DNA of 64,000 nucleotides, from NCBI RefSeq assembly GCF_003475325.1, contig NZ_QRQC01000007.1, forward strand, positions 34,560 to 98,559, given 5' to 3'. The notes below the pieces were generated by a model, which was not told where the DNA came from, did not search any database, and saw nothing but the letters and a program-made list of their open reading frames with translations. Positions 1 through 64,000 of this stretch are shown here, one piece after another. The translations under genes and the position numbers were made by a program. Source of the stretch: Collinsella sp. AF33-16. GTDB taxonomy: Bacteria > Actinomycetota > Coriobacteriia > Coriobacteriales > Coriobacteriaceae. The stretch's first letter is position 1, and the number at the start of each line of letters is the position of its first letter.

Positions 1-588
1 CACTACATGCACGACAAGTATTGCTACGAGCGCATCCAGATGGCTCTGCACGACAAGCACGTGCACCGCTGGTTCGCTACGGGCATTGCTGGCCTTTCCG
101 TCGTGGCTGACTCCCTGTCCGCCATCAAGTACGCCAAGGTCCACCCCGTCCGCGACGAGAACGGCATCATTGTCGACTTCGAGACCGAGGGCGAGTTCCC
201 CAAGTACGGTAACGACGACGACCGCGTCGACCAGATCGCTCACGACGTTGTGCACCAGTTCATGGAGTACATCCGCATGAACGACACCTACCGCAACTCC
301 GTGCCCACGACCTCGGTTCTGACCATCACCTCCAACGTCGTGTACGGCAAGAAGACCGGTTCTACGCCTGATGGCCGCAAGGCTGGCCAGCCCTTCGCCC
401 CGGGTGCTAACCCCATGCACAAGCGCGATAGCCACGGCGCCATCGCTTCGCTGTCTTCGGTTTCCAAGCTCCCGTTCCGCGATGCTCAGGACGGCATCTC
501 CAACACCTTCTCCATCATCCCGGGTGCGCTCGGCAAGGAGGACCAGGTGTTCTTTGGCGATATCGACCTTGATCAGCTGGGCGAGTAA
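1..588 (+). CDS. pflB: Pyruvate formate-lyase, catalytic part, 3' end only
   Basis: This is the C-terminal 195 residues of formate C-acetyltransferase, which cleaves pyruvate plus CoA to acetyl-CoA and formate in anaerobic cytoplasm. The gene enters from the left edge. Recognisable PFL blocks are [20 protein letters not shown] near the start, [17 protein letters not shown] in the middle and [12 protein letters not shown] followed by [16 protein letters not shown]. The frame stops at 586-588 just after GALGKEDQ. A canonical one-piece PFL would continue there into the glycyl-radical domain with its RVSGYAV loop. That domain is instead encoded by the next gene. Identity is certain; the truncated end is what makes it unusual. 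Confidence 0.95.
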
Positions 589-589
589 C

Positions 590-650
590 TATTGTTAGTG
601 CTATACTAACAATAACGATTACTGATTAGTGCGCCGGTTTCGGCCGGCGC
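590..650. promoter_or_regulatory. Two hairpins between the PFL halves
   Basis: The 85-bp gap between the two PFL genes holds two inverted repeats. The first is a perfect 10-bp AT-rich stem (590-599 with 605-614, 5-nt loop). The second is GCGCCGG at 631-637 pairing with CCGGCGC at 644-650. Neither is followed by a T-run, so termination is not obvious. They could stabilise or process the mRNA so that the small subunit is made in a different amount from the large one. That role is inference. A strong ribosome-binding site, GAAGGAGA, follows at 660-667. Confidence 0.6.
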
Positions 651-673
651 CTATCGATCGAAGGAGACACATT

Positions 674-925
674 ATGAAGGTTTCTGAAGTTTCCGAGACT
701 CAGGCCGATAACCTGGTCCACATGCTCGACGCTTACGCCGAGAAGGGTGGCCACCACCTGAACATCAACGTCTTCAACCGTGAGACGCTGCTCGACGCTC
801 AGGCTCACCCCGAGAAGTACCCGCAGCTGACCATTCGCGTTTCCGGCTACGCCGTGAACTTCCACACGCTCACCAAGGAGCAGCAGGACGAGGTCATTTC
901 GCGTACCTTCCACAACAAGTTCTAA
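674..925 (+). CDS. grcA: Stand-alone glycyl-radical domain of PFL (GrcA-like)
   Basis: This 83-residue protein is the missing C-terminal domain of pyruvate formate-lyase. It contains [18 protein letters not shown], then [18 protein letters not shown], whose glycine in the SGY loop is the radical-bearing residue, and the final helix [16 protein letters not shown]. coli GrcA (YfiD) is longer and acts as a spare part for an intact PFL. Here the preceding gene lacks the domain, so the two products should together form one enzyme. The start at 674 has a GAAGGAGA site 6 nt upstream. The radical would be installed by the activase at 2394-3212. Confidence 0.92.
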
Positions 926-949
926 AGGGGTTTAACTCCCGCAGGATCG

Positions 950-1076
950 CCGGGGCTGTTTGGGCTACCTCCCAAAACGTCCTCGGACATGCAAGAAGCC
1001 CTCGCTGCGCACTTCGTGCGGCGAGGGCTTCTTGCGTCCTGCGGAATATTTTGGGAGGTAGCCCAAACAGCCCCGG
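950..1076. repeat. Long nested palindrome, CGTCCTC/TGCGGA family, copy A
   Basis: Perfect 28-bp outer arms (950-977 and 1049-1076) enclose a perfect 15-bp inner stem (991-1005 with 1021-1035) and a small tip hairpin. Between outer and inner stems lies an asymmetric internal loop with CGTCCTC (978-984) on one side and TGCGGA (1040-1045) on the other, joined to the inner stem by a short helix, GGAC with GTCC. Two other loci (5040-5168, 10496-10625) have the same loop with unrelated arms. It follows grcA directly and could also act as a 3' mRNA end, but there is no clear T-run. Confidence 0.9.
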
Positions 1077-1357
1077 CGGGGTCCTGTGTAGTCACCCTTT
1101 AGGCGGAACTCTCCTAATGGGTTGAGCGTTCTGGATTCTTGCTTGCTACCGTTTATCGCGTATAGCTACCGTTTGCGGAATAAGTAACACTCCTTAATAA
1201 ACCGTGTAGAATCTCAGATAAGCACGGAGTTTTCCAGGGAGACGCTGTCCTTTGTTGTGTGCAAGGGGCGGCGTCTCTTTGGCGCTTGGAGGCCGTTCTG
1301 CAGCAGGACGGCGGACGTGCGTCACATATTCAAAAGCCAACGTCGAGATGGGTTGTG
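1077..1357. other. Leader region of the DegV gene
   Basis: No gene is seen here. The 10-mer GCTACCGTTT occurs twice, at 1145-1154 and 1165-1174, exactly 20 bp apart (two helical turns), which would suit a dimeric DNA-binding protein. A TAGAAT hexamer at about 1207 could be a -10 box, but I find no matching -35. Promoter and operator are therefore only suggestions. Confidence 0.3.
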
Positions 1358-1363
1358 ATGATA

Positions 1364-2218
1364 ATGGGCAAGTACGTAATCGTGGTTGAGTCTGGTTCGG
1401 ATGTGACGCCGGAGCTCTGCGAGCGCTATGGCATCGTGCGCGTGCCCATGCATGTCACGATTGGTGACGAGACCGTCGAAGACGGATCGATCGACCCGCT
1501 TGAGATTTACTCGCGCTGCAACGAGTTTGGCGTGATGCCCAAGACCAGCGGTTGCTCGCCGGCGGATTTTGCGCATGTGTACGACCGCATTCACGCCGAG
1601 CAGCCCGACGCGACCATTTTGCATCTTGCGTATTCCGAGGTTACGACCTGCTCGCATCAGTCGTCGAAGATTGCGGCAAAGGGCCGCGATTACGTCTTCT
1701 CCATGGATACGCGCTTTGTGTCGGTGGGCCAGTCGCTTGTCGCCGTTGAGACCGCCAAGTATATCGAAGCCCATCCGGATGCCACCGTCGACGAGATTTT
1801 CGCCTTTACCAATTCGGTGATGGACCGCGTGCTGCTGGGCTTTGTTCCTACGGACCTTGCCTTCCTTAAGGCGGGTGGTCGCTTGTCCAACGTCGCGTTT
1901 CTTGGCGCCCATCTGCTCAAGATTAAGCCCTGCATTGAGGTAACGGGTGGCAAATTCGTGGCGACCAAGAAGCTCCGCGGCTCTATGCTCAAATGCGCCC
2001 GTGCCTTTATTGACCACATGGTTGCCAAGGGCGATATTGATTACTCGCACATTGGCTTGGCGTATTCGGTGGGCCTTTCCCAGGAGCTGCGCGACGACAT
2101 GGAAGTCTATGCGCACGACCTGGGCTTTGAGGACGTTACCTGGACGCAGGTTGGCGGCGTCATCTCGAGCCATTGCGGCCCGACCGCCTTCGGCGCGGTG
2201 CTCACGCTTAAGGCGTAA
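1364..2218 (+). CDS. DegV family fatty-acid-binding protein
   Basis: The 284-residue product has the DegV (EDD) fold: VIVVESGSDVTPELCERYGI at the N-terminus, then VTIGDETVEDG, and a SEVTTCSHQSS segment where the family holds the fatty-acid carboxylate. DegV proteins such as FakB bind an acyl chain and present it to a fatty-acid kinase. No kinase gene (fakA) is nearby. Starts at 1358 (ATG) and 1355 (GTG) are also possible; I prefer 1364 because MGKYVIVVES matches the usual N-terminus. It sits between grcA and pflA, inside the PFL cluster, which may be chance or may reflect co-regulation. Confidence 0.85.
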   Translation: MGKYVIVVESGSDVTPELCERYGIVRVPMHVTIGDETVEDGSIDPLEIYSRCNEFGVMPKTSGCSPADFAHVYDRIHAEQPDATILHLAYSEVTTCSHQSSKIAAKGRDYVFSMDTRFVSVGQSLVAVETAKYIEAHPDATVDEIFAFTNSVMDRVLLGFVPTDLAFLKAGGRLSNVAFLGAHLLKIKPCIEVTGGKFVATKKLRGSMLKCARAFIDHMVAKGDIDYSHIGLAYSVGLSQELRDDMEVYAHDLGFEDVTWTQVGGVISSHCGPTAFGAVLTLKA

Positions 2219-2393
2219 AGGCCGCAGGCGAGCGTTCTCCAGCCTGACATCTCGATGTAGCCCCCCAGCCATGGTGATGGGGGATAGATTAAAACGTGCC
2301 GTTCTAGTCCGAGACGTTTAAACGCAAACGCATGGGCTAGAATGGCTCTGGCATTTTAATTGGTTGCATCCAAGGAGAGGCAAGGTAGCGCGA

Positions 2394-3212
2394 ATGGCAG
2401 AAATGACGCTTGAGGGTGTGGACGCTCGTCCCGAGGACTCTGCGTATGCCCTGGGTCGCGTGCATTCGATCGAGACGATGGGAACGGTCGACGGACCCGG
2501 CATCCGCTTTGTGGTGTTTGTTCAGGGCTGTCCCATGCGCTGCGCGTATTGCCACAATCCCGATACCTGGTCTGTTAACGGCGGCACGATGGTGACTGTC
2601 GAGCATCTCATGGACGAGTTCCAGAGCAACCATGAGTTCTACCGTAGTGGCGGCATTACCGTTTCGGGTGGCGAACCGCTCCTGCAGCCCGAGTTTTTGG
2701 CCGACCTGTTCCGTGCAATGCACAACAATCCCGATGGCCGTGTGCATACCTGCCTAGATAGCTGTGGCTATGCATTTGATCCCAAGCATCCGGAGAAGTT
2801 CGATGCTGTTCTCAACGAGACCGATATGGTGCTGCTCGACATCAAGCATGCCGATCCGGTTGAGCATAAAAAGCTGACCGGTTGCGATCCTGCGCGCATC
2901 CTGGCGTTTGGCGATGAGCTTGCCCATCGCAAGATTAAGGTTGTTATTCGCCATGTGGTGGTGCCGGGTATCACCGACACGGCGGAGGAATGCGAGAAGC
3001 TCGGTCGCCTGATCGCTCCATGGCACAACGTGGTGGGCCTGGAAATGCTGCCGTATCACACGATGGGTGTCGTCAAGTACGAGCAGCTGGGTATTCCCTA
3101 TAAGCTCGAGGGCGTGCCCCAGATGGATACCGCGCGCATGCCCGAGCTGCGCAACGCCGTCATGACGGGCATGAAAAAGCGCCGCGCCGAACTCAAAAAC
3201 GCCATCGGCTAG
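2394..3212 (+). CDS. pflA: Pyruvate formate-lyase activating enzyme
   Basis: Radical SAM glycyl-radical activase of 272 residues. The cluster motif CPMRCAYCHN (CxxxCxxC) binds the 4Fe-4S centre that cleaves SAM, and TVSGGEPLLQ is the GGE motif that holds the SAM amino group. The N-terminal IETMGTVDGPGIRFVVFVQG is typical of PflA rather than of other activases. Its partner is the glycine in the stand-alone domain at 674-925. The ATG at 2394 is preceded by AGGAGAGG at 2373-2380, somewhat far but the best match. DegV lies between it and the PFL genes. Confidence 0.95.
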   Translation: MAEMTLEGVDARPEDSAYALGRVHSIETMGTVDGPGIRFVVFVQGCPMRCAYCHNPDTWSVNGGTMVTVEHLMDEFQSNHEFYRSGGITVSGGEPLLQPEFLADLFRAMHNNPDGRVHTCLDSCGYAFDPKHPEKFDAVLNETDMVLLDIKHADPVEHKKLTGCDPARILAFGDELAHRKIKVVIRHVVVPGITDTAEECEKLGRLIAPWHNVVGLEMLPYHTMGVVKYEQLGIPYKLEGVPQMDTARMPELRNAVMTGMKKRRAELKNAIG

Positions 3213-3235
3213 CGATCTATTTTCGCCCCCAAGGG

Positions 3236-3264
3236 CACTCATTGGGGACAGACTTAAATGAGTG
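3236..3264. repeat. GGGACAG-core hairpin, copy 1 (CACTCATT arms)
   Basis: CACTCATT (3236-3243) and AATGAGTG (3257-3264) flank the core GGGGACAGACTTA. The core matches the other hairpins of this family in the window, but the arms are unrelated to theirs. The element abuts the 5' edge of the beta-lactamase-like remnant. Confidence 0.7.
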
Positions 3265-3483
3265 CGCGATGGCATTGCTGACGAGCAGGTTTTGGTGCGC
3301 AACAAGGCAGGCTGGATTAGCGAGGATGGTTACTATTCGACATGCGATGCGGGCCTTATCGGCATCGATGGCTGTACCTATGCCATGAGCGTCATGACAT
3401 CGATGCCGTGGAGCGACCGCTCGAGCGAGGTTACGGCCGCGATTGCAAAGGCGCTGTTTGATACGCGAGCTGCACTGGCTTAG
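3262..3483 (+). pseudogene. C-terminal remnant of a class A beta-lactamase-like hydrolase
   Basis: About 73 codons remain open. NKAGWISEDGYYSTCDAGLI followed by YAMSVMTSMPW resembles the end of the beta-lactamase2 family, where a KTG motif leads into a DAGIV strand and a VMT strand. The catalytic SxxK and SDN regions are absent. An in-frame TGA lies at 3259-3261, and the fragment is cut where a palindromic GGGACAG hairpin begins. I see no ribosome-binding site. It is most likely a decayed remnant; a genuine small gene is less likely. Confidence 0.5.
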
Positions 3484-3561
3484 CGTGTTCGTTTGGCGAG
3501 GTCAAACAAAATGCTGGTACCATACCGTGGTTGAGAATTTCGTATAGGTTTGGGGAATGGT

Positions 3562-4302
3562 ATGGCTACCATCGCGATTATCGGTGCGCTCGAAAAAGAG
3601 ATCATGCAGATTAAGGAAGAGCTGAGCGACGTTTGCGAGGCGCGGGAGGCAGGCTTGACCGTTGTGAGCGGTGAGCTCGACGGCCTGACAGTTGTCGCCA
3701 CAACGGCGGGCATGGGCACGGTGAACGCCGCCGCTGCAACACAGCACCTCATTAGCAAGTATGCTCCGCGGGCTGTTGTGTTTTCGGGCATTGCGGGTGG
3801 TTTGAACCCCAAGCTCCATATCGACGACGTGGTCATTGGCAAACGCCTGCGCTATCTGGATACCGATACCGCGCTTATTGCCGAGTCCGCACCGGGGCTC
3901 GAGGAGTTTGACTCGACGCCTGCACTGGTCGATATTGCCGCCGATGCGCTTGCTGAGCGTGGGTTTGTTGACGCTTCGACAAATGCAGTCGCTTCGAATG
4001 AGGGCACCAAGCAGTTCCTGGTCGGCACGATTGCCACGGGTAACCGCTTTGTGACGGGCGCCGCCATGCGCAACGACGCTATCGAGGCGACGCATGCCGA
4101 TTGCGTCGGCATGGAGGGCGCGGCAATTGCCCATGTCGCAACCAAAAATGGTGTCGATTGCCTGGTGTTGCGCGCTATCAGTGATAATTGTGACGAGGCG
4201 TACGATGCAATTTGCGAGCGCGAGTTCGATCTGTTCGAGTACGCACGTGTCGCAAGTGACATCACGCTCGATATCGTCCGCCGCATTGCCGCTGCGCAAT
4301 AG
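3562..4302 (+). CDS. mtnN: 5'-methylthioadenosine/S-adenosylhomocysteine nucleosidase
   Basis: Cytosolic nucleosidase of 246 residues that removes adenine from methylthioadenosine and S-adenosylhomocysteine, relieving product inhibition of SAM enzymes. IAIIGALEKEI carries the first catalytic glutamate, VFSGIAGGL is the nucleoside-phosphorylase fold loop, MEGAAIAHVA binds ribose, and RAISDN carries the catalytic aspartate. GGGGA precedes the ATG. The gene fits a genome with several radical SAM enzymes that release 5'-deoxyadenosine, another known substrate of this family. Confidence 0.93.
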   Translation: MATIAIIGALEKEIMQIKEELSDVCEAREAGLTVVSGELDGLTVVATTAGMGTVNAAAATQHLISKYAPRAVVFSGIAGGLNPKLHIDDVVIGKRLRYLDTDTALIAESAPGLEEFDSTPALVDIAADALAERGFVDASTNAVASNEGTKQFLVGTIATGNRFVTGAAMRNDAIEATHADCVGMEGAAIAHVATKNGVDCLVLRAISDNCDEAYDAICEREFDLFEYARVASDITLDIVRRIAAAQ

Positions 4303-4340
4303 CGCGTCTATTTGTAAGAACCTACGACCAAGGAGTGTCC

Positions 4341-4931
4341 ATGGCCGATTCCATTAACTACCAGCTTGCCAAGTTCGTCGCCAGCTACGGCAAGGTTTCG
4401 CAGATTCCCGAGTCCACCTGCCCCGAGGTGAGCTTTGTCGGCCGCTCCAACGTGGGCAAGTCGTCGATTATGAACAAGCTCTTTGGCCGCAAGAACCTGG
4501 TCAAGGTTTCCAGCACGCCGGGCAAGACGAGCAACATCAACTTCTTTGAGGCCGACGACGTGCATTTCGTGGACCTGCCGGGTTACGGTTTCGCCCGTCG
4601 CTCCAAGGCCGAGCGCGACCGTTGGGCCGAGCTCATCGGCGACTTCTTCGACTCCGAGCGCAGCTTTAACTTGGTCGTCTCGCTGGTGGACATTCGTCAC
4701 GACCCCAGCAAGCTCGACCACGACATGATTGACTACCTACAGGGCAACGAGTTCAACTTTATCGTCTGCCTCACCAAAGCCGACAAGCTCAGCCGCACCC
4801 AGCAGGCCCGCCAGGCAGCAGCCATCAAAAAGCAGCTCAACGTCCCGGCCGAGAATGTAATCATCACGAGCTCCCAGACCGGCACCGGCATCGACGAACT
4901 CAAAAAGCGCATCGCCGAGGCCTGCCTCTAG
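4341..4931 (+). CDS. engB: Ribosome biogenesis GTPase YsxC/EngB
   Basis: GTP-binding protein of 196 residues required for large-subunit assembly in the family. All G motifs are visible: GRSNVGKSS (G1), a threonine in STPGKT (G2), DLPGYGFA (G3), TKADK (G4) and SSQTGTGI (G5). The start at 4341 has AAGGAG at 4330-4335. The gene follows mtnN by 38 bp on the same strand and may be co-transcribed with it. Confidence 0.95.
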   Translation: MADSINYQLAKFVASYGKVSQIPESTCPEVSFVGRSNVGKSSIMNKLFGRKNLVKVSSTPGKTSNINFFEADDVHFVDLPGYGFARRSKAERDRWAELIGDFFDSERSFNLVVSLVDIRHDPSKLDHDMIDYLQGNEFNFIVCLTKADKLSRTQQARQAAAIKKQLNVPAENVIITSSQTGTGIDELKKRIAEACL

Positions 4932-5039
4932 TAAGGGCTCCAGCCTAGCAAGAGCCCCTACCAATAAAAGGCCATAATTTCAGCCCGGCGCCCCTTCAAA
5001 GCGTGGGTCCCTGTAGACATCGCTAGTCACGTTACCATA

Positions 5040-5168
5040 GGGCCACCCAGGGGCATCCCCTTAAAAACATTCCGCAGCACGAGGCCCGCTTATCCGTAGC
5101 TCCGAAGGAGCAGGATAAGCGGGCCTCAAGTGCGAGGACGTTTTTAAGGGGATACCCTTGGGCGGCCC
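5040..5168. repeat. Long nested palindrome, CGTCCTC/TGCGGA family, copy B
   Basis: Outer arms 5040-5068 and 5140-5168 pair over about 29 bp with a few mismatches. The inner stem is a perfect 15 bp (5081-5095 with 5113-5127) capped by GCTCCGAAGGAGC (5099-5111). Read on the minus strand, the internal loop shows CGTCCTC (5140-5134) opposite TGCGGA (5076-5071), with a locus-specific helix GCAC/GTGC between loop and inner stem. A further 14-bp repeat, CTGTAGACATCGCT (5011-5024) with its complement at 5182-5195, wraps the whole and runs into the last codons of thrB. It lies between the convergent ends of engB and thrB. Confidence 0.88.
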
Positions 5169-5189
5169 GAAGGGATTAACCAGCGATGT

Positions 5190-6071
5190 CTACAGGTACT
5201 CGATTTGAGCGCCCTCGGTGTCGCACGTCAGAATATGCGTCTCACACTTGGGGAACTGCTCACGCAGCTTGACCTGCAGGAACTTGGCTACGATGGTGTC
5301 GTCAGTCACGGCCATGAGGGTCGAGCCGGAGCCACTGATCCAGATGGTCTTGGCGCCGCCGTTAAGGCAGGTGTCGCGCACAGCGTTGTAGTCGGGAATC
5401 AGGCGACGGCGATACGGCTCTTGGATGCGGTCGTCATTGGCGGCGGCAATCAGGTCCAGATCGCCGGTCTCGAGACCGCGCGTCATGCCGGCGATGCGGC
5501 CCATCTGCCACACGGCGGTGGAGAGCGGAATCTCCTGCGGCACGACCTTGCGCGCCTCGCTCGTATGTACCTCGTAGGGCGGAATCACGGTAATAAAACG
5601 CAAGCGATCGCTCACCTCGTAGCGCAGGCATTGGGGGAGCGAATCGGTCGGTGTAAAGGAGCAGACGGCGCCGCCAAGGATGGCGGGGGCGACGTTGTCG
5701 GGATGTCCCTCGACCTCGGTGGCGATGCGGACGAGCTCGGCGCGGTCGACGGTGTGGCCCGTCAGCGCGGCGGCTGCCATGATGCCCGCGACGACGCAGG
5801 TGGAGCTGGAACCCAGGCCGCGGGCGACGGGCACGTCGGTCTGGATGTCGATAGCGACGGGGAAGGCCGGCTCGCCCCAGGCGGCCAGAGCATCGACAAA
5901 GCTCACATAGACCAGGTTATTCTCGTTTTGGAACTCCTCGGGGCAGCCCGTGATGGTGAGCTTGTCGGCGCGCTCGAAGGTAAAGTGCGAGTAAAGGCTG
6001 ACGGCCATGCCGAGGGTGTCGTAGCCGATGCCCAAGTTGGCGCTTGTTGCTGGGACGGTGATCTTGATCAT
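5190..6071 (-). CDS. thrB: Homoserine kinase
   Basis: GHMP-family kinase of 293 residues that makes O-phosphohomoserine, the substrate of threonine synthase. The ATP-binding loop is PVARGLGSSSTCVVAG, the N-terminal strand is VPATSANLGIGYDTLG, and the C-terminal GHMP motif is WISGSGSTLMAV. CAGGAGAT precedes the ATG on the minus strand. It lies downstream of thrC on the same strand; a 200-bp gap with a terminator-like hairpin and a palindrome separates them. Confidence 0.95.
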   Translation of the reverse strand: MIKITVPATSANLGIGYDTLGMAVSLYSHFTFERADKLTITGCPEEFQNENNLVYVSFVDALAAWGEPAFPVAIDIQTDVPVARGLGSSSTCVVAGIMAAAALTGHTVDRAELVRIATEVEGHPDNVAPAILGGAVCSFTPTDSLPQCLRYEVSDRLRFITVIPPYEVHTSEARKVVPQEIPLSTAVWQMGRIAGMTRGLETGDLDLIAAANDDRIQEPYRRRLIPDYNAVRDTCLNGGAKTIWISGSGSTLMAVTDDTIVAKFLQVKLREQFPKCETHILTCDTEGAQIEYL

Positions 6072-6086
6072 GGGAATCTCCTGGGC

Positions 6087-6192
6087 GGTCTGCCTGTTTA
6101 GTTCGCTGCTCGGGCAGTCCTGGCTCGCTCGGAAAGCACATTAAGTGCTTTCCGGCTCGTGCGGAACTCGCGACGAACTAAACAGGCAGACC
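6087..6192. repeat. Nested palindrome between thrC and thrB
   Basis: Perfect 19-bp arms (6087-6105 and 6174-6192) surround an inner hairpin GGAAAGCAC (6131-6139) with GTGCTTTCC (6145-6153). The internal loop contains GTGCGGAACT, which resembles but does not equal the TGCGGA element of the three long palindromes, and the CGTCCTC side is not conserved. I treat it as a separate type. It ends 16 bp before the thrB start codon. Confidence 0.8.
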
Positions 6193-6228
6193 CGCATGTC
6201 AGCTCGTCATCATCCCGGTGGATTTCTG

Positions 6229-6260
6229 ATAAAAGAAGGTGCGCCGGCTTTCGCCGGCGC
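6229..6260 (-). terminator. Terminator after thrC
   Basis: GCGCCGGC (6241-6248) pairs with GCCGGCGC (6253-6260). On the minus strand a pyrimidine and T-rich run follows (6229-6239). It lies just beyond the thrC stop, so thrB may be partly uncoupled from thrC. Confidence 0.7.
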
Positions 6261-6272
6261 TTAATAAGGGGT

Positions 6273-7790
6273 TTAGTTGGTGCTCATTCGTTTTGCTGCA
6301 GACTCGACGTAACTGTCCATCTCATCGACGTCGCAGACGTCTTCGAAGCGGACGGGCTTGGACTCGAGCTCGGCGAGCTGTGCCGGGGCGACCGTGTTGG
6401 TGGCCTGCTCGAGCACACGCATAGCCTCAAAGTCGTCCTCGGGCACGTCGAGGCCCAGGGCATCGCAGCAGGCGCGCGGGAACTTGTAGGGGCTGGCGGT
6501 CGAAAGCAGCACGCGGGCCTTGGCGCCCTCGGCGGGGGTGACTTTTTCAAAGACGTGATAGCCGCAGGCGGTGTGCGGGTCGATCACGTAGCCGTTTGCG
6601 TCCCAGCAGCTCTTGATGGCAGCGCGGACCTCGTCCTCGCTGGCCCAGCCGCAGCCAAAGACGCTCTGAATCTTTGCCAGCAGGTTGGCGGGAACTTCGT
6701 AGCGACCAGTCTGTGCCAGCTGCTCCATAAGGTCGGCAACAAGCTCGCAGTCGCCGTCGGACAGGAAGTAGAGCATGCGCTCCAGGTTGGAGCTGATGAG
6801 GATGTCCATCGACGGCGAGATGGTCGTGAAGAACGGACGGTTGCGGTCGTAGACGCCGGTGGTCAGGAAGTCGGCAAGCACGTTGTTCTTGTCGCTCGCG
6901 ACGATGAGCTTGGCGACGGGCAGACCCATGCGCTTGGCATAGTAGCCGGCCAGGATATCGCCAAAGTTACCGGTCGGTACACAGAACTCTACGGCGTCGC
7001 CAGCCTCGATAGCGTCGGCGCGCAACAGCTGCGCATAGGCGGCAAAGTAGTAGACGACCTGCGGTACCAGACGGCCGACATTGATGGAGTTGGCGCTCGA
7101 AAGCACCGTGCCAGCGCCCTCCAGGCGCTCGGCAAGCTCCTTATCGGCAAAGATGCGCTTGACGGCGCTCTGGGCGTCGTCAAAGTTGCCGCGGATACCG
7201 CAGACGGCGACGTTGTCGCCCTCCTGCGTGGACATCTGCAGGTTCTGCACGCGGCTGACCTTGCCCTCGGGATAAAAGACGGTGATGCCCGTACCTGGAG
7301 CGTCGGCAAAACCGGCGAGTGCGGCCTTGCCGGTGTCGCCCGACGTGGCGGTGACGATCATGATGCGCTCGGCGCCGCCGTCCTTGGCGGAGGTGCGGGC
7401 CATGAGGCGGGGGAGCATCTGCAGGGCGACGTCCTTAAAGGCGCTCGTGGGGCCACCAAAGAGCTCCATCACATAGGTTTGAGGGACGTCGGTGCCCGGC
7501 GCTGTATCGAGTTTGACGAGCGGCGTAACCTCTTCGCTCGCGAACGTGCCGCGGTATGCCTCATTCACACAGGCCGAAATTTCTTCGGCTGTGTAATCAT
7601 TCAGTAACATTCCCAACACATCTTGAGCGATTTCAAAGTACGATTTATCTGCAAGCGAGCTGATATCGACCTGCTGGGTGCCGAGCTCGTCCGAGACAAA
7701 CAAACCCCCGTCGGGAGCGATGCCGGTACGGATTGCCACCTTACTTGAGCACGATAAAGTGCGTCCTCGTGTACTATGATAAGTTCCCAT
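6273..7790 (-). CDS. thrC: Threonine synthase
   Basis: PLP enzyme of 505 residues that converts O-phosphohomoserine to threonine. FGGPTSAFKDVALQML carries the PLP-binding lysine, and TATSGDTGKAAL is the phosphate/substrate loop; NAEVCVPTGNFG-like residues appear as FCVPTGNFGDILAG. The chosen ATG gives the usual N-terminus MGTYHSTRG and has GAGGAG 11 nt upstream; a longer reading from 7835 adds 15 residues without a better site. It diverges from lysC across a 103-bp gap that must hold both promoters. Confidence 0.95.
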   Translation of the reverse strand: MGTYHSTRGRTLSCSSKVAIRTGIAPDGGLFVSDELGTQQVDISSLADKSYFEIAQDVLGMLLNDYTAEEISACVNEAYRGTFASEEVTPLVKLDTAPGTDVPQTYVMELFGGPTSAFKDVALQMLPRLMARTSAKDGGAERIMIVTATSGDTGKAALAGFADAPGTGITVFYPEGKVSRVQNLQMSTQEGDNVAVCGIRGNFDDAQSAVKRIFADKELAERLEGAGTVLSSANSINVGRLVPQVVYYFAAYAQLLRADAIEAGDAVEFCVPTGNFGDILAGYYAKRMGLPVAKLIVASDKNNVLADFLTTGVYDRNRPFFTTISPSMDILISSNLERMLYFLSDGDCELVADLMEQLAQTGRYEVPANLLAKIQSVFGCGWASEDEVRAAIKSCWDANGYVIDPHTACGYHVFEKVTPAEGAKARVLLSTASPYKFPRACCDALGLDVPEDDFEAMRVLEQATNTVAPAQLAELESKPVRFEDVCDVDEMDSYVESAAKRMSTN

Positions 7791-7893
7791 ATAACACTGC
7801 TCCTCGGATGCCTTGGTCCCAATCGGTGAACCCATGGTATCAGAGCGCGCAAAACAGGTTTGCAGAGGCTTTTAGAAAGGTAACCTCCACGCC

Positions 7894-9282
7894 ATGATAA
7901 AAATTGCCAAGTTTGGCGGCTCGTCGGTCGCCGACGCCGAACACTTTAAGAAGATCAAGGCCATCGTCGATGCCGACCCGGCCCGCCGTTTTGTGGTGGT
8001 TTCTGCCTGCGGTCGCCGCTTTAAGGGCGACACCAAGGTGACCGACCTGCTCTACCTGGTTAACGCGCACGTTAAGTACCACGTGTCGTGCGAGGAGCTG
8101 CTCGAGGACATTGGGCAGCGCTATTTTGATATCGCTGACGAGCTGGAGCTCACCTATCCCATCCGCGAGGAGTTCGCGGCCTTTGCCGAGCGTGCCCGCT
8201 CGGGTGGCTACTCCACCGAGGAGCTCGTGAGCCGTGGCGAGTGCTTCACCGCTCGCCTGATGGCCGAGTACCTGGGCCTGCCGTTCCTGGACGCCGCGAC
8301 GGTCGTTGCGTTCCATCACGACGGTACGCTCAGCATGAACCGCACCTCCGAGCTGGTGCAGGAGTACGGTCAGCAGGGTGGCTTTGTCATGCCCGGTTTC
8401 TACGGCGCGACGCGTGAGGGCCAGATCAAGCTGCTCGACCGTGGTGGCGGCGATATTTCCGGCTCGATTCTGGCTAAGTGCCTGGGCGCCGACCTTTACG
8501 AGAACTGGACCGACGTCTCGGGCTTCTACTCTGCCGACCCGCGCATCGTACCCGAGGCTCAGCCCATTGCGCGCGTTACCTACGAGGAGCTGCGCGAGCT
8601 TTCGTACATGGGTGCAAGCGTCCTGCACGAGGAGGCCGTGTTCCCCGTGCGCGAGGCCGGTATTCCGCTAGTCATCAAGAACACCAACGCGCCGCAGGAC
8701 CCCGGCACCATCATTAGCGAGACGGCCGACGAGGGCGAGGCGGAGCCCATCATTACCGGCGTGACCGGCAAGCGCGGCTTTGTCGCCATCAACGTGGCCC
8801 GCGACCGCACCAAGCCCCGTGTCGGCTTTATGCGCCGCGCGCTTTCGGTCTTCGAGCGCTATGACGTCTCCGTCGAGCACATGCCCACCGGTGTCGACCG
8901 CTTTGGCGCCGTGGTGCAGGAGCAGGACGTGCACGATTCGCTGTACTCGCTCGTGGGCGACATTCAGCAGGAGGTCGAGCCGCTCGAGATCGAGGTTGTC
9001 GAGGGCCTGGCGCTTATCGCTACCGTTGGCCGCAACCTGCGCGGTCGCGCCGGCATCTCTGGCCACCTGTTTGGCATGCTTGGCCAGGCGGGCGTGAGCG
9101 TGCGTATGATTTCGCAGAGCTGCGACGAGATCAACATCATCATCGGCGTGGAGGAGAAGGACTTCGATCTGGCGATCCAGACCATTTACCGTGCCTTCTC
9201 CGATGAAAACGGCATTGTGAAGGTCTCCGACCTGGAGGCTCCCGCGCCGGCCGATCCCATCCAGGCCGCGCTCAAAAAGTAG
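7894..9282 (+). CDS. lysC: Aspartate kinase
   Basis: Monofunctional aspartokinase of 462 residues, the first step from aspartate to lysine, methionine and threonine. KIAKFGGSSVAD is the kinase N-terminal motif, LLDRGGGDISGS the catalytic core, and WTDVSGFYSADPRIV the nucleotide loop. Two ACT domains occupy roughly residues 300-450, ending in RMISQSCDEINIIIGV, the usual site of end-product feedback. AGAAAGG precedes the ATG. I saw no lysine riboswitch or attenuator in the short leader. Confidence 0.95.
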   Translation: MIKIAKFGGSSVADAEHFKKIKAIVDADPARRFVVVSACGRRFKGDTKVTDLLYLVNAHVKYHVSCEELLEDIGQRYFDIADELELTYPIREEFAAFAERARSGGYSTEELVSRGECFTARLMAEYLGLPFLDAATVVAFHHDGTLSMNRTSELVQEYGQQGGFVMPGFYGATREGQIKLLDRGGGDISGSILAKCLGADLYENWTDVSGFYSADPRIVPEAQPIARVTYEELRELSYMGASVLHEEAVFPVREAGIPLVIKNTNAPQDPGTIISETADEGEAEPIITGVTGKRGFVAINVARDRTKPRVGFMRRALSVFERYDVSVEHMPTGVDRFGAVVQEQDVHDSLYSLVGDIQQEVEPLEIEVVEGLALIATVGRNLRGRAGISGHLFGMLGQAGVSVRMISQSCDEINIIIGVEEKDFDLAIQTIYRAFSDENGIVKVSDLEAPAPADPIQAALKK

Positions 9283-9455
9283 CGACTGCTCGGTGGATTT
9301 TTGGGTCATGTCTCAAAAATCTACGGCGGGGCGTTTCGTTTCGGTTTCGTTTCGACGGGGCGGATTTCGTGCCCGCCCCGTTCTTGTATACACTGGCAAC
9401 AATAATCGGCCTGCTTGGCGTGCGGGCAAAAGCCATAACCTTTAAAGGGGGAAGC

Positions 9456-10481
9456 ATGAAACAGTACACGGTTGCTATTTTGGGCGCGACGGGAGCTGTG
9501 GGCACCCAGATGCTCGAGTGCCTCAACGAGCAGGAGTTTCCGGTCGGTAAGCTCAAGCTGCTGGCGAGCGCGCGCTCTGCGGGCAAGACCGTTGAGTTCC
9601 GCGGCGAGCAGATCGTGATCGAGGAAGCTTGCCCCGAGGCCTTTGAGGGCTGCGACATCGTGCTCGGCGCTGCCGGCGACGATATCGCCAAGGAGCTGCT
9701 GCCCGAGGCCGTCAAGCGCGGCGCCGTCGTGGTCGACAACAGTCACGCCTTCCGCATGGATCCCGAAGTGCCGCTGGTTGTGCCTGAGATCAATGCCGAC
9801 GACATCAAGTGGCATCACGGCCTTATCGCCAACCCCAACTGCGCGACCATCATCGGCCTGGTTCCCACCTGGCCGCTGCATCAGCTCGCCGGCGTGAAGC
9901 GCATGATCGTCTCGACGTATCAGGCTGCTTCGGGTGCCGGCGCTCCCGGCATGGCCGAGCTCGAGGCTCAGCTGGCCGCCCTGGGCCGTGGCGAGGAGAT
10001 TCCCGAGCCGCGCGCATTTGCCGCCCAGCTCGCGAGCAACCTGATTCCGCAGATTGGCGGCGTCAAGGAGGAGGGCTTTACCTCCGAGGAGATGAAGCTG
10101 CAAAACGAGGGTCGCAAGATTATGCATCTGCCCGAGCTGCGCGTGAACTGCACCTGCGTGCGCGTGCCCGTGCTGCGCTCGCACTCCGAGAGCATTACGC
10201 TCGAGTTCGAGCGTGACATCACGGTTGAGGAGGCTCGTGCTGCGCTGGCTGCCGCTCCCGGCGTCAAGCTGGTTGACGACATGAGCGCCGAGGATGCGCA
10301 CGATCGCTTCCCCATGCCGATGGATACGTCCGACCAGGACCTGATCTGGGTCGGTCGTGTGCGTCGCGACATCTCGAACCCCGAGGCCGCGCGTGGCATC
10401 ACCTTCTGGTGCTGCGGCGACCAAATCCGTAAGGGCGCGGCAACCAACGCCGTCCAGATCGCTAAGCTGCTCTGCGAGTAG
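9456..10481 (+). CDS. asd: Aspartate-semialdehyde dehydrogenase
   Basis: NADPH-dependent enzyme of 341 residues that follows aspartokinase in the pathway. ILGATGAVGTQML binds NADP, NPNCATIIG carries the catalytic cysteine, and RVPVLRSHSE carries the catalytic histidine region. The ATG at 9456 is preceded by AAAGGGGGAAG; upstream codons from 9369 are open but lack a site. It is 173 bp downstream of lysC on the same strand and probably shares control with it. Confidence 0.95.
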   Translation: MKQYTVAILGATGAVGTQMLECLNEQEFPVGKLKLLASARSAGKTVEFRGEQIVIEEACPEAFEGCDIVLGAAGDDIAKELLPEAVKRGAVVVDNSHAFRMDPEVPLVVPEINADDIKWHHGLIANPNCATIIGLVPTWPLHQLAGVKRMIVSTYQAASGAGAPGMAELEAQLAALGRGEEIPEPRAFAAQLASNLIPQIGGVKEEGFTSEEMKLQNEGRKIMHLPELRVNCTCVRVPVLRSHSESITLEFERDITVEEARAALAAAPGVKLVDDMSAEDAHDRFPMPMDTSDQDLIWVGRVRRDISNPEAARGITFWCCGDQIRKGAATNAVQIAKLLCE

Positions 10482-10495
10482 CGGTGGACCTGTCC

Positions 10496-10625
10496 GGCGG
10501 GGGCCGGGCTTAGTTTTCAGAACGTCCTCGACCATGTGTGGCGCCTTGTCCTGCTCCTTCGGAGCCGCGGACAAGGCGCCACACTGGTCTGCGGAGTGTT
10601 CTGAAAACTAAGCCCGGCCCCCGCC
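10496..10625. repeat. Long nested palindrome, CGTCCTC/TGCGGA family, copy C
   Basis: Perfect 27-bp outer arms (10496-10522 and 10599-10625) and a perfect 16-bp inner stem (10536-10551 with 10569-10584) capped by GCTCC TTC GGAGC (10553-10565). The internal loop carries CGTCCTC (10523-10529) opposite TGCGGA (10590-10595), joined by a locus-specific helix GACCA/TGGTC. It follows asd. Arms are unrelated to those of copies A and B, and the tip hairpin matches copy B. Confidence 0.9.
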
Positions 10626-10777
10626 TGCGGTGACGCTGCTGCGAGTGGCCTGCGATGGGGTCGTTGTTGGTTGGGGCCGCTGGGCTGATGTGGGGGAACG
10701 TGGTTGTTGCGGGCCCTGGTCCCGGCGGCGGCCTCGGCGCTTTGCGCCTGCCGCCTTTGGGGACTGCGGAGCGCGGC

Positions 10778-10881
10778 CGGCAGCTGCGGCGCTGTCGCGC
10801 CTGCTGCCTGCGGGGACTTTGGGGTCGTGCGGCAGCTGCGGCGCTGTCGCGCCTGCTGCCTTGGGTGACTTTGGGGTCGAT
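10778..10881. repeat. Two 52-bp tandem repeats before the ogt-like gene
   Basis: Two nearly identical 52-bp units start with CGGCAGCTGCGGCGCTG at 10778 and 10830. A decayed third unit appears upstream near 10749. They lie in a GC-rich, coding-free stretch between palindrome C and the ogt-like gene. Function unknown. Confidence 0.8.
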
Positions 10882-10938
10882 TGAGGTTGTCTGCACAATT
10901 CGCGGTATTATGTTGCGAAGTTTTGAAAGGAGCCGCTG

Positions 10939-11517
10939 GTGGTCACGACGACGTTTGCCTCGCCTTTGGGCGAAATCTTGCTTGCCGCTGATGGCCGCGG
11001 TCTGACGGGGCTTTGGTTTGAGGGACAGGAGCATTTTGGCTCCACGCTTCTCCGGGAAGACTCCGAACATGTTGAAGGCGCTGACGCGGTTTCCGGTACC
11101 GGTGGGATGTCTCCGGTGAGTCCGGTAAATGGTGCGGCCTCTTCGGTGCTTGAGCGTTCCTGGGCTTGGCTGAATGCTTATTTTGCAGGGCAGGAACCTC
11201 GGTTTACGCCGCCGTTGCATATGATCGGTACGGCGTTCCAGCGCGAGGTTTGGTTTGAGCTGCTTTCTATCCCACGTGGCGAAGTCGCTACATATGGCGA
11301 GATTGCCCAGCGTATTGCGGCTCGACATCGTGTGCCGGGAAATGAGGCGCCCGTCGTGTCTCCTCGTGCGGTGGGGGCTGCGGTTGCGCGTAATCCCATT
11401 TCGATAATCGTGCCGTGCCATCGCGTGGTCGCGGCCGACGGATCGCTCAACGGATATGCCGGCGGGCTTGATCGCAAGGAGTGGCTGCTTCGGCTTGAGG
11501 GCGCGTACGAGGACTAA
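10939..11517 (+). CDS. ogt: Methylated-DNA-protein cysteine methyltransferase
   Basis: Suicide repair protein of 192 residues that takes alkyl groups from O6-alkylguanine onto its own cysteine. The active site is IIVPCHRVVAADGSLNGYAGG near residue 155. The recognition-helix region reads RGEVATYGEIAQRIAARH. About 15-20 extra residues (GTGGMSPVSPVNGA) sit in the N-terminal part, making it longer than most relatives. Translation starts at GTG 10939, with AAGGAG at 10927-10932; no ATG fits. Confidence 0.9.
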   Translation: MVTTTFASPLGEILLAADGRGLTGLWFEGQEHFGSTLLREDSEHVEGADAVSGTGGMSPVSPVNGAASSVLERSWAWLNAYFAGQEPRFTPPLHMIGTAFQREVWFELLSIPRGEVATYGEIAQRIAARHRVPGNEAPVVSPRAVGAAVARNPISIIVPCHRVVAADGSLNGYAGGLDRKEWLLRLEGAYED

Positions 11518-11557
11518 CGTTCGGGCACTTTGCATAGCCAGGACGCCATGAAAGAAT

Positions 11558-11697
11558 GGGACGCGCTTTCCGAATGGAGGCCCGGGCGGAAACCACGTCC
11601 CGGAATTCCGTTTTAAAGCGGGACACGCTTTCCGAATGGCGTCCCAAGCGGAAACCACGTCCCGGAATACAGCCTCAGAGTGGGACGCCGTTTCCGG
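11558..11697. repeat. 62-bp tandem repeats between ogt and the ClC gene
   Basis: Units start with GGGAC at 11558, 11620 and 11682, an exact 62-bp period; the third is partial. Each unit has GGGAC-GCTTTCCG on one side and CGGAAACCACGTCCC on the other, so each can fold as a hairpin. The array occupies the gap between two convergent gene ends and may serve both as a 3' end. Confidence 0.85.
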
Positions 11698-11723
11698 TTG
11701 AGACCACCTGCTTGAGCATCTTT

Positions 11724-12959
11724 CTACGCTCGCTTTTGCAGTGCATAGATCGATTTGTCCATGTTGAACAGGTAAGCCACGACGCAGACAATAAAGAAAA
11801 TCGGCAGATTGCCAAAGCCAAAGACCTCGCAGCCAATAAGGATGGGCGCGAGCAGCGTGTTGGTGGCGCTGCCAAAGACGGCGGCATAACCCAGCGCGGC
11901 GCAGAGCTCGACGGGCATGCCGAGAATCCCGGCGAGCATGACACCCAGACTGGCCCCGATGGAGAACAGCGGCGTCACCTCGCCACCCTGATAACCTGCG
12001 GCAAGCGTGGCGATGGTGAGTGCGAATTTGAGCGCCCAGTCCCAAGGCATGATGGCGATCTTGCCTTCACCGTTGAGCGCCGCTGATATCAGGTTGGTGC
12101 CAAGTCCGCAGTATCGCCCCTGCCACAGTGCGAACAGGATCGCCGACAGCGCAAGGCCCATAACGGCAACGCGCATGTAAGGGTTGGGGAGCAGCCGCGC
12201 TGCAAGGGTCTTGGCATGGGCAAGGCACCAGGCAAAAGCTCCACCTACCATACCAAACGCGATACCCAACAGCGCCAGCCGCTCAAGACCGGGGAGGTCA
12301 AGCGCATATGAGGCGACAACGGCGACCTCAAACTTCTCGAGTCCCAAGGCGCCGGAAGTCATGCTTGCGGCGAGCGAGGCTGCGAGTGCGGGAAGCAACG
12401 CACGGTATTCCAAGCGTCCTGCGACCAGTACTTCGATGGCAAAGACCGTGGCGGCGAGAGGCGTTCGAAAGAGTCCGGCAAAGCCGGCGGCCATGCCAAT
12501 AAGCAAAAACGTGTTGCCGGGGTCTCGGAAAGGCAGGCGTCGGCCGATCCAATGTGAGACGGTTGCGCCGATCTGCACGGCCACGCCCTCGCGTCCCGCA
12601 CTGCCGCCAAAGAGGTGCGTCCCCCACGTGCTCAGCATAATGAGCGGCACCAAACGCGGGGAGATGGCTTTCTCGCGTCCGTGGCCCACGTCGAAGACCA
12701 GACTCATGCCGCGGTCGGTGCCCTTGCCCCAAGTGCGGTAGGCAAACACGATGGCAAGGCCCATAAGAGCGAGGAAGGGAAGGAGCAGCGTGATGTGCTC
12801 GTCGCGGAAGGCGCCGATTGCCAGGAGCACACGACCAAAAAAGGCACAGATGGCGCCAACGATAACGCCGATAGGGATTCCGACGGCGCCCATGAGCACG
12901 AGACCGCTATAGGTGTTGACCAGGCGTTTGATTCTGCTCGAAGCGCTGCTTTCTGACAT
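11724..12959 (-). CDS. ClC family chloride channel or antiporter
   Basis: Polytopic membrane protein of 411 residues. The ClC selectivity motif is visible as FGGSAGREGVAVQIG, with the later GYQGGEVTPLF region and about ten hydrophobic helices. It moves chloride or fluoride across the inner membrane; the family contains both channels and H+ antiporters and I cannot tell which from sequence alone. No C-terminal CBS domains are present. I prefer ATG 12959, with GGAAAG 8 nt upstream; GTG 12974 is an alternative. Confidence 0.88.
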   Translation of the reverse strand: MSESSASSRIKRLVNTYSGLVLMGAVGIPIGVIVGAICAFFGRVLLAIGAFRDEHITLLLPFLALMGLAIVFAYRTWGKGTDRGMSLVFDVGHGREKAISPRLVPLIMLSTWGTHLFGGSAGREGVAVQIGATVSHWIGRRLPFRDPGNTFLLIGMAAGFAGLFRTPLAATVFAIEVLVAGRLEYRALLPALAASLAASMTSGALGLEKFEVAVVASYALDLPGLERLALLGIAFGMVGGAFAWCLAHAKTLAARLLPNPYMRVAVMGLALSAILFALWQGRYCGLGTNLISAALNGEGKIAIMPWDWALKFALTIATLAAGYQGGEVTPLFSIGASLGVMLAGILGMPVELCAALGYAAVFGSATNTLLAPILIGCEVFGFGNLPIFFIVCVVAYLFNMDKSIYALQKRA

Positions 12960-13144
12960 TTTGCTTTCCGACACTTGCTCTCTTGATAGAAAAAGAGCTG
13001 GAGTTGCGCATCGTTGAGAGGCTTTCCAGCTTTAGCAAAACAAACTTATAAGATGCGACGGGCCGCGTCAAGATAATTACCGGACGGCCTAGGAGGCGGC
13101 TGGTTGGCTGGCTTAAAACCTAGCGCGTGAAATGACGCCCCACG

Positions 13145-13783
13145 CTATTCAGCGCGCTTGATAGGATGACGAACCACAGTCTTAAGTTTCTCCGGTGCAC
13201 ATTTGCGTGGATCGGAGAGATAGATTTCGTGATGTAAACGGGTGTCTGAGAAGTCGGGGGCATAGCCCTGTTCGGTCGCGTATTCATGCATGGCGTCTAC
13301 GGTTGTCGGCTCGCTGTCATAGGGTCCGGTATGCATGCACTGAACGCAGAGACCCTCATCAACTTTAAGCAGCTCAACAGCGGTAAAGTCTAGTTTCTTT
13401 TTGGCCGTGGCTTCAGCGACTGCCCAGTCAAAATCATCTCGGCTGACGAAATCGGGCAGGCGGATGCACGAGATAAAGTTGAAATCGTCCTTGCGTACAT
13501 AATCGATGTCGCCGCTCGGGGAGTCTTGCCACCAGAAACCCTCGAGCGGCGGTACCACAAAGTCGAAATAGCCCTCGATGCTCCTTGGGCCTTTCTTCGA
13601 CATCTTGACGGTATAGGCGATGCCGTAAAGTAGCGGCAGGGCGTTTTGATACTCGCCACCTTCGGTATTTGGGTCGCCCTTTCCGCGAACGGCAACGTAG
13701 TTCATAGGCGGGACAGTTACGATGCTCGGCTTGCTTGCAGGTTTGTAGAGCTCCTTGCATTCCTTCTTAAAGTCGAACGCCAT
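13145..13783 (-). CDS. GyrI-like small-molecule-binding domain protein
   Basis: Single-domain protein of 212 residues. The layout VPPMNYVAVRGKGDPN followed by a two-repeat SHS2-type fold with CIRLPDFVSRDDF and CMHTGPYDSEPTTVDAMHEY matches the GyrI-like/SOUL-type ligand-binding family found in AraC/MerR regulators and in E. coli SbmC. There is no DNA-binding domain. GAAAGG precedes the ATG. A LexA-like palindrome lies 57 bp upstream (13840-13853), so DNA damage control is possible; E. coli SbmC is also an SOS gene. Confidence 0.8.
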   Translation of the reverse strand: MAFDFKKECKELYKPASKPSIVTVPPMNYVAVRGKGDPNTEGGEYQNALPLLYGIAYTVKMSKKGPRSIEGYFDFVVPPLEGFWWQDSPSGDIDYVRKDDFNFISCIRLPDFVSRDDFDWAVAEATAKKKLDFTAVELLKVDEGLCVQCMHTGPYDSEPTTVDAMHEYATEQGYAPDFSDTRLHHEIYLSDPRKCAPEKLKTVVRHPIKRAE

Positions 13784-13839
13784 GTTGGCCGCCTTTCTGC
13801 GTATTGGCCTGCTTAGATAGTTGAATCATATCATAGAAA

Positions 13840-13853
13840 CGAACAGCTGTTCG
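13840..13853. promoter_or_regulatory. LexA-type SOS box before the GyrI-like gene
   Basis: CGAACAGCTGTTCG is a perfect 14-bp palindrome that fits the Gram-positive LexA consensus CGAACNNNNGTTCG. On the minus strand it lies just upstream of TATGAT (13835-13830), a fair -10 box, so a bound repressor would block the promoter of the gene starting at 13783. Assignment to LexA is inference from the consensus. Confidence 0.55.
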
Positions 13854-13971
13854 AATTATTTGGCTGACAGATTGAGATGCGTGCGTTGTGCTTGGCGGTC
13901 GGCCTGACCCCGTCGATGATTTCTCGGCCTCCCCGGCGCCTCATCTATAGCTGCCGTTTCCCCCATATAAA

Positions 13972-14006
13972 ACCTGCCAAAATAAACCTGTCCCTTTTTG
14001 GTAGGT
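13972..14006. repeat. GGGACAG-core hairpin, copy 2 (minus orientation)
   Basis: ACCTGCCAAAA (13972-13982) and TTTTGGTAGGT (13996-14006), one mismatch, flank TAAACCTGTCCCT. This is the inverse of the copy at 17528-17562; the two bracket the ABC exporter genes. Confidence 0.85.
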
Positions 14007-14055
14007 GGGAAATGGGTAATACTAAAGAGTTATCCGACCAGATGGGAATTAATCG

Positions 14056-14757
<702 letters not shown>

Positions 14758-14762
14758 CGCCC

Positions 14763-17528
14763 ATGGACCAGGACCGCCAAAACAGCCAGCGCCGCGACGC
14801 GCAGAACACGGAGCGCGAGCAGGATTTTACGACCTACCGCACCGCCCAAAGCTCAAACGACATGGTGCCGATGGTTTTTCGCCGTAGCATCTACCGCACA
14901 ATCCGAGGCAGTCTTAAGCGCTTCTTATCCATCGTCGTAATCACGGCGCTCGGCGTGAGCGTGATGTGCGGCCTCAAGGCGGGTTGCGAGGATCTGTGCG
15001 ATTCGGTCGATGCCTATTTTGACCAGCAGAATGTTTATGACATCAACGTGCAGTCGACCTATGGTCTGACCGATGACGATCTTGCTGCGATCCAAGAGGT
15101 CGATGGCGTCGAGACGGCCGAGGGCATCTACACCGAGACTGCCTACACCGCCGTGGGCACAACGCGCGAGCGCGTGGTTGTCCAGAGCCTTTCCAGGGAG
15201 AATATCGATCAACCGGTGCTGTTGAGCGGCGATTTGCCCGAGTGTGCCGGCGAGGTCGCGGTGACCTCACGTTTTTTGAAGGCTTCGGGCAAGAAAATCG
15301 GCGATACGGTGAGCTTTGCCGCCAACGATGCGAGCTCGTCGAACCAAAGCGCCAAGGACCAGTTTGCCGATGGGGACTACACCATCACGGCAGAGGTTCT
15401 CGATCCCACCGACGTGAGCTCCGACTCGACGGTCAACGCCTTCCGTGCTGCTTCGACTGCGGACTACAAGTTCTACGTGAGCGAGGATGCCGCGACATCT
15501 TCTTCCTACTCCGCTGTCCACGTGGTCGTCGAGGGAGCCAAGAGCCTCAACTCCTATTCGGATGCCTACTCGGCAAAGATCAATGAGGTCAAGGGCAATA
15601 TCGAGAAGATCCGCGAGGAGCGTGAGAAGGCGCGCACTCAGGAGCTGACGGTCGACACACCGGCGAGCTTGGACGCGGCTGAGCGTCAGGCGAATATGGT
15701 CTTTGGGATCGAGCAGGACAACATCAATCGCATGGCCGAGGGCAGCGACGAGCGTGCGCAGGCGCAAGCCGACCTGGACCAGCGCCGCGCCGCCGCCGAC
15801 CAGCAGTTTGCCGATGCCCGCGCCGAGCTCTCTGACCTGGGCGAATGCACCTGGTACATCCAGGACCGCGGCAATATCGCAAGCTACTCGAGCGTCGAGA
15901 GCGATAGTTCTTCGATCGAGGCCATCGCCACGGTGTTCCCGTTCATCTTCTTTATCGTCGCCGTGCTTATCAGCCTCACCACCGCCACCCGCATGGTCGA
16001 GGAGGAGCGCACGCTTATTGGCCTGTACAAGGCGCTCGGCTATTCACGCGGGCGTATCCTGTCCAAATATGTGGACTACTCGCTGTGGGCGTGTCTGATC
16101 GGTGGCGTGCTCGGCAATATCATCGGATTTGTGGGTCTGCCGCTGTTCTTGTTTACGGTGTTCGACGACATGTACTCGCTGCCCCAGATGCTACTTTCGT
16201 ACGACATCGTGTCCTCGATCGTTTCGGTGGCGCTGTTTGCCGTGGGCGTGGTGGGAGCCACGATTATCGCCTGCCGCCACGAGATGGCCGAGACCCCTGC
16301 CTCGCTCATGCGTCCCAAGGCTCCGCCCGCCGGCTCGCGCATCCTGCTCGAGCGTATCGGATTTATCTGGCGCCGCATGGGCTTCTTAAACAAGGTGGCG
16401 GCGCGTAACCTGTTCCGCTACAAAAAGCGCGCCTTTATGACCATCTTTGGCATTGCGGGCTGCACGGCGCTTGTGATTTGCGGTATGGGCATCCGTGATA
16501 CGTCGGTCGCGCTGTCGCCCAAGCAGTACGGGCACATCACACGCTACGATTTGCTGGCGGTCGCCAATCCCGATGATTTTTCGCAGACGTGCGCGGCGTT
16601 GGATGAGCGCAGTGCAGCCAAGGATTCCAACGTGACCGTGACTTCGACGCTGCCGATTATGACCGACAACGTTACCTTTACATTCGGCGGAAAGAGCGAG
16701 ACCGTGCAGCTGATCGTGGTGCCCGATGACCGCACGAACGACCTGGATGACTACGTGCGCCTAGAGGACGAGTCCAAAGAGCCGCTGTCTTTGCGTGACG
16801 GAGACGTGTATCTGAGTAAGAGTTCACAGCTGGTGCTGGGGATTCAGCCGGGCGATACGGCATACGTCCAGGATTCGTCGCTCAATGTTGCCAAGGTCAA
16901 AGTCAGTGACATTTCGCTTAACTATCTTGGCAACACGCTTTACATGACGCAGGGCACCTATGAGCGCGCGTTCGGTCGAAGCGCACGCCTCAACGGCGTC
17001 TTTGTGCTGCTTAAGGGCTCGTCGGCCGACCAGATTGCGTTTAGCAAGAAGCTTAAGAGCGACGGTTGGCTCACCATCTCGAGCACGGCCGAACATTGGC
17101 AGAACTACGAGGCGAACTTTGCGATCATCAATTCGGTCGTGGTGCTCGTGACTTTTATGGCGGCATGCCTGTCGTTTGTGGTGGTGTTTACGCTGTCCAA
17201 CACGAATATCTCCGAGCGCGAACGCGAGCTGGCGACCATCAAGGTGCTGGGCTTCCGCCGTGGCGAGGTGCACCATTACGTCAACAAGGAGACGTTGATC
17301 CTCACGGCAATTGGCGCCGCGCTGGGCGTGCCACTGGGCGGCTTGCTGGCCGAGAGTTTTACGTACATTTTGCAGATGCCGTCGCTGTACTTTGACGTCG
17401 AAGTCGAGCCGCTAAGCTACGTGCTCGCCGTGGTGCTTTCCTTTGGCTTTACGTTTATCGTCAACCTAGCCACCAATCGTACCCTCAACAAGATCGACAT
17501 GGTCGGCGCCCTCAAGAGCGCCGAGTGA
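14763..17528 (+). CDS. FtsX-like ABC transporter permease
   Basis: Membrane protein of 921 residues with two FtsX-type permease domains. The first membrane helix is near residue 45 (SIVVITALGVSVMCGL), followed by a roughly 300-residue extracytoplasmic region with a coiled-coil part (EREKARTQEL onward), then helices around residues 395-520, a second extracytoplasmic domain and a terminal helix block. EEERTLIGLYKALGYSRG and ERERELATIKVLGFRRGEV are the two coupling-helix motifs. Six bases separate the ATPase stop codon from ATG 14763. Substrate unknown; lipid, peptide or antibiotic export are the family options. Confidence 0.88.
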   Translation: MDQDRQNSQRRDAQNTEREQDFTTYRTAQSSNDMVPMVFRRSIYRTIRGSLKRFLSIVVITALGVSVMCGLKAGCEDLCDSVDAYFDQQNVYDINVQSTYGLTDDDLAAIQEVDGVETAEGIYTETAYTAVGTTRERVVVQSLSRENIDQPVLLSGDLPECAGEVAVTSRFLKASGKKIGDTVSFAANDASSSNQSAKDQFADGDYTITAEVLDPTDVSSDSTVNAFRAASTADYKFYVSEDAATSSSYSAVHVVVEGAKSLNSYSDAYSAKINEVKGNIEKIREEREKARTQELTVDTPASLDAAERQANMVFGIEQDNINRMAEGSDERAQAQADLDQRRAAADQQFADARAELSDLGECTWYIQDRGNIASYSSVESDSSSIEAIATVFPFIFFIVAVLISLTTATRMVEEERTLIGLYKALGYSRGRILSKYVDYSLWACLIGGVLGNIIGFVGLPLFLFTVFDDMYSLPQMLLSYDIVSSIVSVALFAVGVVGATIIACRHEMAETPASLMRPKAPPAGSRILLERIGFIWRRMGFLNKVAARNLFRYKKRAFMTIFGIAGCTALVICGMGIRDTSVALSPKQYGHITRYDLLAVANPDDFSQTCAALDERSAAKDSNVTVTSTLPIMTDNVTFTFGGKSETVQLIVVPDDRTNDLDDYVRLEDESKEPLSLRDGDVYLSKSSQLVLGIQPGDTAYVQDSSLNVAKVKVSDISLNYLGNTLYMTQGTYERAFGRSARLNGVFVLLKGSSADQIAFSKKLKSDGWLTISSTAEHWQNYEANFAIINSVVVLVTFMAACLSFVVVFTLSNTNISERERELATIKVLGFRRGEVHHYVNKETLILTAIGAALGVPLGGLLAESFTYILQMPSLYFDVEVEPLSYVLAVVLSFGFTFIVNLATNRTLNKIDMVGALKSAE

Positions 17529-17562
17529 CCTGCCAAAAAGGGACAGGTTTATTTTGGCAGGT
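17528..17562. repeat. GGGACAG-core hairpin, copy 3
   Basis: ACCTGCCAAAA (17528-17538) and TTTTGGCAGGT (17552-17562) flank AGGGACAGGTTTA. It begins on the last base of the permease stop codon and is inverted relative to the copy before the ATPase. Confidence 0.9.
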
Positions 17563-17687
17563 TTTATCTGCGCAAACGCCGGGCACCTACGAGCGACCCG
17601 GCGTTTGTTGCTTTGCTATCTTTTGCCCGCAGGCGTGGATGAGAGGCTTTCTTTAGCCTTCGAGATTGGGCTTGAATGGGTCGTATG

Positions 17688-17844
17688 CCACAAAACGGGC
17701 CTATCTACTACGTTTAATTGGACACCCTCAACCATGCCGGGAAAACGAAAAATAAAACCGCAGGTAGAAGGCCTGTCGATTTTCGAAAAAGGCGGTCATG
17801 GTTGGCCCCATCGAGTTAAACGTAGTAGATGGCCCCTTTTCGTG
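17688..17844. repeat. Long nested palindrome with TCTACTACGTTTAA arms
   Basis: The outer arms pair CCACAAAACGGGCC (17688-17701) through ATCTACTACGTTTAA with TTAAACGTAGTAGAT and GGCCCCTTTTCGTGG ending at 17844, with a few mismatches. A second helix pairs CAACCATG (17729-17736) with CATGGTTG (17797-17804). The middle is an A-rich loop. No second copy is in the window. Confidence 0.8.
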
Positions 17845-17897
17845 GCGCGCGGTCAGCTCAATGCTAATCTCCGTGCCGGAACTGACCCAGTTGTTTG

Positions 17898-17968
17898 TAA
17901 GTTGCGGTGATATACGGACTGTTTGGCGCTTTGGAGCTTCAAAACAGTCCCTATCTCACCGCAACTTA
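17898..17968. repeat. AGTTGCGGTGA palindrome, copy 1
   Basis: TAAGTTGCGGTGA at 17898 pairs with TCACCGCAACTTA ending at 17968; an inner stem GGACTGTTT pairs with AAACAGTCC. The outer 11-12 bp are shared with copies at 19137-19203 and 26563-26629, while the inner stem differs. Confidence 0.85.
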
Positions 17969-18011
17969 GGAGAAGGGCGGGGGTGGTTGGGTGCTGGTGG
18001 GTCGGAGCGTG

Positions 18012-18950
18012 TTAGGCCTGTTGGCGGTGCTTCCATTGTTTGCGGCACCAGCGCATGAGCGCTTTGATGACGGGAATCGTGATGAGGATGATCCATGCAG
18101 GATGGGGCTGTCCCAAACAGAGCCACATGTAGAGGAACCAAGCGATGGCGGCTGCCGGGTAGATGACCTCGATCAGCTTAGATAAGTGGCGTTGGTCGAT
18201 AAAGTCGCCAAGCGCGTAATAGACGGGAATCAGAAAGACGAGGAAGAGTCCCGTAGCCCATGTGCCGTAGACAATGCCGAGCACCAGATAGGCGAGGGCG
18301 ACAAGCGCAGGGAAGGGGAATTTGTTCCATGCACGTCCGACCTTGGTGTGGAAATGCTTGCCGTGATGGTCGAGCTTGTCGTGTGCTTCCTTCCAGCTGG
18401 AAAACGTCTCGCCGTCGATGGTGACGGTGCCGTCGTCATTGGTATGCACACTATGTCCATCGTCCTCAAGCGTATCGATATGCAATCCGCCTGGCCCCAC
18501 ATGGACCTCTTCACCCTTGCGCTCGTTAGCCACATGGATGCCATTCCAGCCAACATGAACCTCTTCGCCTTTGTTGGGGTCAATAACGTGGATGCCGCGC
18601 GCGAGGGAAATATCGACAAGTGGCTTATCGCTGCAATCAGCGTGTTCAGTAGAAGCCTCAGCCTCCTCAGCCTTATCTGAAGCTTTGGTGCCGGCGTTGC
18701 TGTTCTGCGCCTCATCATCAGCCTGCGAGTCGTCAGTGCTATCCACCGCCTCCCCATACAGCAGCTCATCCAGCGACACGCCATACAGCGCGGCGAGCGC
18801 AATAAGGTTATCGGTATCGGGAGAGGATTCGCTGCGCTCCCATTTACTGACAGCCTGACGACTCACACCCAGCTGGGCGGCAAGCGCCTCCTGAGAAAGC
18901 CCGGCAGCCTTGCGGCGATCGACGAGCCGCTGTGCCATCGCAAGATCCAT
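18012..18950 (-). CDS. XRE-family regulator with C-terminal membrane anchor
   Basis: Protein of 312 residues in three parts. Residues about 5-60 are a helix-turn-helix (LSQEALAAQLGVSRQAVSKWE). Residues about 65-110 are an acidic linker. Residues about 115-170 contain a short repeat, GEEVHVGWNGIHV then GEEVHVGPGGLHI. The C-terminal third has three to four membrane helices starting FPALVALAYLVLGIVYGTW. It may be a regulator held at the membrane, sensing an envelope signal. ATG 18950 has AAAGGA upstream. Target genes are unknown; its own operon is the usual guess. Confidence 0.8.
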   Translation of the reverse strand: MDLAMAQRLVDRRKAAGLSQEALAAQLGVSRQAVSKWERSESSPDTDNLIALAALYGVSLDELLYGEAVDSTDDSQADDEAQNSNAGTKASDKAEEAEASTEHADCSDKPLVDISLARGIHVIDPNKGEEVHVGWNGIHVANERKGEEVHVGPGGLHIDTLEDDGHSVHTNDDGTVTIDGETFSSWKEAHDKLDHHGKHFHTKVGRAWNKFPFPALVALAYLVLGIVYGTWATGLFLVFLIPVYYALGDFIDQRHLSKLIEVIYPAAAIAWFLYMWLCLGQPHPAWIILITIPVIKALMRWCRKQWKHRQQA

Positions 18951-19136
18951 GACAGTTCCTTTCATGTGGTGACCGTAATCGAATGAGCCGAGTATGCCGA
19001 GAACAACCGGTAGCGACCACCATTTCTAGTTAGAATCTGCCCCAACCCTACCGCAACTACCGGTAGCAACCCCTAACGACCAGCCATTTCAGGACAAATG
19101 CCAGTGCAAGTAGCAGCCAAGAGCCCCCACTCAGTA
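18951..19136. other. Leader of the XRE gene; no further feature seen
   Basis: This stretch precedes the AGTTGCGGTGA palindrome. It contains CCGCAACTACCGGTAGCAACC near 19059, a short imperfect palindrome that could be a regulator site, but nothing else I can support. Confidence 0.3.
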
Positions 19137-19203
19137 AGTTGCGGTGGAATAGTTTTTGGATTCAGCCATTTGCGGACTAAGCAGGAACTATTTCACCGCA
19201 ACT
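19137..19203. repeat. AGTTGCGGTGA palindrome, copy 2
   Basis: AGTTGCGGTGGAATAGTT at 19137 pairs with GGAACTATTTCACCGCAACT ending at 19203, with two mismatches. It belongs to the same family as 17898-17968 and 26563-26629. Confidence 0.85.
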
Positions 19204-19264
19204 GAATTTCAGACCAGGCACCCGCAGCAAGAAGACGAATAGCCTCGGCGAGTATGTAAACGCA

Positions 19265-19361
19265 GGGCCCTCCGACCCCGCCCGACGATTTCGATTGGCG
19301 ACCTTTGACGGAGTCAAGGGAGGAGCCAAATCGAAATACGTCGGGCGGGGTCGGAGGGCCC
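19265..19361. repeat. Long palindrome after pfkA
   Basis: GGGCCCTCCGACCCCGCC at 19265 begins an arm of about 35 bp that pairs with the segment ending in GGGCCC at 19356-19361. The tip is CTTTGAC GGA GTCAAGG. It lies 24 bp beyond the pfkA stop on the minus strand and could form the 3' end of that mRNA. Its internal bases match none of the other families here. Confidence 0.85.
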
Positions 19362-19384
19362 GATGGGGTGGATTCCAGCCGAGG

Positions 19385-20464
19385 CTATTCGTCGCCGAAG
19401 CTGATGCCCAACGCCTTGGCCTCGCGCACCAGGTCGCTCTGGGGGTCGACAAACTTGAGCTTGCCGGCGACCTCCTCGAGCGGCATGTGGCACATCTTGC
19501 CGTCACGCAGGGCAATCATGTAGCCAAACTCGCCGCGTAGGCACCCCAGTGCCGCCTCGACGCCGCACTGGGTCGCAAAGATGCGGTCCTGGGCGTCGGG
19601 TTGGCCGCCGCGCTGCGTGTGGCCGGGGATGGCGACGCGGGTCTCGCGACCAGTCTTGGCCTCGATCTCCTTGGCGATGTCGTAGACGATCGACGGACTC
19701 GTGCGCTCGGCGAGCTTTTTCTTGTACTCCTTCTTGGGCAGCGCTGCGTCCTCCTTGGAGATAGCGCCCTCGGCGACGGCCACGATGGTAAAGCGGCTGC
19801 CGGTCTCCATGCGATGCTCGATGGTCTTGATGACGTTGTCCATGTCGTAGGGGATCTCGGGAATCAAGATGACGTCCGCGCCGCCCGCGACGCCGGCATA
19901 CAGCGGAATCCAACCGACCTTGTGGCCCATGATCTCGATGACAAACACGCGGCCGTGACTCGAGGCAGTGGTGTGGATGTCGTCGATGCACTTGGTGGCG
20001 ACGTCGATGGCGCTCGTAAAGCCAAACGTCAACTCGGTGCCCCAGGTGTCGTTATCGATGGTCTTGGGCAGGGCGATAACGTTGAGGCCTTCTTCGCGCA
20101 GGCGGTTGGCGGTCTTGGTGGATCCGTTGCCGCCCAGCATAAACAGGCAGTCGAGCTGCAGTTTATGATAGGTGTGGACCATTGCGGGCACCTTCTCGAC
20201 GCCGTCGGCCTCGGGAATGTCCAGGCGCTTGAACGGCGTGCGGCTCGTGCCCAGGATGGTGCCGCCGCGGGTGAGGATGCCGCTAAAGTCTGCCGGCGTC
20301 ATCACGCGAAAACGGCTGTAGATGAGGCCCTGGTAGCCGTCCTCAAAACCATAGATCTCGATAGGCTCTTCGCTATTGGTCATGAGCGTTTTGACGATGC
20401 CGCGCATGGTGGCATTGAGCGCCTGGCAGTCGCCGCCACTGGTAAGAAGACCGATCCTGAGCAT
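19385..20464 (-). CDS. pfkA: 6-phosphofructokinase
   Basis: Glycolytic kinase of 359 residues. The catalytic PKTIDNDTWGT motif is intact, as are MGHKVGWI and IPGHTQRGG. Two signature sites differ from E. coli PfkA: the first loop reads TSGGDCQALNA and the metal/phosphoryl loop reads GGNGSTKTA, with Asn where the usual GGDGS has Asp. I recall a GGNG variant in other gut Firmicutes-like PFKs, so this is probably a clade feature and not a defect. Whether it uses ATP or pyrophosphate cannot be settled here. GGAAGGAT precedes the ATG. Confidence 0.92.
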   Translation of the reverse strand: MLRIGLLTSGGDCQALNATMRGIVKTLMTNSEEPIEIYGFEDGYQGLIYSRFRVMTPADFSGILTRGGTILGTSRTPFKRLDIPEADGVEKVPAMVHTYHKLQLDCLFMLGGNGSTKTANRLREEGLNVIALPKTIDNDTWGTELTFGFTSAIDVATKCIDDIHTTASSHGRVFVIEIMGHKVGWIPLYAGVAGGADVILIPEIPYDMDNVIKTIEHRMETGSRFTIVAVAEGAISKEDAALPKKEYKKKLAERTSPSIVYDIAKEIEAKTGRETRVAIPGHTQRGGQPDAQDRIFATQCGVEAALGCLRGEFGYMIALRDGKMCHMPLEEVAGKLKFVDPQSDLVREAKALGISFGDE

Positions 20465-20604
20465 GATGAATCCTTCCGGGCAAGTTATAACATGCGCATA
20501 AGTTTACCCCCGCACACTGTTGATGCGGAGGTAAAACGTGTTAGCTCAAATGTATAGAAATGTAAGCAACGTCAGGCGAGCGTAAGGACGACGGTGCCAG
20601 CTCC

Positions 20605-21690
20605 TTACAGCGCGAAGGCGTCGACGTCGCCCCAGTGGCGGCGCAGCGTGATGGCGGCAGCGGGCTCGGTATTGTCAAAGACGACCGACCACTGCGTGTT
20701 GCTGGTGATGTCTTCCGGATTGGGCTCTTGCGCCGCAGCGCGCAGGGCCTTCCAAGCGACTGCCTCGTCTTGGGCACCGACATGGGCGTCGAGGACATCG
20801 GCGATGGCGATGGCGCGTTCCTTGCCATGGCCCAGTTCGCCGTTCTTTTGGTTGGGTAGCACTTCGGCACCATAGCAGGCGTAGAAGTTCGTAACCTGGC
20901 GCACGGGCGTCGCCTTGCATGCGCGGTCGGGGTCGCGCGGATCCCACTCCACCACCCGCGCGTCACCGGCGGCGTCGTTGATAAAGAAGTGGTAATCGCG
21001 TCCTGCCATGGCGTGCATGTCGTAGGCAGAAAGCAGGTCGACGGCCTCCTGCGTGGTAGCCGCGCGGTCGAGCACCAGGCGGATGGCGAGCGAAGTGTTG
21101 ATGACGGGGCGCTGCGTGTCCTGGTCACAGGGTTTGGAATCCAGGGTGAGTACGGCAATGGACACGCCACATTCGTTAACACCATCGAGCTGGGCAAACG
21201 AGCCCATGAGTGCGGCGGCGCGTCCGGCGACGGAGTCAAGCGGAGTGTTATCGCCCAGGTTATTGAGGGCGGCAAACCCGATGGAGGCATAGCCGTCGCG
21301 CGGGTGATTGCGCACCAGCAGCGCTGAGGTGTCGTCCTTAAAGTCGTAATTGCGACCGGTGCGCACGCGGCCTTCGGCATCCACGGCGACAAAAGCGCTG
21401 CAGGCAAACTGGGGCGCCTGGACATGTGCCGGCACGCCGGGGAGCGCCTGCGCCACCACGGCATCGATGTAGGCCTGGTCGTCGCGCACGCCAGCGGCGA
21501 TGATGCGATCAAGATCGTAGTCGTAGACGATGTCGATTACGTACAGGTCATAGCCATCCGCGTAGCCGGTCAAGCGTTTGAGCGACGCGGCGGACTTGAT
21601 TTGCTTGTGATAAACGATACCGGTGGCAGCGGCAAGGCCGACGGCGACTCCCGCGGTACCGCAGGCGATGGCAATGTTACGTGGCTTCAT
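20605..21690 (-). CDS. Linear amide C-N hydrolase, choloylglycine hydrolase-like
   Basis: Protein of 361 residues with an N-terminal membrane or signal segment (IAIACGTAGVAVGLAAATGI). The Ntn-hydrolase core starts at FACSAFVAVD, where the cysteine is the likely nucleophile, followed by GRNYDFKDD and LDGVNECGVSIAVL. Relatives hydrolyse bile-salt, penicillin or acyl-amino-acid amides; the exact substrate is unknown. The long region before the cysteine would have to be removed for an N-terminal nucleophile. It therefore probably acts outside the membrane and not as a typical cytosolic bile-salt hydrolase. GAGGAGC precedes the ATG. Confidence 0.75.
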   Translation of the reverse strand: MKPRNIAIACGTAGVAVGLAAATGIVYHKQIKSAASLKRLTGYADGYDLYVIDIVYDYDLDRIIAAGVRDDQAYIDAVVAQALPGVPAHVQAPQFACSAFVAVDAEGRVRTGRNYDFKDDTSALLVRNHPRDGYASIGFAALNNLGDNTPLDSVAGRAAALMGSFAQLDGVNECGVSIAVLTLDSKPCDQDTQRPVINTSLAIRLVLDRAATTQEAVDLLSAYDMHAMAGRDYHFFINDAAGDARVVEWDPRDPDRACKATPVRQVTNFYACYGAEVLPNQKNGELGHGKERAIAIADVLDAHVGAQDEAVAWKALRAAAQEPNPEDITSNTQWSVVFDNTEPAAAITLRRHWGDVDAFAL

Positions 21691-21851
21691 GACGGCTCCT
21701 CTCGTCCTGTTGGTGCAATTGTCGCAAAAGGAGCGCGGGCATGATGACTCAACTTGGTGAGCGGCGCGGAACTAAGCATGGAATGAAGAGTGCGACGCTG
21801 GCGTGGCGGGGTATGCTGGAGGGGACCATCAACCCAGCGAAAGGGGAGAGC

Positions 21852-23237
21852 ATGACGGATCAGGAAACGCCCGAGCGCGCGCACGTGACGGCCGACGATA
21901 TCGAGGCTGCCAACGACCTTATCGACTTTATCGAGGCATGCCCCAGCATGTTCCATACGGCAGCGACCATTATGGCCGAGCTCGACGAGGCGGGCTTTAC
22001 CTACCTGCCCGAGAATGCGGCGTGGGACATCGAGCCGGGCGGGCGTTATTACACGCAGCGCAACACCTCGAGCGTCGTTGCCTTTAAGGTGGGCGAGGAC
22101 CTGGCCGCGACATGGGGCGAGGACGGCGTTGCCGGCGACTACCATTTTCAGCTCACGGCGTCGCACAGCGATTCGCCGACGTTTAAGGTCAAGGCCGTGC
22201 CCGAGCTCGACGGCGCGGGCAAGACGCTGCGCCTGAACACCGAGGCCTACGGCGGCATGATCGACTACACCTGGTTCGACCGCCCGTTGGCGCTCGCGGG
22301 CCGCGTGTTGGTGCGCGAGGGCGACCGTATTGAGAGCCGCCTGCTCGCCACCGAGCGCGAGGTCGCTATCATTCCGAGCCTTGCCATCCATATGAACCGC
22401 GGCGTTAACGAGGGCTTTGCTCCCAATCGCGCCGTTGATCTGTGCCCGCTCATCAGCGCTGGCGATCTTAAGCAGGGTGACTTTGATGCCCTGATCGCTG
22501 ACGAACTGGATGTTGAGCCTGAGCAGATTCTGGGCCGCGACCTGTTCCTGGTCAACCGACAGGATGCGCGTATTTGGGGCTGGGCCGACGAGTTTATCTC
22601 GACGCCCAAGCTCGACGACCTGGCCTGCGCCTACACCTCGCTGCAGGCATTTTTGGGTGCCGAGAATGCGCACGACGTTTCGGTCTTTTGCTGCTTTGAT
22701 AACGAGGAGGTTGGCTCCGAGACCAAGCAGGGCGCCATGTCGACGTTCTTGGCCGACGCGCTGCGCCGCATCAACGGGTCGCTGGGCTTCGATGACGAGT
22801 CGTACCACCGCACACTTGCCGCTTCGATGCTCGTGAGCTGCGACAACGCGCATGCCGTGCACCCCAACCACGCCGAGAAGTGCGACGCCCGCAACCAGGT
22901 TGTGCTTAACGGCGGCATCGTCATCAAGGAGGCCGCCAACCAGCACTACTGCACCGACGCCTTTAGCCGCGCGGTGTTCCAGGCCATTTGCGATGACGCC
23001 GACGTGCCCACGCAGGCCTTTGCCAACAAGAGCGATATGGCCGGCGGTTCTACCCTGGGCAATCTGTCCAATATGCAGGCGAGCATGCATGCCGTGGACG
23101 TGGGCCTGCCGCAGCTTGCCATGCACTCGAGCTACGAGACCGGCGGCGTGCGCGACGTAATGTACGCCATCCGCGCCCTCACCGCCTTCTACGAGCGTGA
23201 CCTGACCATCAACGGCGCCGAAAGCGTGGAACTCTAA
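21852..23237 (+). CDS. apeB: M18 family aminopeptidase
   Basis: Zinc aminopeptidase of 461 residues that removes N-terminal acidic residues in the cytosol. Metal and catalytic motifs are TASHSDSPTFKV, PKLDDLACAY, CFDNEEVGSETKQGA, MLVSCDNAHAVHPNH and the C-terminal MHSSYETGG. The start at 21852 has AAGGGGAGAG upstream; codons back to 21741 are open but lie in the promoter region shared with the divergent amide hydrolase gene. A terminator follows at 23325-23358. Confidence 0.93.
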   Translation: MTDQETPERAHVTADDIEAANDLIDFIEACPSMFHTAATIMAELDEAGFTYLPENAAWDIEPGGRYYTQRNTSSVVAFKVGEDLAATWGEDGVAGDYHFQLTASHSDSPTFKVKAVPELDGAGKTLRLNTEAYGGMIDYTWFDRPLALAGRVLVREGDRIESRLLATEREVAIIPSLAIHMNRGVNEGFAPNRAVDLCPLISAGDLKQGDFDALIADELDVEPEQILGRDLFLVNRQDARIWGWADEFISTPKLDDLACAYTSLQAFLGAENAHDVSVFCCFDNEEVGSETKQGAMSTFLADALRRINGSLGFDDESYHRTLAASMLVSCDNAHAVHPNHAEKCDARNQVVLNGGIVIKEAANQHYCTDAFSRAVFQAICDDADVPTQAFANKSDMAGGSTLGNLSNMQASMHAVDVGLPQLAMHSSYETGGVRDVMYAIRALTAFYERDLTINGAESVEL

Positions 23238-23276
23238 AACCTGCCAAAAAGGGACAGGTTTATTTTGGCAGGTTTT
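23236..23276. repeat. GGGACAG-core hairpin, copy 4
   Basis: Perfect 14-bp arms AAAACCTGCCAAAA (23236-23249) and TTTTGGCAGGTTTT (23263-23276) enclose AGGGACAGGTTTA. It starts inside the stop codon of the aminopeptidase gene. Confidence 0.9.
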
Positions 23277-23324
23277 ATCTGGGCGAATGCAAAGGGTGAA
23301 ACCGAACTAGATCTGCGATACGTG

Positions 23325-23358
23325 GCCGCCGAGGTGCAGTGCGCCTCGGCGGCTTTTT
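23325..23358 (+). terminator. Terminator after the M18 aminopeptidase
   Basis: GCCGCCGAGG (23325-23334) pairs with CCTCGGCGGC (23344-23353), followed by TTTTT. A standard factor-independent terminator on the plus strand. Confidence 0.9.
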
Positions 23359-23376
23359 GTGTACAGAGTACGGCTA

Positions 23377-23428
23377 ATGCTTATAAATGCTATACATGCT
23401 TTACGTATCTACCATAGAGCTTTATGAT
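23377..23428 (+). promoter_or_regulatory. Promoter and candidate operator of the toxin-antitoxin pair
   Basis: TTTACG (23400-23405) and TATGAT (23423-23428) with a 17-bp spacer make a plausible promoter. Immediately upstream, ATGCT occurs at 23377, 23387 and 23396, about one helical turn apart. Such repeats beside a toxin-antitoxin promoter are a likely autoregulatory operator. Confidence 0.5.
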
Positions 23429-23452
23429 ATTTTGAAGTATTAAGGAGGGGTC

Positions 23453-23833
23453 ATGACCACAACAGCCGCTCAGATCAACGTACGTCTCGATGCCGATCTT
23501 AAAAGGAGTGGGGACGCCGCTCTCTCCAAGGCCGGTATGACGCCGAGCCAAGCGGTGCGAGCGCTCTGGCAGCTTGCAGCATCGCTGGCCGATCGCCCCG
23601 GTGCGCTCGAGGATATCCTGCTGCCCAGTCGTGCCCGGGCGGAACAGCGCGAGCGCGAAAAGGCCGCCAAACGTAAGCTCGAGCTTATGGATCAGGGGTC
23701 GAAGCTGTTCGCTGCCGCTTGCTGTGAGTCGGGAATCGATATGGTCAAGGCTCAGCCATCGGACGACGAAGAGCTCAAACGGAATGCCTATGCGGATCGC
23801 TATGGCGAGGAGATGAGCTGGCTCTATGAGTGA
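23453..23833 (+). CDS. RelB/DinJ-type antitoxin
   Basis: Protein of 126 residues. The N-terminal ribbon-helix-helix reads AQINVRLDADLKRSGDAALSKAGMTPSQAVRALW, the RelB/DinJ pattern. A basic, probably helical stretch (RAEQREREKAAKRKLE) links to a C-terminal part that likely wraps the toxin. TAAGGAGGGG precedes the ATG. Its last 8 bases overlap the PIN gene, so the two are translationally coupled. RelB/DinJ proteins usually partner RelE/YafQ toxins, not PIN nucleases. The C-terminal half is longer than in DinJ, which fits a different partner. Confidence 0.82.
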   Translation: MTTTAAQINVRLDADLKRSGDAALSKAGMTPSQAVRALWQLAASLADRPGALEDILLPSRARAEQREREKAAKRKLELMDQGSKLFAAACCESGIDMVKAQPSDDEELKRNAYADRYGEEMSWLYE

Positions 23834-24317
23834 GACTCCAAAGCGCATCTTGGTTGACACCAACGTGTGGCTCGATTACTTCATTCCCTCACGACGTGGT
23901 CGTTCGGTGGCGATTGAGTTTTTACGCGATGCATGCACGGCGCAGGTTGATTTGCTGTATGCGGCGACATCGTCCAAAGACCTGTTTTATTTGATTTCAA
24001 GCGAACATAAGGCATGGTATCGGCGAGAGCACGGCTCGCTTTCTCAAGATGCTGCCGTGGCGTCGACATCACTTGCATGGGATTGCCTCGACGTGTTGTC
24101 GCAACTTGCCACGTCGGTACCCTGCGACCTGAGTGACATATGGATGGCGAGCAGACAGCGTGAGCTCCATAGCGATTACGAAGACGATTTAATCATTGCG
24201 GCAGCGATACGTGCTCAGGCGGATCTACTGGTCACCAACGATGTCAAACTCTGTTCACACGCACCCGTCGCAGCAATGAGCGTAGAAGACGCAAAGAATT
24301 ACTTAGCAACGCTCTAG
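23826..24317 (+). CDS. PIN-domain ribonuclease toxin
   Basis: VapC-type protein of 163 residues. ILVDTNVWLDYF carries the first acidic residue; HSDYEDDLIIAAAIRAQADLLVTND carries the later acidic residues of the PIN active site. Such toxins cut tRNA or rRNA when freed from their antitoxin. It starts within the antitoxin gene, an 8-bp overlap. Base composition is a little more AT-rich than the flanking genes, which suits a horizontally moving module. Confidence 0.85.
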   Translation: MSETPKRILVDTNVWLDYFIPSRRGRSVAIEFLRDACTAQVDLLYAATSSKDLFYLISSEHKAWYRREHGSLSQDAAVASTSLAWDCLDVLSQLATSVPCDLSDIWMASRQRELHSDYEDDLIIAAAIRAQADLLVTNDVKLCSHAPVAAMSVEDAKNYLATL

Positions 24318-24330
24318 CAATTTGAAGACC

Positions 24331-24412
24331 CTGCAGGTCGAATAAAAGTCAGCGAATGCCCCCAGGCAGGGCCGCGCCAGCCAGTCCCTACAGGTTGAAC
24401 AAAAGTCAGCGA
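24331..24412. repeat. 25-bp direct repeat pair after the toxin gene
   Basis: A 25-bp segment at 24331-24355 recurs at 24388-24412 with three or four differences, a 57-bp period. Both end in AAAAGTCAGCGA. The second copy abuts the palindrome at 24413. Confidence 0.75.
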
Positions 24413-24511
24413 GAGCCCGTCTGGGCGAGCAAGGTGCCTTGAAACAAGGCGGCATTGACCTTCTGGTCATGCCGCCGAAGTTGAAAGGCAGATTGTCGTC
24501 CAGACGGGCTC
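24413..24511. repeat. Nested palindrome after the toxin gene
   Basis: GAGCCCGTCTGG (24413-24424) pairs with CCAGACGGGCTC (24500-24511). Inside, GGCGGCATTGACC (24449-24461) pairs with GGTCATGCCGCC (24466-24477). The layout, outer stem plus inner stem separated by unmatched bases, is like the other long palindromes, but the loop bases differ. Confidence 0.85.
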
Positions 24512-24524
24512 GCAGCGTCGGCTC

Positions 24525-24551
24525 ATTACGCCGTTTGTAAAACGGCGTAAT
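24525..24551 (-). terminator. Hairpin after the 2-hydroxyacid dehydrogenase
   Basis: ATTACGCCGTTT (24525-24536) pairs with AAACGGCGTAAT (24540-24551). It lies 3 bp beyond the stop codon on the minus strand. There is no T-run, so it may protect the mRNA end rather than terminate transcription. Confidence 0.5.
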
Positions 24552-24553
24552 TC

Positions 24554-25489
24554 TTAGTGTTCGATCCAGCAGCGCAGGGTCTCGCCGGCCTGCAGGTGAC
24601 GCAGATTCTCCGCGGCGATGTCGACGACGTTGTTGAGCGTGGCTGCCAGGTGGAACCAGCCGGAGACGTGCGGCGTGATGAGCATGTTGGGCGCATCCCA
24701 CAGGGGGCTTGTCGCGGGCAGCGGTTCGGGGTCGGTGACGTCGACCGCGGCGCCGGCGAGATGTCCCGACTCCAGAACGGCAACCAAGTCATCGGTGACC
24801 ACAAGGTCGCCGCGGCCGCCGTTGGCAAAGAAGGCACCTGGTTTCATCGCGGCAAAGAACTCGGCGTTCGCCAGACCGCGGGTCTCGGGCGTGCTCGGCA
24901 TAAAGGATGCGACGATGTCGGCCTCTGCCAGGCGCTCAGGTAGGGCGTCCATGCCGTCCATGTCCTCAAACACAATGGGGTAGACGAGTGGATGGCGCTT
25001 GATGCCGCGGACGTGCGCGCCCATGCCGCGGCAGAGCGTGGCAAAGTGACCGCCGATATCGCCCGCGCCCAGCACCAGCACGTTGGCGTTTTTGAGCGAG
25101 GTAACTGGCCCCAAATCCTCCCAGCGATGTTCGCGCTGCAAGTCGTGATAGCCGGGCAGGCGCTTCATCATGGAAAGGACCATGGCAAACATGTGCTCGC
25201 TCACGGCCTGGCCGTAGGCGCCCACCGAGCAAGACAGTTTGGCGTCGGCTGGCACGGTGCCGGCGGCAAGGTAGTCGTCATAGCCGGCGGTCTGCAATTG
25301 CAGCAGCTGGAGATGCTCGCATGCCGTGAGCATGTCAGAGTCGATGTTGCCCAAGATCACGTCGGCGTTGGCGACTTGTTCGCGCGTGATAGCGTCGGCG
25401 CTCGTGTAGATAAAGTCCTCGCCCGGAGCGCTCGACTCAAGAATTGCGCGATGGTGGTCGTTGACGGGCAGCAAAACCAAGATGTTCAC
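24554..25489 (-). CDS. D-isomer-specific 2-hydroxyacid dehydrogenase
   Basis: NAD(P)-dependent enzyme of 311 residues. NVLVLGAGDIGGHFATL is the dinucleotide loop; the catalytic Arg, Glu and His lie in NGGRGDLV, DPEPLP and TPHVSGW. The family includes phosphoglycerate, glyoxylate and lactate dehydrogenases; the substrate cannot be assigned. The GTG at 25489 has AAAGGA upstream. The frame is open to 25555, but that part is a GGGACAG hairpin (25509-25543), which argues for the GTG start. Confidence 0.85.
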   Translation of the reverse strand: MNILVLLPVNDHHRAILESSAPGEDFIYTSADAITREQVANADVILGNIDSDMLTACEHLQLLQLQTAGYDDYLAAGTVPADAKLSCSVGAYGQAVSEHMFAMVLSMMKRLPGYHDLQREHRWEDLGPVTSLKNANVLVLGAGDIGGHFATLCRGMGAHVRGIKRHPLVYPIVFEDMDGMDALPERLAEADIVASFMPSTPETRGLANAEFFAAMKPGAFFANGGRGDLVVTDDLVAVLESGHLAGAAVDVTDPEPLPATSPLWDAPNMLITPHVSGWFHLAATLNNVVDIAAENLRHLQAGETLRCWIEH

Positions 25490-25508
25490 AAGTAGTCCTT
25501 TCCGCTTG

Positions 25509-25543
25509 ACCCGCCAAAAAGGGACAGGTTTATTTTGGCGGGT
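25509..25543. repeat. GGGACAG-core hairpin, copy 5 (compensated arms)
   Basis: ACCCGCCAAAA (25509-25519) and TTTTGGCGGGT (25533-25543) flank AGGGACAGGTTTA. Compared with copies 3 and 4, one T-A pair in the stem has become C-G on both arms, so pairing is kept. Confidence 0.9.
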
Positions 25544-25563
25544 TTTATCAGGCAAAACGCTAT

Positions 25564-25613
25564 AAAAACGCCGGGCTTCGCGATGGTTAACATATCCATC
25601 GTGAAGCCCGGCG
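25564..25613 (-). terminator. Terminator after map
   Basis: CGCCGGGCTTC with CGATGG (25569-25586) pairs with CCATCG and GAAGCCCGGCG (25596-25612). On the minus strand five Ts follow (25568-25564). A clear factor-independent terminator for map. Confidence 0.88.
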
Positions 25614-25622
25614 CATCCACGG

Positions 25623-26510
25623 CTACCAGCTCAGCAGCTCGTAGCCGTCCTCGGTCACCACGAGCTGTACCTCGCACTGGGCCGAATCGCTGCCGTCCTT
25701 GGTGCGCACGCACCAGCCGTCGCCCTTGCTGATCTTGATGTCGGGCGCTCCGGCGTTGACCATGGGCTCGATGGTAAAGACCATGCCCGGCACCATGATG
25801 GTGTCCACATCGGGCGCCTCGGTGGTAAAGCCCACAAACGGGTCCTCGTGGAACTCCTTACCGATGCCGTGTCCGCCGTACTCGCGCACCACGCTAAAGC
25901 CGGCGTCCTCGACGGTCTTTTGTACTGCCTCGGCCATAACGGAGAGCGGTAGCCATGGCTTGACGGCTGCCAGACCCGCCTCCACGCTGGCACGGGTGAC
26001 GTCGACCAGGCGCTGGCGCTCGGCCGAGACCTCGCCGATGCAGAACATGCGGCTCGAATCACTAAAGTAACCGTCCAAGATCGTGGAGCAGTCTACGTTG
26101 ATGATGTCGCCCTCGTGCAGCACGTCCGTATCGCAGGGAATGCCGTGGCAGACCACATCATTGATCGAGGTGCACACGCTCTTGGGGTAGCCCTCGTAGT
26201 TGAGGTCGGCCGGCGTGCCACCGTGCTCGACGGTGTAGTCGTAGATCATCTGGTCGATCTGGTTGGTGGTCATGCCTGCGGCGATATGCTCGCCCACATA
26301 ATCGAGCACGCCCACGTTGATGGCTGCCGAGCGCTTGATACCCTCGATATCGGCGGGAGTCTTGTAGAGCGTGCGAGGCAGAACCTCCCAGCCTTCTTCC
26401 CACAAGCGCTCGAGGCGCTCATCAAAGGCGCTATGGCATTTCTTGTATTTCTTGCCGCTGCCGCACCAGCAAGCGTCGTTGCGGCCGGGCACGGGTCCTT
26501 TGTCATACAT
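25623..26510 (-). CDS. map: Type I methionine aminopeptidase with SEC-C zinc motif
   Basis: Enzyme of 295 residues that removes the initiator methionine from new proteins. The N-terminal 30 residues carry a SEC-C zinc motif, CWCGSGKKYKKCH, found in a subset of bacterial MetAPs and thought to bring the enzyme to the ribosome. The peptidase core has CHGIP, INVDCSTILDGYFSD (metal Asp), GGHGIGKEFHEDP (metal His), TIEPMV (metal Glu) and a final CEVQLVVTEDG (metal Glu). GAAAGGAAG precedes the ATG. Confidence 0.95.
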   Translation of the reverse strand: MYDKGPVPGRNDACWCGSGKKYKKCHSAFDERLERLWEEGWEVLPRTLYKTPADIEGIKRSAAINVGVLDYVGEHIAAGMTTNQIDQMIYDYTVEHGGTPADLNYEGYPKSVCTSINDVVCHGIPCDTDVLHEGDIINVDCSTILDGYFSDSSRMFCIGEVSAERQRLVDVTRASVEAGLAAVKPWLPLSVMAEAVQKTVEDAGFSVVREYGGHGIGKEFHEDPFVGFTTEAPDVDTIMVPGMVFTIEPMVNAGAPDIKISKGDGWCVRTKDGSDSAQCEVQLVVTEDGYELLSW

Positions 26511-26562
26511 GGCTAACTTCCTTTCATTCGCAGCTAGTATAGCCCACCCACGCGGCCATAAA

Positions 26563-26629
26563 AGTTGCGGTGATATAGTTCCGATTTAAGCGGTTTAACA
26601 GCACAAATAGGAACTATATCACCGCAACT
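26563..26629. repeat. AGTTGCGGTGA palindrome, copy 3
   Basis: A perfect 20-bp stem: AGTTGCGGTGATATAGTTCC (26563-26582) pairs with its exact complement at 26610-26629 around a 27-nt loop. It lies between the map leader and the end of the radical SAM gene. Confidence 0.92.
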
Positions 26630-26670
26630 GATGGGGCGGGATGGCGGGCACTAGCTGCTGCGTGGTTTTG

Positions 26671-27447
26671 CTAGTAGCTCACCTGGCAGGGAATACCGAG
26701 GGCGCGCACGCGCGCGGCAATGGCGTCGAGCACCTCGGGCGCTGCTTTGGCAAGGCCGGCGACTGGTGTCTCGCGCGCGACCGTGTAGATGGTCGCCTCC
26801 TGCGGACGAATGCGCTCAAGCGCCGCGAGCCAGGGGGCAACATACTCCTCGCCGGTATTGTCGATGAGCTTGCCCTGATACTCGCCGGTCAAAAAGATCG
26901 TCTGGATAATAACGTGACCGTCAAAGCTTGCGAACGTCTCGATCTGGTGTTCGACGTTGTAGGGGCCAACAGGCTGGTCGAGCAGCTGGATAAACGCCGG
27001 GTCGACGGTATCGAGCTTAAGAATGTTGTCGTCGACCATCATGAGCGCGTCGTGCACCTCGGGGCGGTCGGCGCGTGTGCCGTTGGAGAGCACGGCGATC
27101 TTGGAGTTTGGGGCAAGCTCGTCGCGCAGTGCGACGGCGCCGGCGATGGCCCGTGGAAACTCCGGTGCGGCGGTGGGCTCGCCGTTGCCTGCGAAGGTGA
27201 TTACATCGGGGAGCTCGCCCTCGGCTGCCATCTCGCGCAGCTTTGCCTCGAGCGCTTCGAGTACCACGGCAGCCGTGTTATACGGCTCATGGCAGGGGCG
27301 CTCGGCGTTGAGGCCGTTCTCGCAGTAGATGCAGTCGAACGTGCAGATTTTGCCGCTGGCCGGCATCATGTTGACGCCGAGCGAGAGACCAAGGCGACGG
27401 CTGCGAACGGGCCCAAAGATGGGGCTGGCATTCAAAAACGTAGACAT
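26671..27447 (-). CDS. Radical SAM protein of unknown substrate
   Basis: Protein of 258 residues. ICTFDCIYCEN is the CxxxCxxC cluster motif and ITFAGNGEPTAAPEF the SAM-binding GGE-like strand. The N-terminal FGPVRSRRLGLSLGVNMMP is typical of the COG0731-like Fe-S oxidoreductases. Relatives include wybutosine-pathway-like proteins, but the bacterial members have no agreed role. GAGGAG lies 10 nt before ATG 27447; a second ATG at 27453 is too close to that site. Confidence 0.82.
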   Translation of the reverse strand: MSTFLNASPIFGPVRSRRLGLSLGVNMMPASGKICTFDCIYCENGLNAERPCHEPYNTAAVVLEALEAKLREMAAEGELPDVITFAGNGEPTAAPEFPRAIAGAVALRDELAPNSKIAVLSNGTRADRPEVHDALMMVDDNILKLDTVDPAFIQLLDQPVGPYNVEHQIETFASFDGHVIIQTIFLTGEYQGKLIDNTGEEYVAPWLAALERIRPQEATIYTVARETPVAGLAKAAPEVLDAIAARVRALGIPCQVSY

Positions 27448-27672
27448 AGGCATATGCTCCTCAAGACAATTGTGCCTAAGCATAGCATCGGCTCCAAAGC
27501 AAGGTGTGGGCTCTTGCTTTACAAGTTTCGTTTTTTCACGTCGCTCATGATGCCGTGCCATGAAAAGCCTCGGGTCGGGTAAAGTTAATCTGTTAACAAG
27601 GTGTAAAGCAATGCGGGTCCATCCAACCGTGCTGACGTGCAACTGGATGAGCATTGATGATGGGGGCACAAC

Positions 27673-28470
27673 ATGGATTTTACGGTCGAGAATGCGGGCA
27701 CCACGATTGCCTGTCGCGAATATGCCGACCCGGATGTGTCGCCTGATGCTCCTGCCTTGGTGTGCGTGCACGGCGCTTGTGTCGACGGCACATTTTTCGA
27801 CGGCATCGCTTGTGAGCTCAGTCGCAACTACCGCGTAATTGCCTACGACCGCCGCGGCTGTGGTGGCAGCAGCGATGCGGCAGACGGCAGCTATGATCTT
27901 GCCGCTCAGGCCGCCGATCTGCAAGCCGTGATCGAACACGTTGGCGCTCCGACAAATGTGCTTGCGCACAGCGCCGGTACGTTGGTGGCGCTGGAGCTTC
28001 TTCGTACCGAACCCCATCTCGTCGCCCGTGCGATTCTGCATGAGCCGGCTGTGTCGGCCGAAGGCGTCGGCATGGGCGCAGCCCCGGTTTTGCTCGATAT
28101 GATTGCGGCTGGAAAGGTTTCAAGGGCGCTCCGGCTTTTCTTGGGAGCCCTCGGCGACTTGGACCCCGAGGCTCCTGGAACGACCGAAGCGGAAGCCAAA
28201 CATGCCCTGCGCAATGGTCGTTGCTTCATGGCCAATGAATACGGGATTACTATGACCTGCGTTCCCGATTGGGATAGCGTTCGCGCGTCAAAAACGGTGG
28301 CCGCCGTGCTCCTGGGCGAGCTCTCGATTGGCACGCCCCGCGAGGCTGGCACGCGAGCGGCTGCCGAATATCTCGATTGCCCCCTCGTGACAATCCCGGG
28401 CGCGCACAACGGCCTGCGCGATCGCCCGGCAGCGGCTGCCCAGACTGTCCGTAGCATCCTGGAGCTCTAG
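27673..28470 (+). CDS. Alpha/beta hydrolase
   Basis: Hydrolase of 265 residues with the standard fold: ALVCVHGACVDGTFF (oxyanion HG motif), YDRRGCGGSSD, nucleophile serine in VLAHSAGTLVAL, and a C-terminal histidine in VTIPGAHNGLRDRP. No secretion signal. Substrate unknown; esterase or lactonase are typical. It diverges from the radical SAM gene, with both promoters in 27448-27672. Confidence 0.85.
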   Translation: MDFTVENAGTTIACREYADPDVSPDAPALVCVHGACVDGTFFDGIACELSRNYRVIAYDRRGCGGSSDAADGSYDLAAQAADLQAVIEHVGAPTNVLAHSAGTLVALELLRTEPHLVARAILHEPAVSAEGVGMGAAPVLLDMIAAGKVSRALRLFLGALGDLDPEAPGTTEAEAKHALRNGRCFMANEYGITMTCVPDWDSVRASKTVAAVLLGELSIGTPREAGTRAAAEYLDCPLVTIPGAHNGLRDRPAAAAQTVRSILEL

Positions 28471-28681
28471 CAGCCGTAAAAATCAAAACAGTCTTCACTC
28501 GCAAACGTTTCGGCCGTGTTAACAAATGTGCTCAAAACCTCACGTCTGCGGCTTCAATCGCGCCGCCTGCCAACTCATAAAAATGTAACAGCATTCACGT
28601 GCTTGCCTGCATCGGCAAGGTGTTACCCTTGTAACATTTGGAACCCACCGCTACCATGCGAAACTATCGAAAGGGCCCCAT
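28471..28681. other. Leader of the GGDEF/HD-GYP gene
   Basis: No gene. TTGCC (about 28603) and GGCAA form a small hairpin, and TGTAACA occurs on both sides of it (near 28583 and 28632), giving an imperfect symmetric block just before the gene. It may be a promoter/operator; I could not fix the boxes. Confidence 0.3.
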
Positions 28682-30562
28682 ATGCTCAATAATCACGAGG
28701 TCAATCTAACCGACGAGGAGGCTGCCGCCGAGGTCGCCCGTGTCGCGAAGACCTACCCCGTGGTGCGTTTGCTGTCGGCCGATCAGATTAAGAGTGAGCC
28801 TAACTGCCTGCTCGCCGGTGATCGGTGTCCTTGTCTGCGTCAGTCAAGTCTTGAGGCTTTGGCAGACTCCGATGAGGTGTCGGAGCAACTGCTCAATGAT
28901 GGCACTGAGTACCGCGCCCGTCTACGCCCTTTGAAGGTCGAGGGCGAGCCTCACGTCTTGCTGATGGTGCGTCCGATCGATGAGCAAGAGGCCGCAGAAG
29001 AGGACCTTGTCTACACCGACGTGCTGACGAATGTGCGCAATCGCCGATATTACGAGGAAAAGCTCCGTAGCACCCGCGTGAATGCCGGCGTTGCGGTGAT
29101 CGACCTTGATGATTTTAGGGTCTTCAACGATACGTGTGGCCGTCATGCCGGCGACCTTGCGCTCGGTGCTGTGGCGACAGCCATGCGCAGCGGAATCCGT
29201 TCGACTGACGAGCTTGTGCGCTATGGCTGCGACAAGTTTGTGGTTGTCATGCCCAATATTCCCTCCGATGACTTCACCCGTCGCCTGCATCAGGTGTCCG
29301 ATGCCGTTCGTTCCACGATTATTCCGGGCCATGAGTACGTGAGCTTGACGGCATGTGTTGGTGGCGTTCGCATTCATGGCGAGACGGTCGATGAGGGCGT
29401 TGGCCGCGCTGCCCAGTTACTGAGCCGCGCTAAGGCAAAAGCCGGTACGGTCGTGACCGATGCCGATTCCATCGAGGCCTTCCAAAGCGAAAAGCCTTTG
29501 GTGCTTATTGTCGATGACTCCGAGATGAACCGAGTCATTCTCAACGAGATGCTCAAGGACGAGTATTGTATCCTCGAGGCCGATAACGGTCGTGCGGCGC
29601 TCGACATGGTCGACCGCTATGGCGATGAGTTGTCGCTCGTGCTGCTGGACATTATCATGCCGGGCATAAGTGGCTTTGAGGTACTGGCCGATCTGTCGCG
29701 CCGATCGGGTATCGACAATCTGCCTGTCATCATGATCTCGAGCGAAGATTCCGATGATATGGTTCTGCGCGCGTACGAGCTGGGCGCCTCGGACTATATC
29801 AACCGCCCGTTTGACTCCCGTGTCGTGCGCCGCCGTGTAAGCAACACCATCCGCCTATACGCCAAACAGCGCCGCCTGACGAACCTGCTGTCCCAGCAGT
29901 ACAACGAGCGCGTCAAGAACAGTCGCATGCTCATCGACATCATGGCCGGCGTCATGGAGCTTCGCAACGGCGAGAGCGGCAGACACGTTACGAACATCGA
30001 GAAGCTGACCGAGCTGCTGCTTGGCTGTCTGGTCCAGCGTAGCGGCACGGTCTCCCTCGACAATGAGGAACGCTCTACGATCGCCCTGGCTTCGGCGCTG
30101 CACGATATCGGCAAGATGTCGATTGACGATGCGATCCTCAACAAGCCCGGGCGCCTTACGCCCGAGGAGTTCGAGATCATGAAGACGCATACCACGATCG
30201 GCGCCGATATGCTGCTTAAGCTGGGTAGCCATCACGCCGGCAATGCGCTTATGGAATATGCGTACCAGATTGCGCGTTGGCATCACGAGCGCTGGGACGG
30301 CAAGGGTTATCCCGATGGCCTCAAGGGCGACGATATCCCCATCGCCGCGCAGGTGGTTTCGGTGGCTGACGTGTACGATGCTCTGACGAGTGTGCGTGTG
30401 TACAAGGACGCTATCCCGCACAAGGAGGCGATCCAGATGATCCTGGACGGTAAGTGCGGCACCTTTAACCCGCTGCTGCTCGATTGCCTGCTCGAGGTGC
30501 AAGACCAAATTGCCGAGACGTTGGCACGCCCCGCCGACGTCGTTGCGTTTCCCACGATTTAG
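28682..30562 (+). CDS. Degenerate GGDEF, receiver and HD-GYP phosphodiesterase fusion
   Basis: Protein of 626 residues. Residues 1-110: unknown sensor-like part with Cys42, Cys49 and Cys51. Residues about 110-260: GGDEF fold whose signature reads RYGCDKF at about 180, so cyclase activity is unlikely. Residues about 272-390: receiver with phospho-acceptor Asp near 322 (VLLDIIMPG). Residues about 410-610: HD-GYP with LHDIGKMSID (near 474) and HHERWDGKGYP, both intact. The likely reaction is hydrolysis of cyclic di-GMP under phosphorelay control. It is followed 23 bp later by an Hpt gene. No histidine kinase is nearby. Confidence 0.9.
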   Translation: MLNNHEVNLTDEEAAAEVARVAKTYPVVRLLSADQIKSEPNCLLAGDRCPCLRQSSLEALADSDEVSEQLLNDGTEYRARLRPLKVEGEPHVLLMVRPIDEQEAAEEDLVYTDVLTNVRNRRYYEEKLRSTRVNAGVAVIDLDDFRVFNDTCGRHAGDLALGAVATAMRSGIRSTDELVRYGCDKFVVVMPNIPSDDFTRRLHQVSDAVRSTIIPGHEYVSLTACVGGVRIHGETVDEGVGRAAQLLSRAKAKAGTVVTDADSIEAFQSEKPLVLIVDDSEMNRVILNEMLKDEYCILEADNGRAALDMVDRYGDELSLVLLDIIMPGISGFEVLADLSRRSGIDNLPVIMISSEDSDDMVLRAYELGASDYINRPFDSRVVRRRVSNTIRLYAKQRRLTNLLSQQYNERVKNSRMLIDIMAGVMELRNGESGRHVTNIEKLTELLLGCLVQRSGTVSLDNEERSTIALASALHDIGKMSIDDAILNKPGRLTPEEFEIMKTHTTIGADMLLKLGSHHAGNALMEYAYQIARWHHERWDGKGYPDGLKGDDIPIAAQVVSVADVYDALTSVRVYKDAIPHKEAIQMILDGKCGTFNPLLLDCLLEVQDQIAETLARPADVVAFPTI

Positions 30563-30585
30563 TTTGACCAAAGGAGTTTTAATCC

Positions 30586-30942
30586 ATGATTTCCATGCGT
30601 GAGGCGTATGAGAAGATCGGTGCCAATTATGATGACGCTTGCGCTCGGCTGATGGGCGAGGAAATGCTTGCCCGCTTTGCCCTCAAGTTTTTGGATGACG
30701 AGAGCATGGGCAAGCTGGAGGCCGCCATGGCGGCAGGAGACGCCGAAGGTGCGTTTATGGCAGCGCACACGCTCAAGGGCGTGAGCCAGAACCTGGGATT
30801 CGATAATCTGTACGAGCCGGCGGTTGTGGTGACCGAAGCGCTGCGCGGCGCCGATGCCGTTGACGGCGCTCGCGAGGGAATGCATGCGCTGCAGCAGCAA
30901 TATGCGGCAACGATGTCGGCCTTGCGCGAGGCGGCCGAGTAA
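30586..30942 (+). CDS. Hpt-domain phosphotransfer protein
   Basis: Stand-alone histidine phosphotransfer domain of 118 residues. The phospho-accepting histidine is His61 in AAHTLKGVSQNLGF. It would pass phosphate between a hybrid sensor kinase encoded elsewhere and the receiver of the preceding gene. AAAGGAG precedes the ATG, and the 23-bp spacing indicates an operon. The mid-protein AMAAGDAEGAFMAA helix and the hydrophobic bundle are normal for the fold. Confidence 0.88.
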   Translation: MISMREAYEKIGANYDDACARLMGEEMLARFALKFLDDESMGKLEAAMAAGDAEGAFMAAHTLKGVSQNLGFDNLYEPAVVVTEALRGADAVDGAREGMHALQQQYAATMSALREAAE

Positions 30943-30966
30943 GAGCTCGCGAGCTTTGATGACTAT

Positions 30967-31030
30967 GAGAGTTGATAATCTCCCGTTTTAGGCCCGGTGG
31001 CGGCCTCAAAGTGGGAGATTGTCCACTCTC
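30967..31030. repeat. Palindrome after the Hpt gene
   Basis: GAGAGTTGATAATCTCCC at 30967 pairs with GGGAGATTGTCCACTCTC ending at 31030, with a few mismatches; an inner stem joins TTTAGGCC with GGCCTCAAA. It may mark the end of the GGDEF/Hpt mRNA and separates it from the AT-rich block. Confidence 0.8.
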
Positions 31031-31120
31031 GTTCGATACATGTCCAAAAATCCACTCTCACCCCTTCTGATTAGTGAATGGCCCATGCGCACTGGCGGGG
31101 CTTTCCGCATGCAATCCATA

Positions 31121-31150
31121 TCGTTGTTCGATAAACTGTTCGAATAACGA
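31121..31150. promoter_or_regulatory. Inverted-repeat operator before the DUF2975 gene
   Basis: TCGTTGTTCG (31121-31130) and CGAATAACGA (31141-31150) match as an inverted repeat at 9 of 10 positions around a 10-bp spacer. It contains TTCGATAA (31127-31134), which recurs inverted at 32163-32170 in the promoter of the ABC genes. It lies 22 bp before the DUF2975 start. The adjacent HTH protein is the natural candidate to bind both. Confidence 0.5.
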
Positions 31151-31172
31151 TAGAGTCGATGAGGGTGAGTGT

Positions 31173-31733
31173 ATGTCCAACAGCGTTCAGCGTATGGCCA
31201 AGGCGGGCGAGACTGTAAGGAAGCTTGGCTTTTGCATGGCGGTCGTTTTTGCGGGAATGCTCGTCGCTTTTGCCGCGTTGGCTGTTTACGTGATCTGGTA
31301 TGCGGTTGCAAACGTTGTTTCTGTCGATTCTTTCGGTGTCGTGACGCTTCTCGATGGCGGGAGCATCGTTATCCCAAGCGGGCTGTGCCTGGCACTCGTC
31401 GTGGGTGTTTCGCTTGTCGTTCTGTGCGGAATCAGCCATAACATCTCTCGGGGCGTCTCGCCCTTTACCAAGGCGCATGTGCGGCTTATCCGTGTTCTTG
31501 CACTTGCCTTTGCTGTTAACGCCGTGGTTTCGTTTGTTGGTGCCTATGAATCGGTCAATCTCACCATTGGCGGACTGGAGCTTTACATCGTGCCTCATTC
31601 CTTCGTTATTGAGATTTGCCAAGGCGCTACCTTTGATGCGGGGTCGTTTATCGGCGCAGTTGTCTGCTTGTTTATCTCGGCGATCTGGAGTTATGCCTCG
31701 CTGCTCCAAGAGCAGTCTGACGAGCTTGTGTAG
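31173..31733 (+). CDS. DUF2975 membrane protein
   Basis: Membrane protein of 186 residues with four predicted helices: GFCMAVVFAGMLVAFAALAV, LCLALVVGVSLVVLCGI, LALAFAVNAVVSFVGAY and SFIGAVVCLFISAIWSY. The length, the spacing and the immediate HTH partner fit DUF2975, a family almost always paired with a small Cro-like regulator. Function unknown; membrane sensing for the regulator is the common suggestion. The ATG is at 31173. Confidence 0.75.
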   Translation: MSNSVQRMAKAGETVRKLGFCMAVVFAGMLVAFAALAVYVIWYAVANVVSVDSFGVVTLLDGGSIVIPSGLCLALVVGVSLVVLCGISHNISRGVSPFTKAHVRLIRVLALAFAVNAVVSFVGAYESVNLTIGGLELYIVPHSFVIEICQGATFDAGSFIGAVVCLFISAIWSYASLLQEQSDELV

Positions 31734-31741
31734 GAGGAAGC

Positions 31742-32071
31742 ATGAGCTATCTCATCATTGAGCTTGAGACACAGCTGCTTAAGACCGGAAAGACCAGCGC
31801 TGATCTGATTCGTGCCACGGGGCATACTCCGGCTAATATTTCAAAGCTTAGAAACGGAAAGATAAAAGCTATTCGCCTTAAGACGCTTCTCGATATCTGC
31901 GATGAACTTGATTGTCAACCGGGAGATATTATTCGGCGCGTGAGCGAGAAAGAGCTTGAGGAGCTTATTGTCGAACGCGCAAAAAATGTCGTGAGGCAGA
32001 TGCGGGATGGCGGAGGCAACGAGGCGTCACTTCCGACATCAGTCTTCGCTGTCGATTTGAGCGACGAGTAG
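31742..32071 (+). CDS. Small XRE/YozG-type DNA-binding regulator
   Basis: Protein of 109 residues. The Cro/CI helix-turn-helix covers about residues 10-65: LIRATGHTPANISKLRNGKIKAIRLKTLL, with the CDELDCQPGDII tail typical of this class. The last 40 residues are polar and may contact the DUF2975 partner. GGAGGAAGC precedes the ATG, 8 bp after the DUF2975 stop. A terminator (32112-32140) ends this two-gene unit. Confidence 0.85.
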   Translation: MSYLIIELETQLLKTGKTSADLIRATGHTPANISKLRNGKIKAIRLKTLLDICDELDCQPGDIIRRVSEKELEELIVERAKNVVRQMRDGGGNEASLPTSVFAVDLSDE

Positions 32072-32111
32072 CTTAAGGCAAACAACTAAAACGAAATATC
32101 AGCGTGAAGGG

Positions 32112-32140
32112 ACCCGTGTCTAACACGGGTTCTTTCTTTT
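32112..32140 (+). terminator. Terminator after the DUF2975/HTH unit
   Basis: ACCCGTGT (32112-32119) pairs with ACACGGGT (32123-32130) around a 3-nt loop, followed by TCTTTCTTTT. It separates the regulator unit from the ABC genes. Confidence 0.85.
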
Positions 32141-32148
32141 AGATTATC

Positions 32149-32198
32149 TTGACAAATATGAGTTATCGAAAAACAATAACAACAATGGAAAACGATAA
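32149..32198 (+). promoter_or_regulatory. Promoter of the ABC block with candidate operator
   Basis: A consensus TTGACA (32149-32154) has a 17-bp spacer to AACAAT (32172-32177). TTATCG (32163-32168) and CGATAA (32193-32198) lie in and after the spacer as an inverted pair. The first overlaps TTATCGAA, the complement of the TTCGATAA found at 31127. Confidence 0.5.
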
Positions 32199-32215
32199 AA
32201 GAAAGAAGGAACGAT

Positions 32216-32977
32216 ATGGGCGGTTTTGCTATCAAGCAGGACGGGAGTTCGATGAGCGTATCAACGATAAAGTTATCAAAGGTGTCAAAGCGCTATGGGA
32301 AACGACGCGTTTTGCATGACGTTTCCTTCGAGGTGAATCAGTCTGAACTTTGTGCCCTTGTCGGTGCAAACGGTGCGGGCAAAAGCACGCTTATTAAAAT
32401 CGTCTTGGGCCTCTGCGAGCCATCGTCGGGGAGCGTGGAGCTCTTTGGAGGCAAATCAAAAAGAGAGCTTGGCCTGATGCGGATGCGTGTCGGCTATGTG
32501 CCAGATTCCAGCGGAGCATACCAATCCCTCAGTGCGGTTGAGAATCTCCAAATCCGATGTTCGGAATGGGGGCTTGATGCGAATTGTGAGATTCCTCGCG
32601 TTTTGAGCCTAGTCGGGCTGGACGTCGAAGAGAAAAAGAGCGTGAGCAGTTTTTCTCTGGGAATGAAACGGCGGCTGGATATAGCTACGGCTTTGTTGGG
32701 TGACACTGATCTGCTTATTTTTGATGAGCCAGCAAACGGGTTGGACCCGCTGGGCATCGAGAGTATATGGGCCCTTATCGGTCGATTGAATCGAGAACAG
32801 GGTACGACCATGCTCATCTCTAGCCATGATTTGGATGAGCTGGCATTGGTTGCAACAAGCTGCCTGTTTCTTCATGACGGTAAACTGCTGAAAAAGGAAT
32901 CGATGGACGTCATAAGGGATGAGGCGCCATCCCTAAAAGAGTATTACAGGCGCTTGATGAAGGCGGTCTCGCTATGA
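32216..32977 (+). CDS. ABC transporter ATP-binding protein, exporter or immunity type
   Basis: ATPase of 253 residues. ALVGANGAGKSTLIKIV is Walker A, SSFSLGMKRRLDIATALLG the signature (with SLGMK in place of SGGQ, usual in CcmA/BcrA-type ATPases), LLIFDEPANGLD Walker B and LISSHDLDELA the switch. It serves the two permeases that follow. AAGGA precedes ATG 32216; a later ATG at 32252 is possible. The codon use is more AT-rich than in the flanking housekeeping genes. Confidence 0.9.
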   Translation: MGGFAIKQDGSSMSVSTIKLSKVSKRYGKRRVLHDVSFEVNQSELCALVGANGAGKSTLIKIVLGLCEPSSGSVELFGGKSKRELGLMRMRVGYVPDSSGAYQSLSAVENLQIRCSEWGLDANCEIPRVLSLVGLDVEEKKSVSSFSLGMKRRLDIATALLGDTDLLIFDEPANGLDPLGIESIWALIGRLNREQGTTMLISSHDLDELALVATSCLFLHDGKLLKKESMDVIRDEAPSLKEYYRRLMKAVSL

Positions 32978-33798
32978 AGCGGGCGATCCATCCCATAAAG
33001 GCAGATATGATGCGTTTGCAGCGGATGTTTCCGGCGAAGTTTGGTCTTGCGCTTATGCTGGCGTTCGGCCTTCTCTTCGGCATCTTTCTAAAAAACGGAA
33101 CAACGTTGCTCGCCTTTGGCAATAGCATTTTTGGGGAGGATATTGGCTTCTGCTGGAATGTAATCGATCCTTCTGCACCCGATGAGTCCCTTGTGCGCAG
33201 CGCTTTTGCCGGTACGTCTCTGTTCGTACCGCTCATCGTTTGCCTGGTGATTTTACAGGAGCGCGGCTATGAAGAGGGATACCGAATTTCTATGGCAAGA
33301 GGTCTCGCCCGCTTTAATGGCGCTCTAGCACATGCATTTTCGTCTGCTTTCATAATTGGCGCAGCATATAGTGCGCTTTGCCTTCTTCTTTTTGCAATAG
33401 CCGTAACGCGTGGAGGGCAAAACTACGTGCATGGCATGCTGGCTGCATTTTTGCCTGCAATGATAGTCAACGCCGTATTGGTGATATCGGTTGCGCTGGA
33501 GACGGTGACCATCTATCGGATTACGGGCAGCGCTGTATTGAGCGGGGCCGTGGTGATAGTTGGATTTGTCATGAGCTTGACGCTCTACGGAACTTACCTT
33601 CAGACGCCCATGCCGTCCTTGCGATGGATCTTCTTTCTCCCGGGGCCGTACCTTGGAGTCGGATGTGCCCTTGGGTATAGCGATATGGGGCAGCTGACGC
33701 TTCTGGGATATGGTGCGGCAGCCAGCTGTCTATCGGTATTGATTTACGCTCTCGTGAGCTTTCGTGCTGGGGGTGTGCTCAATGGCTCGTCAGACTAG
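32974..33798 (+). CDS. ABC-2-like membrane permease, first subunit
   Basis: Membrane protein of 274 residues with about six hydrophobic segments: FGLALMLAFGLLFGIFL, SLFVPLIVCLVILQERGYEEGY, AFIIGAAYSALCLLLFAI, FLPAMIVNAVLVISVAL, SAVLSGAVVIVGFVMSL and a last one near residue 250. It overlaps the ATPase gene by 4 bp. The sequence gives no substrate; bacteriocin or lantibiotic self-protection is one known role for such ATPase plus two-permease sets. Confidence 0.75.
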   Translation: MKRAIHPIKADMMRLQRMFPAKFGLALMLAFGLLFGIFLKNGTTLLAFGNSIFGEDIGFCWNVIDPSAPDESLVRSAFAGTSLFVPLIVCLVILQERGYEEGYRISMARGLARFNGALAHAFSSAFIIGAAYSALCLLLFAIAVTRGGQNYVHGMLAAFLPAMIVNAVLVISVALETVTIYRITGSAVLSGAVVIVGFVMSLTLYGTYLQTPMPSLRWIFFLPGPYLGVGCALGYSDMGQLTLLGYGAAASCLSVLIYALVSFRAGGVLNGSSD

Positions 33799-34600
33799 AA
33801 GATTCCTTCATTCAGAATTGAAGCATGTGAGCAAATGGACGTACGCCTTAATCCTGGTAACTTATGCGTGCATGGTGGTATTGCAGCTTAATTCTTTCCC
33901 GATGTGGTTCTGTAGCCTCCGTGAGAACAGTTTCTTGGGCTTTTTCCCAGACCCGACGCTTCGGCTATCGGCAGAGGATGTCCTTCTATTTGGTAATGCA
34001 GAGGTTTTTCGCGGTCTGCTGTTCAACGTAGCCCCGTTGGCTCATGCATTGTTCTTTCCGTTCATCGCGGCTTGCATTGTGCCGCGCTTTGTCAGTTCGG
34101 GCTTTATTGAGGACCCGTGGGGGTTGTCGGAGGCTCGGGGAGGGAAGCGTGCGTGCGCTATCGTTGCGCGAGTGGTGCTGTCTTCTTTTGCCCTTTTGGG
34201 CGCGTTTATCCTGTCGAGTGTCGTTTTGTACTGTCTTAACTGCGCAATCGTTTTGGATGCTCAGCAGTGTTTCAACCTGAATATGTTTTGCGATCGACTT
34301 CTTCTGGCGAGTGCGGTCTGCCTTGCATACGTGGTCTCTTGCGTGATCGTTGTTTCCTATTTTGGGTCCGGCTTCGGTCCTATTGGCATGCTGTTGCTTG
34401 TCAACGTCGTAGCGATCTACATACAGGTCGGGGCCAATTTCATGCTTCCGCTTCCAGCCTCGATGCTCATGTGGATTTGCGGCGTGACCCCGTTGGGGAA
34501 TGGTCAATGCATCTCGATTTTAATTGACTGCCTCATAAACGTAGCAAGCGTTTTTGCCACTTGCTTTACCGTCGACCGATTACGGTCGAGATTTCTCTGA
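33782..34600 (+). CDS. ABC-2-like membrane permease, second subunit
   Basis: Membrane protein of 272 residues, different from the preceding permease but of the same general shape: a cytosolic start MARQTRRFLHSELKHVSKW, then about six hydrophobic segments including FPFIAACIVPRF and MLLLVNVVAIYIQV. It overlaps the first permease gene by 17 bp, so all three ABC genes are translated together. Start 33782 is preferred over 33764. Cysteine-rich for a membrane protein. Substrate unknown. Confidence 0.72.
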   Translation: MARQTRRFLHSELKHVSKWTYALILVTYACMVVLQLNSFPMWFCSLRENSFLGFFPDPTLRLSAEDVLLFGNAEVFRGLLFNVAPLAHALFFPFIAACIVPRFVSSGFIEDPWGLSEARGGKRACAIVARVVLSSFALLGAFILSSVVLYCLNCAIVLDAQQCFNLNMFCDRLLLASAVCLAYVVSCVIVVSYFGSGFGPIGMLLLVNVVAIYIQVGANFMLPLPASMLMWICGVTPLGNGQCISILIDCLINVASVFATCFTVDRLRSRFL

Positions 34601-34640
34601 TTGTTTGTGAGGGATAATCATACCGAGCATATCAAATACA

Positions 34641-34677
34641 GGGGGGGCGGGCACCGTAGCTGGTGTCCGCCCCCCCC
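34641..34677. terminator. Strong GC hairpin between convergent genes
   Basis: GGGGGGGCGGGCACC (34641-34655) pairs with GGTGTCCGCCCCCCC (34662-34676). It lies between the end of the AT-rich ABC block and the amidotransferase-like gene and can serve both strands. No strong T-run. Confidence 0.75.
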
Positions 34678-34711
34678 GGCTTAGGAGGCTTTAACCTGAG
34701 TGGTTCGCGAG

Positions 34712-35521
34712 CTAGCGGGCCTGCTTTACCTTAGCTGCTGCCTCGACAAACGACTTCCACAGGTTAAAGTCGGTCTCGAGCGTTTGCCAGGTGTACTCGG
34801 GGTGCCATTGCACGCCCAGGCAGAACGGCTGGCCCTCGACCTCGATGCACTCGGGTACGCCATCGGTTGCCTTGGCGACCAGGCGCGTGCTCTTGCCCAG
34901 GCGGTCGACGCAGCAGTGATGTGCCGAGTTGGTCTGGATGAGCCTGTGCCCGCCAACCGCGCGCTCCAGCAGCGAGCCCGGCACGACCTCGACGGGATGC
35001 ACAGGGTCGTTGAGCACGTGGGTATGGCGCCACTGCGTGCGGCCCTCGCGCGCGCCCAGGCTCGGCACGTCCATGCACAGGGTGCCGCCGGTGGCGACAT
35101 TGAGCAGCTGCGTGCCGCGGCAGGTGGTAAAGAGCGGCTTCTTGGCGCGAAGCACCTCGCTAACCAGCTTAAACTCAAAACTATCGCGGATCTCGCAGCA
35201 GAGGGTGGGGTCGTAGGGTCGATCATCGCCCCAACGTTTGGGATTGACATCGGGGCCGCCGGGAATGGCGATACCGTCAGCGATTTCCACGTAATGACGG
35301 ATAACGTCGACGTCTTCAGTAATGGACATCTGCAGCGGCAGACCGCCGGCGGCAAGAATGGCGTCGACAAAGACGCTCGCAATTTCCTCGTTGGGGGAGA
35401 GCGTCTCGCTCAAATAGGGCTTCGCTTCTTCCCAGCGTGGTGCTACCAGGATAAGCGGGCGGTCGGCGGGATCGACGTCGACGTGCGGAGTGTAGGACGA
35501 TGAGGTGCGGGTTCCGATCAT
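34712..35521 (-). CDS. Gamma-glutamyl-gamma-aminobutyrate hydrolase-like (C26) protein
   Basis: Class I glutamine-amidotransferase fold, 269 residues. LFTTCRGTQLLNVATGGTL carries the nucleophile cysteine, and LGVQWHPEYTW carries the catalytic His and Glu. AIPGGPDVNP is the usual oxyanion region. PuuD-type enzymes cleave gamma-glutamyl amides in putrescine breakdown; no other putrescine genes are here. It is followed on the same strand, upstream in transcription, by a polar amino-acid importer, which suggests handling of glutamate-containing compounds. Confidence 0.85.
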   Translation of the reverse strand: MIGTRTSSSYTPHVDVDPADRPLILVAPRWEEAKPYLSETLSPNEEIASVFVDAILAAGGLPLQMSITEDVDVIRHYVEIADGIAIPGGPDVNPKRWGDDRPYDPTLCCEIRDSFEFKLVSEVLRAKKPLFTTCRGTQLLNVATGGTLCMDVPSLGAREGRTQWRHTHVLNDPVHPVEVVPGSLLERAVGGHRLIQTNSAHHCCVDRLGKSTRLVAKATDGVPECIEVEGQPFCLGVQWHPEYTWQTLETDFNLWKSFVEAAAKVKQAR

Positions 35522-35608
35522 GGGTGCGGCTTTCGAATCCGGATGGACATGGCACAGGGGTGGCGCGGGACAAACGTTACTGATGAATTTGCCCGCGTGG
35601 CAATTGGG

Positions 35609-36373
<765 letters not shown>

Positions 36374-36409
36374 GGTGCTCGGCTCCTTATAACTCGAAAT
36401 GGTAAAGCG

Positions 36410-37243
36410 TTAGCGGATGATGGTCGCGCCGGTCTTGTGCGAAACGTAGACAGCGGCCTTGTTGATCGCGACGTTGATGAGGATATAGATGACCGCGATC
36501 ACCAGGTAGACCGACACGAGGGCATCGTAGTTGGTAATGAGCACGCGGGCATTTTGCATGAGGTCGGGGTAGCTCACCACGTAGGCGACGGTGGTGTCTT
36601 TGACGACGACCACAAGCTGCGAAATCAACGACGGAATGATAAACCGAATAGCCTGCGGCAGGACGATTTTAAAGGTGATTTTAGCTTTGGAGAGACCGAG
36701 TGCCTGGGCCGCCTCGACCTGGCCGCGCGGTACGGCGTTGACGCCGGCACGGAAGATTTCGGCCAGTACACCGGCTGCGGCGAGCGCGACGGGAAGCGTG
36801 AGCATCCAAAACGACGGCAGCGCAATCTTGTACTGGGGCAGCACCAAAAAGAAGAAGTAGATGAACAGAAGGCTCGGCACGCCGCGGAAGAAATCGGTGA
36901 GCACGCGGCAGACCAGCTGCAGCGGCTTAATGTCGCTGGTGCGACCGAGCATAAGGGCAAGGCCGAGCACCAGCGCGATGGCGCCGGCGGTGAGTGCGAC
37001 TTTAACGGTGCCCTCAAAGCCGGCAAGCAGGAACTTCCAGGTGGTGAGGTGCGTAAAGAAATACCAATAGTGGACCGAAAGCTGACCGGTCACATAAAAG
37101 CGCTGCAGCACGAGGGCAGCGAGCGCGGCGACGGCAACAAGCGAGATGGCGGTGCCGATGCGAATCTTGGCGCGCATCTTGGGGCCGGGAGCCTCGTAGA
37201 GCGCATCGCGCATGGTGAGCGCGGGGGAGGAGTGCTTGCTCAT
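36410..37243 (-). CDS. Polar amino-acid ABC importer, permease 2
   Basis: Permease of 277 residues of the HisM/GlnP type, longer at the N-terminus than its partner (about 60 extra residues with a first helix near AISLVAVAALAALVL). The EAA coupling loop is VPRGQVEAAQALGLSKAKITFKIVLPQA. Its start overlaps the stop of the other permease by 4 bp (ATGA), so the two are coupled in translation and probably form a heterodimer. Confidence 0.9.
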   Translation of the reverse strand: MSKHSSPALTMRDALYEAPGPKMRAKIRIGTAISLVAVAALAALVLQRFYVTGQLSVHYWYFFTHLTTWKFLLAGFEGTVKVALTAGAIALVLGLALMLGRTSDIKPLQLVCRVLTDFFRGVPSLLFIYFFFLVLPQYKIALPSFWMLTLPVALAAAGVLAEIFRAGVNAVPRGQVEAAQALGLSKAKITFKIVLPQAIRFIIPSLISQLVVVVKDTTVAYVVSYPDLMQNARVLITNYDALVSVYLVIAVIYILINVAINKAAVYVSHKTGATIIR

Positions 37244-37899
37244 CGGAGGATCCTCACCTTCTTATCGATGTAGTTGCCAATGTGGCTCACCACAAAGGCT
37301 GTGCCCAGGTAGCCGAGCGCCGAGATAAAGAACGCGGCGACGCCGCCGAGCGAGCGCGTGTTGATATAGCTCACCACGCCGGTGAGCTCCTGGGGCTTAA
37401 GCGGCACCTGACTGCCGAGCGCGGTGGTGAGCATGACGGCGATAAAGAGGTTGGTCATGGGCAGCACGCTCGAGCGCAGTGCCTGCGGAATCACGATCTT
37501 GGCGAGGATGCGGTTGAAGCTCATGCCCAGCGAGCGGGCGGCTTCCACCTGGCCGACGCCGACGGTGTTGATGCCGCTCATAAAGTTCTCGGAGCCAAAG
37601 GCAGAACCCAAGAGCACTGTGGCGACGATAACGCAGGTGCGATAGGGCAGGACGACCTTGAGCGGCGGCAATGCGTAGACGACGATGATGAGCAACGCAA
37701 TGCCGGGGATGTTACGGAAGACCTGGACATACAGGTCGCCAAAGACGCGCAGCGGCTTGAGCGGCGACACGCGCATCACGGTGACGGCGACGGCCAGCAC
37801 CATGGCGATGGCAAACGACTCAAGCGTCATGCCCCAGGTTGCGAGCAGCGCGTCAATGTAGTTCTGGCCATAGAGCGACCAGAGCTCGGAGAGACTCAT
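37240..37899 (-). CDS. Polar amino-acid ABC importer, permease 1
   Basis: Permease of 219 residues with five helices. The EAA loop is VGQVEAARSLGMSFNRILAKIVIPQA, and the conserved RNIPGIALL precedes it. It follows the substrate-binding gene with a 138-bp gap that contains a hairpin, so the binding protein is probably made in excess, as is usual for importers. Confidence 0.9.
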   Translation of the reverse strand: MSLSELWSLYGQNYIDALLATWGMTLESFAIAMVLAVAVTVMRVSPLKPLRVFGDLYVQVFRNIPGIALLIIVVYALPPLKVVLPYRTCVIVATVLLGSAFGSENFMSGINTVGVGQVEAARSLGMSFNRILAKIVIPQALRSSVLPMTNLFIAVMLTTALGSQVPLKPQELTGVVSYINTRSLGGVAAFFISALGYLGTAFVVSHIGNYIDKKVRILR

Positions 37900-37923
37900 G
37901 CGGACCTCCCGCCGATAAGGAAA

Positions 37924-37949
37924 GGGGCTCCCGTGTGTACGGAAGCCCC
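37924..37949 (-). terminator. Partial terminator between binding protein and permeases
   Basis: GGGGCTCCCG (37924-37933) pairs with CGGAAGCCCC (37940-37949); on the minus strand a TTTCCTT tract follows. Placed after the substrate-binding gene, it would lower expression of the membrane genes. Confidence 0.65.
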
Positions 37950-38037
37950 GACAACTCAGTGAAGAAACAGTTTAGCGCAATAAAGCGCGCCGTGCGTTTC
38001 CGTATGGTTTCGTTGCGGCCGTTACTAGGCGCGTTGC

Positions 38038-39033
38038 CTAGGCGCCGATTTCGGGCAGCTCGGGAACATTGGTGTCGCCCGTGCGGTCGCCGATGCAGAT
38101 CTGCCACAGCTCGGTCCAGGTGCCGTCGTCCTCAATCTTCTTAAGGAAGTCGTTGACGAAGGCGACGCCGTCGGAATCGAGCGGCAGGCCGATGCCATAG
38201 GGCTCCTTGCTGCCGAAGGGCTTGCCGGCAATCTTGTACTTACCGGGCTCGCGGACCAGGGCGCTCTGCTGCATGTTGTTGTCGATGACGTAGGCGTCAA
38301 CGCGGCCCTGCTGAAGTGCCTGGCGGGCCTCCTCGTCGGTCTTGAACTCCTGCTGGCTGGCCTTGGGAGCGAGCTCCTCCAGGATGGCAGGGCCGTTGGA
38401 GCCGGACTGGACGGCGACGTTCTTGTCGGCCAGGTCGTCGACGCTCTTGATGTCGTCGTTGTCGGCGAGCACCAGGATGGCCTGCTGGGTGTAGTAGTAG
38501 GGACCGGCAAAGGAGACGAGCTTCTTGCGATCGTCAGTGATGGTGTAGGTGGCAAAGACGGCGTCGACCTGGCCGTTCTGCAGGACGGACTCGCGCGTGT
38601 CCGAGGTCACCTGGGTGATCTCGACCTTGTTCTCGCCCAGAATGTAGTTGGACAGAAGCTGTGCGATACCGGCGTCGAAGCCGCGGGTCTGACCGTCTTT
38701 CTCGTTGAGGAGGGAGAAGAGCGTGGAGGTCTGAACGCCACCGATCTTAAAGACACCGGCGTCCTTGACGGCCGTGGCCCAGGTGCTGGCGGCGATGGCA
38801 TCGTCATCGGCCTTGGGGCCGTTGTCGACGAGCTTGTCGAATGCCTTAGCGTCGAGCGTGGTGGAAGCCTCGGCATCTTCGGAGCTCTTGGAAGAGCCGG
38901 CGGCGGAACCCTTGTCGGCCTCGGCGCTGGTGTCGGAGCAGCCGGCAAGACCAAGGCCGGCGACGGTTGCGAAGGTGGCGGCGACGAAGCCGCGGCGGTC
39001 GAGAACGACCTGCTGGGAGAGGTTCTTGCTCAT
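38038..39033 (-). CDS. Substrate-binding lipoprotein of the amino-acid importer
   Basis: Type 3 solute-binding protein of 331 residues. The N-terminus DRRGFVAATFATVAGLGLAGC combines a twin-arginine-like pair with a lipobox (LAGC), so it is probably exported by Tat and then lipidated by Lgt (encoded at 61243-62064). A Ser/Ala/Glu-rich linker follows. The binding fold shows RGFDAGIAQLLSNYIL, DAVFATYTITDDRKKLVSFAGPYY and GIGLPLDSDGVAFVNDFL, the glutamate/glutamine-binder pattern. GAAAGGTG precedes the ATG. Confidence 0.9.
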   Translation of the reverse strand: MSKNLSQQVVLDRRGFVAATFATVAGLGLAGCSDTSAEADKGSAAGSSKSSEDAEASTTLDAKAFDKLVDNGPKADDDAIAASTWATAVKDAGVFKIGGVQTSTLFSLLNEKDGQTRGFDAGIAQLLSNYILGENKVEITQVTSDTRESVLQNGQVDAVFATYTITDDRKKLVSFAGPYYYTQQAILVLADNDDIKSVDDLADKNVAVQSGSNGPAILEELAPKASQQEFKTDEEARQALQQGRVDAYVIDNNMQQSALVREPGKYKIAGKPFGSKEPYGIGLPLDSDGVAFVNDFLKKIEDDGTWTELWQICIGDRTGDTNVPELPEIGA

Positions 39034-39224
39034 GGTAGAACACCTTTCTCAATAAAATCCCTAGCGGTTGAGTAGAGTTATACCCTATCGCGCTCAAATG
39101 GGTCAACACGAAATAACTCAGAAACATACTTACCTTATGGGTTATTCAACCTACCAAAAAGGGACAGGTTCACAGGCACCTTCGTGGTGGTTTTGACCGA
39201 TGCAACGGCATGCCTTACTGTTTT
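39034..39224. other. Leader of the importer operon
   Basis: No gene. A half copy of the GGGACAG element lies at 39150-39172. The promoter of the importer must be here, since the gene upstream (dxs) ends convergently ordered on the same strand with its own terminator; I could not fix the boxes. Confidence 0.3.
39150..39172. repeat. GGGACAG-core hairpin, copy 6 (half)
   Basis: CCTACCAAAAAGGGACAGG is followed by TTCA, and the expected TTTTGGTAGG arm is missing. It is a broken copy of the hairpin family. Confidence 0.7.
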
Positions 39225-39441
39225 GTCTCAATCTGTAACATCTGCAGCCATTTTTGCCGAGTAACTGTTACAGATTGAGATTTTCTCTTCAGGGGGATTC
39301 GAATGTCTCAATCTGTAACAGTTAGACGGCCAAAAGGTCTCTATCTGTTACAGATTGAGACAAAGGTCAGGGACTAAGACGGTTTGTCTAGATCTGTAAC
39401 AGGTAGACGGGAATTCGGGCCCTAGATGTTACAGATCGAGA
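39225..39441. repeat. Array of six alternating inverted 15-17 bp repeats, 40-bp period
   Basis: The motif GTCTCAATCTGTAACAG or its complement occurs at 39225-39240 (+), 39265-39280 (-), 39305-39321 (+), 39345-39361 (-), 39386-39402 (+) and 39427-39441 (-). Start-to-start spacing is 40, 40, 40, 41 and 41 bp, and the 23-24 bp between neighbours are all different. The third pair carries small changes (TCTAGATC and GATCGAGA). Each neighbouring plus/minus pair can fold as a hairpin. It lies between the importer promoter region and the end of dxs. Confidence 0.93.
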
Positions 39442-39459
39442 TAATCGCGCCGCGAAAAT

Positions 39460-39497
39460 AAAAACCTCCGCAGGGGTGCTTTCCTTGCGGAGGTTTT
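39460..39497 (-). terminator. Terminator after dxs
   Basis: AAAACCTCCGCA (39461-39472) pairs with TGCGGAGGTTTT (39486-39497). On the minus strand the stem ends in a T-rich tract. It overlaps the stop region of dxs and ends its transcript. Confidence 0.88.
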
Positions 39498-39498
39498 C

Positions 39499-41280
39499 TT
39501 ACTCGTTGAGTAGCCTTACGGCTTCGGCGGCCATGTTCTCGACCGTCATGCCGTTCTGAGCGAGCAACTCTTTGGGGTCGTAGCGGTCGGGGAAGCCCTT
39601 GGCGATGCCGAAGGTGCGCGTGCGCACGGGCGTGCAGGCCAAGTAGCACGCGACACGCTCGCCCCAGCCACCGTCCAAGATGCCGTCCTCGAGAGTGACG
39701 ACAACGCGATGCTCGGCGGCAAGGCTGTCGAGGAACTCACGGTCGAGCTCAGTTGCATAGCGCGGGTTGACGAGCGTGGCCTCGATGCCGTACTCGGCAG
39801 CCAAGCGGTTTGCCACGCGCTCGCCCAACTCAAAGAAATCGCCAAGCGCGAGCACGGCCACGTCGCGACCCTGGCGCACCACGTTGTAATGAACGGCGCC
39901 GTAATCGGCGTCCTCGGCAGGCGCCAAGTCGGGGCGGCTTACCAAGCCAATGCCCGGCACGCGAATCGCCACGGGATGCTCGCGGTGATCGAGCGACCAG
40001 CTCAGCATGGACAGATATTCCTCCATACAGGCCGGCGCCAAGTAGTGCATGTTGGGAAGACCGCTCAGCATGGAAATATCAAAGAACGAGAGGTGCGTCT
40101 CGGATGTGGTGCCAAAGATCGACGCGCCAAATACCAGGATGGTTGCGGGGGCGTCGTTGAGGCACAGGTCGTGCCACAGTTCGTCGTAGGCGCGCTGCAA
40201 AAACGTGCCGTACACACCAAAGACTGGCTTGGCACCCGAGCGGGCGAGCGCGGTGGCAAAGGTCACGGCGTGTTCCTCGGCAATGCCCACGTCGACAAAC
40301 TGCTTGCCTGCCGCGGCGCGAAGCTCGGGTGTAAAGCCCATGATGTAGGGCGTGGCAGCCGTGATGCCCACAACCTGCGGATCGCGCTCGATGGCAGCGC
40401 TCAGGGCCTCGCCCGTAATATCGGCATAGGTGCGCGGCGCAGGCTCGCTCGGATGGCCCGGGCAGAGCTTGCGCCCAGTCGCCATGTCAAACGGACCCAC
40501 ATGATGCCAGCGCTCGGGGTCGCTCTGGGCTGGCTCAAAGCCCTTGCCCTTTGCGGTGGAGACGTGCAGCACGATGGGATGATTGATATCGCGCAGCTCC
40601 TGCAACGCGTCGACCAGGGCCAACACATCGTTGCCGGCGTCCAGATAGCGGTAGTCGAGTCCCATGGCGCGGAAAACGTTGCGCTCGCAGGTGCCGTTGC
40701 TGGCGCGCAGCTCGGCCAGATTGCGATACAGGCCACCGTGGTTTTCGGCGATGGACTGGTCGTTGTCATTGACGACGATGATCAAGTTGCTGTCGAGCTC
40801 GGCGGCATTGTTAAAGCCTTCAAACGCCAGACCGCCCGAAAGCGAACCGTCGCCAATGATGGTAATGACGTTGTAGCTGTCGCCCGCCAAATCGCGGGCG
40901 TGTGCCAAGCCGCAGCCCAGGCTCACCGATGTGGAGGTATGACCCATGGCGAACAGGTCGTGCTCGGACTCGTCGGGATTGGCAAAGCCAGAAGCCTCGC
41001 CATAACGCTCCGGATCGATATAGGTGTACGCGCGCCCAGTCAGCGCCTTGTGGGCGTAGGTCTGGTGCGAAACGTCAAAGACAATCTTGTCGATGGGGGA
41101 GTTAAACACGCGATGAAGCGCAACCGTAAGCTCAACGACGCCCAAGTTGGGGGCAACGTGTCCGCCGACGGCGGCGGAGCTTTCGAGGATGGCGTGGCGG
41201 ATCTCGCCGCAGAGCAGCGGAAGCTCGGCGCGGTCGAGAGCCTTGACGTCCTCGGGCGTTGTCGTTTGCGTAAGCAGCAT
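39499..41280 (-). CDS. dxs: 1-deoxy-D-xylulose-5-phosphate synthase
   Basis: Thiamine-diphosphate enzyme of 593 residues that condenses pyruvate and glyceraldehyde-3-phosphate, the entry to isoprenoid, thiamine and pyridoxal synthesis. IIGDGSLSGGLAFEGFNNA is the TPP/Mg motif, HVAPNLGVVELTVALHRVF the N-terminal motif, DVGIAEEHAVTFATAL the second-domain motif with the catalytic Glu. It is slightly shorter than E. coli Dxs (about 620) and has GDGSLSGG in place of the usual GDGALTGG, so a diverged paralogue is possible. A weak GGAG lies 13 nt before the ATG. Confidence 0.85.
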   Translation of the reverse strand: MLLTQTTTPEDVKALDRAELPLLCGEIRHAILESSAAVGGHVAPNLGVVELTVALHRVFNSPIDKIVFDVSHQTYAHKALTGRAYTYIDPERYGEASGFANPDESEHDLFAMGHTSTSVSLGCGLAHARDLAGDSYNVITIIGDGSLSGGLAFEGFNNAAELDSNLIIVVNDNDQSIAENHGGLYRNLAELRASNGTCERNVFRAMGLDYRYLDAGNDVLALVDALQELRDINHPIVLHVSTAKGKGFEPAQSDPERWHHVGPFDMATGRKLCPGHPSEPAPRTYADITGEALSAAIERDPQVVGITAATPYIMGFTPELRAAAGKQFVDVGIAEEHAVTFATALARSGAKPVFGVYGTFLQRAYDELWHDLCLNDAPATILVFGASIFGTTSETHLSFFDISMLSGLPNMHYLAPACMEEYLSMLSWSLDHREHPVAIRVPGIGLVSRPDLAPAEDADYGAVHYNVVRQGRDVAVLALGDFFELGERVANRLAAEYGIEATLVNPRYATELDREFLDSLAAEHRVVVTLEDGILDGGWGERVACYLACTPVRTRTFGIAKGFPDRYDPKELLAQNGMTVENMAAEAVRLLNE

Positions 41281-41508
41281 CGTTGTGGGTTACTCCATGC
41301 GAATCGAGCGCCGGCGCTCCCTCGGCCGGCACAATTGCACAAAACAGTCTCGCACATTTTGGCGTTTGATATGTGACGGCGGCGCGGTAATTCGCCAACT
41401 GGCGGGGCAAAACGTTTTGTCCGATGCCATACTGGTAGATTCGATGATGATTTTATTCAATGCGTGCAGGCCGTGGCTTGCCGCCGTGAGCCGCTGGAAG
41501 GAGGCAGC

Positions 41509-42045
41509 ATGTCTGATGCCGTTCGTGCCGAGAAAATCGCGCACGAGGTCGACGATGCCGCCCGTCAGCTGGCCCAGGCGGGCCGCTTGGACCTGACGCA
41601 CGAGTTTATCCAGCATGGCGACGTGACGGTCTATGCACACGTGACTTCGGTAGCGCGGGCGAGCCTGTCCTTTGCCGAGTGCTTGGGCCGTGCTGGCATT
41701 TCGGTCGACCGCGCCTCGCTGCTGCGCGGGGCCCTGCTGCACGATTACTTTCTCTATGACTGGCACGATCCCGACCCAAGCCATCGACTGCATGGCTTTC
41801 GTCACCCGTTTTTTGCCCTGGCGCGTGCGGAAGAAGATTTTGAGCTGACGTCGCGCGAGCGGAATATCATCGCGCGCCATATGTTTCCGCTGGTACCGGT
41901 GCCGCCGACATGTCGTGAGGCATGGATTGTGTGCCTGGCCGATAAATGGTGCGCGCTGCGTGAGACGGTCGCCGGCCGTCTGCGGCGCAAGGACGAGGCT
42001 GACGATGGCGTGAACAGCGAATCGAACGAAAAGAGGAGTGGGTAG
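41509..42045 (+). CDS. HD-domain metal-dependent phosphohydrolase
   Basis: Protein of 178 residues. The HD motif is LLRGALLHDYFLYDWHD, with an upstream HVTSVARASLSF and downstream RHPFFALARAE histidines that complete the metal site. Substrate unknown. GGAAGGAGG precedes ATG 41509. It is followed after 3 bp by a CmpB-like membrane gene, and I recall this HD plus CmpB-like pairing from other gut actinobacteria and Firmicutes. Confidence 0.82.
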   Translation: MSDAVRAEKIAHEVDDAARQLAQAGRLDLTHEFIQHGDVTVYAHVTSVARASLSFAECLGRAGISVDRASLLRGALLHDYFLYDWHDPDPSHRLHGFRHPFFALARAEEDFELTSRERNIIARHMFPLVPVPPTCREAWIVCLADKWCALRETVAGRLRRKDEADDGVNSESNEKRSG

Positions 42046-42048
42046 ACG

Positions 42049-43068
42049 GTGGGAACCGCGATCGACATGGCATTTGACGGCGCGACGCTTGCCGCCTGTC
42101 CGCTCTCGGCGCTGGTACTCTCGTTTGCCTTCTACGGTTTTTGCGGCTGGGTATGGGAGTCGACAGTCTGCGCCATGCTCAACCACGGACGCTTTGCCAA
42201 CAGCGGCTTTTTGCTAGGGCCGTGTTGTCCCATCTACGGTGCGGGCGGCATCGCGTGCTGGCTTTTGCTGCGCGGGATTCCGGATGCCTCGAGCCAGTTT
42301 GTCGCCGCGGCGCTTGTATGCAGCGTGATCGAATACAGTGTTGGTGTGCTGTTGGAAAAAACAACAGGCGCGCGCTTTTGGGATTACTCGCATCTGCCGT
42401 TTAACCTGCACGGACGCATCTGTTTGTACTGGGCCTGCGCGTTTGGCTTGGGTGCGCTGTGCATTTGCCGTTTAGTGGAGCCGGCATTGCTGGGGCTGCT
42501 TGCCCATCTGCCGGTGCTGATTGTGCGGCTGTCCGCCTTTATCGTCGCTGTCGCGATGATGGGCGACGCAGTGTGTTCTTTGGCCAGCTGGCGTCGCCTG
42601 TCCGACCAGCTGGAGTGCGTCCGGGCCGACCTTGCCGACCGCATCAACGAGTCGCTTGCCGATGCCTCGGACTCAATGCTCGAGCGCATTCCTGAATCGA
42701 CGATTGACTCGGTGACACAGACGCACATCCGTAGCCGTGCCGTTAACGCGTGGCTGGCCGAGCTGGGTGACGCCGCGCTCGATGCCCTGCGCGAGAAGGC
42801 TTCGATGCCGACGTTTATCTCGGATGGTGCTCGCGGCCTGGCGCTCGCTGCCCGCCGCGTGGCCGATGCCGCGCCGAGCATGCCGCGTCCGTCGCTCAGT
42901 CGTCGCCTTGCCGGCAAGCGCATGAGCCGTCCGGTGCCGAGCGTGTCGCTCAGCCGCCGCGACCTACGCTTCTTCAACGCCTTCCCGCGCCTGCGCATCA
43001 ATCGCTACGAGGGCGTCATCCGAGCTACCGACCTCCGCGACCGAGCCCGCGAGCTGTTCCGGCGCTAG
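42049..43068 (+). CDS. ABC_trans_CmpB-type membrane protein
   Basis: Protein of 339 residues. The first 185 are five or six membrane helices with the family motif FCGWVWESTVCAMLNHGRFANSGFLLGP and the later WDYSHLPFNLHGRICLYW. The C-terminal 150 are soluble, basic and helical. Despite the family name, there is no ATPase partner and transport is unproven. GTG 42049 is preferred, because AGAGGAG precedes it; ATG 42067 is possible. Three bases separate it from the HD gene, so the two share an mRNA. Confidence 0.8.
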   Translation: MGTAIDMAFDGATLAACPLSALVLSFAFYGFCGWVWESTVCAMLNHGRFANSGFLLGPCCPIYGAGGIACWLLLRGIPDASSQFVAAALVCSVIEYSVGVLLEKTTGARFWDYSHLPFNLHGRICLYWACAFGLGALCICRLVEPALLGLLAHLPVLIVRLSAFIVAVAMMGDAVCSLASWRRLSDQLECVRADLADRINESLADASDSMLERIPESTIDSVTQTHIRSRAVNAWLAELGDAALDALREKASMPTFISDGARGLALAARRVADAAPSMPRPSLSRRLAGKRMSRPVPSVSLSRRDLRFFNAFPRLRINRYEGVIRATDLRDRARELFRR

Positions 43069-43266
43069 CCGGGACGGACGCGCTCACGGCTTCCTTGCTC
43101 GCGTATTTCCCGTTGGTTTCGCGTCCGTTGCCGCGCCATTTCCAAGATTACGGCACCGTTTCCATTCGACAGCGCAGCGTTTAACAACGCCGTATCTGGT
43201 CTACACCAGTTGCCCCTCGGCCGCATCATGAGCGCCGACAACGTTCATGCGACCAAGGGGGAGAGA

Positions 43267-44544
43267 ATGTACGATACGGGATCGACAACGTTTATGCTCA
43301 TCTGCACCATGCTCGTGTTTTTAATGACACCGGGTCTGGCGTTTTTCTATGGCGGCCTGTCCAGGCGCAAAAATGTTATCAACACCATGCTTATGTGCTT
43401 TGGCGCCATTGGCCTGGTTGGTGTGCTGTGGATTGTCGTCGGCTGGTCGCTGGCCTACGGCGGCGACGGCTCGAGCCCGTTTATTGGAGGCCTTGACCAG
43501 CTGCTGTGCCTGCCGGTGCTCAACCAAGTGCTGCAGGCGGCCGAGGGCAATGCCGCGGACGGTGCCGTCTACCCTCAGATCATCAACATCGCCTTCCAGA
43601 TGGCATTTGCCATGATCACGGCCGCTATCGTCACAGGCAGCTTGGCCGGCCGCGTTAAGTTTGGTGCCATGACGGCCTTCCTGGGCATATGGCTGCTCGG
43701 GGTCTATGCGCCGCTCGCCCACATGGTCTGGGGCGGCGAGGGCTCCTTTATCGGTGACATCATCGGTGCGCTCGACTTTGCCGGCGGCGATGTGGTGCAC
43801 ATTTCGTCCGGTCTTACCGGCCTGGTCCTCTGCTTAATGCTCGGCCGTCGTCGCGGTTTTGGCATGGTGAGCTATCGTCCGCATAACGTACCGCTTGTGG
43901 CGCTGGGCGCCGGCCTGCTTTGGTTTGGCTGGTTTGGCTTTAACGGCGGCAGCGAGTTTAAGGCCGACGCCGTGGCGGCACTCGCCATCCTTAACACCGT
44001 GACGGCCAGCGCGGCGGGCATGGTTTCGTGGCTTGTCGTTGAGCGCGTGCACACCGGTCGCCCCACGCTGGTGGGTGCCAGCACCGGTCTGGTTGCAGGC
44101 CTTGTGGTGGTCACGCCGGGCGCGGGCTTTGTCGAGCCGTGGGCGGCGCTGGTCATGGGCCTGATCGTCTCGCCCGTCTGCTACTTGGCTATCAGTCATC
44201 TCAAGACCAAGTTTGGCTACGACGATGCGCTCGACGCGTTCGGTTGCCACGGTATCGGCGGTATCTTGGGCGGCGTGCTCACGGGCCTGTTCTGCGTGCC
44301 GGAGCTCTCGTGGACCGGCAAGGGCGGCCTATTCTACACGGGCGACGTGTCGCTGCTCATCTCGCAAATTTTGGGCATTGTGGTGACGGTCGCTATTGTA
44401 CTGGTGCTCGACTTGGTGATCGCCGCGGTGGTCAAGGCGCTGTTCCACGGCAGCCTGCGCGTGGACGAGGCAGACGAGGCGCTGGGCCTGGATGCGAGTC
44501 AGCACGGCGAGAGCGCATACCCTTCCTTCTCGGGACTCGATTAG
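43267..44544 (+). CDS. amtB: Ammonium transporter
   Basis: Amt-family channel of 425 residues with eleven membrane helices. The pore twin histidines lie in GGDVVHISSGLTGL and DAFGCHGIGGILGG. The N-terminal FFYGGLSRRKNVINTMLMCF and LLWFGWFGFNGGSEF are diagnostic. It takes up ammonium under nitrogen limitation. AAGGGGGAGAGA precedes ATG 43267. A P-II gene lies 156 bp downstream, separated by a palindrome. Confidence 0.95.
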   Translation: MYDTGSTTFMLICTMLVFLMTPGLAFFYGGLSRRKNVINTMLMCFGAIGLVGVLWIVVGWSLAYGGDGSSPFIGGLDQLLCLPVLNQVLQAAEGNAADGAVYPQIINIAFQMAFAMITAAIVTGSLAGRVKFGAMTAFLGIWLLGVYAPLAHMVWGGEGSFIGDIIGALDFAGGDVVHISSGLTGLVLCLMLGRRRGFGMVSYRPHNVPLVALGAGLLWFGWFGFNGGSEFKADAVAALAILNTVTASAAGMVSWLVVERVHTGRPTLVGASTGLVAGLVVVTPGAGFVEPWAALVMGLIVSPVCYLAISHLKTKFGYDDALDAFGCHGIGGILGGVLTGLFCVPELSWTGKGGLFYTGDVSLLISQILGIVVTVAIVLVLDLVIAAVVKALFHGSLRVDEADEALGLDASQHGESAYPSFSGLD

Positions 44545-44545
44545 C

Positions 44546-44655
44546 GGCACGGGTTTCCCAGGCACCCGACCTTGCCCCTCAAACCGTCGCTTGCGTACCG
44601 AAGTACGCGGCGCTCCTCTTTCGGGGCAATCTCGGGCACCTGGAAAACCCGTGCC
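44546..44655. repeat. Long nested palindrome between amtB and the P-II gene
   Basis: GGCACGGGTTTCCCAGG (44546-44562) pairs with CCTGGAAAACCCGTGCC (44639-44655), then ACCCGA with TCGGG, TTGCCCC with GGGGCAA, and at the tip GCGTAC (44593-44598) with GTACGC (44603-44608). The mid-loop bases match neither the CGTCCTC family nor the other palindromes. It starts 2 bp after the amtB stop. Confidence 0.88.
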
Positions 44656-44700
44656 ATGTGAAGGTAAATCAATTTCTTTTATTGAAGAGAGGAATTCACT

Positions 44701-45039
44701 ATGAAGAAGATTACAGCGATTGTTCGTGCCGAGAAGCTTGAGGTTCTCAAAGATGCGCTGTTTGCGGCTGATGTTCGCGGCATGACCATCAACCAGGTGC
44801 AGGGCTGCGGCGCGCAGCATGGCTGGAAGGAATACGTGCGCGGCAACGAGCTGCTCGTCAACACGATCCCCAAGGTGCAGTTCACCCTCATCTGCGCCGA
44901 CGAGCATGTCGACGGTATCGTTGACATTATCTGCAACGCCGCTCGCACCGGTGCCGTCGGCGACGGCAAGATTTGGGTCGAGCCGGTCGAAGAAGTCATC
45001 CGCATTCGCACCGGCGAACACGGCCCGGCCGCGGTGTAG
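44701..45039 (+). CDS. glnK: P-II nitrogen regulatory protein
   Basis: P-II protein of 112 residues, expected to be a trimer that plugs AmtB when nitrogen is plentiful. Fold motifs MKKITAIVRAEKLEVLKDAL and GDGKIWVEPVEEVIRIRTGE are normal. The T-loop reads GCGAQHGWKEYVRGNELLVN. Position 51, the uridylylated or adenylylated Tyr of E. coli and other actinobacterial P-II, is Leu here, and the Ser49 phosphorylated in cyanobacteria is Asn. The protein may thus work only by binding ATP/ADP and 2-oxoglutarate. GAGAGG precedes the ATG. Confidence 0.9.
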   Translation: MKKITAIVRAEKLEVLKDALFAADVRGMTINQVQGCGAQHGWKEYVRGNELLVNTIPKVQFTLICADEHVDGIVDIICNAARTGAVGDGKIWVEPVEEVIRIRTGEHGPAAV

Positions 45040-45113
45040 AATCGACCGTCTGCCATCCGCAACGTTAAAATGCTGCAATGAGGCACAAGACTTGCGTTGC
45101 GGATGGGCGGATT

Positions 45114-45776
45114 ATGGGTCGTAATAAATATCCCGAGGAGACGGTCGCGAAGATTCTCGACGCGGCGCTGAAGCTATTCTGCACACAGGGTTATGAGGGG
45201 ACGAGCATTCAAGATATCGTCGACCGCCTCGATGGCATGACCAAGGGTGCCGTCTATCATCACTTTAAGAGCAAAGAGGAGATTTTCAACGCCGCATTTG
45301 ATCGGGCGATGACTCCGATTGTTGAGCAACGTCGCTCAACGCTTGGTATCGGCAATATGACCGGAGCCCAAAAGCTCAAGCGACTGTACGCGCCCGAGTC
45401 TGTCGTTCCACAAATTGAGCTATGGGCACGCATGCATCCTGCGGCAGATCCGGTAAAAAGCTCGCGTCTACTGGCGATGCAGTACCAGGGCTCGTTCGAC
45501 GAGTCGGCCGATGGCTATCTCTTGCCAGTGATCGAGGAGGGCATCGACGATGGCTCCATTGCGTGCGAATGCCCGCGCGAAGCGGCTGAGGCCGTATCGT
45601 TGTTGGCGAATCTTTGGCTGCTGCCGCTGTTCCGTCCGCTCGAGACCAAGGATCGAATGCTCGCTCGCGCTCAATGTTTGGCGCAGATGGCTGCCGCGGT
45701 GGGACTCGATTTGGGCGAGGAAGTGCTTCAGACAACGGCGCAGATTTGGGACGTATGGGACCGCGCCGGGTGGTAA
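45114..45776 (+). CDS. TetR/AcrR family repressor
   Basis: Protein of 220 residues. The DNA-binding domain is ILDAALKLFCTQGYEGTSIQDIVDRLDGMTKGAVYHHFKSKEEIF, a full TetR match. The C-terminal ligand domain is not recognisable. ATG 45114 is chosen because it gives the usual N-terminal length; the frame is open to 45078. It lies directly before an MFS exporter gene, with two GGTAT-type palindromes between them, and probably represses it. Confidence 0.88.
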   Translation: MGRNKYPEETVAKILDAALKLFCTQGYEGTSIQDIVDRLDGMTKGAVYHHFKSKEEIFNAAFDRAMTPIVEQRRSTLGIGNMTGAQKLKRLYAPESVVPQIELWARMHPAADPVKSSRLLAMQYQGSFDESADGYLLPVIEEGIDDGSIACECPREAAEAVSLLANLWLLPLFRPLETKDRMLARAQCLAQMAAAVGLDLGEEVLQTTAQIWDVWDRAGW

Positions 45777-45789
45777 GGTGGTAATATAG

Positions 45790-45806
45790 ATACCAACGGT
45801 ATGTAA
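45790..45806. promoter_or_regulatory. Candidate TetR operator 1
   Basis: ATACC AAC GGTAT (45790-45802) followed by GTAA. It shares CGGTATGTA with the site at 45851-45871. It lies 14 bp after the tetR stop, upstream of a terminator. Confidence 0.45.
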
Positions 45807-45817
45807 TAGATTTGAAC

Positions 45818-45839
45818 GGGCAGCTCCGGCTGCCCTTTT
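45818..45839 (+). terminator. Terminator between tetR and the MFS gene
   Basis: GGGCAGC (45818-45824) pairs with GCTGCCC (45829-45835), followed by TTTT. It means the MFS gene needs its own promoter. Confidence 0.8.
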
Positions 45840-45850
45840 CAAGTCGATAA

Positions 45851-45871
45851 ATACATACTATCGGTATGTAT
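45851..45871. promoter_or_regulatory. Candidate TetR operator 2 at the MFS promoter
   Basis: ATACATAC TATCG GTATGTAT is a perfect 8-bp inverted repeat with a 5-bp spacer. It ends 13 bp before the MFS start codon and shares the half-site CGGTATGTA with 45790-45806. Confidence 0.6.
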
Positions 45872-45884
45872 AGGGAGCGAACTT

Positions 45885-47135
45885 ATGGCTGGGCTGAGAG
45901 ACGTCAGCGTCTTGTTGGAACCAAAAATGGTGCGGCCAATTAGGCTCACGGAGCTTCTTGTTGCGCAGCTGTGCACGTATTCGATGCTGTCAGCGCTGTG
46001 CTTTGCGTATCCGCTTTACTTGTTCGATTGCAGCGGATCGTCAACGTTATATGGCGCCGTCGTGGCGACGGCGTTCATACCCGGCGTACTCGCAACTCCG
46101 GTTGGCGGAATCTTGGCGGATAGGGGAAGACATCGCGAGGTCCTCGTGGCACTCGGCATTGCTCTGATGACTGCATCACTGCTGTCTATCCCCATGAAGC
46201 ACTCATTGCCTCTTGCGGTCGTCGTAGTAGCGATACTTTGTGTTCAATATGGCGTTCAATCGCTGCTAAAGCCAATGCTCCAAATTGAGACAGTGCGCAT
46301 GGCGGGTGAAGAGAAGGTTGAGCGGGCCACTGCATTGGTTTCGCAGATGACCATGGTGAGCAATATCTTGGGTCCTGTGGTCGGGACGGCAGTCTATGGG
46401 TGCTTTGGCATCGATGCTCTTTGCACAACCGCGTCGGTGGCGTTTGCGATTTCAGCTCTCTTGTTTGGGGTCGCACTCAAGCAAAATGCCTCATCTGAAA
46501 CGATGAGAGACGGCGCGACTCGTACGACATGCCGAAACGATTTTCGGGAGTCGATTCGGTATCTGTTGCAAAATGCACCATTGGTCGCTGTGATTTTGCT
46601 TGCGGCAGTTTTGAACCTTGCGTTGGTTGGGCTAACGATTGGCGCTCCCATTATTGTTACAAAGCATCTCGGCATGCAATCGTCCTGCGTTGGGATAGTT
46701 GAGGTTGCTATGGGCTTGGGTGGTCTTGCCGGCAGTGGCTTGGTCGGCATTTCGCCGCATCGTTTTTCTTTCAATGACATATGTCGATATGTTGCGATGA
46801 TCTGTTTTGGAGTCGCACCGATTATTGTCGCGCAACTGTTCAGCGCAGATGCATGCGTGTTCACCGTGTTTGCGGTTGGTTCGGCATGGGTCATGGTGTG
46901 GGCAAGCATTGCGTCGGTTGAAATCATCGCGTTTGTTCAGCGGGCAGCGCCGACTGAACTCTGCGGAAAAGTGCTTTCGGTCGTTTACATGGTCCTTTCC
47001 TGCGCAACGCCGATCGGGCAATTGGTGTACGGGATTGCATATGATCGATGGGCACCGGCGTTTGTATTCGCAGCCATGCTGGCGGTGCTGACGCTGACGA
47101 TGGCGCTGTTTTATCGGCTGAAAAGTCGCTCGTAA
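45885..47135 (+). CDS. Major facilitator superfamily exporter
   Basis: Membrane protein of 416 residues with twelve predicted helices. TPVGGILADRGRHREVLV is the MFS motif A loop, and the QSLLKPMLQIETVRMAG region is typical of drug-efflux members. Substrate unknown. AGGGAGCG precedes the ATG. The upstream TetR gene and operators suggest induction by a toxic compound. Codon use is more AT-rich than in the flanking genes. Confidence 0.82.
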   Translation: MAGLRDVSVLLEPKMVRPIRLTELLVAQLCTYSMLSALCFAYPLYLFDCSGSSTLYGAVVATAFIPGVLATPVGGILADRGRHREVLVALGIALMTASLLSIPMKHSLPLAVVVVAILCVQYGVQSLLKPMLQIETVRMAGEEKVERATALVSQMTMVSNILGPVVGTAVYGCFGIDALCTTASVAFAISALLFGVALKQNASSETMRDGATRTTCRNDFRESIRYLLQNAPLVAVILLAAVLNLALVGLTIGAPIIVTKHLGMQSSCVGIVEVAMGLGGLAGSGLVGISPHRFSFNDICRYVAMICFGVAPIIVAQLFSADACVFTVFAVGSAWVMVWASIASVEIIAFVQRAAPTELCGKVLSVVYMVLSCATPIGQLVYGIAYDRWAPAFVFAAMLAVLTLTMALFYRLKSRS

Positions 47136-47210
47136 CGATTGATTTAACGCACTGGGGCACTGTGGTTTTGCGGAAGCGAATGCCCTGGCGCGTTGGAACA
47201 CCCTTGCATA

Positions 47211-47262
47211 GGCGTGCCTCTCTTTCGTCTAAAATAACGTGCAGACGAAAGAGAGGCACGCC
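47211..47262. promoter_or_regulatory. Perfect 20-bp hairpin covering the ribosome-binding site of the HAD gene
   Basis: GGCGTGCCTCTCTTTCGTCT (47211-47230) is perfectly complementary to 47243-47262; the loop is 12 nt. The 3' arm contains GAAAGAGAGG, the only ribosome-binding site of the gene, and ends one base before the ATG at 47264. If it folds in RNA it would hide that site. Confidence 0.9.
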
Positions 47263-47263
47263 C

Positions 47264-48121
47264 ATGATCAAGATGTTCGCGAGTGACTTAGACGGAACGC
47301 TGCTTAACGCCCTGCACGAGGCGGACGGGACTATCCGCCGTGCCATTCGCGAGCTGACCGAGGCCGGCTTGCATGTGGTTCCCGCGACCGGACGCTCGAC
47401 GTTGCCAATCGGCGAGCATGGCTTTACAGGCCTGGCGCTTGACGCCTGCTGCTCCAACGGATCCATCGTGCGCGACAGTCATGGCGAGGTGCTCAAAACC
47501 TGGACCGTCGACCCGCAGGTCACTGAGGAACTGCTCAAGGCGTTCCCGGACATTTGCTTTGATTGTTCCACGCCCGATGGCATGTACTCGAGCGGTTCGT
47601 TCGAGATGCATCAGGCGGGCTTTAAAAAGGACAGCCCCATCAAGCGTATTGTGATGCGCGGTATGCGTGCACGTGGCGGGTATCACGAGGAACAGTATTT
47701 CGGCCAGTCGATCGGTGACATCCTGCGCCACGATGTGTGCAAGATCAACTGTCGCGTGACCTCGCCCGAGCTGGAGCGCGACCTTAAGGCGTATCTGGCC
47801 GAGCGCTCGGACCGCGTGGTCAACGCGCCGTTCGACCCCGTGATGTTCGAGATCACGGACGTGGCGTGCAACAAGGGCGAGAGCGTGGCTTGGCTGGCGG
47901 GCTACTACGGGATTGCCGAGGATGAGGTCGCGGTCTACGGCGACGGCGGCAACGACATCGCCATGCTCAAACGCTTCCGCCACAGCTACGCGACCAAAAA
48001 CGCAAGCGATGCAGCTAAGGCCGCCGCGAGCGCGACCATCGGCAACTGCATGGTCCACGCCGTCCCCAAACACATGCTCGCCACCATGCGCAAGCAGAAC
48101 TCCCGCACCATCATCGAATAA
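47264..48121 (+). CDS. Cof-type HAD hydrolase
   Basis: HAD-superfamily phosphatase of 285 residues. MFASDLDGTLLNALHEADG is motif I with the nucleophile Asp, VVPATGRST motif II, and VAVYGDGGNDIAMLKRF motif IV; KGESVAWLAGYYGI precedes it. The cap is the C2 type common to sugar-phosphate phosphatases. Substrate unknown. Its start is directly behind a perfect 20-bp hairpin. Confidence 0.88.
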   Translation: MIKMFASDLDGTLLNALHEADGTIRRAIRELTEAGLHVVPATGRSTLPIGEHGFTGLALDACCSNGSIVRDSHGEVLKTWTVDPQVTEELLKAFPDICFDCSTPDGMYSSGSFEMHQAGFKKDSPIKRIVMRGMRARGGYHEEQYFGQSIGDILRHDVCKINCRVTSPELERDLKAYLAERSDRVVNAPFDPVMFEITDVACNKGESVAWLAGYYGIAEDEVAVYGDGGNDIAMLKRFRHSYATKNASDAAKAAASATIGNCMVHAVPKHMLATMRKQNSRTIIE

Positions 48122-48122
48122 T

Positions 48123-48154
48123 AATGTGACAAAGGGACTGCCCCTCGTCACATT
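48123..48154. repeat. Hairpin after the HAD gene, possible GGGACAG relative
   Basis: AATGTGAC (48123-48130) pairs with GTCACATT (48147-48154). The core contains AAAGGGACTG, close to but not the same as GGGACAG. It lies just past the HAD stop and may be its 3' end. Confidence 0.6.
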
Positions 48155-48244
48155 CTAAATATTGCCTTTACGTGTTGATGCACACGGTGTGCAATAATAC
48201 TCGCACTGTGCAATAGCGCACAGGCTGAGTAACAAGGAGGACGC

Positions 48245-48955
48245 TTGTCCCAGCTCGAGAAATGCGACCGCCGGTCCCTTCGCTCGCAGCGTGCCCTTCG
48301 CCAGGCACTTGCCAGCGAGCTTGCCGAAAGCGGCGACCTTTCGCGCATTAATGTCGCGTCGCTCACCGAGCGCGCTGGCCTTACGCGCCGCACGTTCTAT
48401 TCGCACTACCGCGATATCCCCGACTTTATCAATCAAATCGAGGACGGCTTGCTGGCTGAGATCCGTGAGCGCATTGAGCTCATCACCGCAGCTCAGCTGC
48501 CTGATCTCTATCACAACATCGATGAGCTCGAGCCGGCGCCCGGTTCGGTTGAGCTGCTGCGTTATCTTGCGGCCAACCGCGACTTAATTGGTGCGCTGCT
48601 GGGTCCGGGCGGCGACCAGGCCTTCATTAAAAGGATCATCGACACCGCGCGTGAGGCTGTGGTGCCGCGTGCGCAGACGGGCATTTTGGGCCTGGCGCTG
48701 GGCACGTTCTTTGACTACTACGTCACCTACGTCGTGAGTGCCGAGGTCGGCCTGATTCAGCGCTGGTTTGAGAGTGGGCTCACCGAATCGCCCGAGGCCA
48801 TGGCACGCATTATGACGGTGCTCGCTTTTGTGCGCCCTGGTGACCTGTATGGCCAACCCATCGATATCAACGTGCCGGAATACGGCATGAAGCTATTGAA
48901 CTTGCAGCTCGAGGACGCGGCCGACACCGCCGCAACCGTCGAGTCCAACAACTAA
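48245..48955 (+). CDS. TetR-like regulator linked to the dehydratase fusion
   Basis: Protein of 236 residues. The helix-turn-helix is INVASLTERAGLTRRTFYSHYRDIPDFINQIE; the C-terminal part has the TetR_C-type LLRYLAANRDLIGALLGPGGDQAF. It starts at TTG 48245, with an ideal AAGGAGG 7 nt upstream; no ATG fits. Eleven bases separate it from the next gene, so it is in the same operon and probably controls it. The inducer is unknown; an acyl-CoA is an attractive guess. Confidence 0.85.
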   Translation: MSQLEKCDRRSLRSQRALRQALASELAESGDLSRINVASLTERAGLTRRTFYSHYRDIPDFINQIEDGLLAEIRERIELITAAQLPDLYHNIDELEPAPGSVELLRYLAANRDLIGALLGPGGDQAFIKRIIDTAREAVVPRAQTGILGLALGTFFDYYVTYVVSAEVGLIQRWFESGLTESPEAMARIMTVLAFVRPGDLYGQPIDINVPEYGMKLLNLQLEDAADTAATVESNN

Positions 48956-48966
48956 GAGGAGAGACA

Positions 48967-51900
48967 ATGAGCAAGCTCGTCGAGGGCATTAAGGATCGTG
49001 TGGTCGCTGCCGCACGCGAGGCCGCGCCCACCGTGATGGACGCCGCGCAGAAGGCCGCGACCGCGGCTGTCGAGAAAGTTGCCGAGGCAGTTGCCGATGC
49101 CAAGAACGTGGCAGGGGAGGCGTCCGTCACTAGGGAGCCCGCTACCGCCACTGAGCCCGTAGCCGCCGCCCACGCCCCCGAAGGCGCGATTTTCAACCCC
49201 GAGGCCGCCCACGGTAACCTGCACCTGGGCATCGACGTGGGCTCCACCACCGTCAAGCTCGCCGTGCTCAACGACGACAACCAGATCGTGTACGCCAAGT
49301 ACCAGCGCCATCACACCGATGTCCGCGCTTGCGCCCGTGACCTGTTCGAGGGTGCTGCGACCGTGCTGCCGACGGCCCAAATGACCTGCGCCATTACCGG
49401 CTCGGGCGGTCTGCTGCTGTCCCAGTGGCTCGAGCTGGAGTTTGTCCAGGAGGTCATCGCCAGCAAACGCGCCGTCGAGACCCTCATCCCGGCCACCGAC
49501 GTCGCCATCGAGCTGGGCGGCGAGGACGCCAAGATCATCTACTTCGATAACGGCATCGAGCAGCGCATGAACGGTACCTGCGCCGGCGGTACGGGCGCGT
49601 TCATCGACCAGATGGCAACCCTGCTGCACACCGACGCGAGCGGCCTCAACGAGCTCGCGGCCAACGCCACCACCATCTATCCCATCGCCAGCCGCTGCGG
49701 CGTCTTTGCCAAGACCGACGTCCAGCCGCTGCTCAACGAGGGCGCCCGTCCCGAGGATGTGGCCGCCTCCATCTTCCAGGCCGTCGTGACCCAGACCATC
49801 TCGGGCCTGGCGTGCGGCCGTCCCATCCGTGGCAACGTCGCCTTCCTGGGCGGCCCGCTGCAGTACCTCTCCGAGCTGCGCCACCGCTTCTACCTCACGC
49901 TCAACCTGGACGAGGAGCACCGTATCGTGCCCCAAAACGCTCACCTGTTTGTGGCGAGCGGCGCCGCCATGGCGCACGAGTCCAATAAGCTCAGCACGTT
50001 CCCGCAGCTCATCGAGGCCATCGACAGCTTGGGCGACACGCAGGGTGCCGAGGTCGAGCGTCTGGATCCGCTCTTTGCCACCGACGAGGACTTTGCTGAG
50101 TTCAAGAACCGCCACGACCAGGAAGTCGTCCCCAAGGGCAAGCTCGACGGCTACACCGGCCGCGTGTTCATCGGCATCGACGCCGGCTCCACCACCATGA
50201 AGGCCGCGCTCGTGGGCGAGGACGGTCAGCTGCTGCACACCTGGTACGGCAACAACAACGGTGACATCCTGGGCACGGCCAAGGTCATCATGGCCGATTT
50301 CTACAACCACATTCCCGCGGGCTGCACCATCGGCCACGTGACCACCACGGGCTACGGCGAGGCGCTGCTCATCGAGGCCCTCAAGGCCGACTCCGGCGAG
50401 ATCGAGACCGTCGCGCACCTGCGCGGCGCCAAGGCATTCCTGCCCGGCGTCGAGTTTATCCTGGACATCGGCGGCCAGGACATGAAGTGTCTGCGCGTCA
50501 AGGACGGCGTCATCGAGCACATCATGCTCAACGAGGCCTGCTCGTCGGGCTGCGGCAGCTTTATCGAGAGTTTCGCCGTGTCTATGAACATGGACGTGCG
50601 CGCGTTTGCCGATGCCGCCATTCATGCCAAGGCCCCCGTCGACCTGGGCAGCCGCTGCACGGTCTTTATGAACTCGCGCGTCAAGCAGGCGCAAAAGGAA
50701 GGCGCCACGGTGGGCGACATCGCGGCCGGCCTGTCTTATTCCGTCATCAAGAATGCCCTGTTCAAGGTCATTAAGCTGCGCGACCCCAAGGAGATCGGCA
50801 GTCAGGTGATCGTCCAAGGCGGCACCTTTATGTCCGACGCCACGCTGCGTGCGTTTGAGCAGCTCACCGGTGTTCACGCCGTGCGCCCCGACATCGCCGG
50901 CTGTATGGGCGCCTACGGTGCGGCCCTGCTCGCCCGCGATCGCGCCGGCGCCGACGGCATCTCGACCATCCTTTCGGCCGAGGACATCGCGCACCTCACC
51001 GTGACGCAAAAGCACGTCCGCTGCGGCCGTTGCTCCAACAACTGCCAGCTTACCGTCAACGATTTTGGCGGCGGCAGGCGCTTTATCACCGGCAATCGCT
51101 GCGAGAAGGGTGCCGGCCACAAAAAGCAAAAGACCGAGGCCCCCAACCTCTTCAAAAAGAAAAACGAGCTGCTGTTTAACCGCGAGGTGCTGAGCCCCGA
51201 CGAGGCCCCGCGCGGCACCGTGGGTATCCCGCGCGCACTCAACATGTACGAGAACTACCCCTTCTGGCATGCGTTCTTTACGCGCCTGGGCTTTAGCGTG
51301 CAGCTGTCCGACCAGTCGAGCAAGAAGACCTACCAGGCGGGCATCGAGTCCATGCCGTCCGAGAGCGTGTGCTATCCGGCAAAGATGAGCCACGGCCATG
51401 TGATGAACCTTATCGACCGTGACGTCGACTTCATCTGGATGCCGTGCGTGCGCTGGGAGCGCAAGGAGGATCCGACGGCTGGCAACTGCTATAACTGCCC
51501 CATCGTCATGAGCTACCCCACGGCGTTGGCACTCAACATCGACGAGATCCGCGAGCAGAACATCGAGTTCCTGTATCCGTTTGTGCCGTATCACGACAAG
51601 ACCGAGCTCAAGCGCCGTCTGTACCAGGTGCTCGCCGTCGACCGTGTGGCCGATGCGCAAGCCGGTCGCGGTCGCGTGCGTGGGCCCAAGATCACGCGCT
51701 CCGAGGTCGATGCCGCTGTCAACGCTGCCTTTGAGGCCGATGCGCGTTTCCATGAGGACATCCAGACCATGGGCGAGGAGGCTCTTAAGTGGGTCGAGGA
51801 CCACGGTGGCCACGGCATTGTGCTCGCCGGCCGCCCCTACCATAACGACCCCGAGATCAACCATGCCCTGCCCGAGCTTATCTCGAGCTTTGGCTTTGCG

Positions 51901-53748
51901 GTCTTTACCGAGGATTCGCTCGCGCACCTGGTAAAGCCTGAGCGTCCGATTCGCGTCGTCGACCAGTGGATGTACCACAGCCGCCTGTATGCCGTCGCCC
52001 GTTTTGTGACGATGCGCAACGACCTGGATCTGATCCAGCTCAATTCCTTCGGCTGTGGCCTGGACGCTCTGACCACCGACCAGGTGCAGGAAATCCTTGA
52101 GGCCAGCGGCAAGATCTACACCGTGCTCAAGATCGACGAGGTGTCCAACCTGGGCGCTGCGCGCATCCGCATCCGCTCGCTCATGGCGGCGCTCAAGGAC
52201 CAGGAGGCCGAGCGCTTGGCCGAGGCTACGGCAGCGGGCGAGGCCTACGAGCAGGGCGACGCCGCGCCGGTGGCACCCTCCATGGATGCTCCCGCATTCG
52301 CGAGCCGCAAGTACACGTTCGAGGCGCAGCGTGAGAGCGCCTCGACCGCATGGCCCAAGGTGCCCTTTACCGAGCAGATGCGCGAGGAGGGTTACACCAT
52401 CCTGTGCCCGCAGATGGCGCCGATCCACTTTGACCTGGTCAAAGAGGTGTTCCGCGGTGCCGGCTACAACCTGGAGCTGCTGCCCTCGACTGACCACGAT
52501 GCCGTCGAGGCCGGTCTGCGCTATGTGAACAACGACATCTGCTATCCGTCGATCCTGGTGACGGGTCAGATCATGGAGGCCATCGAGAGCGGTCGGTACG
52601 ACCTGTCCAAGACAGCCGTGGTCATCAGCCAGACCGGCGGTGGCTGCCGTGCCACCAACTACATCGCGCTTATCCGCAAGGCCCTGCGCGAGAGCGGCCA
52701 CCCCGAGATCCCGGTGATCTCGCTTTCGGCCGTGGCACTCGGCGAGGATAACCCCGGCTTTAAGATTACGCCGGCGCTGCTTAAGCAGGCAGTCTACGCA
52801 GTGCTCTTTGGCGACGTGATGATGCAGATGCTCTACCGCTGCCGTCCGTACGAGGCCACGCCCGGTGCGGCGAACGCACTCTACGAGGAGTACATGGCGC
52901 GCGCCCGCAAGCTGGCGCCCAAGTTCAACCGCCACAACTACACCAAGCTGTGCCGCGAGGCCATCCGCGCGTTCGACACCATGCCGCTCGTGGGCGAGGG
53001 TACTAAGCCGCGCGTGGGCGTGGTCGGTGAGATCCTGGTCAAGTTCCACCCCACGGCCAACAACCACGTGGTCGACGTGATCGAGCGCGAGGGCTGCGAG
53101 GCCGTGGTACCGGGCCTGCTCGACTTCTTCCTGTACTCCATGAGCAACGCCGAGCTGCAGAAGGACGAGCTGGGAAGCTCTGCCACTACGCGCGCGGGCA
53201 TGCAGGCGCTCATCAAGCTTGTGGACTGGATGCGCACGCCGGTGGAGGAGATGCTCGAGAAGTCTCGCCGCTTTGAGGCGCCCGAGCGCATCGGCACCAT
53301 GGCCGACAAGGCCCGCACGGTGCTTTCGGTGTGCAACAACATGGGCGAGGGTTGGCTGCTCACGGCCGAGATGCTCGACCTGATTGACCATGGTGCACCC
53401 AACATTATCTGCACGCAGCCCTTCGCGTGCCTGCCTAACCACGTGGTGGGCAAGGCCGTGATCAAGGAGCTGCGCCGCCAACATCCCGAGAGCAATATTG
53501 TCGCGGTGGACTACGACCCCGGTGCATCCGAGGTCAACCAGCTCAACCGTATTAAGCTCATGATCAGCGTGGCCAAGGAGAACATGCGCGCCGGTAAGGG
53601 CTTTAAGCTCGAGAAGGTGGCGCCGCTCGCGATGGACGAGGTCACCGGCCAGATGCGTGCTCATGACGGCTGTGTGAGCTGCGGGCCGGCCAGCGAGGAG
53701 GCCGTGGCATCGGTCGCCGAGCGCCTGGGACGCGGCATTAAGAAGTAA
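48967..53748 (+). CDS. 2-hydroxyacyl-CoA dehydratase activase/dehydratase fusion
   Basis: Protein of 1593 residues. Residues 1-75: Ala-rich helical leader. About 85-390: first BadF/BadG/HgdC ATPase (LGIDVGSTTVKLAVL, GGEDAKI, NGTCAGGTGAF). About 400-680: second ATPase (GIDAGSTTMKAALV, DIGGQDMK, NEACSSGCGSF with cluster-type cysteines). About 686: CGRCSNNC...CEKG cluster-like cysteines. About 750-970: DUF2229. About 1140-1580: dehydratase D-component-like domain (NDICYPSILVTGQ). In the smaller homologues ATP-driven electron transfer activates removal of water from 2-hydroxyacyl-CoA. The substrate of the giant form is unknown. A TetR gene precedes it. Confidence 0.9.
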   Translation: MSKLVEGIKDRVVAAAREAAPTVMDAAQKAATAAVEKVAEAVADAKNVAGEASVTREPATATEPVAAAHAPEGAIFNPEAAHGNLHLGIDVGSTTVKLAVLNDDNQIVYAKYQRHHTDVRACARDLFEGAATVLPTAQMTCAITGSGGLLLSQWLELEFVQEVIASKRAVETLIPATDVAIELGGEDAKIIYFDNGIEQRMNGTCAGGTGAFIDQMATLLHTDASGLNELAANATTIYPIASRCGVFAKTDVQPLLNEGARPEDVAASIFQAVVTQTISGLACGRPIRGNVAFLGGPLQYLSELRHRFYLTLNLDEEHRIVPQNAHLFVASGAAMAHESNKLSTFPQLIEAIDSLGDTQGAEVERLDPLFATDEDFAEFKNRHDQEVVPKGKLDGYTGRVFIGIDAGSTTMKAALVGEDGQLLHTWYGNNNGDILGTAKVIMADFYNHIPAGCTIGHVTTTGYGEALLIEALKADSGEIETVAHLRGAKAFLPGVEFILDIGGQDMKCLRVKDGVIEHIMLNEACSSGCGSFIESFAVSMNMDVRAFADAAIHAKAPVDLGSRCTVFMNSRVKQAQKEGATVGDIAAGLSYSVIKNALFKVIKLRDPKEIGSQVIVQGGTFMSDATLRAFEQLTGVHAVRPDIAGCMGAYGAALLARDRAGADGISTILSAEDIAHLTVTQKHVRCGRCSNNCQLTVNDFGGGRRFITGNRCEKGAGHKKQKTEAPNLFKKKNELLFNREVLSPDEAPRGTVGIPRALNMYENYPFWHAFFTRLGFSVQLSDQSSKKTYQAGIESMPSESVCYPAKMSHGHVMNLIDRDVDFIWMPCVRWERKEDPTAGNCYNCPIVMSYPTALALNIDEIREQNIEFLYPFVPYHDKTELKRRLYQVLAVDRVADAQAGRGRVRGPKITRSEVDAAVNAAFEADARFHEDIQTMGEEALKWVEDHGGHGIVLAGRPYHNDPEINHALPELISSFGFAVFTEDSLAHLVKPERPIRVVDQWMYHSRLYAVARFVTMRNDLDLIQLNSFGCGLDALTTDQVQEILEASGKIYTVLKIDEVSNLGAARIRIRSLMAALKDQEAERLAEATAAGEAYEQGDAAPVAPSMDAPAFASRKYTFEAQRESASTAWPKVPFTEQMREEGYTILCPQMAPIHFDLVKEVFRGAGYNLELLPSTDHDAVEAGLRYVNNDICYPSILVTGQIMEAIESGRYDLSKTAVVISQTGGGCRATNYIALIRKALRESGHPEIPVISLSAVALGEDNPGFKITPALLKQAVYAVLFGDVMMQMLYRCRPYEATPGAANALYEEYMARARKLAPKFNRHNYTKLCREAIRAFDTMPLVGEGTKPRVGVVGEILVKFHPTANNHVVDVIEREGCEAVVPGLLDFFLYSMSNAELQKDELGSSATTRAGMQALIKLVDWMRTPVEEMLEKSRRFEAPERIGTMADKARTVLSVCNNMGEGWLLTAEMLDLIDHGAPNIICTQPFACLPNHVVGKAVIKELRRQHPESNIVAVDYDPGASEVNQLNRIKLMISVAKENMRAGKGFKLEKVAPLAMDEVTGQMRAHDGCVSCGPASEEAVASVAERLGRGIKK

Positions 53749-53776
53749 CTGGCCTGCTATGGGCTAGATATGGGAC

Positions 53777-53813
53777 AAACGGGTGGCAGCCGTACCGGTT
53801 ACCACCCGTTTTT
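53777..53813 (+). terminator. Terminator after the dehydratase fusion
   Basis: AAACGGGTGG (53777-53786) pairs with CCACCCGTTT (53802-53811), followed by further Ts. It ends the TetR/dehydratase operon. Confidence 0.88.
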
Positions 53814-53865
53814 ACTGGACATCTGTTGCGTAAACGGTCCAACTATCACCCCCTGCGAACTTGGA

Positions 53866-53996
53866 TTTCGGAAGTATGCGGCAAAATTTGAATAGGCCGA
53901 GCACACTGGATATGCCCAAGCTTTGTACCTGCGGTTTTATTGGTGAAAAACCGGGGTGTGCTCGAGGGCTCCGGAATTTGCCGCATACTTCCGAAA
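53866..53996. repeat. Long palindrome with GGAAGTATGCGGCAAAATT arms
   Basis: TTTCGGAAGTATGCGGCAAA at 53866 pairs with the complement ending at 53996, about 23 bp. GAGCACAC (53899-53906) pairs with GTGTGCTC (53956-53963). A related half copy lies at 55162-55195. Confidence 0.88.
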
Positions 53997-54164
53997 ACAA
54001 CGTCTCGGTGGCACCAAAAATTGCCTCCAGAACCCTGAGATAATGAACATATGTAGCCGTTTGCCGCGAAATACCGCCCGTTTATAGAACCCAACCCCTG
54101 CGCGTGCCATCCTTACGGTTGAATAAATACACATCTATGGAATTACGTAAGAGAGGACCGTTCC
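53997..54164 (+). promoter_or_regulatory. Leader and possible promoter of the hydroxyacyl-CoA dehydrogenase gene
   Basis: TTACGG (54113-54118) and TATGGA (54136-54141) have a 17-bp spacer and could be the promoter. AAGAGAGG follows as the ribosome-binding site. Nothing else is seen in this gap. Confidence 0.35.
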
Positions 54165-55124
54165 ATGAGCTACAAGACCGTTTGTGTTGCCGGCGGCGGC
54201 GTGTTGGGAAGCCAGATTGCCTTTCAGGCTGCCTACTGCGGCTTTGGTGCAACGATTTGGCTGCGCAGCGAGGGCAGCATCGGCCGCACCCAGCCCAAGA
54301 TCGATCACGTGCGCAAGGAGTACATCGCGGCAATCGAGGGCATGGCGGACGGTACGGGCGAGTGGTGCGCCGGTATCGCCGATGGCACCCAGCCCTTCGA
54401 CAAGGAAGCGGCGCTCGCCGCCGTCGAGCGTGCCTACTCCACACTCAAGCTGGAGCTCGATCTTGCCAAGGCCGTGGCCGACGCCGACCTGGTCATCGAG
54501 TCTATGGCCGAGGACACCCAGGCAAAGATCGACTTCTACAAGAAGCTCGCCCCGGTTCTGCCGCAAAAGACCGTCATCGTGACCAACTCATCCACGCTGC
54601 TGCCGAGCACCTTTGCCAAGTACACCGGCCGTCCCGAGAAGTACCTGTCGCTGCACTTTGCCAACTCTATCTGGAAGAACAACATGACCGAGGTCATGGC
54701 ACAGGACCAAACCGACAAGCGCTACTTCGACGAGCTCGTCGACTTCGCCAACGACATCCGCATGCTTGCCCTGCCCGTCAACAAGGAAAAGAACGGCTAC
54801 CTGCTCAACTCCATGCTGGTACCGTGGTTGCTTTCGGGTCTTGACCTGTACGTCTCGGGCGTGAGCGACCCCAAGAGCATTGACCTCGCATGGACGCGTG
54901 GCACCGGCGCTCCCAAGGGCCCGTTCCGCGTATTCGACACGGTGGGTATCCAGACGGCCTACAACATCGTCATGCAGTATCAGAAGGTGCCGGGCTTGGT
55001 GAGCCCGCTGCTCAAGAAGATGATGATGCCCTACAACTTTAAGGCTATGGCGTCCGTCCTCAAGAAGATGCTCGACGAAGGTAAGCTGGGCGAAAGCTCG
55101 GGCGAGGGCTTCTTTACGTACTAA
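54165..55124 (+). CDS. 3-hydroxyacyl-CoA dehydrogenase
   Basis: NAD-dependent enzyme of 319 residues. VCVAGGGVLGSQIAFQAAYCG is the Rossmann loop, DADLVIESMAED the family's acidic motif, TNSSTLLPSTF and LHFANSIWKNNMTEV the catalytic Ser and His regions. The C-terminal helical domain ends in SSGEGFFTY. It interconverts 3-hydroxyacyl-CoA and 3-oxoacyl-CoA; the length fits 3-hydroxybutyryl-CoA dehydrogenases. It follows the dehydratase fusion by about 400 bp but has a separate promoter region. No thiolase or crotonase gene is in the window. Confidence 0.88.
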   Translation: MSYKTVCVAGGGVLGSQIAFQAAYCGFGATIWLRSEGSIGRTQPKIDHVRKEYIAAIEGMADGTGEWCAGIADGTQPFDKEAALAAVERAYSTLKLELDLAKAVADADLVIESMAEDTQAKIDFYKKLAPVLPQKTVIVTNSSTLLPSTFAKYTGRPEKYLSLHFANSIWKNNMTEVMAQDQTDKRYFDELVDFANDIRMLALPVNKEKNGYLLNSMLVPWLLSGLDLYVSGVSDPKSIDLAWTRGTGAPKGPFRVFDTVGIQTAYNIVMQYQKVPGLVSPLLKKMMMPYNFKAMASVLKKMLDEGKLGESSGEGFFTY

Positions 55125-55161
55125 AAATGATCTCTTGGGGGCGGAAGCGTTGGGGATCTAC

Positions 55162-55195
55162 GGTAGTATGCGACAAGATCTGAATAGGTCGAGCA
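55162..55195. repeat. Half copy of the GGAAGTATGCGGCAAAATT palindrome
   Basis: Thirty-four bases match 53870-53903 with five differences, and the second arm is missing. The rest of the gap 55125-55394 shows no gene. Confidence 0.75.
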
Positions 55196-55394
55196 AGAGC
55201 CGTAGCGCGCGTTGACGTTTGGCCAATAGAACGCAAAAATGCACCGTTCGCCGATACTCCTCTCGCGAGTGGTTGCCATATGGTTTGATGTTGTAAACAT
55301 ATGATTGCCGGCAGGCCGTAGGTGACGTTCGTCATGATACCGGAGGTACCAAGTATGTTTTGCACTCCGTTAAACAAGTATCGGGCTGGTTGAC

Positions 55395-55844
55395 ATGAAC
55401 CGCCGTACTATCTCGATAGCCCTCGCAGTGGTCTGCCTGGCTGTGCTCCTGGGCGCTGCAGGGCAGTTTGCTATAAATCGAGAAACATCCTATATGCAGG
55501 AATGCGTTTCCGAAGGCTTTGCCATTGATGGTTACTATCGGGATGACGAAACAAGTCGGGAAACCCTGGCTTTTCTTGAGGAGGACAACTGTCGATGGCA
55601 GCTGGTCGACCAAGACGGAATCTGCACAGACGGGCAGTTTAAGCGTACGGATGACCCCAACATCCTGATATTAAAGAAGGAAAACGGCGAAGAATTCGGT
55701 GCGGTCCACGTGGCGTATATTTCGCGCCGACGCGATCAGGGCTTGCTCTACCTATTTAGAGATACCAGGGTGACCCGTTTTTATCTGGTGAGTACCGGTC
55801 CGGCGTTTACAGTGGAGTCTGGCGATGTCGATGCGGACAGATGA
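55395..55844 (+). CDS. Small exported or membrane-anchored protein, unknown
   Basis: Protein of 149 residues that I do not recognise. One hydrophobic segment at residues 7-25 (SIALAVVCLAVLLGAAGQF) acts as a signal or anchor. The rest is a soluble beta-rich domain with WQLVDQDGICTDGQF and ILILKKENGEEFG, and two cysteines outside. No lipobox. No good ribosome-binding site is visible (GGCTGGTTG is poor). It follows a palindrome half copy. Probably real, given the sensible composition. Confidence 0.6.
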   Translation: MNRRTISIALAVVCLAVLLGAAGQFAINRETSYMQECVSEGFAIDGYYRDDETSRETLAFLEEDNCRWQLVDQDGICTDGQFKRTDDPNILILKKENGEEFGAVHVAYISRRRDQGLLYLFRDTRVTRFYLVSTGPAFTVESGDVDADR

Positions 55845-55969
55845 TTCACGGCAATAAATCAGCGAGCGGAGCGCGGCCATGGACCGCGCCCCGCTATTTG
55901 CTCGTGGCCCGCGTCACGTCTGCGCCATGTCGTGACTCGCGGCTGCGCGCATCCATCCCACGTCGCGTA

Positions 55970-57109
55970 TTACTGCACATCAAACTCCACGCGATCGAGC
56001 TCGGGCACATTGAGGTCGATGAGCTTGCGGGCTACACGGCGGTCGTGTGCCCCAAGCGCCTCGCTTGTCGTCACGTGGGCGACAACCTCGCGCTCGACAA
56101 GGCCCTCCTCCTCGCCTTCGGTGGCCGAGGTCTCGACGGCAACGGTGTAATCCTTAAAGCCCGGCAGCACCGCGGCAAGCTCGCGCGTGGTTTCGGTGAC
56201 GCCGTAGCCGTCCTGCACGCCGGCCTGTGCCGAGCCAATGGACCCCGCGGTCATGACGATGCAGGGGATGGCAAAGATCACCGTACCCACGATGATGCGG
56301 CGGCGCACCTTGTGTGACAGCTCATCGACCTCGGCATTTTCCTCGGCGGTCACAATGCCGTCGCCGTTGAGGTCGCGCTTGAGCGGCACGCGCAAAAGAA
56401 GTAGTACGGCTTCGGCCGCCAGCGCGATAAAGACGACGTTGATGCCAAACTCGTAGAGGGCCGAGAGAAACAGCGACCCGCTCGCGATGGCGATGCCATA
56501 GCCCGCCGCGCACAGGGGCGGCATGAGCGCGGTCGCCACGGCCACGCCGGCGATGAGCGTGGCGGGTTCCTGGTCGCGCGAGTTGCCCAGTCCGCCCGCA
56601 AAGCCGCCCGCGAGCGCGACGGCAAGGTCCCACACAGTCGGTGTCGAGTTGTCGATGATGGCGGCCGTGGTGGTGCCAAGGGGCGAGAGCTTAAAGTACA
56701 GCGTGGACGTGATTAGACAAAAGACCATCTGCAGCGCGAGGCCGGCAATTGCCTCGACGGCAATCTCGCGGTCGAGCGTGGCGATGCCGTATGCCATGGC
56801 AAGGACCGAGCCCATGAGCGGACAGATGAGCATGGCGCCCACGATGGCAATGTCCGAGTCGATATCGAGGCCGATGCTCGCGATCAACATGGCAATGATC
56901 AGGATGCATAAGTGCGAGCCAGTCAGGCGCGCCCCGTTTACAAAGCGCTTGCGAATCACGTGATAGGGCGCGCGTCCCTCGCGTATGTTGAACGCCTGCT
57001 TAAGGAAACGGGTGGCATTCTCCATGGCCTCGCTGTGTGCAGGGCGTATACCGTGACGACGATGATGACGCTCGCGCAGCCGCTTGATCTGTTGTTTGTC
57101 GAGTTCCAT
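55970..57109 (-). CDS. DUF389 membrane protein with an EF-hand-like loop
   Basis: Membrane protein of 379 residues. The DUF389 core is IVGAMLICPLMGSVLAMAYGIA, LGNSRDQEPATLIAGVAVATALMPPLCAAGYGIA and more helices, about seven in all. Function in the family is unknown. A cytosolic or periplasmic loop near residue 245 reads DLNGDGIVTAEE, a full EF-hand calcium loop pattern. The C-terminal 90 residues are soluble. GAGG precedes the ATG. Confidence 0.85.
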   Translation of the reverse strand: MELDKQQIKRLRERHHRRHGIRPAHSEAMENATRFLKQAFNIREGRAPYHVIRKRFVNGARLTGSHLCILIIAMLIASIGLDIDSDIAIVGAMLICPLMGSVLAMAYGIATLDREIAVEAIAGLALQMVFCLITSTLYFKLSPLGTTTAAIIDNSTPTVWDLAVALAGGFAGGLGNSRDQEPATLIAGVAVATALMPPLCAAGYGIAIASGSLFLSALYEFGINVVFIALAAEAVLLLLRVPLKRDLNGDGIVTAEENAEVDELSHKVRRRIIVGTVIFAIPCIVMTAGSIGSAQAGVQDGYGVTETTRELAAVLPGFKDYTVAVETSATEGEEEGLVEREVVAHVTTSEALGAHDRRVARKLIDLNVPELDRVEFDVQ

Positions 57110-57260
57110 GCTTACCTCGTTTAGCTTCTGAGCCGCTTCTTGCGTCTGTCGTCTTTACTCTACACCGCGTTAGGCGAGGTGTCAGACAAGGTTTGTTGAC
57201 CTGGAAGTCAGGACAATCGACATGGCTAAAACGCCGTGAGGATCATAAGAGTCAAATAGA

Positions 57261-57299
57261 CAAAAAAGCGCGGGGCCGGTTTGATTCCGACCCCGCGCT
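57261..57299 (-). terminator. Terminator after the OPT transporter
   Basis: AGCGCGGGG (57267-57275) pairs with CCCCGCGCT (57291-57299). On the minus strand TTTTTT follows directly. Strong terminator. Confidence 0.92.
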
Positions 57300-57324
57300 C
57301 TGCGCTGGTGCGTTGTTGTTCGGC

Positions 57325-59028
57325 CTACCCCAGCAGGCTCAGACCAACAGAGACAAACGCCAGGATAACGCCGACGATGGACTCGCCGCCGAGCAGGCCG
57401 CTGGCGACGACCAGGCCCTGCTCCTGGAAGGCGGCATCCTTGGAGGCCTTCTCCTCGTCCGAAAGACCGGCAGCGGCGTCGCGGCGTGCGGCCCACTTGT
57501 CGTAGGCGAGCTTGGCGCAGGAGCCCAAGAAGGCCGTGAGCGACATGTAGAACGGCAGGTACACGCCCAGGCCGATCATCATGGCCGGAATGCCGAGCCA
57601 GTACATGACGATGCCGGCGATAAAGCCGCCTGCGAACCACGGCACGCTCGGGATGCCCGAGACCATGGTGGCGACGACGCTTGCCTGCGCGGCCACAAAG
57701 CTCTTGTCGGGGCCGAAAGCATCCGGACCATAGGCGGTGACAAGCGCGACCATGACGGCAGCGGCGACCAGGGCGCCCACGATGCCGCCGATGGCCTGGC
57801 CGATCCACTGCGCACGCGGATTGGTGCCCAGCACGGCGCCGGCCTTAAAGTCGTTCATGACGTCGCCCGCAAGGCCGCATGCCACGGCCACGATGCCGGC
57901 GATAAAGAACAGCTTGACCTGGGCGATCTGTGCGAAGGCAGCCACGATGAGCATGACGATGAGGCCGAAGATCTCCATGGGGTCGATGCCCGTCTGGCCG
58001 CAGCTCTGCGCGCTCATGATGGTGGTGACAAAGGTGAACAGCGTGACGATGACGGCCGGGACGGGGCCAAGGTCGAGCGCGATGGCGACGATCACGGCGA
58101 TGGCGGCAGCGCCCAGGCCGATGATGCCGGCGTCGAGCTTAAGGGAGCCCGAGATGAGCGACTGCTCGTCGGTGTCGGTGGAGCTGTCGGCGGCAAGACC
58201 GCGGACGATACCGGCGACCTGCGGCAGGATGTCCTTGAGGACGACGGCGACGCCAAAGCCCATCATGAGGCCCATGCCCAGGGACTTGACGATGCCCTGC
58301 GCAGTCACAACGTCGAACAGACCGGCAGCGGTGCCGCCCACGATGATGCCAAAGTTGCCCAGCAGGGCGCCGGCAAACCAGAAGGCGACCGGGGCGAAGC
58401 CCACGAGGAAGCCGACGGAGAGCAGCATGGGCGAGTTGTAGATGCCAAAGGTCACGCCGGGGATGTTGAGCGTGCACAGCATGCTGGGCACAATGCCCAG
58501 AGCGTCGCGCAGCACGCTATAGATGCCGGCGATGGCCATGGAACCAAAGAGCTGCTTGCCGGTCTTGCCGCCAGCCTCGGTCGCGCGCAAGGTCTGAGCT
58601 GCGGCGTTGCCGGTGGGGAACTCAAGCGCGGCGTCCACGATAAAGTGACGGTGGATGAGCGCGGTGGCCAGCAGACCCAGGATAGTGCCGGCGAGTGCCA
58701 CGATAAACATGTCGAGCCAGCTAATCTGGTCGGCATAGCCCAGCATCCAGGCGCCCGGGATGGTAAACGCCAGACCGCCGGCGACCATGGCGCCTGCGGA
58801 CATGATGGTGTGGGTGACGTTTGCCTCGTTGAGGTTGGCGTTGCCCATGAGTTTGAGGAAGAACAGCGAGATGACGGCAGCAAAGACGATCGGCCAGGGG
58901 AGTGCGCCCATCTTGAGGGCGGTGTAGGCCGAGCTTGCCGTGATGATCACGCAGCCAAGGACGCCGATGACGACGCCGCGCAGCGTGAGTTGCCCGCGCA
59001 TCGAAGCGCGGTTCGAGGGATTGCTCAT
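57325..59028 (-). CDS. OPT family oligopeptide transporter
   Basis: Membrane protein of 567 residues with about fourteen helices. The family pattern is seen in LRGVVIGVLGCVIITASSAYTALKMG, NANLNEANVTHTIMSAGAMVAGG and AQWIGQAIGGIVGALVA. OPT proteins take up small peptides or metal chelates, driven by protons; substrate unknown. AAAGGAG precedes the ATG. The cytosolic segment near residue 330 is the usual central loop. DUF389 lies next to it on the same strand, but a terminator intervenes. Confidence 0.9.
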   Translation of the reverse strand: MSNPSNRASMRGQLTLRGVVIGVLGCVIITASSAYTALKMGALPWPIVFAAVISLFFLKLMGNANLNEANVTHTIMSAGAMVAGGLAFTIPGAWMLGYADQISWLDMFIVALAGTILGLLATALIHRHFIVDAALEFPTGNAAAQTLRATEAGGKTGKQLFGSMAIAGIYSVLRDALGIVPSMLCTLNIPGVTFGIYNSPMLLSVGFLVGFAPVAFWFAGALLGNFGIIVGGTAAGLFDVVTAQGIVKSLGMGLMMGFGVAVVLKDILPQVAGIVRGLAADSSTDTDEQSLISGSLKLDAGIIGLGAAAIAVIVAIALDLGPVPAVIVTLFTFVTTIMSAQSCGQTGIDPMEIFGLIVMLIVAAFAQIAQVKLFFIAGIVAVACGLAGDVMNDFKAGAVLGTNPRAQWIGQAIGGIVGALVAAAVMVALVTAYGPDAFGPDKSFVAAQASVVATMVSGIPSVPWFAGGFIAGIVMYWLGIPAMMIGLGVYLPFYMSLTAFLGSCAKLAYDKWAARRDAAAGLSDEEKASKDAAFQEQGLVVASGLLGGESIVGVILAFVSVGLSLLG

Positions 59029-59220
59029 ATAAAACTCCTTTGCGTATATCCGCTTCCCCCGGGAGCGCCGTTACGGATACGGCGCGGGAAGTCGGGTTAC
59101 CAAGGGCCGCCGCGTGAGCTCGCGCGCGACCGCGCACCAGTATAGCCGCAAGCTAGTCATTTTGGGATGACTGGTTTAGGTAGGCGATATACTGCTGGGC
59201 AGACGAAAGGAGCGCCGACG

Positions 59221-60072
59221 ATGCTTAATGGGTGCGCATATATATTGACGGTCGACGTGGGCAACACGTTCATTCGCTTTGGCCTGTTTGCCGAGGATTC
59301 GGCCGCGGCGCAGGAATGCCCGCTTGCGACGTGCGAGATCACCACGCCGTCGAGCATCACAGCAGACGAGGCGCGCATGCGTCTCGTGCAGGTCATGGGC
59401 GCGCTTGCCGCCGATGCGGGCATGCCGGGCGCGCTCGTTCCCGCTGCGGCTGTGCTGAGCTGCGTGGTGCCGGCGCTCGAGCGCCCGTGGAAGACGGCGC
59501 TTTCCCGCACTTGTACGGGGCGCGTGCTCACCGTGGGGCCGGGCCTCAAGACCGGCATGCCCGTGCACTACGACGACCCGGCCGAGATCGGCCCCGACCG
59601 CATTGCCGACGCCGTGGCGGCCCGTGCCGTCTACGGCTCTCCGTGCATCGTGATCGACTTGGGTACCACGACCAATATCGAGGTCATCGATGCGCGCGGC
59701 ACCTTTGTGGGCGGCGTCATCGCGCCGGGTCTGGCGCTTGGCGCCCGCTCGCTTTCGGCTGCTGCGGCGCGTCTGCCGCAGGTCGAGCCCTCGGCACCCA
59801 CGCATGTGATCGGCCGCAACACGCGCGAGGCCATGCGTTCGGGCGTGGTTCTGGGCGAGGTGGCCCGCATCGACGGCATGCTCGACATGGTGCTCGCCGA
59901 GATGCGCGCGACCAAGGCCGCGGGGGAGGGCGACGTGCCCATCGTCATTACCGGCGACGATGCCGAGGCGCTCGCGTCGCTGGTCGGCCACAGCCTGACG
60001 GTAGACGACGCGCTGACGTTGCGAGGACTCGCCGAGCTCTACCGCATCAACCAAAAGCCCCGCCGCGTGTAA
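59221..60072 (+). CDS. coaX: Type III pantothenate kinase
   Basis: First enzyme of CoA synthesis, 283 residues. ILTVDVGNTFIRFGLF is the phosphate-1 motif, PAEIGPDRIADAVAAR the pantothenate/ATP motif, and VIDLGTTTNIEVIDARGTFVGGVIAPGL the phosphate-2 motif. It belongs to the ASKHA fold and needs a monovalent cation. AAAGGAGCG precedes ATG 59221; the frame upstream to 59167 is open but has no site. Confidence 0.93.
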   Translation: MLNGCAYILTVDVGNTFIRFGLFAEDSAAAQECPLATCEITTPSSITADEARMRLVQVMGALAADAGMPGALVPAAAVLSCVVPALERPWKTALSRTCTGRVLTVGPGLKTGMPVHYDDPAEIGPDRIADAVAARAVYGSPCIVIDLGTTTNIEVIDARGTFVGGVIAPGLALGARSLSAAAARLPQVEPSAPTHVIGRNTREAMRSGVVLGEVARIDGMLDMVLAEMRATKAAGEGDVPIVITGDDAEALASLVGHSLTVDDALTLRGLAELYRINQKPRRV

Positions 60073-60157
60073 AAGTGAGGGCGCCGGTGGGACAAACGCC
60101 CCCCACCTTTCACCTGCTACAATGGGTCAAACTATTGCGATTACGGAGGTGTCTGCC

Positions 60158-60682
60158 ATGTCGGACGATCTTCATCAAACTTCGTCAGGCAAGCGCCTGG
60201 ACGTCATTAGCTGGGACGAGTTCTTTATGAGCGTGGCCATCGCCGCACAGCGCCGCAGCAAGGACCCCAACACGCAGGTGGGTGCGTGCATCGCCAGCAC
60301 CAACCACCGTATCCTTTCGGTGGGCTACAACGGTACGCCCTCGGCGCTCAACGACGACTTTTTCCCGTGGGGTACGAGCGACGACCCGCTGCAGGACAAG
60401 CACAACTACGTGGTCCATGCCGAGGCCAACGCCGTGCTCAACTACCGTGGCTCGCTCAAGGACCTCGAGGGTTCCACGGTCTACGTCACGCTGTTCCCGT
60501 GCCACGACTGCGCCAAGATTTTGGCGCAGGTGGGTGTGGGCGAGGTTGTCTACCTGGACAACAAGTACGCCGACACCGACGACGGCCGCATCAGCCGCCG
60601 CATTCTCGACTCCTGCGGTATTAGCTACCGCCAGGTTATCGTCGATGTTCACATCGGTACCGAGGGGCAGGCTCAGCAGTAG
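60158..60682 (+). CDS. dCMP deaminase-like cytidine deaminase family protein
   Basis: Zinc deaminase of 174 residues. Zinc motif VVHAEANAVLNY with the catalytic Glu and TLFPCHDCAKIL with the two cysteines. ISWDEFFMSVAIAAQRRSKDPNTQVGA is typical of dCMP deaminases, which supply dUMP for thymidylate; ComE-like proteins share the pattern. GGAGG precedes ATG 60158. It follows coaX by 85 bp. Confidence 0.9.
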   Translation: MSDDLHQTSSGKRLDVISWDEFFMSVAIAAQRRSKDPNTQVGACIASTNHRILSVGYNGTPSALNDDFFPWGTSDDPLQDKHNYVVHAEANAVLNYRGSLKDLEGSTVYVTLFPCHDCAKILAQVGVGEVVYLDNKYADTDDGRISRRILDSCGISYRQVIVDVHIGTEGQAQQ

Positions 60683-60854
60683 CGCGTGACAATGCCAGCT
60701 GGTAACAACAGGCAGCTAAAAGATCCCCGTCCCAAATTGACTGCTCGTGAAAGTCGTGTCCGCGCGCATGGATGGCTCGTGAGCGGGTACATGGCTGTAG
60801 TAACATAGCCCCTGTCCGCGGGCGTGCCCGCGTTATTGTGAGAAAGGAGCCCCT

Positions 60855-61133
60855 GTGGCTGTTAACGAAGAGCTGCTTAAGAAGGTTCTTGAAGAGATTC
60901 GCCCCAACCTGCAGGCCGACGGCGGCGATATGGAGTATGTGGGTGTTGACGACGAGGGCGTCGTCAAACTGGAGCTGCAGGGTGCCTGCGCCGGCTGCCC
61001 TATGAGCGCGCTGACCCTGTCCATGGGTATCGAGCGTATCCTCAAGGAGCATGTGCCCGGCGTTACCCGTGTCGAGCAGGTTAATGCCTCCGGCGAGACC
61101 GACGACCTGTACGACGAGTACGCGCCGTTCTAA
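60855..61133 (+). CDS. NifU-like Fe-S cluster scaffold domain
   Basis: Protein of 92 residues made only of the NifU C-terminal domain. The cluster-binding motif is CAGCPMSALTLS. RPNLQADGGDMEYVG is the family N-terminal motif. It would hold or pass on 4Fe-4S clusters, which this genome needs for its radical SAM and dehydratase proteins. GTG 60855 is the start, with AAAGGAG 8 nt upstream. Confidence 0.92.
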   Translation: MAVNEELLKKVLEEIRPNLQADGGDMEYVGVDDEGVVKLELQGACAGCPMSALTLSMGIERILKEHVPGVTRVEQVNASGETDDLYDEYAPF

Positions 61134-61242
61134 GATGCGAAAGCTGCGGACGGCATACTCCGCATAGACGTTACGCCCAAATATGCGGCTGCGAGCGCAA
61201 GGCCCGCGGCCGCATTTGTATGTAGGGAGTAGGAGGGTCGAC

Positions 61243-62064
61243 ATGCTCAACGACTTCTACCATATGCTTGATCCCGTCGCGATTTCGGCGGGGCCCATCA
61301 CGATTTACTGGTATGGTCTGGCCTATGTGGTCGGAGCTCTGCTCACGGCGGTCGTCATGTATCGCACGCAGCGTCGCTGGGGCTTTAGCATCACGATTGA
61401 CGACCTGACGAGCGTCGTGGTCGGTGTGGTCTTTGGCCTTATCATCGGCGCCCGCCTGTTCTACGTCATCTTTTACGGCGACGGCTACTACTGGGCACAT
61501 CCGCTCGAGATCTTTGCCACCAACGAAGGCGGCATGAGCTTCCACGGTGGCCTGGTCGGCGGCATTATCGGCGGCATCATCGTTTGCCGCATGTATAAGC
61601 TCGACGCATGGACTCTGGCAGACCTTGCTGTCATCGGCGCGCCGCTGGCCTTGTGTCTGGGCCGTTGTGCCAACTTTGTCAACGGTGAGCTGTGGGGCAA
61701 GCCGACCGATCTGCCCTGGGGTGTAGTCTTTGGCGGGACTGCGGGCGATATGCCGCGTCACCCCTCCCAACTCTACGAGGCATTTCTTGAGGGCATTGTG
61801 CTCTTCTGCATCCTGCAGGTGCTCAGCCGCAAAAAGCCGTTGCTGCCCCAGGGCACGTTTATGGGCGTGTTTGTGATGGGTTACGGCATCGTCCGCTTCC
61901 TCGTCGAGTTCGTGCGCGTGCCCGATGCCCAGCTGGGCTATCTGCTGGGCGGCGTCATCACGATGGGTCAGCTGCTGAGCCTTCCGCTCGTGATTGCGGG
62001 CCTGGCGCTCGTCATCTTTGCCCTCCGCCGCAACCGTCCCCAGCGCATCTACCTCGACTCCTAA
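61243..62064 (+). CDS. lgt: Prolipoprotein diacylglyceryl transferase
   Basis: Inner-membrane enzyme of 273 residues that moves diacylglycerol from phosphatidylglycerol to the lipobox cysteine. MSFHGGLVGGIIGG holds the essential His-Gly motif, CLGRCANFVNGELWGKPTDLPWGV the Lgt signature, and RHPSQLYEAFLEG a conserved Arg/Glu pair. Seven helices. GGAGG precedes ATG 61243; the longer frame from 61183 has no site. Its client here is the binding lipoprotein at 38038-39033. Confidence 0.95.
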   Translation: MLNDFYHMLDPVAISAGPITIYWYGLAYVVGALLTAVVMYRTQRRWGFSITIDDLTSVVVGVVFGLIIGARLFYVIFYGDGYYWAHPLEIFATNEGGMSFHGGLVGGIIGGIIVCRMYKLDAWTLADLAVIGAPLALCLGRCANFVNGELWGKPTDLPWGVVFGGTAGDMPRHPSQLYEAFLEGIVLFCILQVLSRKKPLLPQGTFMGVFVMGYGIVRFLVEFVRVPDAQLGYLLGGVITMGQLLSLPLVIAGLALVIFALRRNRPQRIYLDS

Positions 62065-62099
62065 CCACCACAAAGGGGACAGGCACTTTTGTGGTGGTT
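62063..62099. repeat. GGGACAG-core hairpin, copy 7 (ACCACCACAAA arms)
   Basis: AACCACCACAAA (62063-62074) and TTTGTGGTGGTT (62088-62099) flank GGGGACAGGCACT. It starts in the lgt stop codon. The arms differ wholly from copies 2-5 and pair perfectly. Confidence 0.88.
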
Positions 62100-62140
62100 T
62101 GCTGGGCAACGATGACAGAACCGTAACGTTTCCCCAGATA

Positions 62141-62179
62141 AAACCTGCCAAAATAAACCTGTCCCTTTTTGGCAGGTTT
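62141..62179. repeat. GGGACAG-core hairpin, copy 8 (minus orientation)
   Basis: AAACCTGCCAAAA (62141-62153) and TTTTGGCAGGTTT (62167-62179) flank TAAACCTGTCCCT. It is inverted relative to copy 7, 42 bp away, a head-to-head pair as seen for REP-type elements. Confidence 0.9.
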
Positions 62180-62199
62180 CTAGAAAGGCTCTTTGGACT

Positions 62200-63960
62200 G
62201 TGAAGGATTCCGATCTCTCCACAACGGCTGCGCGCGACGCGGCCCGCATCGTCTGGTTTAAGCGCTACCCCGCCAAGCAGACGCTCATCGCATTTCTGCT
62301 CGCGCTGTTGGCGACCACGGCGTTTTCCATCGATCCCGCCCCGGTGTCGAGCAACGCAGTCTTGGCGATTGACCCCAAAGCCTCGGGCATGCTGTACGTG
62401 TGCTACGAGGTGCTCCTCTCGTTTGCCGGCCATACCGACGCGGTCATGCTGCTTGCGCTTGCCTGCCTGCTCACGCTGCCGTTTCGCTACGTATTCTTTG
62501 GCCGTGGCGACACCTGGCGCCCGTCGATCATTCTGCCGTCGCTGTTTTTCGCCATCTGCATGGTGTTCGGCCGCAGCTACGACCTCACCGACTCGGCCGA
62601 GATTGTTCTTGGCGACAAGGCCCGCATCATCTGTGCCTGGATTGGCGGCGCGGGCTGGATGCTCTTGGCGATCGTTGCCTTCTACCTGGCTTTTGAGTGT
62701 CTAGATTGGCTGAGCTCTCGGCGCATTCCGTTTTTCGAAGCGCACTTTGGCCGCGTATGGCGTGTGGCTCACGCCGTGCTCTCGGCCCATCCCTTTGCCG
62801 GGCCCTTCCTGGTGCTTATGATCGCCTGGGCGCCCACGCTCATCGCTTCGCTGCCCGGCCTTTTTATGGGAGATACGGGTGCGCAGATTCGCCAGTGGTT
62901 CAACTATCCCAACGGCACGAGCGACTACCTGCGCCTACTCAACCCCAATGTCCTGCTCAACGGGCATCACCCGGTCGTGCACACGGCCATTATCGGCTCG
63001 TGCGTTCAACTGGGGCTTTCGGTCTTTAACAGCGCCAATGCGGGGCTTGCCATCTACACCTGCGCTCAGTTCGTCATTACGGCCGCCTGCATGGCCTATT
63101 CCGTCTCGTCGCTGCGCAAACTGGGCGTGAGCCTGCCGGTCCGCGGCGTGATCTTGCTGTTCTTTGTGTTTATGCCCATGTTCTCTAACTACGCGGCCCT
63201 GCTCACCAAAGACGTGCTCTTTGCCGACGCGTTTTTGGTGCTGTTGGTGCAGACCGTGAAGCTCGTGGCCTGCGGCCTGCCCCGTCGCGATGCCAATGCC
63301 GAGCGTGCGGGCGAGAAGGCCCCCGTGCTCTTTGCGCGCCATGACTGGCTGTTGTTTGCGCTTGCTGCCATGGGTTCCACGTTTTTGCGCAATGGAGGCC
63401 TGGTGTTTCCGCTGGCGGCGTGTATGATCGCGGCGGCGTTTTGCGCATGGGATGTACATGTCGCTCGTCGTGCGGCTAAGCAGACGGGCACCGCGGTCTC
63501 ATGCGTCACGCCGCGATTCCGCTGGGTTGGCGTCCTCGCGGTGCTCGCGCTCTGCCTTGCCTCTAATATGTACTTCACCAAGGTCTTTATGCCGGCGCAC
63601 GACATCACGCCCGGCTCCAAGCGCGAAATTCTCTCGATTCCGTTCCAGCAGACGGCTCGTTTCGTTCAAAAGCACGATGGCCTCAACTCGGGTGTCAACC
63701 CCACGGTAAAGGAGGACGGCACCATCGTGGAGGCGCCCTGCGACGGTTTGGTGACCGACGAGGAGCGCGTCGTGATCGATCGCGTGCTCAAGTACGAGAA
63801 CCTGGGCCGCCGCTACAACCCTGACAAGTCCGATGCCGTCAAGAACTGCTTTAACGAGTACGCCTCGCAGGAGGACATCAAGGCCTATTTTGAGGTCTGG
63901 GCGCAGATGTTCAAAAAGGATCCCGAGTGCTATATCTCGGCGCTCATCAATAACTATTAG
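62200..63960 (+). CDS. Polytopic membrane protein, DUF6020-like, possibly truncated
   Basis: Protein of 586 residues with about ten hydrophobic helices in the first 470 residues and a soluble stretch after DITPGSKREILSIPFQQTARF. The LPGLFMGDTGAQIRQWFN and HHPVVHTAIIGS segments suggest a GT-C-fold glycosyltransferase-like enzyme; I assign DUF6020 from memory. Relatives I recall continue past the final YISALINNY with another membrane segment, so the stop at 63958 may cut the gene short. GTG 62200 is the start, with AGAAAGG upstream. Confidence 0.6.
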   Translation: MKDSDLSTTAARDAARIVWFKRYPAKQTLIAFLLALLATTAFSIDPAPVSSNAVLAIDPKASGMLYVCYEVLLSFAGHTDAVMLLALACLLTLPFRYVFFGRGDTWRPSIILPSLFFAICMVFGRSYDLTDSAEIVLGDKARIICAWIGGAGWMLLAIVAFYLAFECLDWLSSRRIPFFEAHFGRVWRVAHAVLSAHPFAGPFLVLMIAWAPTLIASLPGLFMGDTGAQIRQWFNYPNGTSDYLRLLNPNVLLNGHHPVVHTAIIGSCVQLGLSVFNSANAGLAIYTCAQFVITAACMAYSVSSLRKLGVSLPVRGVILLFFVFMPMFSNYAALLTKDVLFADAFLVLLVQTVKLVACGLPRRDANAERAGEKAPVLFARHDWLLFALAAMGSTFLRNGGLVFPLAACMIAAAFCAWDVHVARRAAKQTGTAVSCVTPRFRWVGVLAVLALCLASNMYFTKVFMPAHDITPGSKREILSIPFQQTARFVQKHDGLNSGVNPTVKEDGTIVEAPCDGLVTDEERVVIDRVLKYENLGRRYNPDKSDAVKNCFNEYASQEDIKAYFEVWAQMFKKDPECYISALINNY

Positions 63961-63979
63961 GGGGTGCGGACAGAAAGTT

Positions 63980-63996
63980 GGACCGCGGGGCGGTCC
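63980..63996. repeat. Start of a hairpin element at the right edge
   Basis: GGACCGC (63980-63986) pairs with GCGGTCC (63990-63996). GCGGACAGAAAGTTGG just before it is reminiscent of the GGGACAG core. The element is cut by the window end, so its type is unknown. Confidence 0.4.
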
Positions 63997-64000
63997 GGAC

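Follow-up and report, generated by a model that had tools for sequence, protein, structure and literature searches.

The window (the whole stretch of DNA analysed, 64,000 nucleotides from Collinsella sp. AF33-16) contains three long palindromes, one after each of the genes grcA, thrB and asd (Table 1). The outer arms of copy 1 (948–977 and 1049–1078) are perfectly paired over 30 bp and those of copy 3 (10496–10523 and 10598–10625) over 28 bp. Copy 2 carries three mismatches (T.G, A.C and G.T) among the 27 outer pairs nearest the loop, and its arms resemble a hybrid of two perfect alleles, the 5′ arm being that of L200 and the 3′ arm that of L208. Pairing continues outside these arms. The outermost tier of copy 1 (CTAAAGGG) is complementary, by eye, to CCCTTTAG at 1095–1102, and this gene-end repeat is also present at other grcA loci. 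At copy 2 the stretch 5182–5196 holds the thrB stop codon (5190–5192) together with coding bases, and the hairpin thus extends over the stop.

Table 1. Features of the three palindromes, their upstream genes and neighbouring hairpins in the window
Feature	Position	Strand	Details
Copy 1, long-core form, after grcA	948–1078	+	Covariance model R1 match 952–1075, 66.8 bits
Copy 1 loop parts	CGTCCTC 978–984; TGCGGA 1040–1045; inner core 985–1039	+	
Copy 1 outermost tier, 5′ side	922–929	+	CTAAAGGG, includes grcA stop TAA (923–925)
grcA (GrcA3), sense gene upstream of copy 1	629–925	+	NF038360, above its cut-off
Copy 2, long-core form, after thrB	5040–5168	−	Covariance model R1 match 5041–5166, 69.9 bits
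Copy 2 loop parts	CGTCCTC 5134–5140; TGCGGA 5071–5076	−	
Copy 2 outermost tier, 3′ side	5010–5024	−	Pairs with 5182–5196
thrB (homoserine kinase), sense gene upstream of copy 2	5190–6071	−	TIGR00191, above its cut-off
Copy 3, long-core form, after asd	10496–10625	+	Covariance model R1 match 10497–10625, 69.9 bits
Copy 3 loop parts	CGTCCTC 10523–10529; TGCGGA 10590–10595; inner core 10530–10589	+	
asd (aspartate-semialdehyde dehydrogenase), sense gene upstream of copy 3	9369–10481	+	TIGR01296 and NF011456, above cut-off
Candidate divergent relative, membership unconfirmed	6087–6192	+	19-bp perfect arms, GTCCT..TGCGGA loop, different inner hairpin
Different multi-tier hairpin, after phosphofructokinase gene	19234–19393	−	Loop GGCGACC/GGGAGGAGCC

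Folded as RNA on the motif strand, copy 1 (940–1087) gives −126.4 kcal/mol (z −18.8), copy 2 (5005–5200, minus strand) −144.0 kcal/mol (z −17.3) and copy 3 (10480–10640) −131.7 kcal/mol (z −15.3). For each of the three, 0 of 200 shuffles folded as well as the native sequence, and they are three of the four strongest folds in the window (160-nt scan, step 40). By coordinates, folds and shuffles, the three palindromes with a common internal loop that had been proposed from the letters are real and far beyond chance. The copy behind thrB lies where it had been placed, but its motif is on the minus strand.

The window also has other hairpins. The one at 6087–6192 was suspected to be a fourth copy, but covariance model R1 gives no match there up to E 10; over 6106–6173 it resembles segments of L032 and L041 at the 85% level, and a loop resembling its own is seen in L324 (2883–2971). 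In L033 and L042 (genomes G014 and G018) the phosphofructokinase site is occupied by the CGTCCTC element instead. A further hairpin type, set beside these two, lies at 44546–44655.

Loop, arms and distribution of the family

Each copy studied is a rod-like hairpin whose arms vary by locus and by allele and are almost fully Watson-Crick matched. What stays constant is an asymmetric internal loop, CGTCCTC G..C TGCGGA (in RNA form C-G-UCC-UC-[G..C]-UGC-GGA-RU-G), which caps either a short hairpin or a longer, exchangeable inner stem, the long-core form of copies 1–3. Across 34 aligned copies, CGTCCTCG and TGCGG do not vary, 39 of 47 pairs have both-sided changes, and covariation is 0.801, against 0.230 when shuffled and at most 0.217 when slid. 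In alignment A1, both sides have changed at 25 of the 26 pairs of the outer stem, the motif C-G pair left aside. One compensated change is seen within the motif helix (GTTCTC/TGCGAA in L346). The motif strand is the better folder of the two in only 42 of 56 copies, the margin being mostly a few kcal, and the ends are not conserved past a loose CCGG..CCTGCGGTGAC boundary (by eye).

The original prediction held that the arms differ completely between loci. This is so for the three window copies but fails family-wide: the outer arm has position preferences, some loci are 81–85% alike over 26 nt, and L039 and L109 carry, at the PEP carboxylase locus, a core that matches the inner core of copy 1 exactly, so cores can be common to different loci. 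Four alleles at thrB and nested remnants of older copies are seen by eye. The view that these are not recent copies of one mobile sequence also stands in part; inheritance of the sites is stable, but strains and loci have exchanged alleles and inner cores.

Covariance model matches number 11–19 in each of 20 C. aerofaciens-like genomes and 1–14 in 18 of the 22 genomes from elsewhere in the genus (38 of 42 with the element). Class-wide, 30 of 149 genomes carry it, 6 from other genera of the family and 6 from outside the family, where it occurs in a further family and also in a different order. Because the bare loop pattern also matches coding DNA, matches without inner and outer pairing were dropped; 82 matches were found in 80 loci examined, of at least 116 stretches, and 23 of them have both pairings, all in Collinsella records.

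This is a large hairpin family without a match in Rfam 15. At gathering score, Rfam gave 0 matches in the window and only tRNAs at six further loci. Under relaxed limits at four loci the best score was 58 bits against a threshold of 197, and 15 of 21 matches were to miRNA-precursor models, with Collinsella-1 absent. Among the literature matches listed on Collinsella/Coriobacteri palindromes, hairpins and terminators, mostly open-access papers, none was a prior description of these elements. The original prediction had been set against two outcomes, an absence of further CGTCCTC/TGCGGA copies in related genomes and a match to a described Rfam family; many copies were found, and no family was matched at gathering score.

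Gene ends and U-tract terminators

Where do the elements lie relative to genes? In 41 of the 47 distinct gene tails upstream of an element, a sense ORF of 80 aa or more has its stop 27–65 nt before the motif (element and tail counts include many orthologues), whereas the same rule applied from the opposite side is satisfied in 14, and the element is therefore directional relative to the gene. A codon-scored gene caller puts the stop-to-motif distance at 37–62 nt in 27 of 39 tails. For distant copies, a fitting ORF ends within 70 nt of the outer arm in 39 of 51, compared with 17 of 51 from the other side. The upstream genes, a dozen or more ordinary ones, include groEL, grcA, thrB, asd, ftsZ and rpsJ, and copies in different genera sit behind the same genes, as at the groEL and aldolase tails. 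No fitting sense gene precedes the motif in 6 of the 47 tails, four of which come from a single locus, upstream of a divergent tRNA-Leu; two further matches (L300 and L301) are without any ORF. The central claim made for these palindromes, a recognised structure that sits at gene 3′ ends and has a constant internal loop, is supported.

Judged as intrinsic terminators, the elements have the expected location, shortly after the stop on the transcribed strand, and usually lack the U tract: no U-tract hairpin is found from −30 to +120 at 34 of 39 element sites. One lies near the other five, and in three of these (L008, L014 and L244, of which L008 and L244 are the same gene) it is the inner core itself. 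A T tract closes some of the inner cores, that of L014 among them. At grcA and thrB taken together, a U-tract terminator is present at 0 of 46 loci with the element versus 5 of 12 without it, a contrast confounded by phylogeny because most element-free loci are in distant species. Such terminators are rare at window gene ends generally (5 of 44, crude scan).

Origin of the arms and competing readings

Arm covariation had been read as pointing to a recognised structure in RNA or extruded DNA, an argument that is not supported on covariation alone. Among 89 distinct outer stems (2046 pairs) there are 22 G.T, 23 A.C and 38 other mismatches, and the inner arms have three G.T and three A.C. A G.U bias marking the RNA strand was expected but absent; an inner-stem count of 53 GT to 9 AC was due to the constant tip and disappeared without it. 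Hand counts among the closest haplotypes, made from raw arms with unpaired bases included, gave 19 Watson-Crick substitutions that are paired, 3 paired indels, and 11 comparisons differing by one concerted change alone. The same counts gave about 59 single-arm substitutions (6 of them from the hybrid copy 2 of the window) and 5 comparisons with unpaired indels. Single-arm changes are common, so the arms are not corrected at once, which leaves room for stepwise compensation. No multi-base concerted event was singled out.

The longest inverted match between a gene end and its own downstream flank has a mean of 6.76 nt and reaches 17 nt, against a flank-swapped mean of 5.12 (sd 0.11, maximum 5.42, 300 rounds), in a test region that can run into the far end of a long outer stem. 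By these inverted gene ends past the hairpin, the elements have the reverse-complement copy of neighbouring unique sequence expected of a template-switch hairpin. Replication template switching is described as making and keeping perfect RNA stems (PMC8794818). The lack of wobble bias, the paired substitutions and indels and the inverted gene ends together argue for copying of arm from arm in DNA, at least in part.

The reading we favour, with a little less than even confidence, is that the palindromes are a directional mRNA 3′-end element of Collinsella and its relatives, and that replication template switching builds part of its arms. One arm, at times with the gene end, would be copied into the other by fold-back, which would make the arms and keep them matched in DNA, at least partly, as the mismatch statistics, paired changes and inverted gene ends suggest, while selection would hold the loop as the arms turn over. 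A putative cellular factor would recognise the loop in the transcript, and the hairpin would define or protect the mRNA 3′ end in place of an ordinary U-tract terminator. Loop recognition and this 3′-end role are the least certain step. On sequence grounds, the element is probably a 3′-end signal, a candidate terminator or end-protector read through its loop. A bolder and unlikely version would make it a lineage-specific signal in a class of its own, in which Collinsella-type bacteria have a dedicated factor that recognises the CGUCCUC/UGCGGA loop on nascent RNA and terminates or trims the transcript, the stem being self-built; as fold-back synthesis at the loop would copy the gene's 3′ end downstream, any gene gaining the loop could then grow a long perfect hairpin.

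Could selection on the folded transcript suffice? A structure kept stepwise at the RNA level, such as a factor-binding 3′ UTR element, with no copying in DNA, would account for the invariant loop, the orientation, the strong covariation, the many single-arm intermediates among close haplotypes and the compensated motif-helix change in L346. We consider it somewhat unlikely, since G.T does not exceed A.C in outer stems or inner arms, a hairpin of more than 100 kcal/mol hardly requires perfection at every pair, and the paired indels, the comparisons with a single concerted change and the inverted gene ends speak against it. A DNA element, either an extruded cruciform or a supercoil or replication mark at gene ends, fits the signs of DNA-level arm copying, the very long palindromes and the close copies in opposite orientation (L290, L298, L308, L313 and L316). 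It is decidedly improbable given the directional loop, and copies in opposite orientation can be neighbours although a single symmetric cruciform would be enough there.

Spread as a REP-like or MITE-like palindrome, inserted after stop codons by a transposase such as a Y1/HUH enzyme, is improbable. The core common to different loci, the four alleles at thrB and the nested remnants of older copies agree with it, and the genomes of the genus without Y1_Tnp (6 of 42) all have at most two copies. However, covariance model R1 matches at 0 of 8 Y1_Tnp loci (L330–L337; ORFs of 265–348 aa), the long inverted repeats listed at the five of these loci that were scanned are without the motif, G015 has Y1_Tnp yet zero copies, arms and ends are unconserved, and copies sit behind the same genes in different genera. 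RAYT mobilisation is not supported by the eight loci, though low copy number tracks Y1_Tnp absence in the genus. Highly improbable is the view that these are ordinary intrinsic terminators whose stems are just unusually long and whose loop is a relic of common descent: the place is right and T tracts end some inner cores, but most sites are without a U-tract hairpin, and different genera and families, and a second order, have retained the loop despite stem turnover.

If the favoured reading of a partly template-switched 3′-end element is true, a major human gut genus and its relatives would have a 3′-end signal, at housekeeping genes, that is absent from Rfam 15 and is read by a putative recognition factor. 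Near-perfect covariation, usually regarded as the best evidence of RNA structure, may partly stem from replication template switching; copying and RNA selection are separable here because conservation lies in the loop and not in the arms. Many loci in many strains form a natural series for measuring template switching.

Comparison with known systems

Collinsella-1 is a Collinsella motif. An RNA motif of that name appears in PMC2864571, where motifs overlapping their own reverse complement by at least 30% are stated to have been discarded, a rule by which palindromes would be excluded. Both it and the gene-end element are structured RNA candidates, but Collinsella-1 gave no match in the relaxed Rfam scan of four element loci. 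Intrinsic (Rho-independent) terminators likewise form hairpins no further than about 80 nt from the stop codon, and hairpin-cluster intrinsic terminators reportedly need no U trails (PMC8355165). The Collinsella element differs from intrinsic terminators in being a long multi-tier rod with an invariant loop, usually no U tract, and arms exchanged as units.

REPs have a tetranucleotide guide. Like the REP sequences described with their transposase (PMC8266576), the Collinsella elements are dispersed extragenic palindromes, many per genome. Unlike REPs, they have no conserved stem sequence, and no copies lie at the eight Y1_Tnp loci. ERIC is a member of the RU small mobile sequences. The enterobacterial RU sequences, given as 103–168 bp (PMC2759123), are intergenic repeats of similar length, whereas conservation between the Collinsella loci is confined to the loop. 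Perfect stems, candidate concerted pair changes and reverse-complement copies of neighbouring sequence are shared with the template-switch RNA hairpins described in PMC8794818; in Collinsella, however, the hairpins make up a dispersed family that has one constant loop at its centre and takes gene ends into its arms.

Structure of the gene-end hairpin and its minimal unit

The three palindromes of the original prediction are present in the sequence as described, except that copy 2 is oriented on the minus strand, so its upstream gene is thrB rather than the preceding plus-strand gene. The outer arms are perfect over 30 bp in copy 1 and 28 bp in copy 3. Copy 2 has three mismatches; its 5' arm is identical to the one in L200 and its 3' arm to the one in L208 (loci from other genomes), which would fit a hybrid of two perfect alleles. 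Fold energies of the three copies lie 15 to 19 SD below those of shuffles, with 0 of 200 shuffles equal for each copy, and the copies are three of the top four 160-nt folds across the window. Run over the window with hits accepted to E = 10, the covariance model R1 (80 positions, 30 pairs) recovers exactly these three copies and nothing else. Near-identical counterparts of the window copies occur in C. aerofaciens records (e.g., L060), on which grounds the window probably belongs to a C. aerofaciens-like genome.

Hairpins and palindromes of the window (upstream genes of copies 1 to 3 named by family search)
Position	Strand	Gene context	Feature
948-1078	+	after grcA (GrcA3)	copy 1
5040-5168	-	after thrB (homoserine kinase)	copy 2
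10496-10625	+	after asd (aspartate-semialdehyde dehydrogenase)	copy 3
6087-6192		between thrB and ORF 6273-7835, both on the other strand	19-bp perfect arms, GTCCT..TGCGGA loop, GGAAAGCAC/GTGCTTTCC hairpin; similar loop at L324:2883-2971
17898-17968, 19137-19203, 26563-26629			palindromes with common TTGCGGTG..CACCGCAA, a separate repeat family
19234-19393		after phosphofructokinase gene	multi-tier hairpin of another type; outermost 16-bp arm holds the gene's last codons and stop
39222-39444			clustered, alternating inverted repeats of TCTCAATCTGTAACA type
44546-44655			long hairpin; RNA folds better on the minus strand (-80.5 vs -68.0 kcal/mol on the plus strand), which is therefore probably rich in G.U, unlike the CGTCCTC family
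53859-54003			hairpin with 20-bp perfect arms TTTCGGAAGTATGCGGCAAA, about 90 nt between arms

As anticipated, related genomes hold many further copies, found by pattern search and then with R1, and the element stays below the gathering score of every Rfam family. Bare-pattern matches were mixed with chance ones in coding DNA, so pairing was made a requirement; 141 elements were collected, and one chance match (L054) was removed. An alignment of 34 copies shows no variation in CGTCCTCG, in a single C close to the tip or in TGCGG, and next to none in the CATG that follows the first helix or in the last A of TGCGGA. In further species of the genus, as in other genera, the loop is unchanged but the inner stem has often shrunk to a mini-hairpin such as GCCC-TTT-GGGC. 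The loop with a short hairpin closing it is thus the minimal unit, and the 55-60 nt core seen in the window copies extends it. In distant copies aligned to R1, GTCCTC is exact in 35 of 39 rows and TGCGGA in 35 of 39, both shares being upper bounds since R1 favors the motif and the rows include two repeats; one distant row carries the compensated pair GTTCTC/TGCGAA.

Distribution, position and direction

R1 matches (E <= 1e-4) were obtained in 38 of 42 genomes of the genus, with 11-19 copies in each of the 20 genomes with a ThrB that matches the window's at 99% identity or more, and 1-14 in each of the remaining 18. No copy was found at this threshold in G015, G026, G033, and G066 among the 42. 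A sample of the class, which we take to be Coriobacteriia, gave matches in 30 of 149 genomes (18 in the genus, 6 in other genera of the family, 3 in another family of the order and 3 in another order of the class). In a phylum sample searched under stricter filters, 8 of 246 genomes, counted together inside and outside the class, were matched, each belonging to the Collinsella family.

A sense ORF of at least 80 aa ends 27-65 nt before the motif in 41 of 47 distinct upstream gene tails from the genus and other genera; the same rule applied from the opposite side holds for 14. Four of the six exceptions are tails of one locus beside a divergent tRNA-Leu, and the others are a short-ORF locus (L031/L066) and a doubtful position in L283; L300 and L301, which are without an ORF, stand outside the 47. 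With a codon-scored gene caller the spacing is 37-62 nt in 27 of 39 tails. For distant copies, a sense ORF of this length ends at most 70 nt from the outer arm in 39 of 51, against 17 of 51 on the opposite side. Among the upstream genes that family searches could name are groEL (from L130 only), ilvE, phosphofructokinase, class II aldolase (from L046), pta, ftsZ, ftsX, Hsp20, rpsJ, PEP carboxylase, RNase PH and a universal stress protein. Copies follow the groEL tail (GGGMY or GGMY) not only in the genus but also in other genera of its family and in another family; the aldolase tail NLGS.GRA has copies behind it in three genera. Because the same gene tails recur across genera, the positions of the element are conserved, although its arms are not. 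Copies in opposite orientation lie close together at L290, L298, L308, L313, and L316, with a clear gene behind some of them but not all, which suggests that direction matters despite the symmetric stem.

Turnover and matching of the arms

By eye, thrB in aerofaciens-like strains has four alleles with unrelated arms, and behind one of these alleles (L203, L205, L207) lies the right half of an older element. Likewise, a new minimal element at grcA in L181, L183, and L185 precedes an old remnant, and the core is lost in L202. The right-half remnants at these thrB and grcA loci look as if a newer copy had displaced the left half. At four loci the core is swapped while the outer arms stay. The core of copy 1 is identical to a core at the PEP carboxylase locus, this being the 1 of 61 distinct cores that is exactly common to more than one locus. 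The phosphofructokinase site carries another hairpin type in the window and the CGTCCTC element in G014 and G018.

How, then, do the arms come to match? The original prediction read the covariation as the sign of a recognized structure. The covariation, at a score of 0.801 against a mean of 0.230 after shuffling and at best 0.217 after sliding, is overwhelming, and the loop is kept, but the arms are free of G.U bias and would partly reflect concerted copying. If RNA pairing were under selection, G.U should be tolerated more readily than A.C, yet the non-Watson-Crick pairs of 89 distinct outer stems comprise 22 G.T, 23 A.C and 38 others of 2046, and the corresponding counts for inner arms, from 59 cores, are 3, 3 and 21 of 594, which points away from plain RNA selection. 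Raw 25-nt arms of closest haplotypes, tallied by hand, gave 19 paired Watson-Crick substitutions and three paired indels (L035/L199, L081/L130, L170/L178), and 11 comparisons differ by a single concerted change and nothing else. They also gave about 59 single-arm substitutions, six of them from the copy 2 hybrid, and unpaired indels in five comparisons (L034/L099, L025/L155, L025/L157, L222/L226, L224/L226). The arms change in concert, yet single-arm states persist too. This persistence, with which stepwise compensation fits, favors a structure kept by RNA-level selection without copying at the DNA level; these counts make that reading a little more likely than before, and the 3'-end element below a little less so, but in view of the mismatches it is still unlikely.

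The best explanation, held tentatively, is a 3'-end element (terminator or end-protector) which the cell would recognize via the internal loop, which would end or protect the mRNA, and whose stem would be partly self-made. The structure, position, direction, turnover and mismatch statistics of the family are observed, whereas we infer that template switching makes the arms in part; in RNA genes, such switching is on record as making and repairing perfect stems (PMC8794818). If one arm is copied from the other, the internal loop should tend to be lost, yet it persists, and is therefore probably the target of selection. Beyond the element, gene ends recur in inverted form, with their stop codons and as many as 16 coding bases (L260). 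The longest such match averages 6.76 nt in a gene's own flank against 5.12 nt with flanks swapped, and matches of at least 7 nt occur at 24 of 67 loci against a swapped mean of 5.5 and maximum of 12, figures inflated by orthologues among the 67. Since the protein constrains the coding end, copying most likely ran from gene to flank.

Terminator position and known systems

Of 58 usable regions downstream of grcA and thrB, 46 have the element and 12 do not; a hairpin with a U tract occurs in none of the 46 but in 5 of the 12, and these 12 include one remnant (L184) and one core deletion (L202). This contrast is suggestive but confounded by phylogeny. In distant species a canonical terminator occupies the element's place (grcA in L189, L193, L194, and L196; thrB in L223). 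Counting one site per gene tail, a U-tract hairpin lies near 5 of 39 element sites; in three of these it is the inner core itself, two of the three being the same gene. A crude scan finds U-tract hairpins at 5 of 44 gene ends of the window. A role of the element in 3'-end formation is hinted at.

In its dispersal the element is like REP elements, but R1 detected it at none of 8 loci of the transposase family Y1_Tnp. Six of the 42 genus genomes are without a Y1_Tnp match (G002, G006, G026, G032, G033, G066) and have 0-2 copies, a low number that may be due to phylogeny or genome size. One structured-RNA survey excluded by design motifs overlapping their own reverse complement (PMC2864571). A gut-microbiome survey lists 250 palindromic candidates, of which 230 carry predicted terminators, and its main text names Collinsella once, for an L7/L12 leader (PMC8040213). 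Compared with an intrinsic terminator, the element is usually without a U tract, but sits in the same place.
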